DNA from: Dehalococcoidales bacterium | Lineage (GTDB): Bacteria > Chloroflexota > Dehalococcoidia > Lucifugimonadales > Lucifugimonadaceae | Direction of reading: 5' to 3' | Assembly (NCBI GenBank): GCA_009937255.1 | Contig: JAACCT010000015.1 | Coordinates: forward strand, 1-64,000 | DNA: 64,000 bases | Position numbers and translations under genes: made by a program | Notes under the pieces: generated by a model | Databases searched by the model: none | What the model was told of the DNA's origin: nothing | What the model saw: the letters and a program-made list of their open reading frames with translations, nothing else | In this document: positions 1-64,000 of the stretch, in pieces | Layout of the letters: each line of letters begins with the position of its first letter | Numbering within the stretch: the first letter of the stretch is position 1

Positions 1-107
1 AACCAAAAGCTAAAGCAGAACCAAAAGCTAAAGCAGAACCAAAAGCTGAAGCAGAACCAAAAGCTAAAGCAGAACCAAAAGCTAAAGAAAACGATAAAGA
101 GAGCTAA
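1..107 (+). CDS. rpsB: C-terminal end of a protein with a PKAKAE repeat tail, probably 30S ribosomal protein S2 (5' truncated by window)
   Basis: Open frame to TAA at 105-107: PKAKAEPKAKAEPKAEAEPKAKAEPKAKENDKES*. Identity inferred only from the conserved rpsB-tsf order. Confidence 0.55.
   Translation, partial: PKAKAEPKAKAEPKAEAEPKAKAEPKAKENDKES
3..89 (+). repeat. 18-bp in-frame tandem repeat (ccaaaagctaaagcagaa), nearly 5 copies
   Basis: Direct reading; one a->g variation (gctgaa) in one copy; encodes PKA(K/E)AE. Confidence 0.9.
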
Positions 108-131
108 ACTAAATAACTTTAGGAGAATTTA

Positions 132-626
132 ATGGTTGAAATAACAGCTAAATTAATAAAAGAATTAAGAGATAATACTGGTGCAGGAATAATGGATGCA
201 AAAAAAGCACTTGAAGAATCTCAAGGAGATATGAAACAGGCCGAAGTATACTTAACCAAAAAAGGTTTAGCTTCTGTTGAAAAAAGAGCAGGAAGAGCTA
301 CTGAAAATGGGATCGTAGAATCTTATATTCATAATGGAGGAAGAATCGGTGCATTGGTACAATTATCATGCGAGACTGACTTTGTAGCTAGAACTGATGA
401 ATTTTCTAATTGTGCAAAAGAGATAGCTATGCAGGTAGCAGCAATGAACCCAACTTCTATTTCAAAAGAAAAAGATAGCGAACTATCCGATGATCAAATT
501 CTTGAGTTACAGGCTTATATCAGAGATTCAGCAAAAACTGTTGGTGAGGTTGTTAAAGAACTTTCATCCAAAGTTGGTGAAAATATAGTTATAAAAAAAA
601 TAAATAGATTTGAAATTGGAAATTAA
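132..626 (+). CDS. tsf: Elongation factor Ts (short form)
   Basis: ITAKLIKELRDNTGAGIMDAKKALEES, CETDFVAR, C-terminal VIKKINRFEIGN. Confidence 0.95.
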   Translation: MVEITAKLIKELRDNTGAGIMDAKKALEESQGDMKQAEVYLTKKGLASVEKRAGRATENGIVESYIHNGGRIGALVQLSCETDFVARTDEFSNCAKEIAMQVAAMNPTSISKEKDSELSDDQILELQAYIRDSAKTVGEVVKELSSKVGENIVIKKINRFEIGN

Positions 627-1347
627 TAAACCTAGTAGAATCGTTTTAAAACTTAGTGGAGAATCATTAAAAGGTGATTTAGAGTTTGGTCTTGATGCTG
701 GAATTATTAAGACTATTTCTACGGAAATCAAAAAAACTTCAGATTTAAATGTTCAAATTTCTATTGTTGCTGGTGGTGGTAACTTTTGGAGAGGAATTGA
801 ATACGAAAAAAGAGGTATGGATAGATCAACTGCTGATTATGCTGGAATGCTTGCGACAATAATGAATGCCTTAGCACTTCAAGATGAATTAGAAAAAAAT
901 AGCATAGAAGTAAGGACACAATCAGCATTAAATTTACCCTCTGTTGCAGAACCTTATATTAGAAGAAAAGCTATAAGGCATCTTGAAAAAGGAAGATTGG
1001 TCTTATTTGCTGGTGGTACAGGAAATCCTTTTATGTCTACAGATACAGCTGCTGCCTTGCGAGCTATAGAAATAAATGCAGATTTACTAATAATGGCAAA
1101 AAATGGAATCGACGGAATGTATGATTCTGATCCTAAAATAAATCCTTCAGCAAAAAAAATTGACAAAATTACTCATCATGAAGCATTAAGTAAAAGATTA
1201 TCAGCATTGGACTCTACTGCTCTTACATTATGTATGGATAATAATCTTCCTATTGTGATTTTTGATTTATTTAAATCTGATAATTTGTTAAATGTTATTT
1301 CTGGAAATAAAGTAGGTACACAAATATATACTCAAAATAAATCTTAG
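610..1347 (+). CDS. pyrH: UMP kinase
   Basis: RIVLKLSGESL, GGGNFWRG, GMLATIMNALALQDELE, FAGGTGNPFMSTDTAAALRA; TTG start overlapping tsf end. Confidence 0.95.
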   Translation: MKLEINKPSRIVLKLSGESLKGDLEFGLDAGIIKTISTEIKKTSDLNVQISIVAGGGNFWRGIEYEKRGMDRSTADYAGMLATIMNALALQDELEKNSIEVRTQSALNLPSVAEPYIRRKAIRHLEKGRLVLFAGGTGNPFMSTDTAAALRAIEINADLLIMAKNGIDGMYDSDPKINPSAKKIDKITHHEALSKRLSALDSTALTLCMDNNLPIVIFDLFKSDNLLNVISGNKVGTQIYTQNKS

Positions 1348-1377
1348 GTATTATATAAATAAGAATTGAGGTAAATT

Positions 1378-1938
1378 ATGGAATTATCTGAAATATTAAA
1401 TGACTGTTCAGAAAGAATGAAATCAGCTAATGATTTTTTTGTTACTGATATTAAATCTATAAGAACAGGTAGGGCTGCAACAAGTCTTTTAGAAAATATT
1501 AAAATAGATTACCACGGGTCTGTAATGCCTTTAAATCAACTAGCGCAAATATCATTGAGTGATCAAAGAAGTATGACTGTTCAACCTTGGGATAAATCTG
1601 CTTCTCAAATAATTGCAAAAGGTATTCAAACATCTGACTTGGGTATTACCCCTCAAATTGATGGACAAATTATTAGAGTTAATATTCCTCCTATGACAGA
1701 AGAAACAAGAAAAGATGTTGTAAAAGTATTAAAACAAAGAAGTGAACAATCAAAAATTTCGATTAGAAATATTAGACGTGATATTCAAGACGAAATAAGA
1801 AAACTTGAAAAAAATGGTGACTGCTCCGAAGATGATTCCAGAAGAGCTATTATTGATTTGCAGAAAATAACTGATGATTCAATTAAAATAATTGATCAAG
1901 AATCTAGTTTAAAAGAATCAGAAATAATGCAAGTTTAA
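1378..1938 (+). CDS. frr: Ribosome recycling factor
   Basis: IRTGRAATSLLENI, IRVNIPPMTEETRKDVVKVLKQ, NIRRDIQDEIRKLEK. Confidence 0.95.
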   Translation: MELSEILNDCSERMKSANDFFVTDIKSIRTGRAATSLLENIKIDYHGSVMPLNQLAQISLSDQRSMTVQPWDKSASQIIAKGIQTSDLGITPQIDGQIIRVNIPPMTEETRKDVVKVLKQRSEQSKISIRNIRRDIQDEIRKLEKNGDCSEDDSRRAIIDLQKITDDSIKIIDQESSLKESEIMQV

Positions 1939-1941
1939 AAA

Positions 1942-2630
1942 ATGCGCAAACAAAGTATTATCCCTAATCACTTAGCTATTATTATGGATGGTAATGGTAG
2001 ATGGGCTACTGATAAAGGTTTAGAAAGATCTAATGGTCATATTAAAGGTTATGAACAGATAAAACCTATAGCTATACATGCAAAGAAATTAGGAATACAG
2101 TATCTAACTTTATTTGCCTTTTCTACTGAAAATTGGAAACGATCAAAAGATGAAATAGAGTTTATTCTAGATTTGGCAATCAATGTTATTGCAAAAGAAT
2201 CTAATAGTTTAAATGAAAATAATATTAATATTACTCATTTAGGTAACAAAGATAATTTACCAAAAGAATTAGTATCAAAAATTCATATATCTGAAAATTT
2301 AACAAAAAATAATGATGGACTTTTTCTTTCAGTAGCATTTAATTATGGTTCAAGGGATGAAATTATTAATGCTGTGAATAATATTTTAAAACAAAAAATT
2401 AAAGTTGTAGATGAAAATGATTTTAATTCTAATTTAATGACTAACTCTTTTCCTGATCCTGATATGATTATTCGAACAGGGGGGCAAAAAAGACTTTCTA
2501 ATTTTTTACTATGGCAATCTGCTTATTCTGAGTTATTTTTTTAGATAAATTTTGGCCTGATTTTAATATTTCTGATCTCGATAATATCATTTCTGATTAT
2601 AAAAAAAGAAAAAGAAATTATGGTACTTAA
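1942..2630 (+). CDS. uppS: Isoprenyl (undecaprenyl) diphosphate synthase, apparent frameshift near 2535-2541
   Basis: HLAIIMDGNGRWA, FAFSTENWKRS, RLSNFLLWQSAYSELFF then TAG; a -1 shift at the T7 run continues LDKFWPDFNISDLDNIISDYKKRKRNYGT*, the expected UppS C-terminus. Confidence 0.9.
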
Positions 2631-3306
2631 TAATAGAACTAAAAGAATAATTACATCTACCATAGGCATTCTAATTATTTATTTGGGCTTTAAATATTTA
2701 CCTTCTTTAAGAATAAATAATTTTAATTTTCATCCTTTAATTCTTTTATCTTTTTTTGTTTTTTTTATGGAAATTTTTCTTCAATTAAAAACAAATAAAT
2801 TTTCAAGAAATTATAAATATTTTTTATTTTCAATTATTTATACTATTTTTTTCATACATGTTTTATTAATAGAAAACTTAATTGAAAATTGGGAAATAGT
2901 TTTTTTATTTAATTTATCTGTAGTATTTATTGTAGATTCTTTTGGATATATTTTTGGGCAATTTTTTGGAAATAATAAAATTAAAATCTTAGAAAATATT
3001 TCACCTAATAAAACTGTAGAAGGTTATATAGGATCAGTAATTTTTGGATTTACTTTTGGTTTTTTTATACTTCTTTTTATATATGATAAATTCTTTTTAG
3101 AGACAAATTATATTTTTATAATTTTATTTATATTAGGATTAATAACGACAAGTATTTTTGGTGATTTATTTGTTTCTAAAATAAAACGTATGATAAAAGT
3201 TGATGATTTTTCAAATTTTTTTTACGGACATGGAGGAATTTTAGATAGACTAGATTCTATTTTACCTAGTTTTGTATTGTCTTTTTGGATATTCTTTTTA
3301 ATATGA
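2620..3306 (+). CDS. cdsA: Phosphatidate cytidylyltransferase
   Basis: Multi-TM protein ending in the CdsA signature SKIKRMIKVDDFSNFFYGHGGILDRLDS. Confidence 0.88.
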   Translation: MVLNNRTKRIITSTIGILIIYLGFKYLPSLRINNFNFHPLILLSFFVFFMEIFLQLKTNKFSRNYKYFLFSIIYTIFFIHVLLIENLIENWEIVFLFNLSVVFIVDSFGYIFGQFFGNNKIKILENISPNKTVEGYIGSVIFGFTFGFFILLFIYDKFFLETNYIFIILFILGLITTSIFGDLFVSKIKRMIKVDDFSNFFYGHGGILDRLDSILPSFVLSFWIFFLI

Positions 3307-4424
3307 AAAAAATTGCGATAATTGGATCAACTGGCTCTATTGGAACCCAAACTCTAGAATTAATAGAGAATAATCTAGAAAATTATGATGTGTATGCTTT
3401 AACTGCTGGTAATAATATTAGTTTACACAAAAAACAAATAAATAAATTTAAACCTAAATTTTATGATAATTTAAAACAAATTGACTATGATATAGAAGGA
3501 TCTTCTTTATTGGATTCATTGAAAATAGTTAATGATAAAAATCTTGATTTCATTCTTTTTGCGACTTCTGGATCTGATACTTATTCACCGATTGTTAATG
3601 CAATTAATTCAGGAAATAATATTGGTTTGACTAATAAGGAAGTTATAGTAATTTTTGGCCCATTACTTTTTAAAGCAGCTAATAGAAATAATTCAAAAAT
3701 ATTTCCAATTGATTCAGAGCCATCAGCTATTTGGCAATGTATTGATAATGAACCAAGAAATATATCAAAAATTATATTAACAGCCTCGGGTGGAGCTTTT
3801 AGAGATATTGATTTCAAAGATTTAAGAAATATTACTCCAGATCAAGCAAGTAGACATCCTAACTGGAAAATGGGTGAAAAAATAAGTGTAGATTCTTCTA
3901 CAATGATGAATAAAATATTTGAGATAGTTGAAATTAGCTATATGTTCAATATTCCTTTTGAAAAAATTGAAGTACTCATTCACAGAGAAAGCTTAGTTCA
4001 TTCAATGGTAGAATTTGATGATGGATCTATAAAGGCTCAAATATCTCAACCTGATATGATACTTCCTATAAAGCATGCTCTAGATTACAAAGAATTTAAT
4101 TTGAAGTATGAAAATAAATTAGATTTTTCAGAAATTAGTCAATTTTCATTTTCACAGATAAAAAAAGGTAAATATCCTTGCTATGATTTTTCTTATGAAT
4201 ATATAAAAAAAGGTCCTTTATATGTATCAGCTTTAGCAATTACAAATGAAATTTTAGTTGAACTATTTTTAGCAGAAAAAATTTCATATATTTCTATTTC
4301 AAAATACTTAGAAATGACTTTATTAAATCAGAAATTCAATCAAGAATTTAATTATGATAATATAATTGAATTAAGAGAATATTTGACTACTAGAATCTCT
4401 AAATTAATTCAAAATAAAAAATAA
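3303..4424 (+). CDS. dxr: 1-deoxy-D-xylulose 5-phosphate reductoisomerase
   Basis: MKKIAIIGSTGSIGTQTL, LTNKEVIV, PIDSEPSAIWQ, LTASGGAFRD, HPNWKMGEKISVDSSTMMNK. ATG at 3303 preferred over 3285. Confidence 0.95.
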   Translation: MKKIAIIGSTGSIGTQTLELIENNLENYDVYALTAGNNISLHKKQINKFKPKFYDNLKQIDYDIEGSSLLDSLKIVNDKNLDFILFATSGSDTYSPIVNAINSGNNIGLTNKEVIVIFGPLLFKAANRNNSKIFPIDSEPSAIWQCIDNEPRNISKIILTASGGAFRDIDFKDLRNITPDQASRHPNWKMGEKISVDSSTMMNKIFEIVEISYMFNIPFEKIEVLIHRESLVHSMVEFDDGSIKAQISQPDMILPIKHALDYKEFNLKYENKLDFSEISQFSFSQIKKGKYPCYDFSYEYIKKGPLYVSALAITNEILVELFLAEKISYISISKYLEMTLLNQKFNQEFNYDNIIELREYLTTRISKLIQNKK

Positions 4425-4429
4425 AACAT

Positions 4430-5986
4430 ATGCAAATTTTTATAAGTATATTTACCCTATCTTTAATTATTACTCCTTTAGTAGTTTTACATGAACTTGG
4501 ACATTATATTTTTGCTAAATTATTCAAAGTAAGAGTTTTAGAATTTGGAATAGGTTTTCCTCCTAAATTATTTAGTCTGTGGTCTCATTTAAGTACTTAT
4601 AAAATTTCAAAAAATATTATAACTGAAGTAAATGAATTTAAATCTGGTGAAATAATTTATATTTCATTAGATAATTATGGTTTTATAAATGAAATTTATA
4701 AAACTAAAAACCCTGAAATTTCTTCAACTCTAATACCTGTTAAATTTATAGAATTTAATGATGACATAATCGTAGTAAAAAGTATGTTGTGGAGTTTAAA
4801 TTTAATACCTTTTGGAGGTTTTGTAAGATTATTTGGTGAAGAGAAAAATAAGTCTAAAGATTCTTTAAGTCAATCATCATATTTTGGAAGATTTATAATT
4901 ATTTTTTCTGGTGCTTTTATAAATTTTGTTCTTCCATTCATAATGATATTTTTTGTAAATATTTTTATTACAGAAACTAAAATTTCAGATTTAATTGTAC
5001 AAAATGTTATGGAAGATTCACCGGCATATCAAGCTGGTATAAAACCTGGAGATAAAATTGTAGATATTAATAATAAGAAAATTAATTCAATTTCTGATTT
5101 ACAAAATATTCTTACTCAAAATCTTGGTGATAATACTGAGTGGACAGTAGTTAGTGGTATCCCTAATATTTTCTTAGATCCAGGTCAAAAAACTAAATAT
5201 GAATATCCAAAAAATAAAAGTAAGACACTTAAATTAAAACCAAGATGGAATCCTCCTGTTTATCAAATTGGTAAAGATATTTCAGTTGAAAAAGCTAGGA
5301 CTTATGACCCATATTCTGGATCTATTACCTCCTTTAAAGTATCTGAATCTTCTGATTTTGGAAATATTTCATATGAATTTTCAAATAAATTTATCAAGTC
5401 TAAAATTGGAGATTTTGTTCCAGTTGTATTTGATAAAAGTTTTGAAGGAATTCCTTTGGATGAAGCAAGAAAAATAGAACCCAATGCTGGAATTAATGAC
5501 ACTATTACTGAGGGTTCAGTTGGTATTCTCATAAGTAGTGAAAACAGGAGAAATTATAAAGAATCTTTTAGTGATAATCTAAAAGATTCAATTGATAAAT
5601 CCATTGGAATTTATACACTTAGCTATTATTCAATTAAAGGAATTTTTATACGATCATCTAACCCGATTTTTCAAGGGCCTAAAGCTATTGGTCCTATTGG
5701 ACTTGGACAAATATCGGGTAATATCGTAGCATCTTCGAATTCTTTTTCTGAAAAATTAATTATTTTATTTACCCTAGCTTCATCGATAAGTTTATCGCTA
5801 GCAATAATTAATTTAATTCCTTTTCCTGCTTTAGATGGAGGCAGGTTAGCATTTTTATTTATTGAAATATTAAGAAAAGGTAAAAAGGTTCCAGAAAGTA
5901 TAGAGTCCTATATTCATGGCCTAGGATTTATTATACTTATACTATTGATAATTTATATTTCGTTTAAAGATATTTCTAGATTATAA
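4430..5986 (+). CDS. rseP: RseP-like site-2 (M50) zinc metalloprotease with PDZ domain
   Basis: VVLHELGHYIFAKLF (HExxH), GFVRLFGEE, PDZ (SPAYQAGIKPGDKIVDINNKKI), NLIPFPALDGGRL. Confidence 0.9.
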   Translation: MQIFISIFTLSLIITPLVVLHELGHYIFAKLFKVRVLEFGIGFPPKLFSLWSHLSTYKISKNIITEVNEFKSGEIIYISLDNYGFINEIYKTKNPEISSTLIPVKFIEFNDDIIVVKSMLWSLNLIPFGGFVRLFGEEKNKSKDSLSQSSYFGRFIIIFSGAFINFVLPFIMIFFVNIFITETKISDLIVQNVMEDSPAYQAGIKPGDKIVDINNKKINSISDLQNILTQNLGDNTEWTVVSGIPNIFLDPGQKTKYEYPKNKSKTLKLKPRWNPPVYQIGKDISVEKARTYDPYSGSITSFKVSESSDFGNISYEFSNKFIKSKIGDFVPVVFDKSFEGIPLDEARKIEPNAGINDTITEGSVGILISSENRRNYKESFSDNLKDSIDKSIGIYTLSYYSIKGIFIRSSNPIFQGPKAIGPIGLGQISGNIVASSNSFSEKLIILFTLASSISLSLAIINLIPFPALDGGRLAFLFIEILRKGKKVPESIESYIHGLGFIILILLIIYISFKDISRL

Positions 5987-6002
5987 AAAATGGGAGAAAT
6001 CT

Positions 6003-7211
6003 ATGAGGAAAATCACACATGTTGTGAAAGTAGGTAATGTAAAAATAGGAGGAACAAATCCTATTGTAGTACAGTCTATGACAGATACTGATACATCGGA
6101 TATCCCTAAAACTGTAAATCAAATTGAAGAACTTTATACCGCAGGCTCAGAAATTGTAAGATTAACTATTAATAATATTGAAGCAGCTAAATCTGTTGCT
6201 CTCATAAAAAAACAACTTCTAGATAGAGATATTAAAGTTCCATTAATAGGTGATTTTCACTTTATAGGCCATAAGATTTTACAAGCTGTTCCTGAATGTG
6301 CTGAATATTTAGATAAGTATAGAATAAACCCTGGTAATTTAGGTAAAGGTGATAGAAAAGATGATAATTTTAGAACTTTTATAGAATTAGCTAAAGACTT
6401 TAATAAACCTGTTCGTATTGGAGTAAATGCAGGTTCTCTTGACCAGGAATTATTGAATTTTAAAATGGAAGAAAATAATAAGTTAAAGATTCCAAAAAGT
6501 GCTGAAAATGTAGAATCTGAAGCTCTTATATCTAGCGCTTTAATTTCTTATCAAAAAGCTATGAATTATGGCTTAGATAAAAATAAAATTATTATTTCTT
6601 GTAAAGTTTCTAGATTGTATCAAATGATTCATTGCTATAGAGAAATTTCTAATAAATGTTCAGCTCCTCTACATCTAGGATTAACAGAGGCTGGTCTAGG
6701 GATGAAATCAATTGTTGCTACCACTGCAGCACTATCAGTTTTATTGGAACAAGGAATAGGAGATACCATAAGATGCTCTTTAACTCCTGAGGTTGGAGGA
6801 GAAAGATCTCGTGAAGTAGAACTTTGTCAAGAAATATTACAATCCTTAGAAATTAAGAGTTATAAGCCACAAGTTACAGCTTGTCCAGGTTGCGGAAGAA
6901 CAACTTCAACCTTTTTTAGAGAATTAGCTTCTGAGATTAAAGATCACTTAGATAAAAAAAATAAAAAATGGATAAAAGAATTTCCTGGATCTGAGGAATT
7001 GAAAGTAGCTGTAATGGGATGTGTGGTAAATGGTCCTGGAGAATCTAAAGCAGCCAATATTGGAGTGTCACTTCCTGGTTCAGGAGAAAGTCCCGTTGCT
7101 CCAGTATTTGTAGATGGTGAAAAAGTTGGAATTTTAAAAGGTGATAATATCTCATCTGAATTTATTAATATGGTAGAAAATTATGTTGTAAATAAATGGG
7201 GGAATAAATGA
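6003..7211 (+). CDS. ispG: 4-hydroxy-3-methylbut-2-enyl-diphosphate synthase
   Basis: VQSMTDTDTSD, YRINPGNLG, PEVGGERSREVELCQEILQSL, ACPGCGRTT, AVMGCVVNGPGES. Confidence 0.95.
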   Translation: MRKITHVVKVGNVKIGGTNPIVVQSMTDTDTSDIPKTVNQIEELYTAGSEIVRLTINNIEAAKSVALIKKQLLDRDIKVPLIGDFHFIGHKILQAVPECAEYLDKYRINPGNLGKGDRKDDNFRTFIELAKDFNKPVRIGVNAGSLDQELLNFKMEENNKLKIPKSAENVESEALISSALISYQKAMNYGLDKNKIIISCKVSRLYQMIHCYREISNKCSAPLHLGLTEAGLGMKSIVATTAALSVLLEQGIGDTIRCSLTPEVGGERSREVELCQEILQSLEIKSYKPQVTACPGCGRTTSTFFRELASEIKDHLDKKNKKWIKEFPGSEELKVAVMGCVVNGPGESKAANIGVSLPGSGESPVAPVFVDGEKVGILKGDNISSEFINMVENYVVNKWGNK

Positions 7212-8932
7212 GTATAAACAAACTACTTGGATCAAAAAAACTGACAAGTTATTTTTGGAAAACTTATAGAGAAGACCCACAAAATATAGAAACAGAAAGT
7301 CATAGATTATTGCATAGAACAGGATTTATTTCTCAATTATCAACTGGAATATTTAGTTTTTTACCTATGGGTTGGAGATCAATAGAAAAAATAAAAAATA
7401 TAATTAGAGAAGAAATGAATTCATCAGGATTAATTGAAATTAATTTACCAGTTATTCAACCATCTGATCTATGGAAAACTTCAGAAAGACTTGATACTTT
7501 TATCCCTCCTTTATCAAAATTTCAAGATAGAAGAGATAATCAATTAATAATTGCTCCTACACACGAAGAAGCCGTTACAGATATGGTAGCTAAAAATGTA
7601 AATTCATATAGAGATTTACCATTTACTCTATATCAAATTCAAACAAAATATAGAGAAGACCCTAGGCCCAGAGCAGGTCTTCTAAGGGTAAGAGAATTTG
7701 AAATGAACGATGCTTATTCTTTTGATGTTGACGAAGAAGGGTTAGATTTATCATATAAAAATATGATTAAAATATATAAAAATATTTTTATGAGATGTTC
7801 TACAGAAGTTATTATTGTTGATGCAGATTCGGGAGCTATTGGAGGAAAAGAATCCAATGAGTTTGTTATGTTAGCTGATAGTGGCGAAGATGTGATTTTA
7901 ATTTCAAAAGATAAACTTTATGCTGCAAATGTAGAAAAAGCTATTTTTAAAAAAGAAAAATTCGAAAAAGAAAATACTATAAATCTGCAATATTTAGATA
8001 CTCCAAATAAAAAAACAATTGATGAATTGAAAGATTTTTTATCTATTGATAATAAAAAAATGTTAAAAACAGTAATTTATAAAGCAGATGATGAAATCGT
8101 TGGATGCGTAATACGTTCAGATTACAATTTTAATGAAACTAAAATAAGAAATTATCTTAATGCTACTAATTTGAACTTAGCTAGTGATAAAGTAATTATT
8201 TCAAAAGATCTAGTTCCTGGTTTTATTTCTCCAATAAATATAGAAAACATTAGATTTTTATATGATGATTCTGTATTACTTGGTCCTGGTAACTTTATTG
8301 TTGGAGGTAATACAAAGGATAAACATTATAAAGGTTTTAATCTAGATCAAGATTCAATATCATATGAAATTTTAGATATAGCAGAAGCTGAAGAAGGCCA
8401 TATTTCAATAAATGAGTCTATTTTGGAATCTTTTAGAGGAATTGAAGTAGGTCATATTTTTAAATTAGGAGATGTTTATAGTAAAAAAATGGGAGCAAAT
8501 TTTTCTAATAAAGAAGGTAAAAATCAAAATATTCTGATGGGGTGCTATGGAATCGGTGTAGGAAGGTTATTAGCAGCTTGTATTGAGGCTAATCAAAAAA
8601 ATAATTCCATGAATTTACCGTTATCAATTTCACCATTTTCAATTTATCTTGTAGCTTTACAAATAAAAGACGAAAAAGTGAAAAATTTAGCTGAAAAAAT
8701 CTATAAAGAATTAACTGATTTAGGCTTTGATTTATTGTTTGACGATAGAGATATACAAACAGGAGTTAAATTTAATGATTCAGATTTACTGTCTCTTCCT
8801 GTTAGAAGAGTTATTTCAAAAAGAAATATACAAAATGATTCTATTGAAGTTTTCGAAAGAGATACAGATTCTACAATTTCTTTGACATATGATGAGACCA
8901 TTACTTATTTCAAAACTAACTTGATACCTTAG
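7208..8932 (+). CDS. proS: Prolyl-tRNA synthetase
   Basis: APTHEEAVTDMV, YQIQTKYREDPRPRAGLLRVREFEMNDAYSFD, MGCYGIGVGRLLAA. Confidence 0.95.
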   Translation: MSINKLLGSKKLTSYFWKTYREDPQNIETESHRLLHRTGFISQLSTGIFSFLPMGWRSIEKIKNIIREEMNSSGLIEINLPVIQPSDLWKTSERLDTFIPPLSKFQDRRDNQLIIAPTHEEAVTDMVAKNVNSYRDLPFTLYQIQTKYREDPRPRAGLLRVREFEMNDAYSFDVDEEGLDLSYKNMIKIYKNIFMRCSTEVIIVDADSGAIGGKESNEFVMLADSGEDVILISKDKLYAANVEKAIFKKEKFEKENTINLQYLDTPNKKTIDELKDFLSIDNKKMLKTVIYKADDEIVGCVIRSDYNFNETKIRNYLNATNLNLASDKVIISKDLVPGFISPINIENIRFLYDDSVLLGPGNFIVGGNTKDKHYKGFNLDQDSISYEILDIAEAEEGHISINESILESFRGIEVGHIFKLGDVYSKKMGANFSNKEGKNQNILMGCYGIGVGRLLAACIEANQKNNSMNLPLSISPFSIYLVALQIKDEKVKNLAEKIYKELTDLGFDLLFDDRDIQTGVKFNDSDLLSLPVRRVISKRNIQNDSIEVFERDTDSTISLTYDETITYFKTNLIP

Positions 8933-8997
8933 TCTTTTTTTACTATACGTGATAAACTGATTAGAGATTTATAAATATTTAAAGGAAAAATTATTTG

Positions 8998-9022
8998 AAG
9001 GTGGGCTATGCCCACTTTTTTT
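8998..9022 (+). terminator. Intrinsic terminator/attenuator in nusA leader
   Basis: AAGGTGGGC-TAT-GCCCACTTT stem-loop (6 strong bp plus a G.T wobble and 2 A-T) followed by a T-tract. Confidence 0.8.
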
Positions 9023-9049
9023 ATTTTAGAGTTATCTTGGGAGGTAACG

Positions 9050-10489
9050 TTGAAGAATGAACTTTTTTTAGCTTTGACTCAATTAGCAGCTGAAAGAAAT
9101 TTGCCTCAATCTATAGTTGTGGGTGCAGTGAAAGAGGCTTTAGCTTCTGCTTATAGAAAAGATCCAGCTTCAAAAGGGCAAGATATTCTTGTAGAAGTTG
9201 ATTCAGAAACAGGTGATGTAATTATAAAAACCATCTTAAATGTAAGAGAAAAAGATGAAATAGAAGATCCCTTATCTGAAATATCTGAAGAAGAGGCACA
9301 AAAGATCAATAAAGAACTAAGAGTTGGTGACTTTATTGAAACAGGAAATATGGAATATAATCCAGGAAGAATCGCAGCTCAAACAGCTAAACAAGTTGTT
9401 TTGCAGAAATTGAGAGAAGCTGAAAGAGATCTAGTATTTGGGAAATTTGCTGACAAAAAAGGACAAGTAATAGTCGGAACAATTCAAAGGGTAGACTCAA
9501 AAAATGTCTTTGTTGATATCGGAAGAACAAATGCTTTAATGCCGCCTTCTGAACAAACATTTTATGAAAGATATAGAGTAGGTCAAAAACTTAAATTTTT
9601 TGTAACTGAAGTTCAAAGAACAGCTAGAGGACCGGAAATTATTGTATCTAGAACTCATCCTGATTTATTAAGAAAACTTTTTGAAACAGAAGTTCCTGAA
9701 ATAACCACCGGAGTTGTAGAAATAAAAGCTTTATCTAGAGAAGCAGGTGCAAGATCAAAAGTTGCAGTAGCTTCTGAAGACCCTGAAGTAGACGCTGTGG
9801 GAGCATGTGTTGGATTACGAGGAATTAGAATTCAAAATGTAGTTAATGAACTTTTAGGAGAAAAGATTGATGTAGTTGATTGGGATGAAGATCCTAGAGT
9901 ATTAATTACAAATTCTCTTTCCCCAGCTAATGTTTCTAAGGTTACTACAAACGAAGATGATAGAACTGCATTAGTATTAGTACCCAAAAAACAACTTTCT
10001 TTGGCTATAGGAAAAGAAGGTCAAAATGCTAGACTCGCAGCTAAATTAACTTTATGGAAAATTGATGTTCAAGCTGAAGAAGAGGTAATAATCGAAACTA
10101 AAGAAAAAATTATAGAAAAAAGTGAAATAATTCCTGATGAAATTAAATTAGCAACTGTAGAAACTCAAAAAGAAAAAATTGTTCAAAAAGAAATTTTAGT
10201 TAAAGAAGATCTAATTGATGATTCTGCAGAGTTAATGGCATTAGAAAAAGAAATACAAGAACTTGAAGAAAAAGAGAAAAAAGAAAAAATCATCCAAAAG
10301 CAAAAAGAGGATATTTTAGATTTTTCTTCTGAAGATATTTGGAATTTAGGGGGTAAATCTAAATCTAAAGATTCTGATGATACTATAAGATTTGCAGAAG
10401 ATATAGAATCTTTAAATACCTTCAATTCTTCAGCTAACAAAAATGCTAAAAATGCAAAAAAAAAATCAGGGAAAAAAAGACAAAAATAA
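9050..10489 (+). CDS. nusA: Transcription termination/antitermination factor NusA
   Basis: ELFLALTQLAAERNLP, VDIGRTNALMPPSEQ, GACVGLRGIRIQNVVNELLGEKIDVVDWDED, LAIGKEGQNARLAAKLT. TTG at 9050 preceded by GGGAGG; the track start at 9008 lies inside the terminator hairpin. Confidence 0.93.
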   Translation: MKNELFLALTQLAAERNLPQSIVVGAVKEALASAYRKDPASKGQDILVEVDSETGDVIIKTILNVREKDEIEDPLSEISEEEAQKINKELRVGDFIETGNMEYNPGRIAAQTAKQVVLQKLREAERDLVFGKFADKKGQVIVGTIQRVDSKNVFVDIGRTNALMPPSEQTFYERYRVGQKLKFFVTEVQRTARGPEIIVSRTHPDLLRKLFETEVPEITTGVVEIKALSREAGARSKVAVASEDPEVDAVGACVGLRGIRIQNVVNELLGEKIDVVDWDEDPRVLITNSLSPANVSKVTTNEDDRTALVLVPKKQLSLAIGKEGQNARLAAKLTLWKIDVQAEEEVIIETKEKIIEKSEIIPDEIKLATVETQKEKIVQKEILVKEDLIDDSAELMALEKEIQELEEKEKKEKIIQKQKEDILDFSSEDIWNLGGKSKSKDSDDTIRFAEDIESLNTFNSSANKNAKNAKKKSGKKRQK

Positions 10490-10519
10490 TTATAAATATG
10501 TTACCTTTAAGGAAATAAA

Positions 10520-12307
10520 TTGACTACAGACCAACCAGAAAATTTAAATCAAGAACAAGAGTCAAAAGATCCAGTTTCTTTGCCTTTAATAATTTCTGTA
10601 GGAGATTTAGCAGAAACTTTAAATGAATCTCAAGTTGATGTAATTAAATCACTTATGAAATTAGGTGTAATGGCATCTGTAAACCAAGAAATTGATTTTG
10701 CTTTGTCTGCAAGAGTTGCTCAATCATTTGAGATACCAGTTTTAAAACCTAAGGAATCTATAGATAACACCTCAGCTTTAAATATTGGTTCTTCCATAGA
10801 CATCATAGAAAAAAATACTGGTGAGAATAGAGCACCTGTAATTACAGTTCTTGGTCATGTTGATCATGGTAAAACAACATTACTTGATGCAATTAGGCAA
10901 ACAAATGAAGTTGATAATGAGCACGGTGGTATTACACAGAAAATTGGTGCATATCAAGTGAAGTATAATAACTCTGAAATGACTTTTATTGATACCCCAG
11001 GTCATCAAGCTTTTTCATCAATGAGAGTATCGGGAACAAGTGTTACTGATATTGTTGTTTTAGTTGTAGCTGCTGATGATGGATTAATGCCACAAACAAT
11101 AGAATCAATTAATCATGCTAAAAATGCTAAAGTTCCTATGATTGTTGCTATAAATAAATGTGATCTTGAAGGATCTGATATTGATAGAATCAAAAGTCAA
11201 TTAACTGAGCATGAAATAATAGGTGAAGATTATGGTGGCGATGTTTTGGCTGTCCAAGTTTCTGCACTAAAAAGAGATGGTATGGATACTTTACTTGATT
11301 CTATTTCATTGTTATCTGAGATTAATGAATTTCAGTCAAACTCAAATATTCCAGGAAAAGGTGTTATTATTGAATCTTATAATGATCCTAAGAAAGGATC
11401 AATTTCTACAATACTAGTAAAGTCTGGATCTTTTAAAAGAGGAGATATTTTAGTATCAGGAAATAATTCAGGTAAAATTCGTCAAATGATAGATGGATAT
11501 GGTTCTGAAATAAATACTGCAAAGCCTTCTACTCCTATACAAGTAATGGGTATATCTGGAATCAATAATATTGGAGACGTAGTAGAAGTAGTCAAGGATG
11601 ACAAACAAGCAAGAAAAATAATTCAACAAAGAAGTAGAACTAAACAAACTAGCAATAATAAAATAACAACTCTATCACAAGTAGTTAAGAGAGCTAAAGC
11701 TTCTAAAGAAAATGAAATTAATATTGTCATTAAAACAGGTTCTAACGGTGCATTAACTGCAGTAGAACAAGTTGTAAATGATTTAACAAGTGAAGAAATT
11801 CAAGTTAAAATAATTTCTGGATCGGTAGGAGCTGTTACTGAATCAGATGTAATGCTTGCCTCAAGTGCAGAAGATTGTATTATAGTTGCATTTCAAACTA
11901 TTGTTGAAAATGGTGCTAAGAGTCAATCTGAAATGAATAATATTCCAATCAGAACATTTGACATAATTTATACCTTAGTGGATGAAATTAAGGAAATAAT
12001 TGAAGGTTTAAAAGGTCAAGAAAAATCAGAAGTAAATATTGGGTCAGCTAGAGTATTAGAAGTATTTCCTAGAGGTAAAGTTCAGAATATTGCAGGTATC
12101 AGGGTTACTGATGGGAATATACTAAGAAATGCAAGAATAAGAGTAGTAAGAAACAACGAAACTATTTTTGATGGTGGAGTTGAATCAATGAGACACTTAA
12201 AACAAAATGTTACTGAACTTAAAAATAATATAGAGGGTGGAATAGTCTTAAATGGTTTTCATGATATAGAGATAGATGATACTATAGAATCCTATGAACT
12301 AAAGTGA
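10520..12307 (+). CDS. infB: Translation initiation factor IF-2 (short form)
   Basis: APVITVLGHVDHGKTTLLDAIR, FIDTPGHQAFSSMR, AINKCD; TTG start with upstream AAGGA. Confidence 0.95.
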   Translation: MTTDQPENLNQEQESKDPVSLPLIISVGDLAETLNESQVDVIKSLMKLGVMASVNQEIDFALSARVAQSFEIPVLKPKESIDNTSALNIGSSIDIIEKNTGENRAPVITVLGHVDHGKTTLLDAIRQTNEVDNEHGGITQKIGAYQVKYNNSEMTFIDTPGHQAFSSMRVSGTSVTDIVVLVVAADDGLMPQTIESINHAKNAKVPMIVAINKCDLEGSDIDRIKSQLTEHEIIGEDYGGDVLAVQVSALKRDGMDTLLDSISLLSEINEFQSNSNIPGKGVIIESYNDPKKGSISTILVKSGSFKRGDILVSGNNSGKIRQMIDGYGSEINTAKPSTPIQVMGISGINNIGDVVEVVKDDKQARKIIQQRSRTKQTSNNKITTLSQVVKRAKASKENEINIVIKTGSNGALTAVEQVVNDLTSEEIQVKIISGSVGAVTESDVMLASSAEDCIIVAFQTIVENGAKSQSEMNNIPIRTFDIIYTLVDEIKEIIEGLKGQEKSEVNIGSARVLEVFPRGKVQNIAGIRVTDGNILRNARIRVVRNNETIFDGGVESMRHLKQNVTELKNNIEGGIVLNGFHDIEIDDTIESYELK

Positions 12308-12314
12308 TTATATT

Positions 12315-12674
12315 TTGGATTTCAGAAAAGAAAAATTTGATAATTCTATAAAAAAAATTCTTGGTGAATTTATTTCAAATGATGAAGATTTTACTAATAA
12401 ATCTATAATTATTACTATCCTAACTGTTGATACAAGTAGAGATTTTTCCCGTTGTAAAATTGGTGTAAGTATTTTTAATGGTTATTCTAAAAATAATGAA
12501 TTTATACTTGAAGAACTTAATAAAAAAAGATTTTTATTTCAAAAAATAATTTCAAAAAAAATCAGAACAGCTAGGATTCCAAAATTAAGTTTTTTTGAAG
12601 ATAAATCTTTAGAATTTCATAGACAAATCGATGATTTGATAGATAAAGTATCATCTGATGGTAAAGAAATTTAA
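12315..12674 (+). CDS. rbfA: Ribosome-binding factor A
   Basis: Position between infB and truB; length 119 aa; TVDTSRDFSRCKIGVSIF, IRTARIPKLSFFEDKSLEFHRQIDDLI. Confidence 0.88.
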   Translation: MDFRKEKFDNSIKKILGEFISNDEDFTNKSIIITILTVDTSRDFSRCKIGVSIFNGYSKNNEFILEELNKKRFLFQKIISKKIRTARIPKLSFFEDKSLEFHRQIDDLIDKVSSDGKEI

Positions 12675-12677
12675 TAT

Positions 12678-13565
12678 ATGATTTTCAATAAAAATGGATT
12701 ATTTATTGTTAATAAACCTATTAATTGGACTTCAAATGATGTTATAAGAAAACTAAAATCACTTCACAAATTTAATAAAATTGGGCATGCAGGAACTCTT
12801 GATCCTTTAGCAACAGGAATTTTACCTATTTTAATTAATAAAGCTACTAAATATTTTGATTATTTTTTGAAATTAAATAAAACTTATTTAGCTGAAATAA
12901 CATTTGGATACTCTACTAATACATTTGATCTTGAAGGAGATATTATTGAGAAAACTGATGTTTTACCTAAAAATCTCTTAGATATACAAAAAAAAATCAA
13001 TCTTTTTGAGGGATTAATTGAACAAAAACCACCTATTTATAGCGCTTTAAAAAAAAATGGAAAAAAACTTTATGAATATGCAAGAAATAATGAAAAAGTA
13101 ATAATAGATTCTAGGAAAGTTTTTGTTGAAAATATTGAAATTATTAAATGGGAAAACTATAAGTTATTAGTAAAGATTGATTGCTCTAGTGGCTTTTATG
13201 TAAGAAGTTTTGCAAATGATTTAGCAAAATCATTAAATTCCCTAGGTGTTTTGTCGAAACTTTCAAGAATTAAGTATGGTCCATATAGTTTAGAAGATTC
13301 TAATTTTGATATAAATGAAATTGAAAATTTAGAAAATTTTTTATTACCAATAGATTCTATTTTGAAAAATAATAAATCATATATTTTTGATAAAGATTTA
13401 GAAGAAAGATTTTTTAATGGAGAAGTTTTTTCTGATAAAAATATATCAGTAGATATATTGAAAAATACAGAATTGAAGATATATAATATCAAAGAAGAAT
13501 TTATAGGACTTTTGATTTATGATCCTATAAAAAGCTTCTGGAAACCAAAAAATATTATTAAGTGA
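12678..13565 (+). CDS. truB: tRNA pseudouridine(55) synthase
   Basis: GLFIVNKPINWTSNDV, KIGHAGTLDPLATGILPI, QKPPIYSALKKNGKKLYEYAR, SSGFYVRSFANDLAKSL. Confidence 0.95.
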   Translation: MIFNKNGLFIVNKPINWTSNDVIRKLKSLHKFNKIGHAGTLDPLATGILPILINKATKYFDYFLKLNKTYLAEITFGYSTNTFDLEGDIIEKTDVLPKNLLDIQKKINLFEGLIEQKPPIYSALKKNGKKLYEYARNNEKVIIDSRKVFVENIEIIKWENYKLLVKIDCSSGFYVRSFANDLAKSLNSLGVLSKLSRIKYGPYSLEDSNFDINEIENLENFLLPIDSILKNNKSYIFDKDLEERFFNGEVFSDKNISVDILKNTELKIYNIKEEFIGLLIYDPIKSFWKPKNIIK

Positions 13566-13614
13566 ATTTATATTATCATAGCTATTATTAATTACTTCAG
13601 AATAGAGAAAAAAA

Positions 13615-14781
13615 ATGCTGATAGAAAATATTAGAAAATTTTTTCATTTAAAATCTGCTCCAGGAATTTTATTACTATTAGCTGCAATTACTGCAATACT
13701 TGTTGAAAACTCTTTTTTAAGTAATTCTTACTCTAAACTTTTATATAGTTCTATGAGTATAAATATTTCTAATTTTTCTATAGATAAAGATTTACATCAC
13801 TGGATTAACGATGGCCTCATGGCTATATTTTTTCTCTTGGTTGGATTAGAAATTAAAAGAGAATTAGTTCAAGGCCATCTTTCTACAAGAAAACAATTTA
13901 GTTTACCTGCTGTTGCAGCTATAGGTGGAATAACTATACCTGCAATTATTTATATCAGTTTAAATTTTAATAATGCAGTAACCATTAATGGATGGGCTAT
14001 ACCTACAGCTACAGATATAGCATTTGCTTTAGGAGTTATTACACTATTGGGGAATAGAGTGCCAATTTCTTTAAAAGTCACCTTAGTAGCGATTGCGATA
14101 ATTGATGATCTAATGGCTATAGTAATTATTGCGTCATTCTACACATCTGACTTATCAATTAATTACTTGTTATTAGCAGCTATAACTACTTCTATTTTAT
14201 TTGTTTTAAACAATAGGAAAATCAAGAAATTATCCCCCTATGTTATTGTAGGAATTTTACTTTGGGTATTTGTGCTAAAATCGGGAATACATGCTAGTTT
14301 AGCTGGAGTCTTATTAGCTCTGTTTATACCCATAAAATCTAAAGGTAACTCAACTTACTCACCCTTAAATAAACTAGAACATTCAATAGAGCCTTGGGTA
14401 AATTTTATTATTTTACCAATTTTCGCTTTTGCCAATGCAGGTGTTTCTTTTGCAGGAATGAAATTGAACCTCCTTTGGGATCCAGTCACCTTAGGTATTA
14501 TTTTAGGATTGTTTTTCGGTAAACAAATTGGTGTAATGTTATTTACCTATTTGGGGAGTATTTTAAAAATTTGTCAATTACCACCTGACCTATCCTGGAC
14601 ACAATATTATGGACTTTCATTACTTACAGGGATTGGATTTACAATGAGCTTATTTATCGGGAGCCTAGCCTTCATAGATCCTGAATATCAAACATCTGTA
14701 AGGCTTGGAGTTTTAATTGCTTCTTTACTTGCAGGTATCTTAGGCTATTTAACATTAAGACTCACAACTAAATCTTCATAA
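13615..14781 (+). CDS. nhaA: Na+/H+ antiporter NhaA
   Basis: HHWINDGLMAIFFLLVGLEIKRELVQGHLS, WAIPTATDIAFALGVITLLG, IAIIDDLMAIVIIASFYT, TGIGFTMSLFIGSLAF. Confidence 0.96.
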   Translation: MLIENIRKFFHLKSAPGILLLLAAITAILVENSFLSNSYSKLLYSSMSINISNFSIDKDLHHWINDGLMAIFFLLVGLEIKRELVQGHLSTRKQFSLPAVAAIGGITIPAIIYISLNFNNAVTINGWAIPTATDIAFALGVITLLGNRVPISLKVTLVAIAIIDDLMAIVIIASFYTSDLSINYLLLAAITTSILFVLNNRKIKKLSPYVIVGILLWVFVLKSGIHASLAGVLLALFIPIKSKGNSTYSPLNKLEHSIEPWVNFIILPIFAFANAGVSFAGMKLNLLWDPVTLGIILGLFFGKQIGVMLFTYLGSILKICQLPPDLSWTQYYGLSLLTGIGFTMSLFIGSLAFIDPEYQTSVRLGVLIASLLAGILGYLTLRLTTKSS

Positions 14782-14818
14782 AAATAAATTTTATTTTATA
14801 TTTATTATAAAAAAAACT

Positions 14819-15676
14819 TTAGATTTTAATTTTTAGACCATCGTAAGCAAGTTGCATATTAATATTTGTTTTTTTAGAAATCTCTGCCAAATATTTATTT
14901 GTTTCATTATGTTCTATATCATGACATATATCTGTAAAATAAGCATGATTAGGATTTAATTCTATTATTGTTTCAATTGCTTCTTCTAATGTAAAGTGAG
15001 ACTTATGTTTGCCATTTCTACGTAAAGCATCAAGAACAATTATTTTGCTGCCTTTCATTTTATTCATAGTCTTTTGAGAAATAAATGAACAGTCACTTAT
15101 ATATGAAAAATCATCGATTCTATATCCGTTAGCAAAAAAATTATTTCCATGGTTAACTTCAAGATGAATAAACTTTTCATTTTCTATTACTGTATGATCA
15201 TTATCTATAATATTAAAACTTAATTTTGCAACAGTTCCTCCAGAAGATATCATACTAGTATCCACAAGATAGTAGAAAGTTTTTTTCACAACATCAAAAT
15301 CTTCTTTTCTCAAATAAATAGGTATACTACTTTGTGTATTATTGGTCCAATCTCTTAAATCGTCAAATCCTCCTGCAGCATCTTGATGTGCATGTGTTAA
15401 TAAAACTCCATCGATTTTTTTTATTTCATATTTTGGGAACCACTTGATAGCAGATTGATAAAAAAACTTTCCAGCATCTATAAGTATATTTTTACTATAT
15501 TCTTCACCAGAAATTTTAATCATTAAGCTTGTATTATGTCTTCTGTTTTTTGAATTTTTTATCATCGCATCTTTGCAAACCTTACAGTTTTTATCATTTG
15601 TTAAACAGCTTACTCTAGGAACACCTTCGGACGTGCCAGTTCCTAAAAAAATTACCTCTTTATTTAATTTAGTCAT
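14819..15676 (-). CDS. MBL-fold metallo-hydrolase (PhnP-like)
   Basis: FLGTGTSEGVPRVSC, LLTHAHQDAAGGFDDLR; ATG at 15676 overlaps the upstream gene's stop (translational coupling); track start 15706 less likely. Confidence 0.8.
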   Translation of the reverse strand: MTKLNKEVIFLGTGTSEGVPRVSCLTNDKNCKVCKDAMIKNSKNRRHNTSLMIKISGEEYSKNILIDAGKFFYQSAIKWFPKYEIKKIDGVLLTHAHQDAAGGFDDLRDWTNNTQSSIPIYLRKEDFDVVKKTFYYLVDTSMISSGGTVAKLSFNIIDNDHTVIENEKFIHLEVNHGNNFFANGYRIDDFSYISDCSFISQKTMNKMKGSKIIVLDALRRNGKHKSHFTLEEAIETIIELNPNHAYFTDICHDIEHNETNKYLAEISKKTNINMQLAYDGLKIKI

Positions 15677-16742
15677 TAAATATTCCTTTAATTGGATTAG
15701 CTCCAAATCCTAGATATTCATTTGTATATAAAATACCTTTATCTAATTTATTAATTGTTTTATTTTCCCATTTTGACATACTTATTTTTTTATCTTTTGG
15801 ATTATGAATTTCTGCTAAATTATTTATTAAACCAGATTGAATTAAGGGTAATCCCCAAGGCTCTCCACCTCTATGTAAAATTATAGGATATTCTTTATCA
15901 GAAATATCAATTATTTTTAATAGAGAACTTATTCCTCCGCACCAAGTTATATCTGGTTGCCAAAAATCATAAGTATTATTTTTTTTCATAATTGAAAAAT
16001 TATTATGATTTAAATCATGTTCTCCACCCGCTAAAAATGCTCCATCTAATTTTCCTAAAATTGATTCAGAATTTAAAAGTGTTTCGGGTGAAGAAATATC
16101 TTCAATCCAGTATATTTTCAAGTCTGATAAGAATCTAGACATTTTTTTTGTATATTCAATATCCCATGACATATAGCAATCTATCATAATTTTTTTTGAA
16201 TTATTATATTTTTTCTTAATATTATAAATAGAGTCATATAATTCTTTTTTTTCATTCTCAAAATCTCCGTTAGATTTTACAGAAAGCTTAAAGTTTTCTA
16301 TTCCTAATTGGTTATAAATATTAATATTATTACCAGTTGCATATGTATTAATACTTTCATTATGAAGAGTTTTATTTTTTTCTAGTAAATTTTTTATTGG
16401 TATTTCATAATATTTACTAAAAGTATCCCATAAAGCTAAGTCAATAGAAGATATAGCCATTGAACCAACTCCACCTCTACCATATGGAATGGTTTCTTTG
16501 TATAAGTTATCGTATATAGATTTTATATCATTGATATTTTCAACTTCTTTTCCTACCACTAGCCCAGCTAAATGACCTCTAATTATTTCTATAGAAGCTT
16601 TTCCTCCCCCTCCGGTACCAAAACCATAAATTTTATTATTATTTGTATATATTTTTGTAATAATTTGCCATAAATTTGGTCGCCAGTCTTTTAAAGTTTC
16701 TTCATAACTTGGATATACTGCTTCAATTTTAGTTATTTTCAT
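15669..16742 (-). CDS. Mandelate racemase / muconate lactonizing enzyme (enolase superfamily) protein
   Basis: MKITKIEAVYPSYE, GRGGVGSMAISSIDLALWD, IDCYMSWDIEYT, WIEDISSPE, WQPDITWCGGISSLLKI. Confidence 0.85.
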   Translation of the reverse strand: MKITKIEAVYPSYEETLKDWRPNLWQIITKIYTNNNKIYGFGTGGGGKASIEIIRGHLAGLVVGKEVENINDIKSIYDNLYKETIPYGRGGVGSMAISSIDLALWDTFSKYYEIPIKNLLEKNKTLHNESINTYATGNNINIYNQLGIENFKLSVKSNGDFENEKKELYDSIYNIKKKYNNSKKIMIDCYMSWDIEYTKKMSRFLSDLKIYWIEDISSPETLLNSESILGKLDGAFLAGGEHDLNHNNFSIMKKNNTYDFWQPDITWCGGISSLLKIIDISDKEYPIILHRGGEPWGLPLIQSGLINNLAEIHNPKDKKISMSKWENKTINKLDKGILYTNEYLGFGANPIKGIFND

Positions 16743-16781
16743 GGGTATAACTTTCTATTTTACATATAAAATGAATACTTA

Positions 16782-16856
16782 CGGGGTGTGGCGCAGCGGT
16801 AGCGCACTCGCTTTGGGAGCGAGGGGTCACAGGTTCAAATCCTGTCACCCCGACCA
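16782..16856 (+). tRNA. tRNA-Pro (anticodon TGG), CCA encoded
   Basis: CGGGGTG...CACCCCG acceptor stem, anticodon arm CTCGC-TTTGGGA-GCGAG, T-arm TCACAGGTTCAAATCCTGT, ACCA. Confidence 0.96.
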
Positions 16857-16934
16857 TCATACTTGTTATTTATGTTGTCTATCTATTAAACTATAGCAAT
16901 ATATTTTTTTTTTATAAATAACACATGGAGAAAA

Positions 16935-17978
16935 ATGAACTGGCTAGTAGGAACATACTCAAAAAGAAGTAGCGAAGGAATATACCTTATAAATTTAAAT
17001 GAAGATTCAGGAGAAATGAATCAAATTGAATCTTTTGAAAATATAAGTCCTAAAAATCCTTCTTTTTTAGTTATTGGAAATAATAATAAAGTTTTTTTAG
17101 TTGGAGAGTCTTCTAAACTCGAACCTGGAATAGTATGTTCTTATAAAATTATTGGACAAAGTTTAGTTAAAATTGATGAAATTTCAACTAATGGTTCAGG
17201 TCCTTGCCATCTTTCTATAAATAAGAAGAATAATTTTTTAGTCGTAGTTAATTATAACTCTGGTGATTTTTCAACTTATAAAATCTCTTCAGACTCAAAA
17301 TTTGAATTTATTGAAAAAATTTCTCATGAAGGATCTAGTATTAATCAAAATAGACAACAAGAGCCTCATGCTCATTCAATAACTTTCTTAAACAATGAAA
17401 CTTTTTATATATGTGATCTAGGAGTGGATAAAATTTTTAAGTATCAAATTGATCCAGTATCTTTAAAAATAATTGATTCTTCTTTTATAAAATCTCCTGA
17501 AGGTTCTGGTCCAAGGCATTTTGTAATTAATTCTGATAAAAATAGAGCTTATTCAATAAATGAATTAGATTCAACAATTAGTTTATTTGATATAGATGCA
17601 AATAAAAGTCTAAATTTATTACAATCATTTTCTACAATTCCAGAAAATTATATTTTAGATACAACAACTGCAGATATACATTTTTCTAAAAATGAAAAAT
17701 ATATTTATGGATCTAATAGAGGACATGATTCTATAGCTAAATTTTTTATAGAGGAAACCGGGACCCTGATTTTTGAAAAAAGTTTTTCAACTTTAGGTAA
17801 AACACCAAGAAATTTTTCTATTTCTAATTCTGGAGATTTTTGTTTAATTGCAAATGAAAATACCGATGATATTTATAGTTTTAAAATTGATTTAAATGGA
17901 GATTTTATTCCAACAGGATATAAACTTTCAATTCCTTCTCCAGTATGTTTATCCGAGATTTTCAAACGAGGGTCTTAA
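16935..17978 (+). CDS. 6-phosphogluconolactonase-type seven-bladed beta-propeller (lactonase family)
   Basis: WLVGTYSKRSSEGIY, GPCHLSINKKNNFLVVVNYNSG, EPHAHSITF, GPRHFVINSDKNRAY, TLGKTPRNFSISNSGDFCLIANENTD. Confidence 0.88.
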   Translation: MNWLVGTYSKRSSEGIYLINLNEDSGEMNQIESFENISPKNPSFLVIGNNNKVFLVGESSKLEPGIVCSYKIIGQSLVKIDEISTNGSGPCHLSINKKNNFLVVVNYNSGDFSTYKISSDSKFEFIEKISHEGSSINQNRQQEPHAHSITFLNNETFYICDLGVDKIFKYQIDPVSLKIIDSSFIKSPEGSGPRHFVINSDKNRAYSINELDSTISLFDIDANKSLNLLQSFSTIPENYILDTTTADIHFSKNEKYIYGSNRGHDSIAKFFIEETGTLIFEKSFSTLGKTPRNFSISNSGDFCLIANENTDDIYSFKIDLNGDFIPTGYKLSIPSPVCLSEIFKRGS

Positions 17979-19241
17979 TACTTTCTTAGTAGTTTCTAAC
18001 GTTAGAATTACAAAAGCTCCTAATATTGAAAAAAATGCTGAAATCCAAATTGCATATTCATATCCTCCTGTCACATCAAAAACTAACCCAGGTATAAATC
18101 CTCCTAGAGCCATTCCCAAACTTGCAGCTAAAATTTGCCAACCATAAGTTGTATCCATGGGGAAAAACCCATAATATTTTCTATTCATTATTGGAAATAA
18201 AGTACCTTCACCTCCATATGGAATTGCCCAGAGTATTCCTACTAAATAAAACATCCATTTATCTTCAGTAAACACCCAAGGTATAACAAATAGTCCTTGC
18301 CCTAAAAAAGAAAGAAACATAATTATTTTAGGATTAATGCTGTCACCTAAAATAGGGGTTAGAAATCTAGTTGAGATTGATACAACCATTATAATAGTTA
18401 AGCACATTACAGAATCTGTATAACTAATACCTTTACTAATCATTAATGGAACTAATCCAATTAAAATAACTGCATGACCTACACAACCTAAAAAATGTAC
18501 ATTCATTAAGCTCCAAAATGCATTTGTATTATAAACAATTTTTTGTAAATTCATAGAATAAATATTTTCACCTTGAATATTTGTATTTTTGTCTGAATTA
18601 ATAGTAGTAGCACCATAAGGTAGTAAATTCATTTCTTGTGGTGTATTTCTAAAAAACTGTAGAGAAATCACCATAATAATAGTTCCTACAATTCCACTTA
18701 TAATAAAGGTTTGTTGCCACCCTAAAGAATCTAGCATTATTCCCATTAATTGAATAACAATTGCAGGACCGAGACTCCACATACCAATTATTAGACCAGT
18801 CGCTAGTCCGAGCCTTTTCTTAAACCAGATGGCCACAGCTGGTATAACAGGAACTAGAAATAAAGATTGAGCAAAACCAAAAATGACTCCATATGAAATA
18901 TAAAATTCAAAGATTGTGGTTGCCAAGGCTGTCCACATCATACCTATTAAAAAAAGAAGTAATCCTATATACATTGTTTTTCTTGCACCTATTTTCATAG
19001 AACAATAACCTGCAATAGGTGACGAAAATGCAGTTACTATTGACATGATTGCATAGGCTATTCCGATTGATTTAGGATCCCAAGAAAATTCCTCAACAAG
19101 TGGATCAATTATAATACCAAATGCCATTCTTATTGCCGAACCTATCATTTGAGCGACAGCTCCTACTGCTACAATTACCCATCCATAATGTTTGAAATCA
19201 ATATCTGAAATACTTTGTCTGATTTTTAGTGCAAAGGACAT
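17949..19241 (-). CDS. MFS transporter (OFA/MCT-like)
   Basis: KHYGWVIVAVGAVAQM start, about 12 TM segments, internal MFS motifs. Confidence 0.85.
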   Translation of the reverse strand: MSFALKIRQSISDIDFKHYGWVIVAVGAVAQMIGSAIRMAFGIIIDPLVEEFSWDPKSIGIAYAIMSIVTAFSSPIAGYCSMKIGARKTMYIGLLLFLIGMMWTALATTIFEFYISYGVIFGFAQSLFLVPVIPAVAIWFKKRLGLATGLIIGMWSLGPAIVIQLMGIMLDSLGWQQTFIISGIVGTIIMVISLQFFRNTPQEMNLLPYGATTINSDKNTNIQGENIYSMNLQKIVYNTNAFWSLMNVHFLGCVGHAVILIGLVPLMISKGISYTDSVMCLTIIMVVSISTRFLTPILGDSINPKIIMFLSFLGQGLFVIPWVFTEDKWMFYLVGILWAIPYGGEGTLFPIMNRKYYGFFPMDTTYGWQILAASLGMALGGFIPGLVFDVTGGYEYAIWISAFFSILGAFVILTLETTKKVLRPSFENLG

Positions 19242-19405
19242 ATAAATATACTACTTTCTTGAAACCATGAAGTTTTATAGTTAGAATTTTCATCTATTTT
19301 ATTTTGTGAATCCCAAGCAAAAAAGTAAATCAAAACGACAAATGAAGATACTATTGTAAATAAGAAAAGAGAAATTCCTTTTACTGGTATTGTATTTTCT
19401 ATCAT
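19226..19405 (-). CDS. Putative small single-TM protein (59 aa)
   Basis: Manual translation: MIENTIPVKGISLFLFTIVSSFVVLIYFFAWDSQNKIDENSNYKTSWFQESSIFICPLH*; overlaps the start of the downstream MFS gene. Confidence 0.5.
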   Translation of the reverse strand: MIENTIPVKGISLFLFTIVSSFVVLIYFFAWDSQNKIDENSNYKTSWFQESSIFICPLH

Positions 19406-19550
19406 AAGACGTTCTTACTTGTTTTGATAAACTTTTAATAATTATTAACAAGTCTATTATCTTATTAATTTAATAAACTTGTAGTAAAAATAACATGCGA
19501 AAAAAACTTATAATTATTATTATTCAAGAAAATTAAATAATAATAATTAT

Positions 19551-19703
19551 ATGCTCTATTTAAGTTCATGCCCAAAATGTAAAAAAGGAACGATTGAATA
19601 CACTGAAGATAAACAAGGAAAATATATTCAATGTTTAATGTGTGGTTACAATAAAAATTCTAACTCTAAAGATACATTTAAAATTAAATCAAAAATTTCT
19701 TAA
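19551..19703 (+). CDS. Small zinc-ribbon protein (50 aa)
   Basis: Manual translation: MLYLSSCPKCKKGTIEYTEDKQGKYIQCLMCGYNKNSNSKDTFKIKSKIS*; CPKC...CLMC ribbon. Confidence 0.65.
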   Translation: MLYLSSCPKCKKGTIEYTEDKQGKYIQCLMCGYNKNSNSKDTFKIKSKIS

Positions 19704-19779
19704 TACTTTTTTAATAAATCTAAATATATAATATTTTTAGATACATTATTTTAATATAAGTTTACAAGTTAATAAAATT

Positions 19780-20496
19780 TTGAATATTGATAAGAATAAA
19801 ATAAGAGTGCTTATAGTTGAAGATGATAAAAGTATTAGAGAGGCACTTAGATATAATTTAATTGCTGAAAATTATTTAGTTAAATACGAAGAAGATGGTA
19901 TTTCAGCCATCAATACTATTCTATCTGAAGAATTTGATATAATTCTTTTAGATATAATGTTACCTGGCCTTGATGGGCTTGAAGTATGTAAAAGAATTCG
20001 CTACGAAAATATAGACACACCAGTAATAATTTTAACAGCAAAAGAAACAGAAATAGATAAAATATTAGGTTTGGAATTAGGCGCTGATGATTATGTATCT
20101 AAACCATTTAGTATGCCTGAATTACTTGCTAGAATTAAATCAAATCTAAGAAGAAATAAATTAGTTAAAGATAAAAATAAGATAATATCAAAAAAACAAT
20201 TTACACACTTAGGCATTGATATAGATTTAGATAAAAGACAAATAAAAATCAATGAAGAAGATGTTTTTTTTAGAAATAAAGAATTTGATCTTATTTATCT
20301 TTTGATGTCAAATCCAGGAAAAGTTTTTACAAGAGAAAGTTTGGTTCAAGATATTTGGGGATATAAATATCTTGGAGATACAAGAACAGTTGATGTTCAT
20401 ATAAGATGGATTAGAGAAAAAATAGAAGAAAATAGTAAGACTCCAAAAAAAATAATTACAGTTAGAGGAGTTGGTTATAAATCTAATGTTGACTAA
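19780..20496 (+). CDS. phoB: PhoB-like OmpR-family response regulator
   Basis: RVLIVEDDKSIREALR, LLDIMLPGLDGLEVCKRIR, GADDYVSKPFSMPELLARIK, winged helix ...TRTVDVHIRWIREKIEEN; next to phoR-like and pst genes. Confidence 0.88.
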   Translation: MNIDKNKIRVLIVEDDKSIREALRYNLIAENYLVKYEEDGISAINTILSEEFDIILLDIMLPGLDGLEVCKRIRYENIDTPVIILTAKETEIDKILGLELGADDYVSKPFSMPELLARIKSNLRRNKLVKDKNKIISKKQFTHLGIDIDLDKRQIKINEEDVFFRNKEFDLIYLLMSNPGKVFTRESLVQDIWGYKYLGDTRTVDVHIRWIREKIEENSKTPKKIITVRGVGYKSNVD

Positions 20497-21835
20497 CTTT
20501 TTTTTTAAAATTAAACTTCAAATTTTACAAATTCCTATTTCGCTTTTAGTTTTAATACTTAATTTATTTGTGATACTACCTTTTTTAGTTTTAATTTTTT
20601 ATTTAGGATCTGCCTTCCAATTGCTAGTAACTTTTTTGCTATTTATTCTTTTAAGTATAAATAGCATATTTTTATTTAAATTTAAAATAAATAACTATAA
20701 TTTTGAAATATCTAAAAATATAGAAATAGAAAAAATTAGTAAAAAATATTTCTCAGAATTTAATGAAATGACTAATACAATAAATAAAAAAACAAATTAC
20801 TTGAGAAATGAAATTAATATTTCAACAAAATTATTAAATTTATACAAAATATCCAAAAATCATTTTTCTGATGGAATGATTTTTTTAGATTATGATATGA
20901 ATATTTTAGATTATAACGAACAAGCTGTTAATTTATTTGAATTAGAAATAAATAATGAAAAAGATATAAAAAAACTTACTGATTTTTCAAATAATTTAGA
21001 TTTATTTAACTTTTATAATAATTCAAAAGAAGAAAAATATTTAGAAACGGATATTATATTTTCATTCCCTCAACGATATTTTAACTTGAAATCTGTTAAT
21101 ACAAACAATTTTATAATTTTAATTCTAAAAGATATGACAGAGTATGTTAATTTAGATATTACAAGGAAAGAATTTTTTGCAAATACATCACATGAATTAA
21201 AAACTCCAATAACTTCTATGAAATTAAATTTAGATGCATTAAGTAATAGTAAAAAAAATAATAATGATTTAGATTTTGATTTTTTTCTTAATAAAATTAA
21301 GGAGGATTCAGATCGTTTAGAGAAAATTTCTAAAGAAATTATAGATTTGCATGAAATTGAATCTGGTAAATTATCTTTAAATATTCAAAAATGCGAATTA
21401 TCAATATTCTTGGAAGAAATCAAAAGAGATTTTTATATAATTTTGAAAAAAAATAAAATTGATATAGAAATTATTACTCAATCAGGATTTCCTGAAATAT
21501 TAATTGATAAAAATATGTTTAGAAATGCTATTGAGAATTTAATTTCTAATTCTGTTCGTTATAGTCCACCTAATAGCAAAATTCAAATCAATTGTATTTA
21601 CTCTGAGAAATTTTATAACATTTCAATTAAAGATTATGGAATTGGATTATCAGATAAGGATCTTCCTCATATATTTGAAAGGTTCTATAGAGCTGAGGGA
21701 TTAAGAAGCGAAAAACATTCAGGAATTGGTTTGTCTATAGTAAAACAAATTATAGATGTTCATAATGGTGAAATTTACGCTGAAAGTTTATTGAATGAAG
21801 GATTGACTATAACGATTAAGATTCCATATTTGTAA
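20471..21835 (+). CDS. phoR: PhoR-like sensor histidine kinase
   Basis: EFFANTSHELKTPITSM H-box, N-box IENLISNSVRYSPP, G boxes DYGIGLSDKDLPHIFERFYR, HSGIGLSIVKQII. Confidence 0.88.
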   Translation: MVINLMLTNFFFKIKLQILQIPISLLVLILNLFVILPFLVLIFYLGSAFQLLVTFLLFILLSINSIFLFKFKINNYNFEISKNIEIEKISKKYFSEFNEMTNTINKKTNYLRNEINISTKLLNLYKISKNHFSDGMIFLDYDMNILDYNEQAVNLFELEINNEKDIKKLTDFSNNLDLFNFYNNSKEEKYLETDIIFSFPQRYFNLKSVNTNNFIILILKDMTEYVNLDITRKEFFANTSHELKTPITSMKLNLDALSNSKKNNNDLDFDFFLNKIKEDSDRLEKISKEIIDLHEIESGKLSLNIQKCELSIFLEEIKRDFYIILKKNKIDIEIITQSGFPEILIDKNMFRNAIENLISNSVRYSPPNSKIQINCIYSEKFYNISIKDYGIGLSDKDLPHIFERFYRAEGLRSEKHSGIGLSIVKQIIDVHNGEIYAESLLNEGLTITIKIPYL

Positions 21836-21913
21836 TTTTTTAACATTTATTTAATATTTTAAAACTTAACTGTAATAACCTAGTTTTGACTTTCAATTAA
21901 TATATTTTAAAAT

Positions 21914-22825
21914 ATGCAAAATTCTGATACTTCTAGAAAATTGACTAGGCGGAAAACTGAAGAATTTATAATTATAAATTTGTTAAGATTAAGTGGACTT
22001 ATATCTATAATTACTACTGTAGGAATAATTTCTATATTAGGAGTTAATTCTATTCCTTTTTTTTCTGAAGTTGGATTTAAAGAATTTTTTACGGGGCTAA
22101 AATGGACTCCTCTTTTTATTCCACAAAATTTTGGGATACTTCCTCTAGTTAATGGTACTTTTCTTGTTGCTTTTATTGCTGCTTCAACTGCTTTAGTGTT
22201 TGGTCTTGGAAGCGCTTTTTATTTATCTGAATATGCATCAAGGAAATTTCGTAAAATTGTAAAGCCTTTTTTAGAAATTCTTGCAGGGATCCCAACTGTT
22301 GTTTATGGATATTTTGCTCTAACATTTGTAACTCCAATTATTCAATTTTTTTTTCCTGAAACAATTATATTTAATGCACTTAGTGCTGGAATAGTTATGG
22401 GTATTATGATTATTCCAATGGTTTCAACTTTATCTGAAGATGCTATGAATGCTGTACCTAATAGCTTAAGAGAAGCAGCTTATGCAGTTGGTGCTAAAAG
22501 ATATCAAGTAGCTTTAAGAGTAGTATTCCCTTCTGCAATTTCTGGTATTGTAGCATCTTTCATATTAGCTATTTCTCGAGCTATAGGTGAAACTATGATA
22601 GTTAGCTTAGCAGCAGGAGGGAAGCCTGCTTTAACAATAAATCCTTTAGATGCTATCCAAACAATGACAGCTTACATAGTAACTGTAAGTCAAGGAGAGA
22701 CTCAACAAGGATCTGTTGAATATAATAGTATTTTTGCTGTTGGATTACTTCTTTTTTTCTTGACTTTTCTAATGAATATAATTGGACGACTTATAGTAAC
22801 AAAATATGCACAACAATATGATTGA
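21914..22825 (+). CDS. pstC: Phosphate ABC transporter permease PstC
   Basis: PLVNGTFLVAFIAASTALVFGLGSAFYLSEYA, LAGIPTVVYGYFAL, AISRAIGETMIVSLAAG. Confidence 0.93.
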   Translation: MQNSDTSRKLTRRKTEEFIIINLLRLSGLISIITTVGIISILGVNSIPFFSEVGFKEFFTGLKWTPLFIPQNFGILPLVNGTFLVAFIAASTALVFGLGSAFYLSEYASRKFRKIVKPFLEILAGIPTVVYGYFALTFVTPIIQFFFPETIIFNALSAGIVMGIMIIPMVSTLSEDAMNAVPNSLREAAYAVGAKRYQVALRVVFPSAISGIVASFILAISRAIGETMIVSLAAGGKPALTINPLDAIQTMTAYIVTVSQGETQQGSVEYNSIFAVGLLLFFLTFLMNIIGRLIVTKYAQQYD

Positions 22826-22828
22826 AAA

Positions 22829-23650
22829 ATGAAAGATAAATTTTTTAACTTAATATTTTTACTAGCAGTTATGGTTGGATTAATATCTTTAATGGTTTTA
22901 TTTATAGATATTATTTCAGATGGGTATAAATATCTCACTTGGGATTTTTTTACAAACTATGCATCGAGAAAAGCTGAAAAATCTGGAATTTTAGCTCCAC
23001 TTGCAGGTACTTTATGGTTAATTTCAATGACAGCTATTTTAACTATCCCTATAGGAATTTCTACAGCGTTATATTTAGAAGAATTTGCTACTGATAATTG
23101 GTTTACTAAATTAATAAAACTCAATGTATCTAATTTAGCAGGAGTTCCTTCTATAATATATGGATTACTAGGATTAGCTTTTTTTAGTTATACATTATCT
23201 TTAGGTAAAAGCCTTTTAGCAGGTGCTTTAACTATGACTTTATTAGTTTTGCCAATAGTTATCATAGCTTCCCAAGAAGCCATTAGGACTATACAACCAT
23301 CATTAAAGGACGCAGCTTATGCACTTGGAGCAACAAAATGGGAAGTTTCTAAAAATGTAATTTTACCTCATTCTATAGGAGGTATTATGAGTGGAATAAT
23401 TTTAGCTATGTCTCGAGCCGTTGGTGAAACAGCTCCAATTTTGATAATTAGTTCTCTTGTGTTCATAACTACGGTTCCATCAGGACCTATGGATAGATTC
23501 ACCATTTTACCCTTGCAAATTTATACATGGGCTGCATTTCCCCAAGATGAATTTAGAGCAATTGCTTCAACGGGAATTATAGTATTATTATGTATACTAA
23601 TTTCAATGAATTCTATAGCCATATTTATTCGATTGAAAAATCAAGATTGA
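22829..23650 (+). CDS. pstA: Phosphate ABC transporter permease PstA
   Basis: GILAPLAGTLWLISMTAILTIPIGISTALYLEEFA, NLAGVPSIIYGLLGLA, AMSRAVGETAPILIIS, PLQIYTWAAFPQDEF. Confidence 0.93.
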   Translation: MKDKFFNLIFLLAVMVGLISLMVLFIDIISDGYKYLTWDFFTNYASRKAEKSGILAPLAGTLWLISMTAILTIPIGISTALYLEEFATDNWFTKLIKLNVSNLAGVPSIIYGLLGLAFFSYTLSLGKSLLAGALTMTLLVLPIVIIASQEAIRTIQPSLKDAAYALGATKWEVSKNVILPHSIGGIMSGIILAMSRAVGETAPILIISSLVFITTVPSGPMDRFTILPLQIYTWAAFPQDEFRAIASTGIIVLLCILISMNSIAIFIRLKNQD

Positions 23651-23684
23651 AAATAAAAATATTATAAATGTTATAATTTTTATT

Positions 23685-24185
23685 ATGGCAAATACATTTT
23701 GGTTAATAAATTTATCTTCAGAAAATTTTAAGATTTCCCAAGAAAGATCTTTTGATATTATGGGATTTTCAAAAAAAGATAATAAACTCACAAATAAAAT
23801 TGATAAAAATGATAATGTTATTTTTTATGTTTCTGAATTAAGATCATTTGTTGGATTAGCAAAAGTAAATTCAAAAAAGTATTATGAAACAAAAAAAATA
23901 TGGAATATTTCTAATAGCGATGAAATACTTCCATATAGAGTTAAATTAAGTACTCCAAAAATTTTATCTGAAAAAAAATTCGTAAGTGCTTATGATGTTT
24001 CTCCATCTTTGAGTTATGTAAAAAAATGGGCTCCTGAAGATTGGTATTTAGCTTTTATCACACCAGTTCATGTAATTTCTCAAAATGATTATTCTATAAT
24101 TTCTAATGATATTGAAAATAATCTAGATAATTCTAAATTATTAAAGAAAAAAGTAAAAAAAGTAAAGAAGAAAAGAAAAGTTTAA
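23685..24185 (+). CDS. EVE-domain protein with very basic C-terminal tail
   Basis: FWLINLSSENFKIS...DNVIFYVSELRSFVGLAKV...PYRVKLSTPKIL; C-terminus KKKVKKVKKKRKV. Confidence 0.7.
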   Translation: MANTFWLINLSSENFKISQERSFDIMGFSKKDNKLTNKIDKNDNVIFYVSELRSFVGLAKVNSKKYYETKKIWNISNSDEILPYRVKLSTPKILSEKKFVSAYDVSPSLSYVKKWAPEDWYLAFITPVHVISQNDYSIISNDIENNLDNSKLLKKKVKKVKKKRKV

Positions 24186-24940
24186 ATACTCAGTATATAT
24201 TTACTATTATCTGAGATTATTTCTTTGATTTCTTCTTTGCCTTTTTGAAAAATTCTACTCAGTTTTTCAAGTATATTATAAAGATCTTTAGGCTCAGTCC
24301 ATCTGGTTCTATTTTTTTTAAAATATTGAGGGTAAGAATCTGTTTCAATTACTAATCTATCTAAAGGTAATTTTTTAATTGTGCTAGATAATTTTTCATC
24401 TCTTAAAAAGGGTTTTGCAACAGAAATAAACACACCATTATCTAGTAATTCTTTAGCATATTGATAGTCTCCTGAAAAATAATGTGCAACTGATTTAATT
24501 TCATTTATTTTTTCACTTTTTATAATTTTTATAGCTTCTTTATTTGCATTTCTAACATGAAAAGCTATAGGTAAATGATGTAGTTTAGCTAAATTTATTT
24601 GTTCAGAAAAAAATTTTCTCTGTAATTTAATATCTACTGAGTTTTCTTGTATATCTAATCCTATTTCACTCACCATTATAGTTTTTTCAAATTGAATTAA
24701 CTTTTCGAGTTTTGCTATGTAATTATTCGTACTTTCATTATGAATATTTTGAGGATGAATTCCTACTGCAGCATAAATTTCTTTATACTTATTTGCTAAT
24801 TCTAAAGCTTTAGTTGAATCTGATAATGTTGTACCAGCAGCTACGATTATATCAATATTTTTTAATCTTGAATTTTTTATCAATATATCTAAATCTTTAT
24901 CTGAAAATTGTTGTATGTGAGTATGGATATCTATTAGCAT
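24182..24940 (-). CDS. tatD: TatD-family DNase/hydrolase
   Basis: LIDIHTHIQQF, AVGIHPQN, VSEIGLDI, PIAFHVRNA, LVIETDSYPQ. Confidence 0.88.
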   Translation of the reverse strand: MLIDIHTHIQQFSDKDLDILIKNSRLKNIDIIVAAGTTLSDSTKALELANKYKEIYAAVGIHPQNIHNESTNNYIAKLEKLIQFEKTIMVSEIGLDIQENSVDIKLQRKFFSEQINLAKLHHLPIAFHVRNANKEAIKIIKSEKINEIKSVAHYFSGDYQYAKELLDNGVFISVAKPFLRDEKLSSTIKKLPLDRLVIETDSYPQYFKKNRTRWTEPKDLYNILEKLSRIFQKGKEEIKEIISDNSKYILSI

Positions 24941-24952
24941 TTTAAAAACTTT

Positions 24953-26224
24953 CTAATTATTTGATAACTTTTTTGGAGATAAAGAAATAAATAAACATGC
25001 AATACTAGCTATGACTGCAAAAAGTGGGAAACTAAATTGGTAGGATCCCGAAAAATCATATATTAAGCCAGCAGATATTCCTCCTGCTGCTTGTCCTGCA
25101 CTCACAAAAGGTTCAGTATAACCTCTAATCGCACCTATATTATCTTTACCAAAAATATCAGATAAAACTACTGGCGGGATTACTAATAATCCACCTAAGG
25201 TAATTCCAAATAAAAATGCTACTAAATAAGCAGAAAAAATACTATTTACTAGTAAAAATAGTAGAGAACTAATTCCTAACCATAATGTAGCAATAAGATA
25301 TACTTTTTTAGAATTAAATCTATCTGTTGCCCACCCTGTTATAATACTTCCAAAGCCAGTTCCTACTGCCATTAATGTCAATGCAGATGCTGCGATAATT
25401 GGACTTAAGCCTTTATCAATTAAATAAGCAGCTTGATGAATATTTACTCCTGTATGGATAAAATATGTAAGAAATCCCACAAAAGATAGCATCCAAAATG
25501 ACTTAGATTTAATAGCTCTTTTTAAACTTATAGATTTTTCTGATCTAATCGAATCATTTGTTGATTGCTTAATTTTTAAATACTTGCTATTTTCTTCAAC
25601 TACATCTTTAGGGTTATTGATCATAGTAAAAAAAACTAATGGAAAAGATAATAACCAAACAGTTATTCCTATACAAACCCAACTTAATCTCCAAGAATCA
25701 ATATTATTTCCATCTAAGTTCATAATCACTTGTGCAAATAAAGGAAATAAACCCATTCCTAAAGAATGCATCAATCCTAATATACCTATTGCTTTGCCTC
25801 TATTATTAATAAACCATTTGGTCACAACTGTAGATGCGCCAATTTGAATAGGCGAACTGAAAATTATTCTTCCTACTCCAAATAAAACATAAAAAGTTAT
25901 AGGAGTAAAAGTTCGACTTATAAGTATAGTAGTGACTCCCAACAAAGCTACAGAAAAAAGTAATGTTATTTTTGAACCAAATTTTTGAATTATATATCCA
26001 GATAAAGGAGATATAAAAATAGAAATTATTCCCGCTAATGAAGAGGCTCCAACTATTAAAGTTCTTGACCATCCTAGATCTTCACTCATTGGATAAACAA
26101 ACACTGCTATAGTTAAAGTAGCTGCTGAATTTCTAACAAACATTGTGGAGCCAGAACCAGCTACAATGATCCAACCATAGTAAAAAGGGATGTTTTTTTG
26201 AATTAATTTAGCTATTTGATTCAT
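24953..26224 (-). CDS. MFS transporter (OFA/MCT-like)
   Basis: FYGWIIVAGSGSTMFVRNS, SPLSGYIIQKFGSK, repeated TM segments. Confidence 0.85.
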   Translation of the reverse strand: MNQIAKLIQKNIPFYYGWIIVAGSGSTMFVRNSAATLTIAVFVYPMSEDLGWSRTLIVGASSLAGIISIFISPLSGYIIQKFGSKITLLFSVALLGVTTILISRTFTPITFYVLFGVGRIIFSSPIQIGASTVVTKWFINNRGKAIGILGLMHSLGMGLFPLFAQVIMNLDGNNIDSWRLSWVCIGITVWLLSFPLVFFTMINNPKDVVEENSKYLKIKQSTNDSIRSEKSISLKRAIKSKSFWMLSFVGFLTYFIHTGVNIHQAAYLIDKGLSPIIAASALTLMAVGTGFGSIITGWATDRFNSKKVYLIATLWLGISSLLFLLVNSIFSAYLVAFLFGITLGGLLVIPPVVLSDIFGKDNIGAIRGYTEPFVSAGQAAGGISAGLIYDFSGSYQFSFPLFAVIASIACLFISLSPKKLSNN

Positions 26225-26299
26225 TCTAACTCTTTATTTATTCTGATAATAGAATGTAACATTAAAATTAATAATAGACTTAGATATACAGGGGAGAGA

Positions 26300-28945
26300 A
26301 TGTCTTTAAGCTTAAATAATAAAAATTACAAGAATCATATAAATTTACAAGAAGGAGAAAGAGCTTTTTATGATATTGGCTCTTTAGCTTCGGATAATAA
26401 AATAGATATTAAAAAATTACCTTTTTCTATAAGAGTTTTATTAGAAAATGTTTTAAGATCTCATGATATGAATATTTCTAATGAACAGCATATTGAACAA
26501 TTACTTAGATGGGATAAAAATTCAGTTCCGGAGAAAGAATTTCCATATATGCCAGGTAGAGTACTTCTTCAAGATTTTACGGGAGTTCCAGTTGTTGTAG
26601 ATTTAGCTGCAATGAGAGATGCTGTTTCAAAATTAGGTGTAGATGCATCAATCATTAACCCAATTGTTAGATCTGATTTAGTCATTGATCACTCAGTTCA
26701 AGTAGACTCATTTGCAAAGAATTCATCTTTAGAATTAAATATTTCTCGAGAGTTTGAAAGGAATGAAGAAAGATATAAATTATTAAAATGGGCACAAAAT
26801 GCTTTTTCTAATTTTTTAGTTGTTCCTCCAGGAACAGGAATTGTGCATCAAGTTAATTTAGAAAATTTGGCAGAAATAGTTCTTTCATCGACAGAAAAAA
26901 ATATAATCTATCCAGATACTTGTGTAGGAACTGATTCACATACAACAATGATAAATGCAGTTGGAGTATTGGGTTGGGGAGTTGGTGGAATTGAAGCTGA
27001 AGCTGTAATGCTTGGGCAACCTTATTATATGCAAGTTCCTGAAGTAGTAGGAGTAAATTTATTTGGAGATATAAATGAAGGAACAACTGCAACAGATATT
27101 GTACTTGCGATTGTAGAAAAATTAAGAAAAGTTGGAGTAGTAGAAAAATTTGTGGAATTTTTTGGTCCTAGTTTAGGAAAATTATCTTTAACTGATAGGG
27201 CAACTATTTCAAATATGGCTCCTGAATATGGAGCGACTTGTGGATTTTTCCCTGTAGATGAAAGAACTATTGATTATCTAAAAATTACAGGAAGAGATAA
27301 AAAAATAATTGATAGAGTAAAAAAATATAATAAAGAAAATAATCTTTTTTATGATGGGATCGCACCAGATTTTACAAAAATTGTTGATTTTGATTTATCT
27401 GAAGTTAAGAGTTCATTAGCAGGGCCTAAACGACCTCAAGATAGGCTTCTTTTATCTGATGTTAAGACAAATTTTTATGAAAATTTCAATTTATCATCAG
27501 ATCAAATCAATACTTCAAAATTAGATAATGGATCTGTTGTTATCGCAGCTATAACTAGTTGTACTAATACTTCTAATCCTAATGTTATGGTTGGGGCAGG
27601 TCTAATAGCAAGAAATGCTTATATGAAAGGAATTAAACCTAAAAATTGGGTAAAAACCTCTTTAGCTCCGGGCTCTAAAGTAGTTAGTAAATATCTTGAA
27701 GCGGCAGGGTTGGATAAATATTTAAATAATATAGGATTTCAAACGGTAGGATACGGATGTACGACTTGTATTGGTAATTCTGGTCCTTTACCTCAAAAAA
27801 TAGCTGAAGAAGTTGAACAAAAAGAATTATCAGTTTCTGCTGTACTTTCTGGTAATAGGAACTTCGAAGGTAGAGTTCATCCTCAAGTTAAAGCTAATTA
27901 TCTTGCTTCTCCTATGTTAGTCGTTTTGTATGCACTAGCTGGAACGGTAAATATCGATTTTACAAAAGATCCTATTTCATATGACGAAAAAGGAAATCCA
28001 ATTTATTTAGAAAACTTATGGCCATCATCTGAAGAAATTGAAAATACTATTCAAAAATCTTTAACTTCAGATATGTTTATAGAGGAATATAAATCTGTAT
28101 TTGAAGGACCTAAAGAATGGAAAAAACTTACCTCAAACAAAAGTGATAAATTCAACTGGGAACCTGATTCAACATATATACAAAAACCTCCGTATTTCGA
28201 AGATTTTGATTTAAGTTTGCCTGAAAAAAATATTATTGAAGGTGCTAGATGTTTAGTTAAACTATCTAATTCAGTAACAACTGATCATATATCACCAGCT
28301 GGATCAATTCCTCAATCTGCCCCATCAGGTCAACTTTTAATTTCTAGTGATGTTCCAAGGTTTGAATTTAATTCCTATGGTTCTAGAAGAGGAAATCATA
28401 ATGTAATGGTTAGAGGTACATTTGGAAATATAAGATTAAGAAATCAATTAGTTGAAGATGAAGGGGATTGGACAATTCATTTTCCTACAAATGAAAAAAT
28501 GAGAATTTTTGAAGCTTCAGAAAAATATTTAGAATCTAACACACCATTAGTTGTTATTGCTGGTAAAGAGTATGGAACAGGCTCATCAAGAGACTGGGCA
28601 GCTAAAGGTCCTGCTTTACTTGGTGTAAAGGTTGTCATAGCTGAAAGTTTTGAAAGAATACATAGATCTAATTTAGTTGGAATGGGAATTATTCCATTAC
28701 AGTTCTTAAGAAATGAAACCCCAGAAATTTTAGGTCTTGATGGATCAGGAATTTATGATTTTCAAGGGCTTGAAAAAACAATTATTCCAAACTCAAATAT
28801 TAAGGTAAATGTAACTAAGCTAAATGGAGAAAAATTAGAATTTAATACATTGATTAGAATTGATACAGAGATTGAAGCTCAGTATTTTTATAATGGTGGA
28901 TTACTACCATTTGTACTTAGAAAAATGGTGAAAGAATCTAAGTAA
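26300..28945 (+). CDS. acnA: Aconitate hydratase
   Basis: PGTGIVHQVNLENLA, YPDTCVGTDSHTTMINAVGVLGWGVGGIEAEA, AAITSCTNTSNPNVM, GYGCTTCIGNSGPL, AGKEYGTGSSRDWAAKGP. ATG at 26300 with GGGGAGAG upstream preferred over 26216. Confidence 0.95.
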   Translation: MSLSLNNKNYKNHINLQEGERAFYDIGSLASDNKIDIKKLPFSIRVLLENVLRSHDMNISNEQHIEQLLRWDKNSVPEKEFPYMPGRVLLQDFTGVPVVVDLAAMRDAVSKLGVDASIINPIVRSDLVIDHSVQVDSFAKNSSLELNISREFERNEERYKLLKWAQNAFSNFLVVPPGTGIVHQVNLENLAEIVLSSTEKNIIYPDTCVGTDSHTTMINAVGVLGWGVGGIEAEAVMLGQPYYMQVPEVVGVNLFGDINEGTTATDIVLAIVEKLRKVGVVEKFVEFFGPSLGKLSLTDRATISNMAPEYGATCGFFPVDERTIDYLKITGRDKKIIDRVKKYNKENNLFYDGIAPDFTKIVDFDLSEVKSSLAGPKRPQDRLLLSDVKTNFYENFNLSSDQINTSKLDNGSVVIAAITSCTNTSNPNVMVGAGLIARNAYMKGIKPKNWVKTSLAPGSKVVSKYLEAAGLDKYLNNIGFQTVGYGCTTCIGNSGPLPQKIAEEVEQKELSVSAVLSGNRNFEGRVHPQVKANYLASPMLVVLYALAGTVNIDFTKDPISYDEKGNPIYLENLWPSSEEIENTIQKSLTSDMFIEEYKSVFEGPKEWKKLTSNKSDKFNWEPDSTYIQKPPYFEDFDLSLPEKNIIEGARCLVKLSNSVTTDHISPAGSIPQSAPSGQLLISSDVPRFEFNSYGSRRGNHNVMVRGTFGNIRLRNQLVEDEGDWTIHFPTNEKMRIFEASEKYLESNTPLVVIAGKEYGTGSSRDWAAKGPALLGVKVVIAESFERIHRSNLVGMGIIPLQFLRNETPEILGLDGSGIYDFQGLEKTIIPNSNIKVNVTKLNGEKLEFNTLIRIDTEIEAQYFYNGGLLPFVLRKMVKESK

Positions 28946-29803
28946 GACTTTCATTTATGGTACTTTTCTCCCATATAAAATTTGATTTTAAAAGTTTTGA
29001 TGGAATAATATTTTGATTATTTAAAAATAACTCTTTTCCGATTTCTCCAAATATCAAAGAGATAATTTTTTTGTTGATTGAAAATTTTACCAAAGGTTTG
29101 ATAGAAATATTTATATCATGCAAAATATTTTGCATATTTGATGTTTTATTTGATGTAAGGTTTACAGGACCATTTAAGTTTTCATTTTTTATAATATGAT
29201 CTATTGCTCTTAAGGTATCTAATAATGAAATCCAAGGGAATAAATTTTTGCTTGATCCTAATTTATCTATACCAATAATATTACTAAATCTTTTCATATT
29301 TTTTATCATTGGTGATTGATGAGAAATAATCGTTCCTAGTCTGAGAAATATGATTCTAGTATTTTTTAGATTTTGAATTGATTCCCATTCATTTACTAAA
29401 TCTGATAGTACCCCTCTACCTTTGGGTGAACTTTCAGTAAGGATTTCACTAGGTCTATTCCCATAAAAACCACATGCAGAAGCAGAAATTAGTAATTTTG
29501 GAGGGTTTTTTAATTTAGCTATAGTATTAATTAATGTTTTAGTTGGGTTGATTCTACTATTTCTTAATTTATCTATTTTTTTTCTAGGGAAATTACCAAT
29601 AATTTTATTTCCATTTAGGTTAACTATTACATCTGAATCATAGATTAATTTTTCATCTAAATAATAATTTTCAGGATCCCATTTTTTTGATAACTTTTTT
29701 TATTATCTCTAATTAGTAAATTAGTTTTATAGTTCTTTTCTGACAAATAACCAATTAAGTTTTGTCCTATAAAACCACTTGAACCACTTATAGTAACTTT
29801 CAT
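28938..29803 (-). pseudogene. TIGR01777/SDR39U1-like NAD-dependent epimerase, split by apparent frameshift at 29695-29701
   Basis: Manual reading: MKVTISGSSGFIGQNLIGYLSEKNYKTNLLIRDNKK | LSKKWDPENYYLDEKLIYDSDVIVNLNGNKIIGNFPRKKIDKLRNSRINPTKTLINTIAKLKNPPKLLISASACGFYGNRPSEILTESSPKGRGVLSDLVNEWE..., continuing into track ORF 28938-29309. Confidence 0.85.
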
Positions 29804-29910
29804 ATACATTCTAAATATTTTTACTTAAGTGTTATACTATCAATAATATTTTATAAAAAATATTTATATAGTTTATAGAAAATAGAAATAATTAATCTTA
29901 ATTTTTTTAA

Positions 29911-30906
29911 ATGCAACAATATAATACTTTAATAAAAAAACTTTCGACTAAAGTTCTAGAAATACTTAATTCTTTAAATGAAAATCAATTGGAAAAAATC
30001 AAATTTCCTTTCGAAGATAATGAAAGATATATTTGGTATTACACTCCACATCCTCAAAATGGATTATTGATTTTTGATATGAAGCCTTATCAAAGAAAAT
30101 TATCATACGATTTATTAGAGCTTTCATATTCATCTAATGGTTATAAAACTGCTAAAGCAATTATTAATTTAGAAAGTATATTAGGAGATTATGAAGCTGC
30201 TCATTCTGATAGTTCTGAAGGAGGATCTGGACAGTGGGTTAGATCTACAGAAAGATACTGGTTGGCAATTTTTGGTCTGCCTAACTCTGAAAATAAACCT
30301 CGGGGATTTAGAATTGGTGGACACCATATCGGTTTAACTGTTAATGTCTTAGGAAATGATTTTTCTATGCATCCTCTTTTTTTTGGAGCAAATCCTGCTA
30401 AAGTTATTGATGGGCCAGATAAAGGTTTTAGAGCCTTAGCACCTGAAGAAGATCAAGCAAGAAAGCTAATTAATTCATTAAGTACAGAAAAACAGGCAAA
30501 AGCTATTATAACTCAAAATGCTCACTCTGATATTTTAACAGCTAATTATAGAACATTTGATCCCTCTAATTTTGACCAAGGATTAAAATTTACTGAAATG
30601 ACAGACACACAAAGAAAAGGTTTGATAGACCTAATAAATATTTATGTAAAAAGATTTAATTTGCCTTTTGCTAATTCATATCAAAAAAAAATTATGTCCA
30701 TAGGTTTTGAAAATACTAAATTTTCTTGGGCTGGATCAACTGAAATATCCCAAGGTCATTACTATACTATTAAACATGACTCTTTTTTAATAGAATATGA
30801 TAATGTCCAAAATGATGCTAATCACATTCATTCAGTACTTAGAGATTTCGATTCAGATTATGGAGAAGATATTTTAAGAAATCATTATCTTTCTAGTCAT
30901 TCCTAA
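29911..30906 (+). CDS. DUF3500-family protein
   Basis: WYYTPHPQNGLLIFDMKPYQRKLSYDLLE, YWLAIFGLP...PRGFRIGGHHIGLTVNV, HYYTIKHDSFLIEYDNVQNDANHIHSVLRDF. Confidence 0.75.
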   Translation: MQQYNTLIKKLSTKVLEILNSLNENQLEKIKFPFEDNERYIWYYTPHPQNGLLIFDMKPYQRKLSYDLLELSYSSNGYKTAKAIINLESILGDYEAAHSDSSEGGSGQWVRSTERYWLAIFGLPNSENKPRGFRIGGHHIGLTVNVLGNDFSMHPLFFGANPAKVIDGPDKGFRALAPEEDQARKLINSLSTEKQAKAIITQNAHSDILTANYRTFDPSNFDQGLKFTEMTDTQRKGLIDLINIYVKRFNLPFANSYQKKIMSIGFENTKFSWAGSTEISQGHYYTIKHDSFLIEYDNVQNDANHIHSVLRDFDSDYGEDILRNHYLSSHS

Positions 30907-32537
30907 GTCGATAAAATATTTATAATTTCACCTTTATCATTTAAGTCTATATCAAATGCATTTGGGTTACTTGGTAATCCTGGTAATGTGATTATATCGC
31001 CAGCTAAAGTAACAATTTGTTTTGCTCCCCCAAGTACTCTAACTTCCTTTATAGGTAATGTGTGACCTACCGGTGCTCCTCTAAGCTTAGGATTAGCTGA
31101 AACTGAAAGATGAGTTTTAGCCATACAGATTGGAAAATCCCATCCTTGAGATTCAAATAACCTTAGGGTTGTTCTTGTCATAGGGCTCCATGATACTTTA
31201 TCCGCTGAATAAATTTCTTTAGCAAGTTTTTCTACTTTATTTATAGGTGATTCTTTATTTTCATATAATAAATTAATACCTTTTTCATTTTCATCTAAAT
31301 TAGATATATAAGAAGCAAGGTCAATCATTCCTTCTCCTCCTTGAGAAAAACCATTAGCTTCAATAGCAACAGAATTATTTTCTTCACATATTTTTTTCAC
31401 TAAATTTATTTCTTCTTTTGTATCATTTGGGAATAGATTTATTGCTACGACTGATTTCAAACCATATTTTGAAACAATTCTTATTGCATTTATTAAGTTT
31501 TCTGAACCTTTAATAATTGCTTTATTATTTTTTCCCATCAAGTTTTTTATATCTACTCCACCATGCCATTTTAGGCCTCTAATTGTTGCAACTATTACTG
31601 CACAAAAAGGTTCTGGGCCTCCTTGCCTTACTTTGATATCCATGAATTTTTCGAAACCTAAATCTGCTCCAAAACCCGCTTCAGTTATAACAAAATCTGC
31701 AAATGTTGACGCTACTTGGTCTGCTAAAATTGATGAACAACCATGAGCTATATTTCCAAAAGGACCCATATGAACTATAGCTGGTTGACCTTCTACAGTT
31801 TGAGCTAAGTTTGGTTTTATTGCATCTTTAAGTAGTGCCATCATTGATCCAACAGCATTTATTTCTTTAGCTAAAACAGGTGTTTTATCTTTTTTCCATC
31901 CTACAACAATATTTCCAAGTCTTTCCCTTAAGTCTTTGTAAGAATCGGTTAAAGCTAATATAGCCATTATTTCTGAAGCTGCTGAAATATCAAACCCTGT
32001 TGATCTTATTGGAGAAGTTGTAGGACCACCAGTTCCTGAAATAACAGATCTCAATGATCTATCTTCAGCATCAGTTACTCTTCTCCAAGTAATATTTTCT
32101 GGATAAAAGTCTTTAATAATGTTTCTATAGACAGTATTATCTACCATTGCTGATAATAAATTATGTGCTGATTCCATAGCATGGAAATCACCATTAAAGT
32201 GAAGATTTATATCTACTGCTGGTTCCACAGTAGTTTTACCTCCACCAGTACCACCTCCTTTATGACCAAAAACTGGTCCTAGGGATGGCTGTCTTATAGT
32301 AAGCGCAACATTCTTATTTATTTTTCCTAATCCCTGTGTTAATCCAATTGCAGTTGTAGATTTACCTTCTCCAAGTGGTGTTGGTGTTATAGCTGTAACG
32401 ACAATAATTTTAGATTTTTTAGTTTTATTTATATTTTCAAGAGGTATTTTAGCCTTGAATTTCCCGTAAAATTCAAGAGATTTTGAATCTATACCAAATT
32501 CGTCTGCAATTTGCTCAATATGTTTTATTTTTTTCAT
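30903..32537 (-). CDS. fhs: Formate--tetrahydrofolate ligase
   Basis: TAITPTPLGEGKSTTAIGLTQGL, RQPSLGPVFGHKGGGTGGG, ICMAKTHLSVSANPKLRGAP. Confidence 0.96.
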   Translation of the reverse strand: MKKIKHIEQIADEFGIDSKSLEFYGKFKAKIPLENINKTKKSKIIVVTAITPTPLGEGKSTTAIGLTQGLGKINKNVALTIRQPSLGPVFGHKGGGTGGGKTTVEPAVDINLHFNGDFHAMESAHNLLSAMVDNTVYRNIIKDFYPENITWRRVTDAEDRSLRSVISGTGGPTTSPIRSTGFDISAASEIMAILALTDSYKDLRERLGNIVVGWKKDKTPVLAKEINAVGSMMALLKDAIKPNLAQTVEGQPAIVHMGPFGNIAHGCSSILADQVASTFADFVITEAGFGADLGFEKFMDIKVRQGGPEPFCAVIVATIRGLKWHGGVDIKNLMGKNNKAIIKGSENLINAIRIVSKYGLKSVVAINLFPNDTKEEINLVKKICEENNSVAIEANGFSQGGEGMIDLASYISNLDENEKGINLLYENKESPINKVEKLAKEIYSADKVSWSPMTRTTLRLFESQGWDFPICMAKTHLSVSANPKLRGAPVGHTLPIKEVRVLGGAKQIVTLAGDIITLPGLPSNPNAFDIDLNDKGEIINILST

Positions 32538-33772
32538 AGTTTATTTAATATTTTATTAGTTTTATTAGGGTTCTTAATTATAACTATCAGAAAACATGAC
32601 AGTGCGCATAGTAATGACATAACCAATAAGGAATAAAGATAAGTATTATATGTATCGTATAAGTATCCTACAATTACTGGTGCTGCCATCATTCCAATTC
32701 CCATAGGAAATGCATTAAGACCTAAGATTGTTCCATAATACTTTCCACCAAAAAAATCACCTCTAAAAGCATGAAAGATTGGAGTTCTCATTCCAAATCC
32801 AATGCCATAAATTATACAGAATATTATAACTAAGAAGTAACTGTTTGAATAAGCAAGTATTATTATTGCAAAGGATTGAATAATTAAAAAGATAGGAAGT
32901 AAAATTTTTTTATTATATATATCTCCAATTAATCCTCCAGCTATTTGCCCTAAAAAATTAAAAATAAACATTATGGGTAAAATTGTTCCAGCTTGAATTA
33001 CACTTAAATTTACACCATTTGTGTCAGTTAGATATAAAAAAATATGTGCTGAAATAGCACCAACAGAAATATTGGCAAAAAAATGAGAAAATGCAAGAAT
33101 CCAAAATGGCTGAGTTTTTAAAGCATTTTTAGGTGTCATGTCAGAATTAGCTATAACTTTAGGATTAGATTTAATTTTTTCTAATATTGAATAATCAGGT
33201 TTTTTTCTCATTATCATAGAAAGTATAGGTCCAGATATTAGAAAAATAATTCCTAAAATTACCATAGTTAAACGCCATCCATATTCTTCTATAGAAAAAA
33301 CCATAAATGGCATAAAAAATCCACCAATTGAACTTCCTCCAATAACCCAACTCATAGCAGTAGATCTTTTATGAGGCATCCAAACATTTACTGTTGCCAT
33401 AGATGGTACAAAACCTCCAATACTTACACCGATTGAAACGACAAGATAAGAAATATAATAAAAAAGAATAGAATTTATAGTACTTAACCAAAATAATCCT
33501 AAACTTGCGATAATGAATCCTAATATAATCATTTTCCACGCACCAAATTTATCACTTAAATAGCCCTCAATAGGACCTAATAAAGCACCCCCAAATCTTC
33601 CAAAGGAAGAAACACCTGAAACAATGGCTCTTGACCATCCAAATTCATCTTCTATAGCTTTAAAAATTATGCTTCCACCAGTAAAAGTTGGAATACTTGA
33701 TATTAAGGTATTCATAGCACCAGCAATACTAACCCACCACCCATAATATATTTTTTTTACTTTTAAGATCAT
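32534..33772 (-). CDS. MFS transporter (OFA/MCT-like)
   Basis: IYYGWWVSIAGAMNTLIS, EFGWSRAIVSGVSSFGRFGGALLGPIEGYLSDKFG. Confidence 0.87.
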   Translation of the reverse strand: MILKVKKIYYGWWVSIAGAMNTLISSIPTFTGGSIIFKAIEDEFGWSRAIVSGVSSFGRFGGALLGPIEGYLSDKFGAWKMIILGFIIASLGLFWLSTINSILFYYISYLVVSIGVSIGGFVPSMATVNVWMPHKRSTAMSWVIGGSSIGGFFMPFMVFSIEEYGWRLTMVILGIIFLISGPILSMIMRKKPDYSILEKIKSNPKVIANSDMTPKNALKTQPFWILAFSHFFANISVGAISAHIFLYLTDTNGVNLSVIQAGTILPIMFIFNFLGQIAGGLIGDIYNKKILLPIFLIIQSFAIIILAYSNSYFLVIIFCIIYGIGFGMRTPIFHAFRGDFFGGKYYGTILGLNAFPMGIGMMAAPVIVGYLYDTYNTYLYSLLVMSLLCALSCFLIVIIKNPNKTNKILNKL

Positions 33773-33778
33773 TGTTTT

Positions 33779-33827
33779 CCGTGTACACGGTAAAAGGTAC
33801 CTATTTACAGGTAAACGTTACCGTGTA
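33779..33827. promoter_or_regulatory. Nested palindromes between gpmA stop and MFS start
   Basis: CCGTGTACACGG (33779-33790), AGGTACCT (33795-33802), TTTAC-AG-GTAAA (33804-33815), outer arms TACACGGTAA (33784-33793)/TTACCGTGTA (33818-33827). Confidence 0.65.
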
Positions 33828-33830
33828 AAT

Positions 33831-34505
33831 TTATTTTCTTTTGAATTTTTTATGACTATATGTATAAAAAATGGGCTTTCCAGTTGCCACTTCAATTTTA
33901 TTTATATCAAAATCTGAAATATTTTCGAAGATTTTAATCATTGCTCTAATGCTATTACCATGTGCTGCAATTAAAATATTTTTTCCACTGTCTAATTTTG
34001 AATATAGAATTTCTTTACAAAAGCCTTCGACTCTTACTAGGGTGTCTTTTAATGATTCACCTCTTGGAAAGTCACTATCTTTTATATTTTCAAAAATCGG
34101 TAGTGATTTATCACTATTCCATTTGTTCTCATTTAATAAGGGAGGTTTTGTTAAATAGTCTCTTCTCCACTTAAATACCTGTTTTTCCCCATATTTTTTT
34201 GAAGTTTCTTTTTTATTTAAACCTTGTAAATCACCATAATGTCTCTCATTAATTCTCCATTCTTTTTCAATAGCAATATCTTTAATCTTTATTTCTTCAA
34301 GAATTATTTTTGCAGTATTATATGCTCTTGAAAAAATTGAGCTGTAAACTAAATCGATTTTTATTTCTTTCAATTTTATATCCTGAGCTGCAGATTTTGC
34401 TTCAGATATGCCTTCTTGTGCTAGATCTATGTCCGTCCATCCAGTAAATCTATTTTCTTTATTCCAGTGACTTTTACCATGTCTAACCAAAATTAATGAT
34501 GCCAA
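33831..34505 (-). CDS. gpmA: 2,3-bisphosphoglycerate-dependent phosphoglycerate mutase
   Basis: LILVRHGKSHWNKENRFTGWTDIDLAQEG, INERHYGDLQGLNK, RGESLKDT, AHGNSIRAMIK. Confidence 0.93.
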   Translation of the reverse strand: MASLILVRHGKSHWNKENRFTGWTDIDLAQEGISEAKSAAQDIKLKEIKIDLVYSSIFSRAYNTAKIILEEIKIKDIAIEKEWRINERHYGDLQGLNKKETSKKYGEKQVFKWRRDYLTKPPLLNENKWNSDKSLPIFENIKDSDFPRGESLKDTLVRVEGFCKEILYSKLDSGKNILIAAHGNSIRAMIKIFENISDFDINKIEVATGKPIFYTYSHKKFKRK

Positions 34506-34532
34506 ATAAAATCCTTAGTTGATAATTATTAA

Positions 34533-35075
34533 TTAATTATTAATCATAAGTTTTAGTTTGTCATCGGCTAAAATAGTTTTTATTTCTTCTAATTTTTCAA
34601 ATGACTCGAATAATTCTAAAGAATTAATATAATTTGTTTGAGGAATATAATCTTTTGACTCTTCATAACACTTTTGTTCGTAGTCAGTCATTATTTGAAA
34701 TAAAGTCCTTTTACAAGGTTTCATCTCAAAAAAATCTACAGATAAATTATTAGTATCAAAATATATTATTGTTATTGGAATGAATGTCTTAAGCATCCAA
34801 AAACTAGATTTTTGCTCATTTTTATAACTAAAGAGCATTCCGTCTATAACTTCTGAGTCTCTTATACACATTAAACCTCTTTGATGCTCAATATTAGATT
34901 TTCCATGATAAACATTTATATTAACTGAACTCGAATTATTACTCAAAGTAATATTTGTGGTTTCATATTTTAAATCTTCTGATGAACAATTGTAATAATT
35001 ATCTCTAATTTGGTCACATGCTATTAGTAATATCAATAAAGAAAGAAAAATTATACTAATTAACTTATTCTTCAT
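34533..35075 (-). CDS. DUF192-family lipoprotein
   Basis: Lipobox LLIAC; RGLMCIRDSEVIDGMLFSYKNEQKSSFWMLKTFIPITIIYFD matches DUF192 pattern. Confidence 0.75.
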   Translation of the reverse strand: MKNKLISIIFLSLLILLIACDQIRDNYYNCSSEDLKYETTNITLSNNSSSVNINVYHGKSNIEHQRGLMCIRDSEVIDGMLFSYKNEQKSSFWMLKTFIPITIIYFDTNNLSVDFFEMKPCKRTLFQIMTDYEQKCYEESKDYIPQTNYINSLELFESFEKLEEIKTILADDKLKLMINN

Positions 35076-35985
35076 CTAGTAGTTGTTTAACTTTTCGAGG
35101 AATTTCAAATTTAATTTCTTCATCAATGTCATGAAACCGTATAACTTTATTTGGATTAAGTTTCTTCACAATTTCATATACTAAATTTTCTGGAGTAGAT
35201 GCTCCTGAAGTTAAGCCTAATTTTTTTATACCAGTTAACCAATTTGGATTTATTTCATCATAAGAATTTATAAGATAAGAGTTTGTACCTGATTGTATAG
35301 ATACATCTCTTAATCTATTACAGTTAGAAGAATTAGATGCTCCAACTACTAATATTAAATCAACTTTACTTGCAAGTTTTACTGTAACTTCTTGTCTATT
35401 AGTTGTGGCGTAGCATATATCATTACGAATCTTTGCATTTGGATATACTTTTTTTATTTTTTCTACTGTATTTTCTGTATCTCTTACTGATAATGTTGTC
35501 TGAGATAGAACTACAACATCACTATCTTTTTTTGCATTATTTAACAAATTGAAACTTTCTCTATCATCAATTATTTGCATATCTGCTTGACCAGAGGTTC
35601 CTATAACTTCTTGGTGTCCTTTATGACCTACTAAGATTATATTTTTACCTTCTCTTGAATATTTTTTTGCTTCATTGTGTACTTTTGTCACCAATGGGCA
35701 AGTAGCATCTATAACTCTTAAGTTTTTTTCTTTTGCTAATTTATAATCTTCAGGGGGTGATCCATGAGCCGAAAAAACAACAGTAGAATTATTTGGCACA
35801 TCACTGACATTATCTACAGTTATAGCTCCCATTTCTTCTACTTCAGAAACTACAACTGGGTTATGTACGATTTGATGCTTTACATATACAGGTGAACCAT
35901 ATTTTTTTAAAGCTATTTCCACTAGGTCTATAGCTAGAACTACACCTGCACAAAATCCTCTTGGGCTTGCTAAATAAATATCCAT
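35065..35985 (-). CDS. ispH: 4-hydroxy-3-methylbut-2-enyl diphosphate reductase
   Basis: ASPRGFCAGVVLAIDLVE, FSAHGSPPE, DATCPLVTKVH, GHKGHQEVIGT, LTSGASTPE. Confidence 0.95.
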   Translation of the reverse strand: MDIYLASPRGFCAGVVLAIDLVEIALKKYGSPVYVKHQIVHNPVVVSEVEEMGAITVDNVSDVPNNSTVVFSAHGSPPEDYKLAKEKNLRVIDATCPLVTKVHNEAKKYSREGKNIILVGHKGHQEVIGTSGQADMQIIDDRESFNLLNNAKKDSDVVVLSQTTLSVRDTENTVEKIKKVYPNAKIRNDICYATTNRQEVTVKLASKVDLILVVGASNSSNCNRLRDVSIQSGTNSYLINSYDEINPNWLTGIKKLGLTSGASTPENLVYEIVKKLNPNKVIRFHDIDEEIKFEIPRKVKQLLDEE

Positions 35986-36105
35986 AAATTTAAACTTTAT
36001 AAATAAATTATAAACTTTTTTTTTTTTAGATTATATAAATATGATTTTTTTTACCCTTTTATTATTCTCAAAACTTATTATTTTTATGTTTTTTTTTGAT
36101 AAATT

Positions 36106-37077
36106 ATGAATAAGAGATTAAATATGACAAATAAAAATTTACAAAAAGACCCTTTAATAATAAGTGGGAATGCTCACAATGATTTGGCAAAAGATATTGC
36201 TAAATATATGGGGCAAAATCTAACTAGATCTGAAGTGTTTAAATTTATTAACGATAATACGTTTGTAAGAATACTTGAAAATGTTCGAGAAAGAGATGTT
36301 TTTATTATTCAACCTACTGCTTTTCCTGTAAATGATCATATTATGGAATTACTAATAATGATAGATGCAGCTAAAAGAGCTTCAGCAGGTAGAATAACTG
36401 CAGTTATTCCATATTATTCCTATGCTCGGACAGATAAAAAAGATCAACCTAGAGTTCCTATTACAGGAAAGCTTATTGCGGACCTAATCACTACTGCAGG
36501 AGCAGACAGAGTTATGCTTATGGACTTACATGCAGGACAAGTGCAAGGTTTTTTTTCTGCAACAGTTGATGAATTGACTGCTTTGCCTATTTTAGCTAGG
36601 TATTTTATAGATAAAAAACTAGATGACTTAGTTGTTGTTTCACCAGATATAGGTGGTACAAAGAGAGCTAGAGACTTTGCAAATAAACTTGGAGCTCCTT
36701 TAGCAATTATTGAAAAACGAAGAATTGGTAATAAAGATAAAGTTGAAACTTTAAATATTATTGGAGATGTTAAAGATAGATCTGCTGTTTTATTTGATGA
36801 TGAAATTAATACGGGTGGAACTATGACAGCTGGATCTAAATTATTAAAAAATAATGGAGTTAAGGATGTTTATGTAGCAGCTACACATGGTGTTTTTCCT
36901 GAAAAGTCAATTGAAACCATTGTTAATTCAAAAGAAATTAAAGAAGTTGTAGTAACTAATAGTCTTCCAATAAACTATATAAGTGACAAACTAAAAATAT
37001 TATCAATTTCTGAACTTTTTGGTGAAGCTATAAAAAGAACAAATAGAGGAGATTCTGTTGGAGCTCTGTTTCTTTAG
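36106..37077 (+). CDS. prs: Ribose-phosphate pyrophosphokinase
   Basis: RVMLMDLHAGQVQGFF, VVVSPDIGGTKRARDFANKLGAPLAIIEKRR, FDDEINTGGTM. Alternative ATG at 36124. Confidence 0.95.
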   Translation: MNKRLNMTNKNLQKDPLIISGNAHNDLAKDIAKYMGQNLTRSEVFKFINDNTFVRILENVRERDVFIIQPTAFPVNDHIMELLIMIDAAKRASAGRITAVIPYYSYARTDKKDQPRVPITGKLIADLITTAGADRVMLMDLHAGQVQGFFSATVDELTALPILARYFIDKKLDDLVVVSPDIGGTKRARDFANKLGAPLAIIEKRRIGNKDKVETLNIIGDVKDRSAVLFDDEINTGGTMTAGSKLLKNNGVKDVYVAATHGVFPEKSIETIVNSKEIKEVVVTNSLPINYISDKLKILSISELFGEAIKRTNRGDSVGALFL

Positions 37078-37080
37078 TCT

Positions 37081-39684
37081 ATGTTTAATATTCTAAAAAA
37101 AATTATAGGTAATTCTAATGAAGATGAGGTTAAAGCTCTATATAAAACTGTAGAAAAAATCAATTCTTTAGAATCTTTCTATGAAAATTTATCAGATGAT
37201 GACTTAAAAGAACAGACGAGTATATTAAGAAATAAATATCTATCTAAAAATTCATTAGATTTAATTTTAGAAGAAGCTTTTGCTGTTGTTAGAGAAGCTT
37301 CAAGAAGATGTTTAGGAATGCGCCACTTTGATGTTCAATTAATAGGTGGTATTTGCCTTCATCAAGGTAAAATTGCTGAGATGCGGACTGGAGAAGGTAA
37401 AACGTTGATAGCTACTTTAGCTGCTTACTTAAACACCTTATCTGGAAATGATGTTCATGTAGTTACTGTAAATGATTATTTAGCTAAAAGAGATGCAGAA
37501 TGGATGGGTAAGCTTTATAAATTTTTAGGTTTATCTGTTGGTTGTATTCAAAATAGTGGTTCTATGATTCTAGAAAAAAATCAAAAATCTGAATCACTTG
37601 AACTTATAAAAGTTGAAAGAGATAAAGCTTATAATTCTAATATAGTTTATGGAACTAATAATGAATTTGGTTTTGATTATCTTAGAGATAATATGGCGCA
37701 AAATAAATCAGAAAAAGTTCAAAAAAATCTTACTTTTGCTATTGTGGATGAAGTAGATAATATTCTTATTGATGAAGCAAGAACTCCACTAATTATTTCT
37801 GGTCCTGCTCCTGATGAAACTCAAGATTATAAAAAGTTTTCAAAAATAGCATCTAAATTAAATTTAGAACAAGACTATCAAATAGACTCGAAAAGACAAT
37901 CTGTTGCACTCACAGAAAATGGAATTAATAAAGTTGAAAAAGATCTTAATATTGAGAACTTATACTCCGAAAATAATCAAATATGTTCTCATCTTCTAGA
38001 AAACTCTATCAAGGCAAATAATTTTTATATAAAAGATGAACAATATGTTGTTAGAGACTCTGAAATAATCATAGTAGATGAATTTACTGGAAGATTAATG
38101 GAAGGTAGAAGATATTCTGATGGATTACACCAAGCTATAGAAGCCAAAGAGTCAGTTTCTATAAATAGAGAGTCTGTAACCTATGCAACTATAACCTTAC
38201 AAAATTATTTTAGACTTTATAAAAAACTGTCTGGAATGACAGGAACTGCAGCTACAGAAGCAGAAGAATTTAAAAAGATATATAATTTGGAAGTTCTTGA
38301 AATTCCTACTAATAAACCATCTATGAGAGATGATTTAGTTGATCAGATATATATGACAGAAGAATCAAAATGGAATGCTGTTTCTCAAAAAATAAAATCA
38401 TTAAATGAAAAAGGAACTCCTGTATTAGTTGGTACTACGACAATAGAAAAATCTGAATATCTATCAAAACTATTGAAATCAAAAGGTTTAAAATGTAACG
38501 TTTTGAATGCTAAGCAGCATGAATCTGAAGCATCTATAATTTCAGAAGCTGGAGCACCATTTTCTATTACAGTATCAACAAATATGGCAGGTCGAGGAAC
38601 AGATATTATTTTGGGAGGGAACCCTGAAAATTACTCTAATGAAACTGACTGGGAAAAAAATCATGATCTAGTTATTTCTTCTGGAGGATTACATGTAATT
38701 GGCACTGAAAGACACGAATCAAGGCGTATAGATAATCAATTAAGAGGAAGATCAGGTCGTCAAGGTGATCCAGGAACTACTCAATTTTTTATTTCAACTG
38801 ATGATAGTTTAGTTAAAAGATTTGGTGGTGACCGTATTAAATCAGCCATGACTATGTTTAAATGGGATGAAAGCGAAGCAGTTGAAAATAAAATGATTTC
38901 TCGATCAATTGAATCAGCTCAGACTAAAGTAGAAGCATATCATTTTGAAATCAGGAAAACATTGGTTGATTATGATGATGTAATGAATACTCAGAGAGAT
39001 GTTATTTACAAAATAAGAAATAAGGGTTTATTTAGTTTAGATTTAGAAGAAGATATTTTTAATTATTTGGAAGAAGAAATTAATAATTTTTTTGATCAAT
39101 CTGAAGGAATTTATGAAAAGGATGAAGGCAATATAAATAAAATTTCATTTTTAAGAAATTTTTTCCCAGAAGAATACTTAAGTTCTTTATCTAATCTTGA
39201 AGAATTTGATAAAGATTTATTAATCAAGGATGCAAAAAAAATATATGATGAAAGAACAAATAATCTTACCAAAGAAATTTCAAATAGGCTTGATAGTCAA
39301 ATTTTTGTTCATGCAGTAGATTCAAAATGGGTGGAACATCTAACAGTAATGGACAATATGAGGCAGTCTATAGGCTTAGAAGCTGTGGGTCAGAGAAATC
39401 CCTTGATTCAGTATAAAAAAATGGGATTTGAAATGTTTGCTATATTAATTCAAGGTGTTAAGTCTCAAATAGTAAGTGATGCAATTAGAATTAGTTCTAT
39501 ACAAAATAGAAATAATGAAAAAAAATATACAGAAGAAAAAAAGAATTTTAACTTTGAGCAAACTAGACAAAATATGTCATCTGCCTCTATTAATTCAAAT
39601 AATAATCAAAATTCAAACCTTTCAAGAAAAGAAAGAAGAAGAATAGAGAGACTAAATAAAAAGAACGATAAAAAAAGAATATGA
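37081..39684 (+). CDS. secA: Preprotein translocase ATPase SecA
   Basis: EMRTGEGKTLIATLAAYLN, VNDYLAKRDAEWMG, YGTNNEFGFDYLRDNMA, STNMAGRGTDIILGGN, RIDNQLRGRSGRQGDPG. Confidence 0.96.
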   Translation: MFNILKKIIGNSNEDEVKALYKTVEKINSLESFYENLSDDDLKEQTSILRNKYLSKNSLDLILEEAFAVVREASRRCLGMRHFDVQLIGGICLHQGKIAEMRTGEGKTLIATLAAYLNTLSGNDVHVVTVNDYLAKRDAEWMGKLYKFLGLSVGCIQNSGSMILEKNQKSESLELIKVERDKAYNSNIVYGTNNEFGFDYLRDNMAQNKSEKVQKNLTFAIVDEVDNILIDEARTPLIISGPAPDETQDYKKFSKIASKLNLEQDYQIDSKRQSVALTENGINKVEKDLNIENLYSENNQICSHLLENSIKANNFYIKDEQYVVRDSEIIIVDEFTGRLMEGRRYSDGLHQAIEAKESVSINRESVTYATITLQNYFRLYKKLSGMTGTAATEAEEFKKIYNLEVLEIPTNKPSMRDDLVDQIYMTEESKWNAVSQKIKSLNEKGTPVLVGTTTIEKSEYLSKLLKSKGLKCNVLNAKQHESEASIISEAGAPFSITVSTNMAGRGTDIILGGNPENYSNETDWEKNHDLVISSGGLHVIGTERHESRRIDNQLRGRSGRQGDPGTTQFFISTDDSLVKRFGGDRIKSAMTMFKWDESEAVENKMISRSIESAQTKVEAYHFEIRKTLVDYDDVMNTQRDVIYKIRNKGLFSLDLEEDIFNYLEEEINNFFDQSEGIYEKDEGNINKISFLRNFFPEEYLSSLSNLEEFDKDLLIKDAKKIYDERTNNLTKEISNRLDSQIFVHAVDSKWVEHLTVMDNMRQSIGLEAVGQRNPLIQYKKMGFEMFAILIQGVKSQIVSDAIRISSIQNRNNEKKYTEEKKNFNFEQTRQNMSSASINSNNNQNSNLSRKERRRIERLNKKNDKKRI

Positions 39685-39691
39685 TCTTACA

Positions 39692-40399
39692 ATGCAAATA
39701 ATTACGAATGAAGAAAAGAAAATTATAGATCAATATTCAAATATAGATTCATCTAATTTTAGAACACAGATTTTAAGTATTATTAAAAATTGGAAAATTG
39801 ATGTTAATCGAAAATATGATTTTATTGTTAATAATGAAGCTTTTAACTGGAAAAAGTTAGCGGTTTACATAATTGATAACTTAAAGCTGGATGGAGAAAT
39901 GTATGATTTGGCTATAAATTGGGTTTTAAAACCTCATTTATTTGCAACATTATCTGAAAATAATTTTAAGAATTTAATTGGATTTGAAAAATATACTTCA
40001 CATTTATCATATTTATACGGAATAATTATTGAAAGATGTCTAATAACTTTTGTTGAACAGGAATTACATAAAAGACAAATATCTTATGGTAACTTTTTAA
40101 AATTTAAAAAAGACGATGCTTTTTTAAAAATATATGGATATTCATTTGACGAAATGTTTAAAGAATTTATAAGAAATAATGAAAACAAAACAAATAACTT
40201 TTATGAAACTGATGATGAAAATTTTACTTACTGGTGTTTTAAAAAAAGAGTAGAAGTATCTGAACCATCAAAACTTGCGTCTGATACAAAAAAAGGAACA
40301 ATGTTCTTATATAAATTATTAGAATCAGAATCAAAAAGAATTAATTTATCCAAATCTACTAAAACTTCAACTAAAAATAAAGTTGATTTTGTTTTTTGA
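39692..40399 (+). CDS. Hypothetical protein between secA and valS
   Basis: 235-aa ORF in co-directional operon; no family recognised. Confidence 0.6.
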   Translation: MQIITNEEKKIIDQYSNIDSSNFRTQILSIIKNWKIDVNRKYDFIVNNEAFNWKKLAVYIIDNLKLDGEMYDLAINWVLKPHLFATLSENNFKNLIGFEKYTSHLSYLYGIIIERCLITFVEQELHKRQISYGNFLKFKKDDAFLKIYGYSFDEMFKEFIRNNENKTNNFYETDDENFTYWCFKKRVEVSEPSKLASDTKKGTMFLYKLLESESKRINLSKSTKTSTKNKVDFVF

Positions 40400-40418
40400 T
40401 AATTAGAGAATATAACTT

Positions 40419-43097
40419 ATGGTATATAAAAATGGAGGAAATGAGATTAATAAAAAATTTAAAATAATTGATCCAAAAAAATTACCCAAAAGATTTGATT
40501 TTACAGATAAAGAACTTTTTTGGAGAAATATTTGGGAAGAAAAAAATATTTATTCTAGAAAGAAAAATTTATCTAGAGAAAAATCTTTTGTTATAGATTC
40601 ACCTCCACCTACTGTATCTGGTTCTTTACATGTTGGTCATATTTTTTCATATACTCATCAAGACATAATAGCTAGATATAAGCGTATGCAAAATTTTAAT
40701 GTTTTATATCCTATGGGTTGGGATGATAATGGACTCCCAACTGAGAGAAGAGTTCAAAATATTTTTGGTGTGAGAATTGATAATAATGTACCTTATATAA
40801 AAAATTTAAATGTATCTAAAGAAAAAAAAATTCAAGGAATAGATGAATCATTACCTTTGGTAATTAATAGACAAAATTTTATAGAAATGTGTCATATTAT
40901 TACTGAAAAAGATGAACTTGTTTTTAAAGATTTATTCAGAAGAATGGGCTTTTCTATAGATTGGCAAGATGAGTATGCAACTATAGATAAAAAATCAAGA
41001 AATATAGCCCAGCTTTCATTTTTAGATTTATATAAAAAAAATCATATTTATCAATTTGAATCTCCTACAATGTGGTATATAGACTTTCAAACTGCTGTAA
41101 CGCAAGCAGAAATTGAAGATAGAGAAATATCGGGTGCTTATCATGATATAAAATTTGGAATTGAAAATTCTGAATCTGGAATTATTATCTCTACTACAAG
41201 GCCTGAACTATTAGCTTCTTGTGTAGGTATAACTGCTCATCCAAATGATAAAAGATACAAACATTTATTTGGTAAGACAGCAATCTCACCAGTTTTTTTT
41301 GCACCTATTCCTATTTTCCCAAGTGAACTAGTTGATATGGAAAAAGGAACAGGTATATTAATGGTTTGTACCTTTGGAGATCAAACAGATGTTTTATGGT
41401 GGAGAGAAAATTCATTACCTCTTAGACAATTATTTGGTTCAGATGGAAGAATTTTGGATATTAAGTTTCAAAGTGAAAATAAAAAAGAAAATTGGATAAG
41501 TAAAAAACCTGAAATTGCTAATGATAATATTAATAAAATTAAAAATAAATCACTTAAACAGACAAAAAAAATTATCTTAGAAATGCTGAAAATAAATGAA
41601 AATTCTAATGATAATAATCCAGCTTTAATAGCAGAACCAAAGAATATTCAACATCCAGTACGTTTTTATGAAAAAGGAGATTCACCAATAGAATATATAT
41701 CATCGAGGCAGTGGTTTGTAAAAATTATAGATAAAAAAGAACAGTTATTAAAAATAGGAAATAGTATCAATTGGCATCCTGATTATATGTCTAAAAGATT
41801 TGAAAATTGGACTAAAAATCTTTCTATAGATTGGTGTATTAGTAGACAGAGATTTTTTGGAGTGCCTATACCTATTTGGTATAAACTTGACGATAAATCT
41901 GAAATAATATTTGACTCAGTCCTATTACCAAATAAAGATAATTTACCCATTGATCCTGAGATTGATTGTCCTGAAGGATTTAATGAATCTGAAAGAGGTA
42001 AACCTAATGGATTTATAGGTGAAACAGATGTGTTTGATACTTGGTTTACTTCTTCTCTAACCCCTCAAATTGTAGCTAATTGGGGCTTAGAAGGTAAAGA
42101 TGAAATGGAATCAGTTTTTCCAATGGATATAAGACCTCAAAGTCACGAAATTATAAGAACCTGGGCTTTTTATACAATAGTAAAATCTTTATTACATAAT
42201 AATTCTATACCTTGGAAAAATGTTGTAATATCTGGTTGGATTTTAGATCCTGATAGAAAAAAAATGAGTAAATCTAAAGGTAACGTTATTACACCAATTG
42301 AAACGATTGAAAAATATGGATCAGACTCAGTTAGATATTGGGCGGCATCTGCAAGATTAGGAACAGATACTACATATGATGAAAATGTATTTATAGTAGG
42401 AAATAAACTTGTTAATAAACTTTATAATGCTGCAAAATTTGTTTTATCCCATGAATCTGAGGAGATATATGATTTAAAAGATCTTGATGCTTCATTTATT
42501 GAAGATTTAAAAGAATTAGTTAAAAAAGTAACAAATTATTATGATAAATTTCAATTTGCACAAGGCTTACAAATTACCGAAGAGTTTTTCTGGAATACTT
42601 ATACTGATAATTATTTAGAATTAGTTAAAAAAAGAGTATTTAATTCAACTGGTGATGAGAAAAATTCTGCAGTTACTTCGTTAAGATTAGGTTTATCAGT
42701 AATGCTTAGATTGCTTTCTCCTGTTTTACCTACAATTACTGATGAAATATGGTCTTGGTGTTTTTCAGAAGAAAATAATTCTTTATCTATTCATGAATCT
42801 TCTTGGCCGAATGAAGAAGATTTTTTAAATTTTAGTAACCCAGCAACTTCTAATTTACTTGAAATAGCTATGAAAGGTATTCGTTCAATAAGGCAGACAA
42901 AAACGTTAGAAGGAATTGGCTTAGGAAGACCTGTTGAAAAAATAAAAATATCAAGTAAAAAAAATAATTTGGAAGCTTTAGATTTTTTTATTGATGATTT
43001 TAGTAATGCTTCTGGTTGCTATGATTTTATTAAAGAAGAATCTGATGATGAAGAATTTACTACGGAAATAATAATTAAAACTCATAATCAATTATAA
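40419..43097 (+). CDS. valS: Valyl-tRNA synthetase
   Basis: PPPTVSGSLHVGHIFSYTHQD (HIGH), MGWDDNGLPTERRVQN, KKMSKSKGNVITP (KMSKS). Confidence 0.94.
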   Translation: MVYKNGGNEINKKFKIIDPKKLPKRFDFTDKELFWRNIWEEKNIYSRKKNLSREKSFVIDSPPPTVSGSLHVGHIFSYTHQDIIARYKRMQNFNVLYPMGWDDNGLPTERRVQNIFGVRIDNNVPYIKNLNVSKEKKIQGIDESLPLVINRQNFIEMCHIITEKDELVFKDLFRRMGFSIDWQDEYATIDKKSRNIAQLSFLDLYKKNHIYQFESPTMWYIDFQTAVTQAEIEDREISGAYHDIKFGIENSESGIIISTTRPELLASCVGITAHPNDKRYKHLFGKTAISPVFFAPIPIFPSELVDMEKGTGILMVCTFGDQTDVLWWRENSLPLRQLFGSDGRILDIKFQSENKKENWISKKPEIANDNINKIKNKSLKQTKKIILEMLKINENSNDNNPALIAEPKNIQHPVRFYEKGDSPIEYISSRQWFVKIIDKKEQLLKIGNSINWHPDYMSKRFENWTKNLSIDWCISRQRFFGVPIPIWYKLDDKSEIIFDSVLLPNKDNLPIDPEIDCPEGFNESERGKPNGFIGETDVFDTWFTSSLTPQIVANWGLEGKDEMESVFPMDIRPQSHEIIRTWAFYTIVKSLLHNNSIPWKNVVISGWILDPDRKKMSKSKGNVITPIETIEKYGSDSVRYWAASARLGTDTTYDENVFIVGNKLVNKLYNAAKFVLSHESEEIYDLKDLDASFIEDLKELVKKVTNYYDKFQFAQGLQITEEFFWNTYTDNYLELVKKRVFNSTGDEKNSAVTSLRLGLSVMLRLLSPVLPTITDEIWSWCFSEENNSLSIHESSWPNEEDFLNFSNPATSNLLEIAMKGIRSIRQTKTLEGIGLGRPVEKIKISSKKNNLEALDFFIDDFSNASGCYDFIKEESDDEEFTTEIIIKTHNQL

Positions 43098-43125
43098 AGA
43101 TCTAAGCCCTAATCTTCCTTTGTAT

Positions 43126-43761
43126 TTATAATTTTTTTTTTAATTCATCAAATATTTTAGTTTCAAAATCTCTAACTTCTTTACACTGCAAAAGGGTTTC
43201 TTCTGCGATATCTAAAGGTATACTAGTAATTCCATCAGTATCACCTATAAGTAAATCTCCAGCATTAATTATTAAATCAGCTACTTCAACTTGTGTCTGA
43301 GTTTCAATTAAATTAAAAGGTCCGTGACCTGGAACTCTTCCTGTAGCCCAAACTGGCATTCCAACCTCTGAAATACCCGGGACATCTCTAATGGATCCTC
43401 CATTTATTACTCCAACAGCTCCTAATGTCTTATGTTTAAGGGCCATTCCATCACCCATAACAGCTCCTCTACCTTTTTCCTTCTCTATATCCACTATAAC
43501 TCCAATTACAGGTAGATCAGAAGCATCTATATTATTATAATATTCATCCCAATCTATTTTTGTTTTTGGTTCTTCTAATGTGGTTACTTTACAAGTTACA
43601 GCAATACCAACAACAGGTTTTGATTCTATGTAATATGATTTTAGTTCAGGACCCGTATAATCTATACTCTCATTAACAAAACCTCTAATTTTTATCATCG
43701 CATTTTGAACAGTAGCTGCGTCATATTCTTTTAGTCCATTAATTATTTCTTTGATATCCAT
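43126..43761 (-). CDS. RraA-like / HMG aldolase-fold family protein
   Basis: GDGMALKHKTLGAVGVINGGSIRDV, GHGPFNLIETQTQVEVADLIINAGDLLIGDTDGITSIP. Confidence 0.8.
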   Translation of the reverse strand: MDIKEIINGLKEYDAATVQNAMIKIRGFVNESIDYTGPELKSYYIESKPVVGIAVTCKVTTLEEPKTKIDWDEYYNNIDASDLPVIGVIVDIEKEKGRGAVMGDGMALKHKTLGAVGVINGGSIRDVPGISEVGMPVWATGRVPGHGPFNLIETQTQVEVADLIINAGDLLIGDTDGITSIPLDIAEETLLQCKEVRDFETKIFDELKKKL

Positions 43762-43768
43762 TATATTT

Positions 43769-44026
43769 TTATTCCATTTCTATGTTTAAATCTTCTCCAG
43801 GAAAAAACTCTAACCAAGGTTGAAAATTTTCTACAAAAATCTTTCCTTGCTCTAATGACTCTAGTCCTTTTATTGCTCTTGATGGATCATAGCCAGTAGT
43901 TTTAGCTAATGCTTCAATACCACCTTTTTTTGTTTCTCTCACACCACCAACTATAAAGATATCTTTATCATCATTTTCAACTACTAAATCCATCCCAACT
44001 TTTCTTTTTCTCCAGTAAAGTCTCAC
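43769..44026 (-). CDS. Hypothetical 85-aa protein
   Basis: ORF packed between the RraA-like gene and coaBC, same strand. Confidence 0.5.
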   Translation of the reverse strand: MRLYWRKRKVGMDLVVENDDKDIFIVGGVRETKKGGIEALAKTTGYDPSRAIKGLESLEQGKIFVENFQPWLEFFPGEDLNIEME

Positions 44027-44036
44027 TTAATTTCTC

Positions 44037-45233
44037 CTATTTTATAAAGCTCTTGGTTTTATCTAATATTTTATGAGCTAGTTCTGATTTTTTCATAAGA
44101 GGGAGATCTTCACAACCTTTGTTATGTACTAAAGTAGCTTTATTTTCATCCGATCCAAAACCACTTCCAGGCAATGTTATATCATTAGCAACGATTAATT
44201 TACAATCTTTAGTAGATAATTTTTTCTTTGCATTTTCTATCAGATTTTCTGTTTCAGCTGCAAATCCAACTTTTATAATTTTACTTCCATCTATTGATTT
44301 TAAAATATCTGGATTTCTTTCTAATTCTAAGTGACTAATATCTTCTTTTTTTATTTTTTGATTAAATTTATTTTTTATTTTATAATCGGCTACTGCAGCA
44401 GACATAATAATTAAATCAAAATAATTTACTCTGTTCTGTATTTCATTTGTCATATCTTCAGCACTTTTGATAGAAATTTTTTCAACACCTATTATTGAAT
44501 TATCAGATAAATTTCCATGTATAAGAGTTACTTTTGCTCCTCTATCTCTAAGTGCTTCTGCAATAGCTATCCCCATTTTCCCAGATGATTTATTTGAAAT
44601 AAACCTTACAGGGTCTATTTCTTCAATTGTTCCTCCAGCTGTAACTATAGCTTTTATGTTGTTATAGTCTTTTTTTTTTGAAAAAATCTTTTCTATTTCT
44701 GAAAGGAGTTTGTCAGGTTCAGTCATTCTTCCAAACTCTTCAATTCCTGAAGCTAACCTTCCTTTTTCTGGACCAGAAATTTTTACTGATAAGTTTTCTA
44801 AAACTTTTAAATTATTTTGAACTTGTGTTGAGTTATACATATCTCCATCCATTGCAGGAGCGATTAAAACAGGTGCTTTGGATGCTAAAATAGTACCCAC
44901 TATTGGTTCGCTTGATATTCCAAGTGCAATTTTTGCTATAGAATTTGCTGTTGCTGGAGCTACCACTATTAGATCAGCTTTCTTCGCTATATCTATATGA
45001 TCTATACCTAATTTAGATTTACGATCATAATAACCAGTTATAACAGGATTATGCGTAATTCCTGAAAAGGAAGCTTCGCCTACAAATTCTAAAGCAGCCT
45101 CAGTCATAATAACTTGGACATTAGCATTTTCTTTAACTAGGCTAGATGCAAGATATATTGATTTATACGCAGCTATAGAACCTGTTACACAAAGTACTAT
45201 ATTTTTATTTTCAATCATTTTTAAGTAACTCAT
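44037..45233 (-). CDS. coaBC: Bifunctional phosphopantothenoylcysteine decarboxylase/synthase
   Basis: IVLCVTGSIAAYKSI, APAMDGDMY, AIVTAGGTIEEIDPVRFISNKSSGKMGIAIAEAL, SAAVADYK. Confidence 0.94.
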   Translation of the reverse strand: MSYLKMIENKNIVLCVTGSIAAYKSIYLASSLVKENANVQVIMTEAALEFVGEASFSGITHNPVITGYYDRKSKLGIDHIDIAKKADLIVVAPATANSIAKIALGISSEPIVGTILASKAPVLIAPAMDGDMYNSTQVQNNLKVLENLSVKISGPEKGRLASGIEEFGRMTEPDKLLSEIEKIFSKKKDYNNIKAIVTAGGTIEEIDPVRFISNKSSGKMGIAIAEALRDRGAKVTLIHGNLSDNSIIGVEKISIKSAEDMTNEIQNRVNYFDLIIMSAAVADYKIKNKFNQKIKKEDISHLELERNPDILKSIDGSKIIKVGFAAETENLIENAKKKLSTKDCKLIVANDITLPGSGFGSDENKATLVHNKGCEDLPLMKKSELAHKILDKTKSFIK

Positions 45234-45990
45234 AAGTGTATTTTAACCCTAATAATGATAAATGTTCATTATAAATAAATTTAATATCTAAATTAGGAGT
45301 AATAAGATCAGCTCCTCCTCCTGTAATTATTAATTTAATTTCCTTATTCTTTGAAATAATTTCCTTATACATTTTGAAGAAGCCTTTAATTATTTCAACA
45401 TACCCTAAAATAATTCCAGATTGAATAGATTCGGATGAGTTTCTTCCTATAATATTTTTTGGTATTTTTAGATCTACAGGTTTTAAAAGAGCAGTTGATG
45501 ATGCTAAACTTTCTGCAGCCATATATAAACCAGGAAGAATAGACCCGCCAATATACTCCTTTTTTTCTGTAATGGCATTAAATACCAAGCATGTTCCAAT
45601 ATCTAAAATTATAGATGGAGCCCCATAAAGCTTAACTGCTGCAATACTGTCAATAATTCTATCTATACCTACATCTTCTGGTGGATGATATTTATTTGAG
45701 ATAGGGAAATCAAAGTTATGATTTAATATTATAGGTTCTTTGCCTGTGACGATTTTAGATGCCTTAGCTACAACATGCGTTTTATTTGGAACTACGGAAC
45801 TTATTATAAAGTCTAAGGTTTTTAAGTCTTCATTTTTTATATTTAAAAGTGATTTAATTGAGCTAGCAATCTCAAACTCAGATTTATTATCTTGTGTAGA
45901 AATTTTTGCAGTACTTAGCAAATTTTCATCAGCAAAATAACCTATATCAACATTTGTATTACCTATATCAACTGTTATCAAATTATTCAT
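45211..45990 (-). CDS. coaX: Type III pantothenate kinase
   Basis: LITVDIGNTNVDIGYF, PEDVGIDRIIDSIAAVKLYG, SIILDIGTCLVFNAI, GGSILPGLYMAAESLA. Confidence 0.93.
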   Translation of the reverse strand: MNNLITVDIGNTNVDIGYFADENLLSTAKISTQDNKSEFEIASSIKSLLNIKNEDLKTLDFIISSVVPNKTHVVAKASKIVTGKEPIILNHNFDFPISNKYHPPEDVGIDRIIDSIAAVKLYGAPSIILDIGTCLVFNAITEKKEYIGGSILPGLYMAAESLASSTALLKPVDLKIPKNIIGRNSSESIQSGIILGYVEIIKGFFKMYKEIISKNKEIKLIITGGGADLITPNLDIKFIYNEHLSLLGLKYTYELLKND

Positions 45991-46012
45991 AAATTTTATA
46001 ATTTATCTATAA

Positions 46013-46678
46013 TTATAAACTATCTGCCATAGGGAAAATTTTTGAAATGACCAAGGCACATGCCTTTGCTATTTCAATATGTTCTTTTTGAGTACCATGA
46101 GAAGCTCTTAATTGAATATAGTGTATCCAACTTCTCAAAGTACCATTCATATAAAGTCTACTGACAGTATTACCTTCTGGTAAAACAACTCTTGCTTGTT
46201 CTTTAGCTATACCATTTTCAATAGCCCATTTATAATTTTTTACCGCTTCTTCAATGATAGTTTTTTGTCTATTTTTCCATTCTTCTTCTAATTTTATATC
46301 AATATTTTCAATAGAATTTTGTCTATTTTTTGTATCTTGAAGTCTTGTTTCTCTAATTATAAAATCTAAATCTTCAGTTGGATTAGCATATCTTTGACTA
46401 AATTCTTGAAAACTAAAACTTCTGTGTCTTAATATTTGCCTTGCTATATCTCTAGTTGTCTCAATTTCTATACATACATTAACCATTTCTAATGGAGACC
46501 AGTGATGATTTTTAATTAAATAATTAATCAGTTTTTCACTAGTTTCTGAGTTTAATTGGTTAGATGGATTTGAAACCCTTGCACAAAATGCTATTAGCTC
46601 TTGAATATCCTTTAAACCCAAATTTTCAAATTCATTTGATGCTTGCGAGTAACTTACAAGCTTCACTTTAGATGTCAT
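46013..46678 (-). CDS. thyX: FAD-dependent thymidylate synthase
   Basis: RHRSFSFQEFSQRY ThyX motif; ARVVLPEGNTVSRLYMNGTLRSWIHYIQLR. Confidence 0.95.
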   Translation of the reverse strand: MTSKVKLVSYSQASNEFENLGLKDIQELIAFCARVSNPSNQLNSETSEKLINYLIKNHHWSPLEMVNVCIEIETTRDIARQILRHRSFSFQEFSQRYANPTEDLDFIIRETRLQDTKNRQNSIENIDIKLEEEWKNRQKTIIEEAVKNYKWAIENGIAKEQARVVLPEGNTVSRLYMNGTLRSWIHYIQLRASHGTQKEHIEIAKACALVISKIFPMADSL

Positions 46679-47967
46679 AATAACAGTCTCGAAGGTTTTT
46701 CTAATAATTGTTTAAATTCATTCATGAATATCGCACCTTCAGCTCCATCTCCAACTCTATGATCAGCAGACATTGTAGCAAACATAATTTGTCTAATTTG
46801 AATTTCGTTATTAATAATTTTTGGTTCTTTTTTTACTACTCCTAGAGCAATTATTCCACTTTGAGGTGGTACTATAATTGCAGTGAAAGAGTGAGTACCA
46901 AACATTCCAAGGTTAGAAGTTGAAAAAGTTCCTGTGGTAAGCTCTTCGTTAGAAAGAGGATTCCCATTTCCTTTTGCTCTATTACCTAGATCTTTAGATT
47001 TTACAGCTAAAGAAATTAGGTCTAAATTTTGGGCATTTAAAATTGCAGGAACTATTAATCCTTGCTCCAATGCTATTGCTATACCTAAGTTTACTCCTGA
47101 GTGAGAAATTAATTTATCACCATCAAAAGAAGAATTCCACTTCGGATACTTTATGAGTGAATTTACTGTGGATTTTAAGATTAAATCATTTACGGAAACT
47201 TTAATTCCATTATTTTCTAAATCTTCATTTATATCCTCTCTCATTTTCATTGCTTCAGTCATATCTACTTCAACTATAACTTGAAAATGAGGTATATCAG
47301 TTTTTGATTTTACAGTAACTCTGGCAATTGCTTGCCTCATTGTGTTAAGAGGAATATTAGAGTCGTCTAGAGATATATTTTTACTAGAAACAATATCAGA
47401 TGAAGAAACTAAAGTTGGACCAGGAATATAGTTATTTACATCGTCTTTTGATATTCTTCCTCCTGGACCTGTACCGATTACGTTAGAAAGTTCAATATTT
47501 TTTTCTTTAGCTAGTCTTTTGGCCATAGGTGAAGCTTTAATTCTTATAGAGTCTGCATTTATTGATATATCAACTTGATTAGATTTATTAGTACTTAAAT
47601 TATCTGTATTGGTTTTAATCGTTTCTAAAACTTCTTCAGATATATTATTTTTTTCAGAAACTTCTTTTATTTCTTCAACTTTAGTTTCAATGGATTGATT
47701 TTGAGTTGGTGTTTCAGGTATATCATCATCCATATCTCCTATATATCCTATGATATTACCAACTTTAACACTTGAACCTTCAGAAGAAGTTATTTTTCTT
47801 AAAAAACCTTCATTATAAGCTTCCATTTCAACAACAGTTTTATCAGTTTCAATTTCCGCAAGTTTATCGCCTTTAGAAATTTTATCTCCTTCATTTTTTA
47901 GCCATTTAACTATCGTACCTTCTGTCATGTCTGCACCCATAGAAGGCATTGTTATTTCCTTAACCAA
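46675..47967 (-). CDS. pdhC: Pyruvate dehydrogenase E2 (dihydrolipoamide acetyltransferase)
   Basis: Lipoyl domain EIETDKTVVEMEAY; peripheral-subunit-binding domain ASPMAKRLAKEKNIELSNVIGTGPGGRISKDDV; catalytic MSADHRVGDGAEGAIF. Confidence 0.92.
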   Translation of the reverse strand: MVKEITMPSMGADMTEGTIVKWLKNEGDKISKGDKLAEIETDKTVVEMEAYNEGFLRKITSSEGSSVKVGNIIGYIGDMDDDIPETPTQNQSIETKVEEIKEVSEKNNISEEVLETIKTNTDNLSTNKSNQVDISINADSIRIKASPMAKRLAKEKNIELSNVIGTGPGGRISKDDVNNYIPGPTLVSSSDIVSSKNISLDDSNIPLNTMRQAIARVTVKSKTDIPHFQVIVEVDMTEAMKMREDINEDLENNGIKVSVNDLILKSTVNSLIKYPKWNSSFDGDKLISHSGVNLGIAIALEQGLIVPAILNAQNLDLISLAVKSKDLGNRAKGNGNPLSNEELTTGTFSTSNLGMFGTHSFTAIIVPPQSGIIALGVVKKEPKIINNEIQIRQIMFATMSADHRVGDGAEGAIFMNEFKQLLEKPSRLLL

Positions 47968-47976
47968 ATTTTTCTC

Positions 47977-48957
47977 CTAAACTTTAATTAATTTTTCCAA
48001 TATTGTATTTACAATATTCTCAGCAGATGGATAAGCTGCTCCTTCTAAATTTTTATTATAAGGCCAAGGAACATCTTTTGCTCCTACTCTTATTATAGGC
48101 CCATCAAGCCAATCATTGAAATCTTCTTGAATATTTGAAACAACTTCACCCATTATTCCACCATTTTTTCTTGCTGTATCTAGTGCTAATAGATGATTAG
48201 TTTTTTTGATAGATTTTCCAATAGTTTTATAATCAATAGGGTTGAGGGATCTAAGGTCTATTATCTCTGCAGAAATATTTTTTGATGAAAGGATTTTTTC
48301 AGTATCATTTATGACACTCATACCTGCTCCATAAGATAATAGAGTTATATCTTTACCTTCTTTGGAGACTGAAGCGGAGCCTAAAGGTATTTCATAATAA
48401 TCTTCAGGAACATCGCCTTTCAATCCATATAATAAAGCAGGTTCAGCAAATATTACTGGATTATTTGATTTTATTGATGTTCTTAATAGCCCTAAAGCAT
48501 CTTTTGGGTTTGAAGGACAAACACAATATAACCCAGGAACTTCAGCCAGCCATGTTTCAACGCTTTGTGAGTGCGTCGCTGCTAACTGAACACCAGCTCC
48601 TGTAGGCGCTCTAATTACCATTGGAACATGGATCTGGCCTCCAGACATATACCTCAAGTTAGCTGCCATATTAACAATTTGGTCAAATCCTACTAATGAA
48701 AAACTTATTGACATAAGTTCTATGATAGGCCTAAGTCCTGCACTAGCGGCCCCAATACCAGTACCTATAAATGTTGCTTCAGAAATAGGAGTGTCTTTTA
48801 TTCTTTCTGGACCAAATTTTTTAAGAAATCCATCAGTCACGGCATAAGCTCCACCATATGCTCCAATATCTTCTCCAAGTATTAAAACATTAGGATCATT
48901 TTCAAGGGCTTCTTCTAACCCCATTTTTATAGCTTCTCTCATAACTATTTCTGGCAT
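47977..48957 (-). CDS. pdhB: Pyruvate dehydrogenase E1 beta
   Basis: ALENDPNVLILGEDIGAYGGAYAVTDGFLKKFGPERIKDTPISEATFIGTGIGAA. Confidence 0.93.
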   Translation of the reverse strand: MPEIVMREAIKMGLEEALENDPNVLILGEDIGAYGGAYAVTDGFLKKFGPERIKDTPISEATFIGTGIGAASAGLRPIIELMSISFSLVGFDQIVNMAANLRYMSGGQIHVPMVIRAPTGAGVQLAATHSQSVETWLAEVPGLYCVCPSNPKDALGLLRTSIKSNNPVIFAEPALLYGLKGDVPEDYYEIPLGSASVSKEGKDITLLSYGAGMSVINDTEKILSSKNISAEIIDLRSLNPIDYKTIGKSIKKTNHLLALDTARKNGGIMGEVVSNIQEDFNDWLDGPIIRVGAKDVPWPYNKNLEGAAYPSAENIVNTILEKLIKV

Positions 48958-48967
48958 AAATAATCTC

Positions 48968-49987
48968 TTAATCTATTTTATATATATCTTCGTATAATTC
49001 TGAACTTTTTGGTTCTAAGCTTGTTTCAGCAAAATTTACTGCATCTTCAATATTTTTATTAACTTCTTGGTGGATTTTTTCTAAATCTGTTTTTTTTGCT
49101 ATACCTGCTGATAAAATCCATTCTGGAAATTTAGTTAATGGATCTTTCTTTTCCCATTCCTTTATTTCGTCTGTTTTTCTATACTTTTGACCGTCAGCTA
49201 ATGAGTGACCTACAAATCTAAATGTTTTACATTCTAAATAAAAAGGTCCGCCATTTTGACGAACCTTATCAACTGCAATTTTAGTAGCTTCTTTCTCGGC
49301 TAAGACATCCATTCCATCAACTTGAGCAGCTGGAATATCATAAGTATTTGCACCAGTATAAAAATCTTCTCCTCCAGCTCTAACTCTATCTATTGAAGAA
49401 CCCATTCCATATTTGTTATTTTCTAAAATGAAAAGTATTGGAAGTTTCCAAACAGAAGCTAAGTTGAGAGTTTCATGATAGGTTCCTTGATTTGTAGATC
49501 CATCACCAAAAAAACAAACAACAATTCCACCTGTTTTTTTATACTGACAAGCTAGTGCTAAACCTGTGGCAAGTGGGAATTGTCCTCCGACAATTGCATG
49601 TCCACCCATAAATTTTTTGCCTGCATCAAAAAGATGCATTGATCCGCCTTTACCTTTAGATAACCCTGAGGCTTTTCCAAATAATTCTGCCATAGATCTG
49701 TTTACATCTAAACCTCTCGCTAAAGCATGCCCATGATCTCTATAATGAGTCACAATATAATCTTGATCGTTTAAGCATGAAATTGATCCTACAGCAGTAG
49801 CTTCTTGGCCAATATATAAGTGAAGAAAACCACGAATGTTACCTTTAGTATAATTTTCTCCACATGCTAATTCAAATTGCCTGATAAGAAACATTTGCTT
49901 ATATAGGTCAAGCATTTCTTTTTTCTCATCAACTACTTGAGTAAGCTTAGAAGTTTTATTATTTTTTTCTTGTTTTAGTGTAGCCAT
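48968..49987 (-). CDS. pdhA: Pyruvate dehydrogenase E1 alpha
   Basis: GFLHLYIGQEATAVG, SKGKGGSMHLFD, GGHAIVGGQFPLATG, FFGDGSTNQGTYHETLNLASVWKLPILFILENNKYGMG. Confidence 0.94.
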   Translation of the reverse strand: MATLKQEKNNKTSKLTQVVDEKKEMLDLYKQMFLIRQFELACGENYTKGNIRGFLHLYIGQEATAVGSISCLNDQDYIVTHYRDHGHALARGLDVNRSMAELFGKASGLSKGKGGSMHLFDAGKKFMGGHAIVGGQFPLATGLALACQYKKTGGIVVCFFGDGSTNQGTYHETLNLASVWKLPILFILENNKYGMGSSIDRVRAGGEDFYTGANTYDIPAAQVDGMDVLAEKEATKIAVDKVRQNGGPFYLECKTFRFVGHSLADGQKYRKTDEIKEWEKKDPLTKFPEWILSAGIAKKTDLEKIHQEVNKNIEDAVNFAETSLEPKSSELYEDIYKID

Positions 49988-50038
49988 AGTGAGATTTTAA
50001 TTGAACTTTGTTTTTTCATCTAGCTTTAAAATTATCAT

Positions 50039-50935
50039 TTACAAATTTTTAATATCATTATTTATAATAAATGCTTTGGTTACGTTGCTTAAGAGCATAG
50101 CTATAGTCATTGGGCCTACTCCTCCTGGGACTGGAGTTATTTTTGAAACTATATCAATAATTTCTTCAAAATCACTGTCGCCTATTAGTCTATAGCCGTT
50201 TTTTTTAGAACTATCTTCAATTCTGTTAACACCAACATCTATAACTATAGAGTTTTCTTTTACCATTTTTTTTGTAAGTGTACTTGGAAAGCCTGTAGCT
50301 ACTATAACTATATCTGCTTTCAATGTTAATGAATCAATATTATTTGATTTACTATGACATATTGTAACTGTGGCATTACCAAGATCTGATTTAGCTGATA
50401 ATAACAAAGCTAAAGGTATGCCCACTAATTTACTTCTTCCTATAATTACTATATTTTTCCCTTCAGTTTTAATTCCAATTTCATCTAATAATTTTTGAAC
50501 CCCCAATGGAGTTGCAGGAACGAATCTAGGTTGACCTGATGCTAATAACCCTAAATTTTCATTAGTAAGTCCATCTACATCTTTTTGAGGTGATATTGAT
50601 TGAATTATTTTTTCTTCATCTAATTTTTTTGGAAGTGGTAATTGGACTATCATTCCATCAGTTTCAATATCATAATTTAAATCATTAATATATTTTATTA
50701 AATCTTTTTCAGTTACATTTTCCTCTAATCTTTCAACATGACATATAATCCCAGCTTTTTTACACGCTTTTTCTTTGGCCTTTACATAAGAAATTGAAGC
50801 TGGATTACTACCAACCAAAATAACAACTAACTTAGGAGCTTTAAAATACTTTGATTTTATTTCACTTATTTGCTTTTCAAGAAGCTCATGAATTGAGCTA
50901 CTTATCTTTTTCCCATCAATTAGTTTTGAGATCAT
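50039..50935 (-). CDS. folD: Methylenetetrahydrofolate dehydrogenase/cyclohydrolase
   Basis: DGMIVQLPLPKKL, PQKDVDGLT, VIIGRSKLVGIPLALLL, DVGVNRIEDS, ITPVPGGVGPMTIAMLLSN. Confidence 0.95.
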   Translation of the reverse strand: MISKLIDGKKISSSIHELLEKQISEIKSKYFKAPKLVVILVGSNPASISYVKAKEKACKKAGIICHVERLEENVTEKDLIKYINDLNYDIETDGMIVQLPLPKKLDEEKIIQSISPQKDVDGLTNENLGLLASGQPRFVPATPLGVQKLLDEIGIKTEGKNIVIIGRSKLVGIPLALLLSAKSDLGNATVTICHSKSNNIDSLTLKADIVIVATGFPSTLTKKMVKENSIVIDVGVNRIEDSSKKNGYRLIGDSDFEEIIDIVSKITPVPGGVGPMTIAMLLSNVTKAFIINNDIKNL

Positions 50936-50997
50936 TTTTTCCTTTCTTTAAAAAAAAATAACTTTATACTAAATATATATTCGATTATTAAAAAAAT

Positions 50998-51357
50998 ATG
51001 CTCTTAACTGGAATAGATATTATTGAAATTTATAGAATTAAAGATGTTTGTCAAAAATATCCAAATAGATTCATGACAAAAATTTTTACTCAACAAGAGA
51101 TTTCTTATTGTAAGGGTAGATTCCCTCAAATTGCTGCTAGATTTGCTACTAAAGAAGCTGTAATGAAATTACTTGGTACTGGAATTAGAGGAGTACCTTG
51201 GAAATCAATAGAAGTATTTAGAGAAAGGGGAAAAGCCCCTCAAGTTATACTTCATGGGAATGCAAAAAAGAAGGCTGAAGAGCTAGGAATTAATGAGATA
51301 GCACTTTCTATTAGTCATTCAAGAAATTATGCAGTAGATTCAGTAGTATCTATTTAA
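50998..51357 (+). CDS. acpS: Holo-[acyl-carrier-protein] synthase
   Basis: LLTGIDIIEIYRI, IAARFATKEAVMKLLGTGIRG, IALSISHSRNYAV. Confidence 0.93.
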   Translation: MLLTGIDIIEIYRIKDVCQKYPNRFMTKIFTQQEISYCKGRFPQIAARFATKEAVMKLLGTGIRGVPWKSIEVFRERGKAPQVILHGNAKKKAEELGINEIALSISHSRNYAVDSVVSI

Positions 51358-52828
51358 GAATTTTATTTTTTTTAATTAGATAGTCAATTTGAATTATTAT
51401 TCCTAAAACTAACGCTATAACAGAAAAAATCAATGCTCCAAAAATTAATTCTTGAAAAACTTCTATTCCTGCTATATTTATATTATTTATAAGCTCTTTT
51501 TGTTCCTTGGAATTTGATGTAAATATCTGTATGCCTGATACTAATTCAGAAAATCTAGAAGTCCCAAAAGCCGTCATAATTGATAACCCAAAAATCATTC
51601 CTGTCATCCTAGAAAAAGATATCATAGAAGAGGCTATTCCTCTGATTTTTACTGGAATTTTTTCTAGTCCTAAATTATGGATAGGTACAATATATAAACC
51701 AAAACCAGTACCAACTATAAAAAATATGTAAGCTAAATCATTTGGTGGTTTTGAAATATTAATTGAATATAATAAAATTCCAATAGAAGTTATTACACCT
51801 GCTAAATTCATACTGAAGAAATTACTAAATTTTGACAATAAAATACCTATAATTGATCCGACTCCTATGAATAATGTTAAGTTTAATAAAGATAAGCCAA
51901 TCTCCAAATTACCCATTTCGTGAATTGTAGAAGATGATAAAGGTATTGTGACCATTATGATAATTAAACTCGCACCTATAAAAAAATGCGTACTGAAAGA
52001 AATTATAAAAGTTTTATATTTAAATATTTCAGGTGGAATAAAATCTTGTAAGCCTTTCAATACTCTATAAATAAAGAAACATAGCAAAAATATAATACTA
52101 ATTATTATTACTAAGTTGAGGGAAGTAAGGTTTGAATATTCTGATATTAAATATGTTGTTAAAATAATTACGACTGAAAATAATATTGCATCAAATATTT
52201 TTATCCTTGCTTTACTAGGTTGACTATTAGGTAGAAAATACATTAAAAAAATTATTCCAAAGGATATTGGTATATTGATTAGAAAAGCTGTTTCCCAATT
52301 CCAATATTCTACAATTAAGCTTCCCCATAATGGTCCAATTACTCCACCTAGTTCTGCTGAAGCTCCAATTAAACCAAATCCATAAATCCAATATTTTTTT
52401 TCAAAAATCAACGAAATACCTACCATACAAATTGGAATTATAGCTCCTCCACCCATAGCTTGTATAAATCTAAAAAAAACCATCCATAATAATTTCGATG
52501 GTAAAAAAGGACTGTTGGGAATTATATTAGTCATTCCTATCATCAAAGATCCGAATGAGAATATCAATAAAGAAATAATTAAAGTAGATTTGTATCCATA
52601 TTTATCACATATTTTTCCTGCAATTGGCATAATTAATGTAAATCCTAGTAAGTAAGAAGTAATTGTCCAAGAAACTTTATTTAGCTCACCTACAGATATC
52701 CTTAAATCTAGCATCATGCTCGGTAATAAAGTTACAATAACAGTTTGATCATCAGCTGCTATAAACACTGTTATACAAAATAAAGATAGGAATAATAATT
52801 TATTTTTTAAACTTAAGGTTCTATCCAT
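51350..52828 (-). CDS. DHA2-type MFS transporter (P55/Rv1410c-like context)
   Basis: FIAADDQTVIVTLLPSMMLDL, FRFIQAMGGGAIIPICMVGISLIFEKKYWIYGFGLIGASAELGGVIGPLWG; ATG at 52828 plausible (track 52846); overlaps upstream lipoprotein. Confidence 0.85.
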   Translation of the reverse strand: MDRTLSLKNKLLFLSLFCITVFIAADDQTVIVTLLPSMMLDLRISVGELNKVSWTITSYLLGFTLIMPIAGKICDKYGYKSTLIISLLIFSFGSLMIGMTNIIPNSPFLPSKLLWMVFFRFIQAMGGGAIIPICMVGISLIFEKKYWIYGFGLIGASAELGGVIGPLWGSLIVEYWNWETAFLINIPISFGIIFLMYFLPNSQPSKARIKIFDAILFSVVIILTTYLISEYSNLTSLNLVIIISIIFLLCFFIYRVLKGLQDFIPPEIFKYKTFIISFSTHFFIGASLIIIMVTIPLSSSTIHEMGNLEIGLSLLNLTLFIGVGSIIGILLSKFSNFFSMNLAGVITSIGILLYSINISKPPNDLAYIFFIVGTGFGLYIVPIHNLGLEKIPVKIRGIASSMISFSRMTGMIFGLSIMTAFGTSRFSELVSGIQIFTSNSKEQKELINNINIAGIEVFQELIFGALIFSVIALVLGIIIQIDYLIKKNKILK

Positions 52829-53490
52829 ATTAATTTTTTGTTCCAATTATTAAACTTAATTTCTCTAATGGTTTGTATTGAGTCTTTAGGTTGAACTTTA
52901 CCAAATATATATATTTTTTTTACAAATCCATTTGAATTTATTAATAACTCTATATCAACATCACTATTAAAAATAATTATCTCTCCTACAAGAGAAGTTA
53001 AATTATTTGAATTTATTTTTGCTTTTATTTTGTATTGTTCATTTTTATACTCAATAATCTCAGTATTTTTAATTTCTAAGTAAATATCGCTTAAAATATT
53101 AATTGGATTAATATTTAAAAATGGATTATCTTCACTTGGAGTTTCCATCCAGTCAAAAGATATTGGATTAGTTATCCAATACTTTTCGTTTAAAGAAAGA
53201 TAAGAAACTTTTAAGAGGAAATTATTAGAAATAATATCGGCATCTATTGATATTTTATTTGGTTTTTCAATATTTCCTTTAGCTTGTGAAATATTATAAT
53301 CTCCAGGTAGTTCTGTAGATCCATTTTGGTGATTTAAACTAAATGTAAAAGATTTCGAATTTAAAATTTGATTACTTGATAAACTGATTACTTCTTCTAC
53401 GCTTAATATTTCATATGATTCATCATTAGATGAACATGATAAAAAAAATATTATTAATAATATATATAAATAAGTTTTTTTGATTATGAT
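52813..53490 (-). CDS. LppX/LprAFG (LprG-like) lipoprotein with non-canonical start
   Basis: Manual in-frame extension of track ORF 52813-53148: (I)IIKKTYLYILLIIFFLSCSSNDESYEILSVEEVISLSSNQILNSKSFTFSLNHQ...AKGNIEKPNKISIDADI...KYWITNPISFDWMETPSEDNPFLNINPINILSDI...LIWIEP; AAAGGA upstream; first codons ATC ATA ATC. Confidence 0.75.
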   Translation of the reverse strand: MIIKKTYLYILLIIFFLSCSSNDESYEILSVEEVISLSSNQILNSKSFTFSLNHQNGSTELPGDYNISQAKGNIEKPNKISIDADIISNNFLLKVSYLSLNEKYWITNPISFDWMETPSEDNPFLNINPINILSDIYLEIKNTEIIEYKNEQYKIKAKINSNNLTSLVGEIIIFNSDVDIELLINSNGFVKKIYIFGKVQPKDSIQTIREIKFNNWNKKLIWIEP

Positions 53491-53591
53491 TTTTCCTTTA
53501 ATTATTTCTTAAACTGTTTACTTACTATTTTACTAATTATTAATAAAGTTTCACAAAAATATAAAGTATTGTATATTTAATATTGTAAATT

Positions 53592-53673
53592 TTCTTTTGG
53601 GGAGCTAATAAGTGCTGAGAGGGTATAAAAACCGACCCATATAACCTGAACTAGATAATTCTAGCGGAGGGAA
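53592..53673 (+). ncRNA. TPP riboswitch (THI box)
   Basis: TTCTTTTGGGGAGC..AGTGCTGAGAGGGT..ACCGACCC..ATAACCTGAACTAGATAATTCTAGCGGAGGGAA: canonical CUGAGA and ACCUGA..GAUAAU..AGCG.AGGGAA elements. Confidence 0.97.
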
Positions 53674-53675
53674 TA

Positions 53676-54431
53676 ATAATCAAAAATATAGTTTTAGATA
53701 AAATAACATATAACTTCTCTGAAGATCCTCCTTTAATTGACCAATTATCTTATAATTTTCCTTTTGGTAAAACAATTGCAATTCTAGGTCATAGTGGATG
53801 TGGTAAAAGTACTTTATTACAAATGATATCGGGTGTTTTAGAACCAACTGATGGAGAAATTAAACTTAATAATTGTTCAAATAGATTAGGGAAAATTGCT
53901 TACATGCAACAAAAAGATCTTTTACTTCCATGGCTAACTGTAAAAGAAAATGTGATGTTGCCTTATAAAATAAATAAAAATAATGTAACTAATAATATTA
54001 ATGACATACTTGAGAAAGCTAAAATTTTAGGAATTGAAGAATATTTAGAATTTTTCCCTCATGAGTTATGAGGAGGATTAAAGCAAAGAGTTTCTTTATT
54101 AAGAACTATCCTTCAAAATTCTGAATTTATTTTACTTGATGAACCATTTGCATCATTAGACGCAATAACTAGATTAGAATTATACTCTTGGATTGAAAAA
54201 ATTAATAAACATATTAACAAGTCTATAATTTTAGTAACTCATGATATAGAAGAAGCAATTTTTTTATCAGATCATGTCATAATTATGTCTTCAGGAAAAA
54301 ATAATTTTCGTTATGAATTACCTATTAATTTAAAACATCCAAGAAATTCAAATATAACAATAACCAATGAATTTTTTAATCTAAAAAAACTTTTACTCAA
54401 GAATTTAAGATTGGTGAGATCTATTGATTAA
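53676..54431 (+). pseudogene. thiZ: ThiZ-like HMP/thiamine-precursor ABC transporter ATPase with in-frame TGA at 54069-54071 and no canonical start
   Basis: (ATA)IKNIVLDKITYNFSEDPPLIDQLSYNFPFGKTIAILGHSGCGKSTLL...MQQKDLLLPWLTVKEN...FFPHEL*GGLKQRVSLLRTILQNSEFILLDEPFASLDAITRLELYSW...ILVTHDIEEAIFLSDHVIIM; Walker A/B and H-loop intact. Confidence 0.85.
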
Positions 54432-55182
54432 TAATTTTCTAAAAAATTCATCTGTAATTGTTTTACCTCTACTATCTTCTGTTACCTTAATATTTATCTG
54501 GCAAATCTTATCTGAGCTTCAAGTTTTTGAATCTTGGCTTTTGCCATCTCCTCTGGCAATAATAACTGAGCTTTTCAATTCTAAGCAATTTCTTTTTCGT
54601 CATATGCTTGTAACAGCATTTGAAATTTTTATAGGATTATTTTTTGCAATTTTTTTAGGATCTATTTTAGGTTTTTCTATGACTTTATCTAAAATTTTAG
54701 AAAGATCTTTTCTCCCTTACTTAATTGCTTCTCAAGTTATTCCTATATTTGCATTAGCACCAATATTAATTGTTTGGTTTGGTGCAGGATTACTTTCTAA
54801 AATAATCGTAGTATTTTTAATATCATTTTTTCCTATTTGTATAGGTATTTTTGATGGATTACGACGAAATAATGATGATATGGAAAATTTGTTAAAAACT
54901 ATGGGAGCAAATAATTATCAAATATATTCAATACTTAAAATTAAGTTAGCACTGCCAAGTTTTTTTTCTGGACTTAAAGTAGCTTCTGTTAGCTCTGTTA
55001 TAGGAGCTGTTGTAGCTGAATGGATTGGCTCAAAAGCTGGTTTAGGGTGGATAATGAAAGTTTCTGGCCCGCTATTTCAAACTGAAAGAGTATTTGCAGC
55101 AATATTGTTATTATCACTTTTTGCATCTTTGCTATTTTTATTGGTAAAAATAACTGAAAAAAAATTTATTAAAGGAGTTTAA
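54424..55182 (+). CDS. thiX: ThiX-like ABC transporter permease (BPD_transp_1)
   Basis: IFIWQILSELQVFESWLLPSPLAIITELF, SQVIPIFALAPILIVWFGAGLLSKI, GAVVAEWIGSKAGLGW; TTG start overlapping the ATPase stop by 8 nt. Confidence 0.85.
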   Translation: MINNFLKNSSVIVLPLLSSVTLIFIWQILSELQVFESWLLPSPLAIITELFNSKQFLFRHMLVTAFEIFIGLFFAIFLGSILGFSMTLSKILERSFLPYLIASQVIPIFALAPILIVWFGAGLLSKIIVVFLISFFPICIGIFDGLRRNNDDMENLLKTMGANNYQIYSILKIKLALPSFFSGLKVASVSSVIGAVVAEWIGSKAGLGWIMKVSGPLFQTERVFAAILLLSLFASLLFLLVKITEKKFIKGV

Positions 55183-55184
55183 TT

Positions 55185-56147
55185 ATGAAAAAAATTATTT
55201 TAAGTTTAATTGCTCTGTTTGTTCTTTTGGGGTGCCAAAGTAATGAATCTATATCATTAGCTTTGGATTGGTATCCTAATTCGAATCATGCAGGAAGTTA
55301 TTCTGCTATTGATGAAGGTTTTTTCTTAGATGAAAAAATAGACTTTGAAGTTTATACTCCATCAGATCCTACTGCAATAATTTCTGCTGTAGCTAGTGGA
55401 AGAGATGAATTTGGGCTTTCTTATCATCCAGATGTATTACAAGCTCAATCTGCTGGACTTGATATTATATCTGTATTAAGTATTTCGCAGCATCCATTAA
55501 ATTCAATAATGACCTTAAGAGAAAATAATATAAATTCTCCTAAAGATTTAAAAGACAAAAAAATAGGTTTTCCAGGAATACCTTCTAATAAAGCAATGCT
55601 TGAAACAGTTTTGAATAATCAAGGATTAGATATTAATGATGTAGAAACTATTGATGTAGGATTTGAGTTAGTAAAAGCTTTAATTTCTGGATCAGTTGAT
55701 GCAATTATAGGTGCATATTGGACACATGAATCTATAGTTATGGAGCTACAAGGTTATGAAATTAATATAATGAGATTAGAAGAATGGGGAGTTCCAGATT
55801 ACTATGAATTAATTCTAATAACTAACTCCACTTATTTAAATGAAAATAAAAATGAAGTAGAAAAAGTTGTTGAATCTATTACCAAGGGATATCAATTTGC
55901 AATAAATAATCCTGAAAAATCTATAGACAGTGTAATAAGTATTGCTGGAAAAGAAATTGTAGAGGAAGATGTTGAAAGAAAAGGTATAGAGCTTTTAATA
56001 CCAATGTGGGAATCTAAATCTATTCCATTTGGATTTCAAGACACTAAGAAATGGGAAGATACTTATAATTGGATGAATAATAATGGTTTCTTAGATAAAG
56101 AATTGAAAATAGAAAGCCTACTTTTTACTGAATTTTCAAATAATTAA
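55185..56147 (+). CDS. thiY: ThiY-like NMT1/THI5 substrate-binding lipoprotein (HMP or derivative)
   Basis: LLGCQS lipobox; SLALDWYPNSNHAGSYSAIDEGFFLDEKIDFEVYTPSDPTAIISAVASGRDEFGLSY; TPP riboswitch operon. Confidence 0.88.
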   Translation: MKKIILSLIALFVLLGCQSNESISLALDWYPNSNHAGSYSAIDEGFFLDEKIDFEVYTPSDPTAIISAVASGRDEFGLSYHPDVLQAQSAGLDIISVLSISQHPLNSIMTLRENNINSPKDLKDKKIGFPGIPSNKAMLETVLNNQGLDINDVETIDVGFELVKALISGSVDAIIGAYWTHESIVMELQGYEINIMRLEEWGVPDYYELILITNSTYLNENKNEVEKVVESITKGYQFAINNPEKSIDSVISIAGKEIVEEDVERKGIELLIPMWESKSIPFGFQDTKKWEDTYNWMNNNGFLDKELKIESLLFTEFSNN

Positions 56148-56148
56148 T

Positions 56149-57024
56149 TTAAGGCCATAGAAGGACTCCTCTTAAATCTGTTTCAGCTTCTAAAAGGTGT
56201 CCTGCTATGCTTGTAACGTAAATTTTATTTCCTATAAAAGTACAATTTGTGGGTCTTTCACATGGAGTTTTATGATTTTGGAGTATTTTGCCGTTAATAT
56301 CAAATACAGTTATGTTACCACCAGGTCCTGAAATCTCCCAACCTGTTGCTGCTACTATGTATTTTTCCCCAGATTTATCTTCTGCTAAAGTCATACCATC
56401 AATTCCTCTATGAAACCCAAAATTATGTAGAATTTTCATATTACTTAAAGAACCATCCTCATTAATATCATAAGATCTAAGTTCTCTTTCTTGGTCAGCT
56501 CTATAATCAGATTGAGCAACATAAAGAATATCCTCGTTATCATTAAATAATAATCCATTTGGCATTGATGTATCGAATGTTCTTCTTGTACTTTTATAAC
56601 TTCCATCAGGCTGTTTATCTGCTGAAATGATAGCTGAGAAATTTATACCTTGTTCAGGATTAATATCACCAACTCTATCTGAGAAATATATAGTACCTTT
56701 TTTATTAATTGCAAGATCATTTGGACTATTTATTTTTTCTCCGTTCAAAGTATCAACTATAGATCTTTTTGAACCATCTCTATAGTAAATAGATATATTT
56801 CTATTATTTCCTTCACATGCAAATAATTCTCCTTCTAAATTATAATTTAGACCATTTGCCCCTCCAGTATTTGAAGCATATTCTAAAACTTGGTTATTTG
56901 AGGGATTATAAGATAAAATTCTATTATTTGCTATATTAGAAAATAATAGGAGTTTTCCATTCCAACATGGACCTTCTGTTATAGAACCTAAATTAGGTAT
57001 TACGTTTTTGAATTTCCAAGACAT
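56149..57024 (-). CDS. SMP-30/gluconolactonase family protein
   Basis: TEGPCWNGKLLLFSNIANNRI, NSPNDLAINKKGTIYFSDRVG, MPNGLLFNDNEDILYVAQS, FHRGIDGMTLAEDKSGEKYIVAATG, RPTNCTFIGNKIYVTSIAG. Confidence 0.88.
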   Translation of the reverse strand: MSWKFKNVIPNLGSITEGPCWNGKLLLFSNIANNRILSYNPSNNQVLEYASNTGGANGLNYNLEGELFACEGNNRNISIYYRDGSKRSIVDTLNGEKINSPNDLAINKKGTIYFSDRVGDINPEQGINFSAIISADKQPDGSYKSTRRTFDTSMPNGLLFNDNEDILYVAQSDYRADQERELRSYDINEDGSLSNMKILHNFGFHRGIDGMTLAEDKSGEKYIVAATGWEISGPGGNITVFDINGKILQNHKTPCERPTNCTFIGNKIYVTSIAGHLLEAETDLRGVLLWP

Positions 57025-57088
57025 TTTTACCTCTGCTAGAATTGTTATTATAATAATTCTATAATCTAAATCATATTAAAGTAAAATC

Positions 57089-57892
57089 ATGAAACCAGAT
57101 GGAAAAATATTACCTATATGTATGACAATTGCTGGATCAGATTCAGGCGGAGGCGCTGGGATTCAAGCAGACCTTAAGACTTTTGCATCTTTAAAATGCT
57201 ATGGAGTTTCTGTAATAACATCAGTAACTGCTCAAAATACTAAAGGTGTAGATGATATTCATATTATTCCTAAAAATATTATTAAAAGTCAGATAATTGC
57301 TATTAATAATGATATGAATTTTAAGGCAGTTAAAACTGGAATGCTACCTGATGAGAATACTGTTGTTACCGTTTCAAATGAACTACAAAATATTACAAAA
57401 TTGATTTTAGTAGTTGATCCAGTAATTGTAGCTACGTCAGGAGATATTCTTGTTTCAAAAAATGCTATTGAATCTATAAAAACAAAATTATTGCCATTAG
57501 CATCAGTAATTACTCCAAATTTGCTAGAAGCAGAAGCACTTACTGGGGTAAAAATTAATAATAAAAACGAATTATTTGAAGCTTGTGAAATATTAAAAAG
57601 TTATGGTCCAAAATCAGTTCTTATCAAGGGAGGTCATTTTTTTGAATCGGAATTTGCAGAAGATACTCTTTATGATGGAAAAACTTTTGAATTTTTTTCA
57701 AAAAAAAGAATCAAAACCACATCAACACACGGTACAGGATGTACCTTTTCTTCTGCAATTACTGCGTTTTTGGCAAATGATAAAAATTTAATAGATTCTG
57801 TTAATAGTGCAAAATCTTATGTTACTAATGCTATAAACAAAGCTTATAAAATAGGTGAGGGGAATGGACCCTTGAATCATTTTTATATTTAG
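57089..57892 (+). CDS. thiD: Hydroxymethylpyrimidine/phosphomethylpyrimidine kinase
   Basis: PICMTIAGSDSGGGAGIQADLKTFASLKCYGVSVITSVTAQNT, VVDPVIVATSGD, TPNLLEAEAL, STHGTGCTFSSAI. Confidence 0.95.
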   Translation: MKPDGKILPICMTIAGSDSGGGAGIQADLKTFASLKCYGVSVITSVTAQNTKGVDDIHIIPKNIIKSQIIAINNDMNFKAVKTGMLPDENTVVTVSNELQNITKLILVVDPVIVATSGDILVSKNAIESIKTKLLPLASVITPNLLEAEALTGVKINNKNELFEACEILKSYGPKSVLIKGGHFFESEFAEDTLYDGKTFEFFSKKRIKTTSTHGTGCTFSSAITAFLANDKNLIDSVNSAKSYVTNAINKAYKIGEGNGPLNHFYI

Positions 57893-57921
57893 TGATTAAA
57901 AATATCTAGGTCAATTAGTTT

Positions 57922-59157
57922 ATGAGTAAAATTTTTCCTAATAATAAATATCTAAATAAACTTTTTAAATCAAAAAAGCCGTTGATAATTTACAAAGTTA
58001 AAAATGGGTATGATTTACTTACTGATTTTTCTCATAAAATTCAGCTTGATAATAAAAATATTGACAATTTTTTCTCAAATATATTACATCTTGATCCTGA
58101 TAAAGAAATCTTTGATGGATATGTAGGATTTTTTGATTATAAACTTTTGTGTAATTTAATTGGCTTAAAAATAAATAAAAAAAAATCAGATTTTTTCAAT
58201 AAAAGTATTTTTTATAAACCAGAAACAGTAATAAAAATAAGAAAAAAGGTGAGAATCTTTAGCTCTCTTTCCATTGAATATAGAGAAAATGAATTAAACA
58301 ATGAATTGAAAAATTATGAAGAAAATATTTTTTATCATAAAAAAAACTTTGATATTAACTACTCATTAGAAAATTTTAAAGAAAAATTTAATTTTGCTAA
58401 AAAGAAAATAATTGCTGGAGAAACTTATCAAATTAAAATTTCTCAAAAATATACTAATAATTCATATATCAATCCTATAGAATTTTTTATTAATTTGATG
58501 CAAGTTAATTGTTCACCAGAATCGTTTATGATTAGAGATGAAAATTATTCTATAGTTAGTTGCTCTCCTGAAAATTTAATTTATAAAAAAGGAAGTAAAA
58601 TTACGACAAAGCCCATAGCTGGAACAATAAAAAAAAATAAATTAATGGATATAACCTTGGCAAAAAAAATATTTGCTGAAAATAAAAAAGAAAACAAAGA
58701 ACATAATATGATCATAGACTTAGAAAGGAATGATTTGTCAAAAATTTGTAAACCTGGATCTGTTAAATTGAAGAATAAAAAACTGGTAGAAGAATATAAA
58801 GATCTTTTTCATTATGTTTCTGAAATTTCTGGAGAAATTAAAGAAGGGGTTGATATTAAAGAAATTATAACTGCAATGATGCCCGGGGGGTCAGTTATAG
58901 GTTGCCCAAAAATTAGTACTTTGAATATTATTAATAATTTAGAGGATTCAAGTAGAAATATTTTTACTGGAAGCTTTGGTTACATTAAATCCAATTTGGA
59001 TATGAGATTTAATGTCATTATTAGGACTATACTAAATTATAAAAATTCTATAGAAATTTTAGCAGCAAGTGGAGTTATTTTTGATAGTAAATATAAAAAT
59101 GAATATGAAGAAAACTTTATTAAAGCTAAATCTTTAATGGATTTATTTAAATTATGA
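57922..59157 (+). CDS. pabB: Aminodeoxychorismate synthase component I / anthranilate synthase I family
   Basis: GETYQIKISQKY, TKPIAGTIKKN, EHNMIIDLERNDLSKICKPGSVK, AMMPGGSVIGCPKISTLNIIN; followed by pabA- and pabC-like genes. Confidence 0.88.
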   Translation: MSKIFPNNKYLNKLFKSKKPLIIYKVKNGYDLLTDFSHKIQLDNKNIDNFFSNILHLDPDKEIFDGYVGFFDYKLLCNLIGLKINKKKSDFFNKSIFYKPETVIKIRKKVRIFSSLSIEYRENELNNELKNYEENIFYHKKNFDINYSLENFKEKFNFAKKKIIAGETYQIKISQKYTNNSYINPIEFFINLMQVNCSPESFMIRDENYSIVSCSPENLIYKKGSKITTKPIAGTIKKNKLMDITLAKKIFAENKKENKEHNMIIDLERNDLSKICKPGSVKLKNKKLVEEYKDLFHYVSEISGEIKEGVDIKEIITAMMPGGSVIGCPKISTLNIINNLEDSSRNIFTGSFGYIKSNLDMRFNVIIRTILNYKNSIEILAASGVIFDSKYKNEYEENFIKAKSLMDLFKL

Positions 59158-59711
59158 TTTATGTTATCGATCATAATGACTCTTTCACATTTAATTTAGT
59201 ACATTTACTAGCTCTTTATGATGATGTCGTTGTATCGAACTATAAAAAAATAGATAAATCTTATATAAAAAAATCTCATCTAGTAGTGTTTTCACCTGGA
59301 CCTGGGCATCCTAAAAACTATACTGAAACAATATCTTTGTATAAATCAATTAAAAACAATAAAAAAATACTTGGAGTTTGTCTTGGATTTCAAATAATTT
59401 TATATTCAGAAAAAGCAAAAATAATCCCTAAAAAATATATTCAGCACGGCTACAAATCTAATGTTAAAGTTAATAATTTAAGTTTAATATTTAAAAATAA
59501 TACTACTTTTTCAGTCGCAAACTATAACTCTTTAAAATTATTAGAACCTTTCAAATCTGAAGAAATAAATATAACTATGAGAGATACAGAAAATAATATT
59601 GCAATGGCTCTAGAAAATATTAATAAAAATATATTTGGATTTCAATTTCATCCTGATTCATTTTTAACTAAAAAAGGAAAATTTCTTGTTCAAAAAATCA
59701 TTTTTACATAA
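59154..59711 (+). CDS. pabA: Glutamine amidotransferase subunit (PabA/TrpG)
   Basis: VIDHNDSFTFNLVHLL, VVFSPGPGHP, ILGVCLGFQII, FGFQFHPDSFLT. Confidence 0.88.
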   Translation: MIYVIDHNDSFTFNLVHLLALYDDVVVSNYKKIDKSYIKKSHLVVFSPGPGHPKNYTETISLYKSIKNNKKILGVCLGFQIILYSEKAKIIPKKYIQHGYKSNVKVNNLSLIFKNNTTFSVANYNSLKLLEPFKSEEINITMRDTENNIAMALENINKNIFGFQFHPDSFLTKKGKFLVQKIIFT

Positions 59712-60441
59712 ATCTTTTGAAGAAATAGAATTTAATTCTCTTTGGGAAAATAAAGGTGTATTTACTACAATGAGATTTATAAAATCAGCTAATAAGTTTT
59801 TATTTTATAAAGAACATATAAATAGAATTAATAATTCTCTTATTAGCCTTAATATTAATTTTCAAATAGATAGTTTTTTTATAAATAAGATTGTTTCATT
59901 TATTAACTTAGATAATTGCAACTCTGATTTATTAATAAGAGTTGCAATTAGTGAAAATATTATTTCTATTTCATCAAGAAAATTTTTAGAATCAAATAAA
60001 AACTTTACTTGCTATTTTAAAGAATATAAACGAGAAAATCCCGAAATTAAAAATCTAAAATATAAAAAAATAATTGATTTCTTAAAAACAATAGATAATC
60101 AAAAAGAAGAAATCTTGCTAAGTGAAAAAAATATTATTTTTGAAGGGTGTACAACAAATATTATTTTAAATAAAAGTCAAAATATATACATTCCTAGAAA
60201 TAATTTTTATCGAGGAACTACTATGAGGTTTGTTTTAGATAAATTAGAAGAACCTGTAATAGAGAATGATATTTTAATTAGTGATATCAACAAATATGAT
60301 GAAATATTATTAGTAGGTACTGGAAAAGGTGTTGTAAGTGTACGAAAAATAGAAAATACTTTATGGGAAAACAAGTCAAATTTTCTTTATAAAAAATTAT
60401 CTAAAATTTATTATTCTAAAATAAATAAATTAAATACATAG
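59686..60441 (+). CDS. pabC: Class IV aminotransferase (aminodeoxychorismate lyase-like)
   Basis: FFINKIVSFINL..., EILLSEKNIIFEGCTTNIILNKSQNIYIPRNNFYRGTTMRFVLD; linked to pabBA. Confidence 0.8.
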   Translation: MFKKSFLHKSFEEIEFNSLWENKGVFTTMRFIKSANKFLFYKEHINRINNSLISLNINFQIDSFFINKIVSFINLDNCNSDLLIRVAISENIISISSRKFLESNKNFTCYFKEYKRENPEIKNLKYKKIIDFLKTIDNQKEEILLSEKNIIFEGCTTNIILNKSQNIYIPRNNFYRGTTMRFVLDKLEEPVIENDILISDINKYDEILLVGTGKGVVSVRKIENTLWENKSNFLYKKLSKIYYSKINKLNT

Positions 60442-60448
60442 TATGAAT

Positions 60449-61213
60449 CTACCAAACACTATATCCACCATCAACTGCTATTGATGTTCCTGTGACAAAG
60501 TCGGACAGTTCACTAGATAAAAAAACTGCTGTTCCAGCTAAGTCTTTTGGGACTCCCCATCTTTCTGCTGGTGTTCTTTCTATAATCATGGCATATCTTT
60601 CAGGAAATTTAGATTTAAATCCATCTGTCATTTCAGTAACTATCCAGCCGGGTAAAATAGAATTAACTTGAACATTATATTTGGCCCAAGCAACTGCACA
60701 ACTTTTTGTATATTGGACTACTCCACCTTTACTAGCGGCATATGCAGATGCATATCCAGTTCCAAAAATTGACATCATTGATCCTATATTTATTATTTTG
60801 CCAGATTTATTTTTTTTCATATGAGGAAATATATTTGAGGTGATGTCATGAATTGAATTCAAGTTAGTGTCTAAAACATCCTTCCAATCATTTTTAGATA
60901 GCAAATGAGGTTCATCACTTCTTCTTGTAATACCAGCATTATTAACCAAAATATCAATTTTACCGAATTTTTTTATTACAAATTCCACTAATGATTTAAT
61001 TGTATCTTCATTATTTACATCAAGTTCAAAGCTTTCACATTTGCCATTTATGTCTTTTAATTTATCTAGCGCAGAAATATTTTTTGTATTGTTTCTTGCG
61101 GCTATTATTACCGTACTGCCTTGCAATGCTAAGCCTTCAGCTATTCCTAATCCAATGCCTCCATTACCTCCAGTAACAATTGATATTTTATTTTCAAGAA
61201 GAGAACTTTGCAT
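60449..61213 (-). CDS. Short-chain dehydrogenase/reductase
   Basis: KISIVTGGNGGIGLGIAEGLA, ILVNNAGITRR, YASAYAASKGGVVQYTKSCAVAWAKYNVQVNSILPGWIVTEM, FVTGTSIAVDGGYSVW. Confidence 0.92.
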   Translation of the reverse strand: MQSSLLENKISIVTGGNGGIGLGIAEGLALQGSTVIIAARNNTKNISALDKLKDINGKCESFELDVNNEDTIKSLVEFVIKKFGKIDILVNNAGITRRSDEPHLLSKNDWKDVLDTNLNSIHDITSNIFPHMKKNKSGKIINIGSMMSIFGTGYASAYAASKGGVVQYTKSCAVAWAKYNVQVNSILPGWIVTEMTDGFKSKFPERYAMIIERTPAERWGVPKDLAGTAVFLSSELSDFVTGTSIAVDGGYSVW

Positions 61214-61221
61214 TTTAATTC

Positions 61222-61557
61222 CTAGTTTTTTTTTTTATAATATAATTCTTCTAGCTTTATTTCCTTACTTAAAAGGCTATTCTTAGAATTATTGTCAATA
61301 TATGAAATAGATATGTTTAAAATACTTTTTTTTCTGATTATTTTAGAACTATCTGGCTTTGGTTTATAATTTTTAATTTTATTATTTTCTGCAAACGAAA
61401 CTGATGTTTCTTCTGTAAAAATTATTTTTTGTTCCCCTAATTTACCATGTATAAACTCTAACAAATCATGTTCTGAAATTTTCCAATTTATATTTTCAAT
61501 AGTAAAGTCTAATGCATCTTGAATAATTTCTTCTATATTTTGCTTTTTATTCTTCAT
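61222..61557 (-). CDS. Hypothetical protein (111 aa)
   Basis: Co-directional ORF overlapping the MobA-like gene by 11 nt. Confidence 0.5.
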   Translation of the reverse strand: MKNKKQNIEEIIQDALDFTIENINWKISEHDLLEFIHGKLGEQKIIFTEETSVSFAENNKIKNYKPKPDSSKIIRKKSILNISISYIDNNSKNSLLSKEIKLEELYYKKKN

Positions 61558-62158
61558 TTTTTTTTAGATTTAAACCTAAACTTAATTCATATGATTTTTT
61601 ATCATTTAAGTCTAGATGAGTCCATTGAGAATTTATATCTATGGTTTTTACTAGACTATTATTTTCTCTAAATATATCTTTCAAACCATTTTTATATTGA
61701 TTAATTTTCAAAATATTTTTATAGAAAGTATGATTAAAAATTACAGGATGACCTCTTTTGTTATCAAATAGTGGTGCTGAAATTATAGCTTTTTTATTAA
61801 TATGAAATTGCATTATAGATTTTAAAAACCAAAGTGGACGTGGTTGATCTACAGCAATCATTAGAAGATTTTCATTTTTATTATTTATAGAATTAATTCC
61901 GGATAAAATTGATGATGATTTACCTTTTTCAAAATCTTTATTATAAATAATATTTATATCTATTTTATTAATTTTCTTTAAAATATTTTCATAATCATAC
62001 CCTAAAACTAAATTTATTCTGTCACACCCAGCTTTTATTAAAGTATTAATTTGATAATTAATTAACTCTTCACCTCTCCAGTTAAGTAATGATTTTGTAG
62101 AACCCATTCTTGTTGATTTACCTGCGGCAAGAATTAAAGCATCTATAGTAGAATTCAT
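61547..62158 (-). CDS. MobA/MocA-like nucleotidyltransferase
   Basis: ALILAAGKSTRMGSTKSLLNWRGEELINYQINTLIKAG, LLMIAVDQPRPL, HPVIFNHTFY; adjacent to XdhC. Confidence 0.85.
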   Translation of the reverse strand: MNSTIDALILAAGKSTRMGSTKSLLNWRGEELINYQINTLIKAGCDRINLVLGYDYENILKKINKIDINIIYNKDFEKGKSSSILSGINSINNKNENLLMIAVDQPRPLWFLKSIMQFHINKKAIISAPLFDNKRGHPVIFNHTFYKNILKINQYKNGLKDIFRENNSLVKTIDINSQWTHLDLNDKKSYELSLGLNLKKNEE

Positions 62159-62162
62159 AAAA

Positions 62163-63290
62163 TTAATTAGTTATGTTGGAAGTCTTTGATATTTTATTTC
62201 TGATTTTATCAATATATTTTTCATCTAACATCATAGATTTTTGATCTCCACCAAGTCTAAATGATAATATTTCTGAAATTATAGACACAGCTATTTCTTC
62301 AGGTGTTCTAGCTCCAATGTTTAGACCTACTGGAGCTCTTAACTTACTAAAAGAATCTTCATCAATTCCTTCATGAAGTAATTTTTCTATAATTAAAATA
62401 GTTTTTCTTTTTGATCCCAAAAGACCTACATATGATGCATTCGTATCTAATGCTGCTTTAGTTGCAGCATCGTCTTGTCTATGCCCTCTAGTTGCAATAA
62501 TTATAAAAGTATTTGCATTAACATTAAACTTTTTAAAACCTTCACTGTAAGAAGCAACTTTTACTTCATCAGCTTCAGGAAATCTTTCTTGATTAGCAAA
62601 CTCTTTTCTATCATCAAAAATATTTAGTTCAAATCCTAAGGGTTTGGCTAGTTTTGATATTGCATTAGAAACATGCCCACCTCCTGCAATAAGTAGTTTA
62701 GGAGGCGTAGTAAAAGCTTCAATATAGATAGTTTTTCCTTCCAATTGAAGTGTTTTATTTTTACCTAAAGCCATTAGTTGTCTTGCTTCCTTAATGACTT
62801 TTTCATCAAATTTACTATCTACTAAATTAGTAGTTTTAGAACCATCTTCTCTTACTAGTATCTTTTTTCCTATTTCTAATTGTGAATCTGAATCTAGCAT
62901 TTGAATTAAAGCAACAGGTTTTTCTCCATTGTATGCTTTTTTAATTTCATCCAAATAAAATTCAAATTCTGATTTATTTTCAATTGGGTCAATTAAAAAA
63001 TGCATCGTTCCACCACAAACTAATCCATCTTTTGCAGCTAAATCTTCATTTAATTCATACGGTCTAACTTCAGCATTTTCTTTTCTTTTAATTTTTTCAC
63101 TGGAAGCAAACCATATATCGCCTTCTACGCAACCTCCACCAAGGGTACCTACACCTGATCCATCTTCTCTTACCAAAAGCTTAGCTCCAGTTTTTTGAGG
63201 GGTAGAGCCGATCGTTCTGGTAACAGTAGAAATAACAAATTCTCTATTATTTCTAATTTCTTCTATTGCAGCTTCAAAAACATCTTTCAT
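62163..63290 (-). CDS. XdhC/CoxI family protein
   Basis: FVISTVTRTIGSTPQKTGAKLLVREDGSGVGTLGGGCVEGDIW, LLIAGGGHVSNAISKLAKPLGFELNIFDDR, YVGLLGSKRKT, GLNIGARTPEEIAVSIISEIL. Confidence 0.93.
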   Translation of the reverse strand: MKDVFEAAIEEIRNNREFVISTVTRTIGSTPQKTGAKLLVREDGSGVGTLGGGCVEGDIWFASSEKIKRKENAEVRPYELNEDLAAKDGLVCGGTMHFLIDPIENKSEFEFYLDEIKKAYNGEKPVALIQMLDSDSQLEIGKKILVREDGSKTTNLVDSKFDEKVIKEARQLMALGKNKTLQLEGKTIYIEAFTTPPKLLIAGGGHVSNAISKLAKPLGFELNIFDDRKEFANQERFPEADEVKVASYSEGFKKFNVNANTFIIIATRGHRQDDAATKAALDTNASYVGLLGSKRKTILIIEKLLHEGIDEDSFSKLRAPVGLNIGARTPEEIAVSIISEILSFRLGGDQKSMMLDEKYIDKIRNKISKTSNITN

Positions 63291-63338
63291 AAAACATCTT
63301 TCATATAATTCCTCTATATATTATATAATTTCTTTGTT

Positions 63339-64000
63339 CTAAACTCTATATGGTTCAAGGTCTTTCCATTTAGGATTTAATCCAAAACCTGGTAAATCAG
63401 GAGCAAAAACATAACCATCTTTTAAAATTAATTCATTTTCCCAAATTTTACCGTGCATGGGATTTACAGTATCTCTATAATATTCAAGTATTAAGCCATT
63501 TGGGATTGCAGAAACTAAATGAATGTGTACCTCTTGAGCACCATGGGGAGCAATATCTAAATCATTACTTTGCGCCAATGCACATACCTTCATAAATTCA
63601 GTAACTCCACCTAAAATAAGACAATCAGGTTGTAAAATATCAGCAGCTCTATGGTTTATCATATCTCTGAAACCATATCTAGTATATTCATTCTCACCCG
63701 CTGCAATAGGAATAGAAGTAGATCTTGTAATTTCTCCTTGTCCTATATAATCATCAGGTTCAACAGGTTCTTCAAACCAAAAAAGATCATATTTTTCAGC
63801 TTTTCTAGCAAATTCTATTGCTTCATAATGTCTATAAGCGTTATTTGCATCTACCATTAGCTTTACATCATTACCAATAACCTCTCTACAAACTTTTACT
63901 CTTTGAATATCTTCATGTATAGATAAAGCTCCAACTTTTATTTTTACAGCCTTTGCCCCTATATTTAAATTTTCTTCCATCTCATTTGCAAGTTCTTTTA
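63339..64000 (-). CDS. Mandelate racemase/enolase superfamily protein (5' part beyond window)
   Basis: AVKIKVG, MVDANNAYRHYEAIEFARKAEKYDLFWFEEPVEPDD, AAGENEYTRYGFRD, ILQPDCLILGGVTEF; frame open to window end. Confidence 0.9.
   Translation of the reverse strand, partial: KELANEMEENLNIGAKAVKIKVGALSIHEDIQRVKVCREVIGNDVKLMVDANNAYRHYEAIEFARKAEKYDLFWFEEPVEPDDYIGQGEITRSTSIPIAAGENEYTRYGFRDMINHRAADILQPDCLILGGVTEFMKVCALAQSNDLDIAPHGAQEVHIHLVSAIPNGLILEYYRDTVNPMHGKIWENELILKDGYVFAPDLPGFGLNPKWKDLEPYRV

Follow-up and report, generated by a model that had tools for sequence, protein, structure and literature searches.

Does the DNA in front of a DHA2-type transporter gene in this SAR202 genome hold a lipoprotein gene that was overlooked by ORF calling, and do the two genes together form a lipid-export module of the LprG-P55 type? 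Work on the LprG-P55 pair has treated it as a system of the mycobacterial envelope and of virulence, with a purpose explained by the mycomembrane. The window analyzed here is a 64-kb stretch of contig C35 from a small, AT-rich SAR202 genome (1.47 Mb in 108 contigs). The family and fold of the proteins, the functional residues that they keep, the order of the genes and the conservation of the pair all point the same way, and we put the probability that this is an LprG-P55-type lipid-export module at about 0.75. That the pair moves lipid, and in which direction, would follow by homology with the mycobacterial proteins.

A lipoprotein frame and its transporter neighbor

The minus-strand frame from stop to stop (52813..53508) is uninterrupted over 231 aa and holds every motif quoted in the original prediction (the FFLSC lipobox, KGNIEKPNKISIDA, YWITNPISFDWMETP, NPINILSDI and LIWIEP). 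Its first in-frame ATG, GTG or TTG lies at codon 121 and yields a product of 111 aa; the full gene was hidden from ORF calling, as originally noted, and the reason is that it has no such start. Most likely it starts with ATA at 53487, occupies 52813..53487 (-) and encodes 224 aa, or else 225 aa from ATC at 53490, so that the upstream extension stands and the earlier length of about 226 aa is corrected. The signal peptide is IIKKTYLYILLIIFFLSC, the lipobox Cys codon lies at 53436-53434 (-), the mature part is encoded by 52816-53436 (-), and the stop codon is at 52813-52815. The 3′ end of the gene overlaps the 5′ end of the downstream MFS gene by 16 nt (52813..52828, -), an overlap that had also been predicted and that may permit translational coupling. 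On its upstream side, the module is bounded by a divergent thiamine ABC operon and the TPP riboswitch of that operon (53588..53689, +), which lies outside the module.

A genus search returned nine genomes, and the lipoprotein is encoded in all nine species (53-66% identity among the others). Orthologues were found in 42 of 60 relatives, and the MFS gene directly follows the lipoprotein gene in 29 of 30 relatives' loci; the frame is therefore not a product of chance. Adjacency also holds in 17 of the 20 PF07161 loci of the order, in 21 of 28 loci elsewhere in the Chloroflexota and in 75 of 80 named related MFS loci, which were gathered with the MFS alignment as the query. Two of the five unpaired loci in this last set are contig ends, and the other three have wider gaps (201 to 443 nt). 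The order of the genes is that of mycobacterial lprG-Rv1410c, as originally noted, and these counts bear out the conservation of the pair. More broadly, in a sample of 301 Chloroflexota genomes, 108 carry a member of the lipoprotein family, which is absent from the listed genomes of other orders in the same class. In several genera, the lipoprotein gene is immediately preceded by a short, conserved, Cys-rich frame that resembles a zinc ribbon and has RDCSDP or a similar sequence at its end (L013, L017, L021, L023 and L025).

Membership of the lipoprotein in the LppX_LprAFG superfamily is established at the level of the family. Searched singly, the extended protein had no match to PF07161 above the Pfam cut-off, nor did its own genome contain one, and the single sequence retrieved nothing from the PDB at an E value of ≤10. 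The direct HMM check suggested in the original prediction was thus negative, and the assignment was borne out by the orthologues, the family profile and the predicted fold. Of 118 genomes in the order, 56 had a PF07161 match above the cut-off, in part at the very loci matched by the window protein (e.g., G055:C14, G043:C5 and G046:C1), and PF07161 matched 23 of 38 aligned family members at an E value of ≤0.01 (best, 5e-20); matches to other families among these 38 amounted to two scattered single ones. Against the PDB, the family profile found only LprG (1e-9), LprF (1e-4) and LppX (0.03). An AlphaFold (AF2) model (pLDDT, 92; pTM, 0.87) returned structures of these same three proteins as its top nine Foldseek matches, with LprG the best (E value, 1e-10; ca. 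10% identity in the fold match). TM scores were 0.68 to 0.77 for LprG; set against LolA (≤0.45), the LprG, LprF and LppX structures scored 0.61 to 0.74.

The downstream gene encodes a P55/Rv1410-like DHA2 MFS transporter of 492 aa from an ATG (51350..52828, -; the ORF reaches 52846 with a TTG start). Its named relatives come from SAR202/Dehalococcoidia MAGs and from the cultured "Candidatus Lucifugimonas marina." The protein matches Pfam MFS_1, and its best NCBIfam match (TIGR00711, EmrB; 145 bits) falls below the cut-off of 230. When its profile was compared with solved structures, MHAS2168 (8pnl), the mycobacterial homologue of Rv1410/P55, was found at 8e-96, and EfpA (2e-42), QacA (5e-38) and EmrB (3e-35) scored some 175 to 200 bits lower; the single sequence gave 4e-32 for 8pnl, against 1e-16. 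8pnl ranked first by phmmer, by hmmsearch and by Foldseek E value, in keeping with the P55-like identity first suggested. The predicted model (pLDDT, 87) has the expected 14 TM helices, of which TM11 (residues 393-430) and TM12 (residues 440-491) are 38 and 52 residues long. Periplasmic extensions like those of P55 had been named as a feature to check. The long helices agree with such extensions, but in the sequence alignment the connection between them is about 9 residues shorter than that of MHAS2168.

In Rv1410, mutations at D22, E147 and R417 impair function, 17 mycobacterial homologues share the E-R ion lock, which 46 other characterized MFS transporters lack, and the TM11/TM12 extensions have been proposed to guide lipid into LprG (PMC10576003). 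The window transporter has E159 and R407 aligned with E147 and R417, and D27 and R120 aligned with the TM1 Asp/TM4 Arg pair D22 and R108 (residues were matched through pairwise and profile alignments to the 8pnl chain, with numbering taken as offset by one from PMC10576003). Across the MFS loci, R120 and E159 are each conserved in 81 of 81 sequences and R407 in 77 of 78; D27 is likewise found in 81 of 81, an invariance that is partly built in, given that the locus scan pattern contained ADD. Both residues of the ion lock occur together in 77 of 78 transporters, the exception having Lys in place of Arg.

Two other identities for these proteins were weighed. The transporter could be an ordinary DHA2 drug or metabolite exporter of the EmrB/QacA type whose lipoprotein neighbor has a separate role, and there is something to be said for this, since TIGR00711 is the best NCBIfam match (albeit under its cut-off) and the model fits EmrB and QacA well, with query-normalized TM-scores (0.81 to 0.82) above that for MHAS2168 (0.76), which was solved in the outward-open state. 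Names overlap here: the P55 of mycobacteria, too, was initially described as an efflux pump. We nevertheless regard a drug exporter as improbable, because the MHAS2168 sequence score is more than twice that of any drug pump in bits, neither ion-lock residue is found in the EfpA alignments, and linkage to the lipoprotein is near universal. The lipoprotein, for its part, could be a LolA-like general carrier of lipoproteins rather than a carrier of lipid, given that LolA and LolB folds come next in the Foldseek list. This strikes us as barely credible: the LprG, LprF and LppX structures all rank ahead of LolA, the lipobox Cys is present in nearly all homologues (so the protein is itself lipid anchored), and, as described below, there appears to be no outer membrane to serve.

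Proposed mechanism, envelope and possible cargo

If the LprG-P55 identity is correct, the P55-like pump would take lipid from the membrane core or the inner leaflet, with coupling to the proton gradient through the cross-domain ion lock (E159-R407) and the TM1 Asp/TM4 Arg pair (D27-R120), and would move it to the outer face between the elongated helices TM11 and TM12. The LprG-like lipoprotein, anchored in the membrane, would receive the lipid in its predicted half-barrel pocket and deliver it to an envelope acceptor. Our literature search found no experimental study of any of the module's proteins, nor functional data for members outside mycobacteria, and nothing that connects LprG with Chloroflexi or SAR202, or LppX with Chloroflexi.

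Like LprG-Rv1410c (P55) of Mycobacterium tuberculosis and MHAS2167/68 of Mycobacterium hassiacum, the SAR202 pair has the order lipoprotein then DHA2 MFS, the LppX_LprAFG fold, and a 14-TM pump with the D/R and ion-lock E/R residues and long TM11 and TM12. It departs from both in the shorter TM11-TM12 connection, in a lipoprotein only ca. 10% identical to LprG, in a start codon that is apparently AUA, and in a host that lacks an outer membrane or mycomembrane and in which no WS/DGAT was found. LppX and LprF (PF07161) belong to the same half-barrel fold family as the window lipoprotein, but LppX has the transporter MmpL7 as its partner (PMC4709180) and not an adjacent MFS protein. EmrB, QacA and EfpA share the 14-TM DHA2 scaffold; they differ in their weaker sequence scores and, in the case of EfpA, in the missing E/R ion lock. 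To our knowledge, none of these three is paired with a PF07161 lipoprotein.

A cultured SAR202 strain is monoderm and without peptidoglycan genes (PMC10444878). Consistent with this, Omp85 was absent from all 31 genomes searched, while the control search was positive in 7 known genomes. The device is thus of a known type in an unexpected, single-membrane host, and we regard the occurrence of LprG-P55 in SAR202 as real and well identified. Finding the same pair, ion lock included, in monoderm marine Chloroflexota separates its core function from the mycomembrane, and the cultured "Ca. Lucifugimonas marina" JH1073 (L116) offers a way to put that core function to the test.

What the pair might carry is a more tentative matter. 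LprG has been crystallized with Ac1PIM2 and with triacylglyceride (TAG) (PMC4709180), and the original prediction named both TAG and lipoglycan export. Export of TAG, as proposed for LprG-Rv1410, would fit the family, the gene order and the binding of TAG by LprG, and other LprG-bearing Chloroflexota do have WS/DGAT. However, none of 40 order relatives had WS/DGAT (PF03007), whereas the same search was positive in 9 of 151 Chloroflexota, 6 of which also carry the lipoprotein. A TAG synthase other than WS/DGAT is possible in the order relatives, but we consider TAG unlikely as the cargo here, and a TAG function should not be assumed for the SAR202 pair. The six genomes in which an LprG-like lipoprotein and WS/DGAT occur together (G150, G182, G191, G200, G225 and G272) belong to other classes of the phylum, where TAG could be the cargo.

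The lipoglycan half of the prediction fares better, with genes for phosphatidylinositol (PI) and PimA-like genes present. ino1 was found in 29 of 31 genomes and a PimA-like gene in 37 of 40 order relatives, and contig C81 of the genome from which the window comes bears a cluster of ino1, a PimA-like GT4 gene and a PI-phosphate-synthase-like gene (L185:5597-8409). The nearest solved relative of the GT4 product is PimA (1e-48, versus 4e-16 for the next), and the CDP-alcohol phosphatidyltransferase is nearest to PI-phosphate synthases (2e-26; NCBIfam PIPSynth below cut-off). Judged by these similarities, the cluster putatively encodes the steps with which PI mannoside synthesis of the mycobacterial type begins. 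Given the absence of WS/DGAT, the presence of the ino1, PimA-like and PIPS-like genes, and the LprG-Ac1PIM2 crystal, we favor over TAG a PI-based, PI mannoside-like glycolipid that would be placed in the outer leaflet/S-layer zone, at somewhat less than even odds. PimA-like genes are present also in genomes with no lipoprotein match, so the cargo cannot be deduced from co-occurrence, and the argument is one of plausibility rather than correlation. A PatA-type acyltransferase (PF03279) was missing in 30 of 31 genomes, which makes a triacylated PI mannoside unlikely, at least by the PatA route.

Apparent near-cognate start codons in the genus

Between the upstream stop codon (53509-53511) and codon 121, the lipoprotein frame contains no ATG, GTG or TTG. 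A Shine-Dalgarno-like AAAGGA (53494..53499, -) is separated by a 6-nt spacer from ATA at 53487-53485, and two ATC codons (53490 and 53484) are alternative starts near it. Three species (the window genome, L005 and L006) have no canonical start from the upstream stop as far as the signal peptide; they have ATA, ATA and ATT, respectively, 6 to 7 nt after the Shine-Dalgarno sequence. The start is ambiguous in L008 and L009. We infer that translation begins at AUA 53487 or at a neighboring AUC.

The gene might instead go untranslated in the window species, whether for want of a start codon, through an assembly error or as an early pseudogene; the missing canonical start would agree with this, as would the fact that its divergent neighbor in the same assembly, thiZ, has an in-frame TGA. 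We think this quite improbable in view of a frame that is intact over 231 codons, of the intact frames and Shine-Dalgarno sequences of L005 and L006 (likewise without canonical starts), and of similar starts at aligned positions of other genes in the genus. In thiZ (window start 53673, +), three species have ATG or TTG at the start position behind GGAGGGA, three have ATT, and another three, among them the window species, have ATA. In valS (window 40416, +), the first canonical codon of G004, G006 and G007 comes only at codons 85 to 98, and ATT or ATC stands 6 to 7 nt after GGAGG. folD has ATT in G002 and G005 where the window has ATG and then ATC. The infC gene of the genus appears to begin with ATA; infC is known elsewhere for a near-cognate start.

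Candidate near-cognate starts were read at loci L001-L009, L052, L216, L298, L305, L312 and L314. Of the 90 raw candidates that had no early canonical start, the majority reflected a conserved leader or an overlapping tRNA, and a stricter cut was therefore used. By this criterion, 23 of 786 genus genes had no canonical start within the first 25 aligned codons, compared to 0 of 122 in the sister genus g5. Read one by one, some 13 of the 23 look genuine; the others can be put down to conserved leaders, overlap with a tRNA or broken genes. We rejected the idea that start codon choice is relaxed for lack of IF3, as infC is present in all nine genus genomes. IF3 of the genus (L265, L270 and L272-L275) reads LRGR where the other SAR202 IF3 sequences printed have FRGR or FKGR, and a link to relaxed start codon choice is possible, as a lead only.

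Taken at the level of sequence, these observations lead us to lean slightly toward a joint reading, in which an unusual share of the genes in this genus begin at near-cognate codons behind strong Shine-Dalgarno sequences and LprG-P55 works in a single-membrane cell. If so, the basic role of LprG-P55 is something other than to seal a mycomembrane, and genes such as the lipoprotein gene, valS and thiZ are missed or shortened by standard annotation; should the near-cognate starts be confirmed, part of a widespread ocean lineage would be systematically misannotated.

Two further frames in the window deserve mention. In the thiamine ABC ATPase gene thiZ, a TGA (54069-54071, +) replaces the conserved Ser codon of the LSGG signature, which the eight other species of the genus keep; this is either a species-specific nonsense change or an assembly error. 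An epimerase-like frame (28938-29699, -) lacks its N-terminal part relative to its orthologues, has no early start codon, and looks broken or frameshifted.
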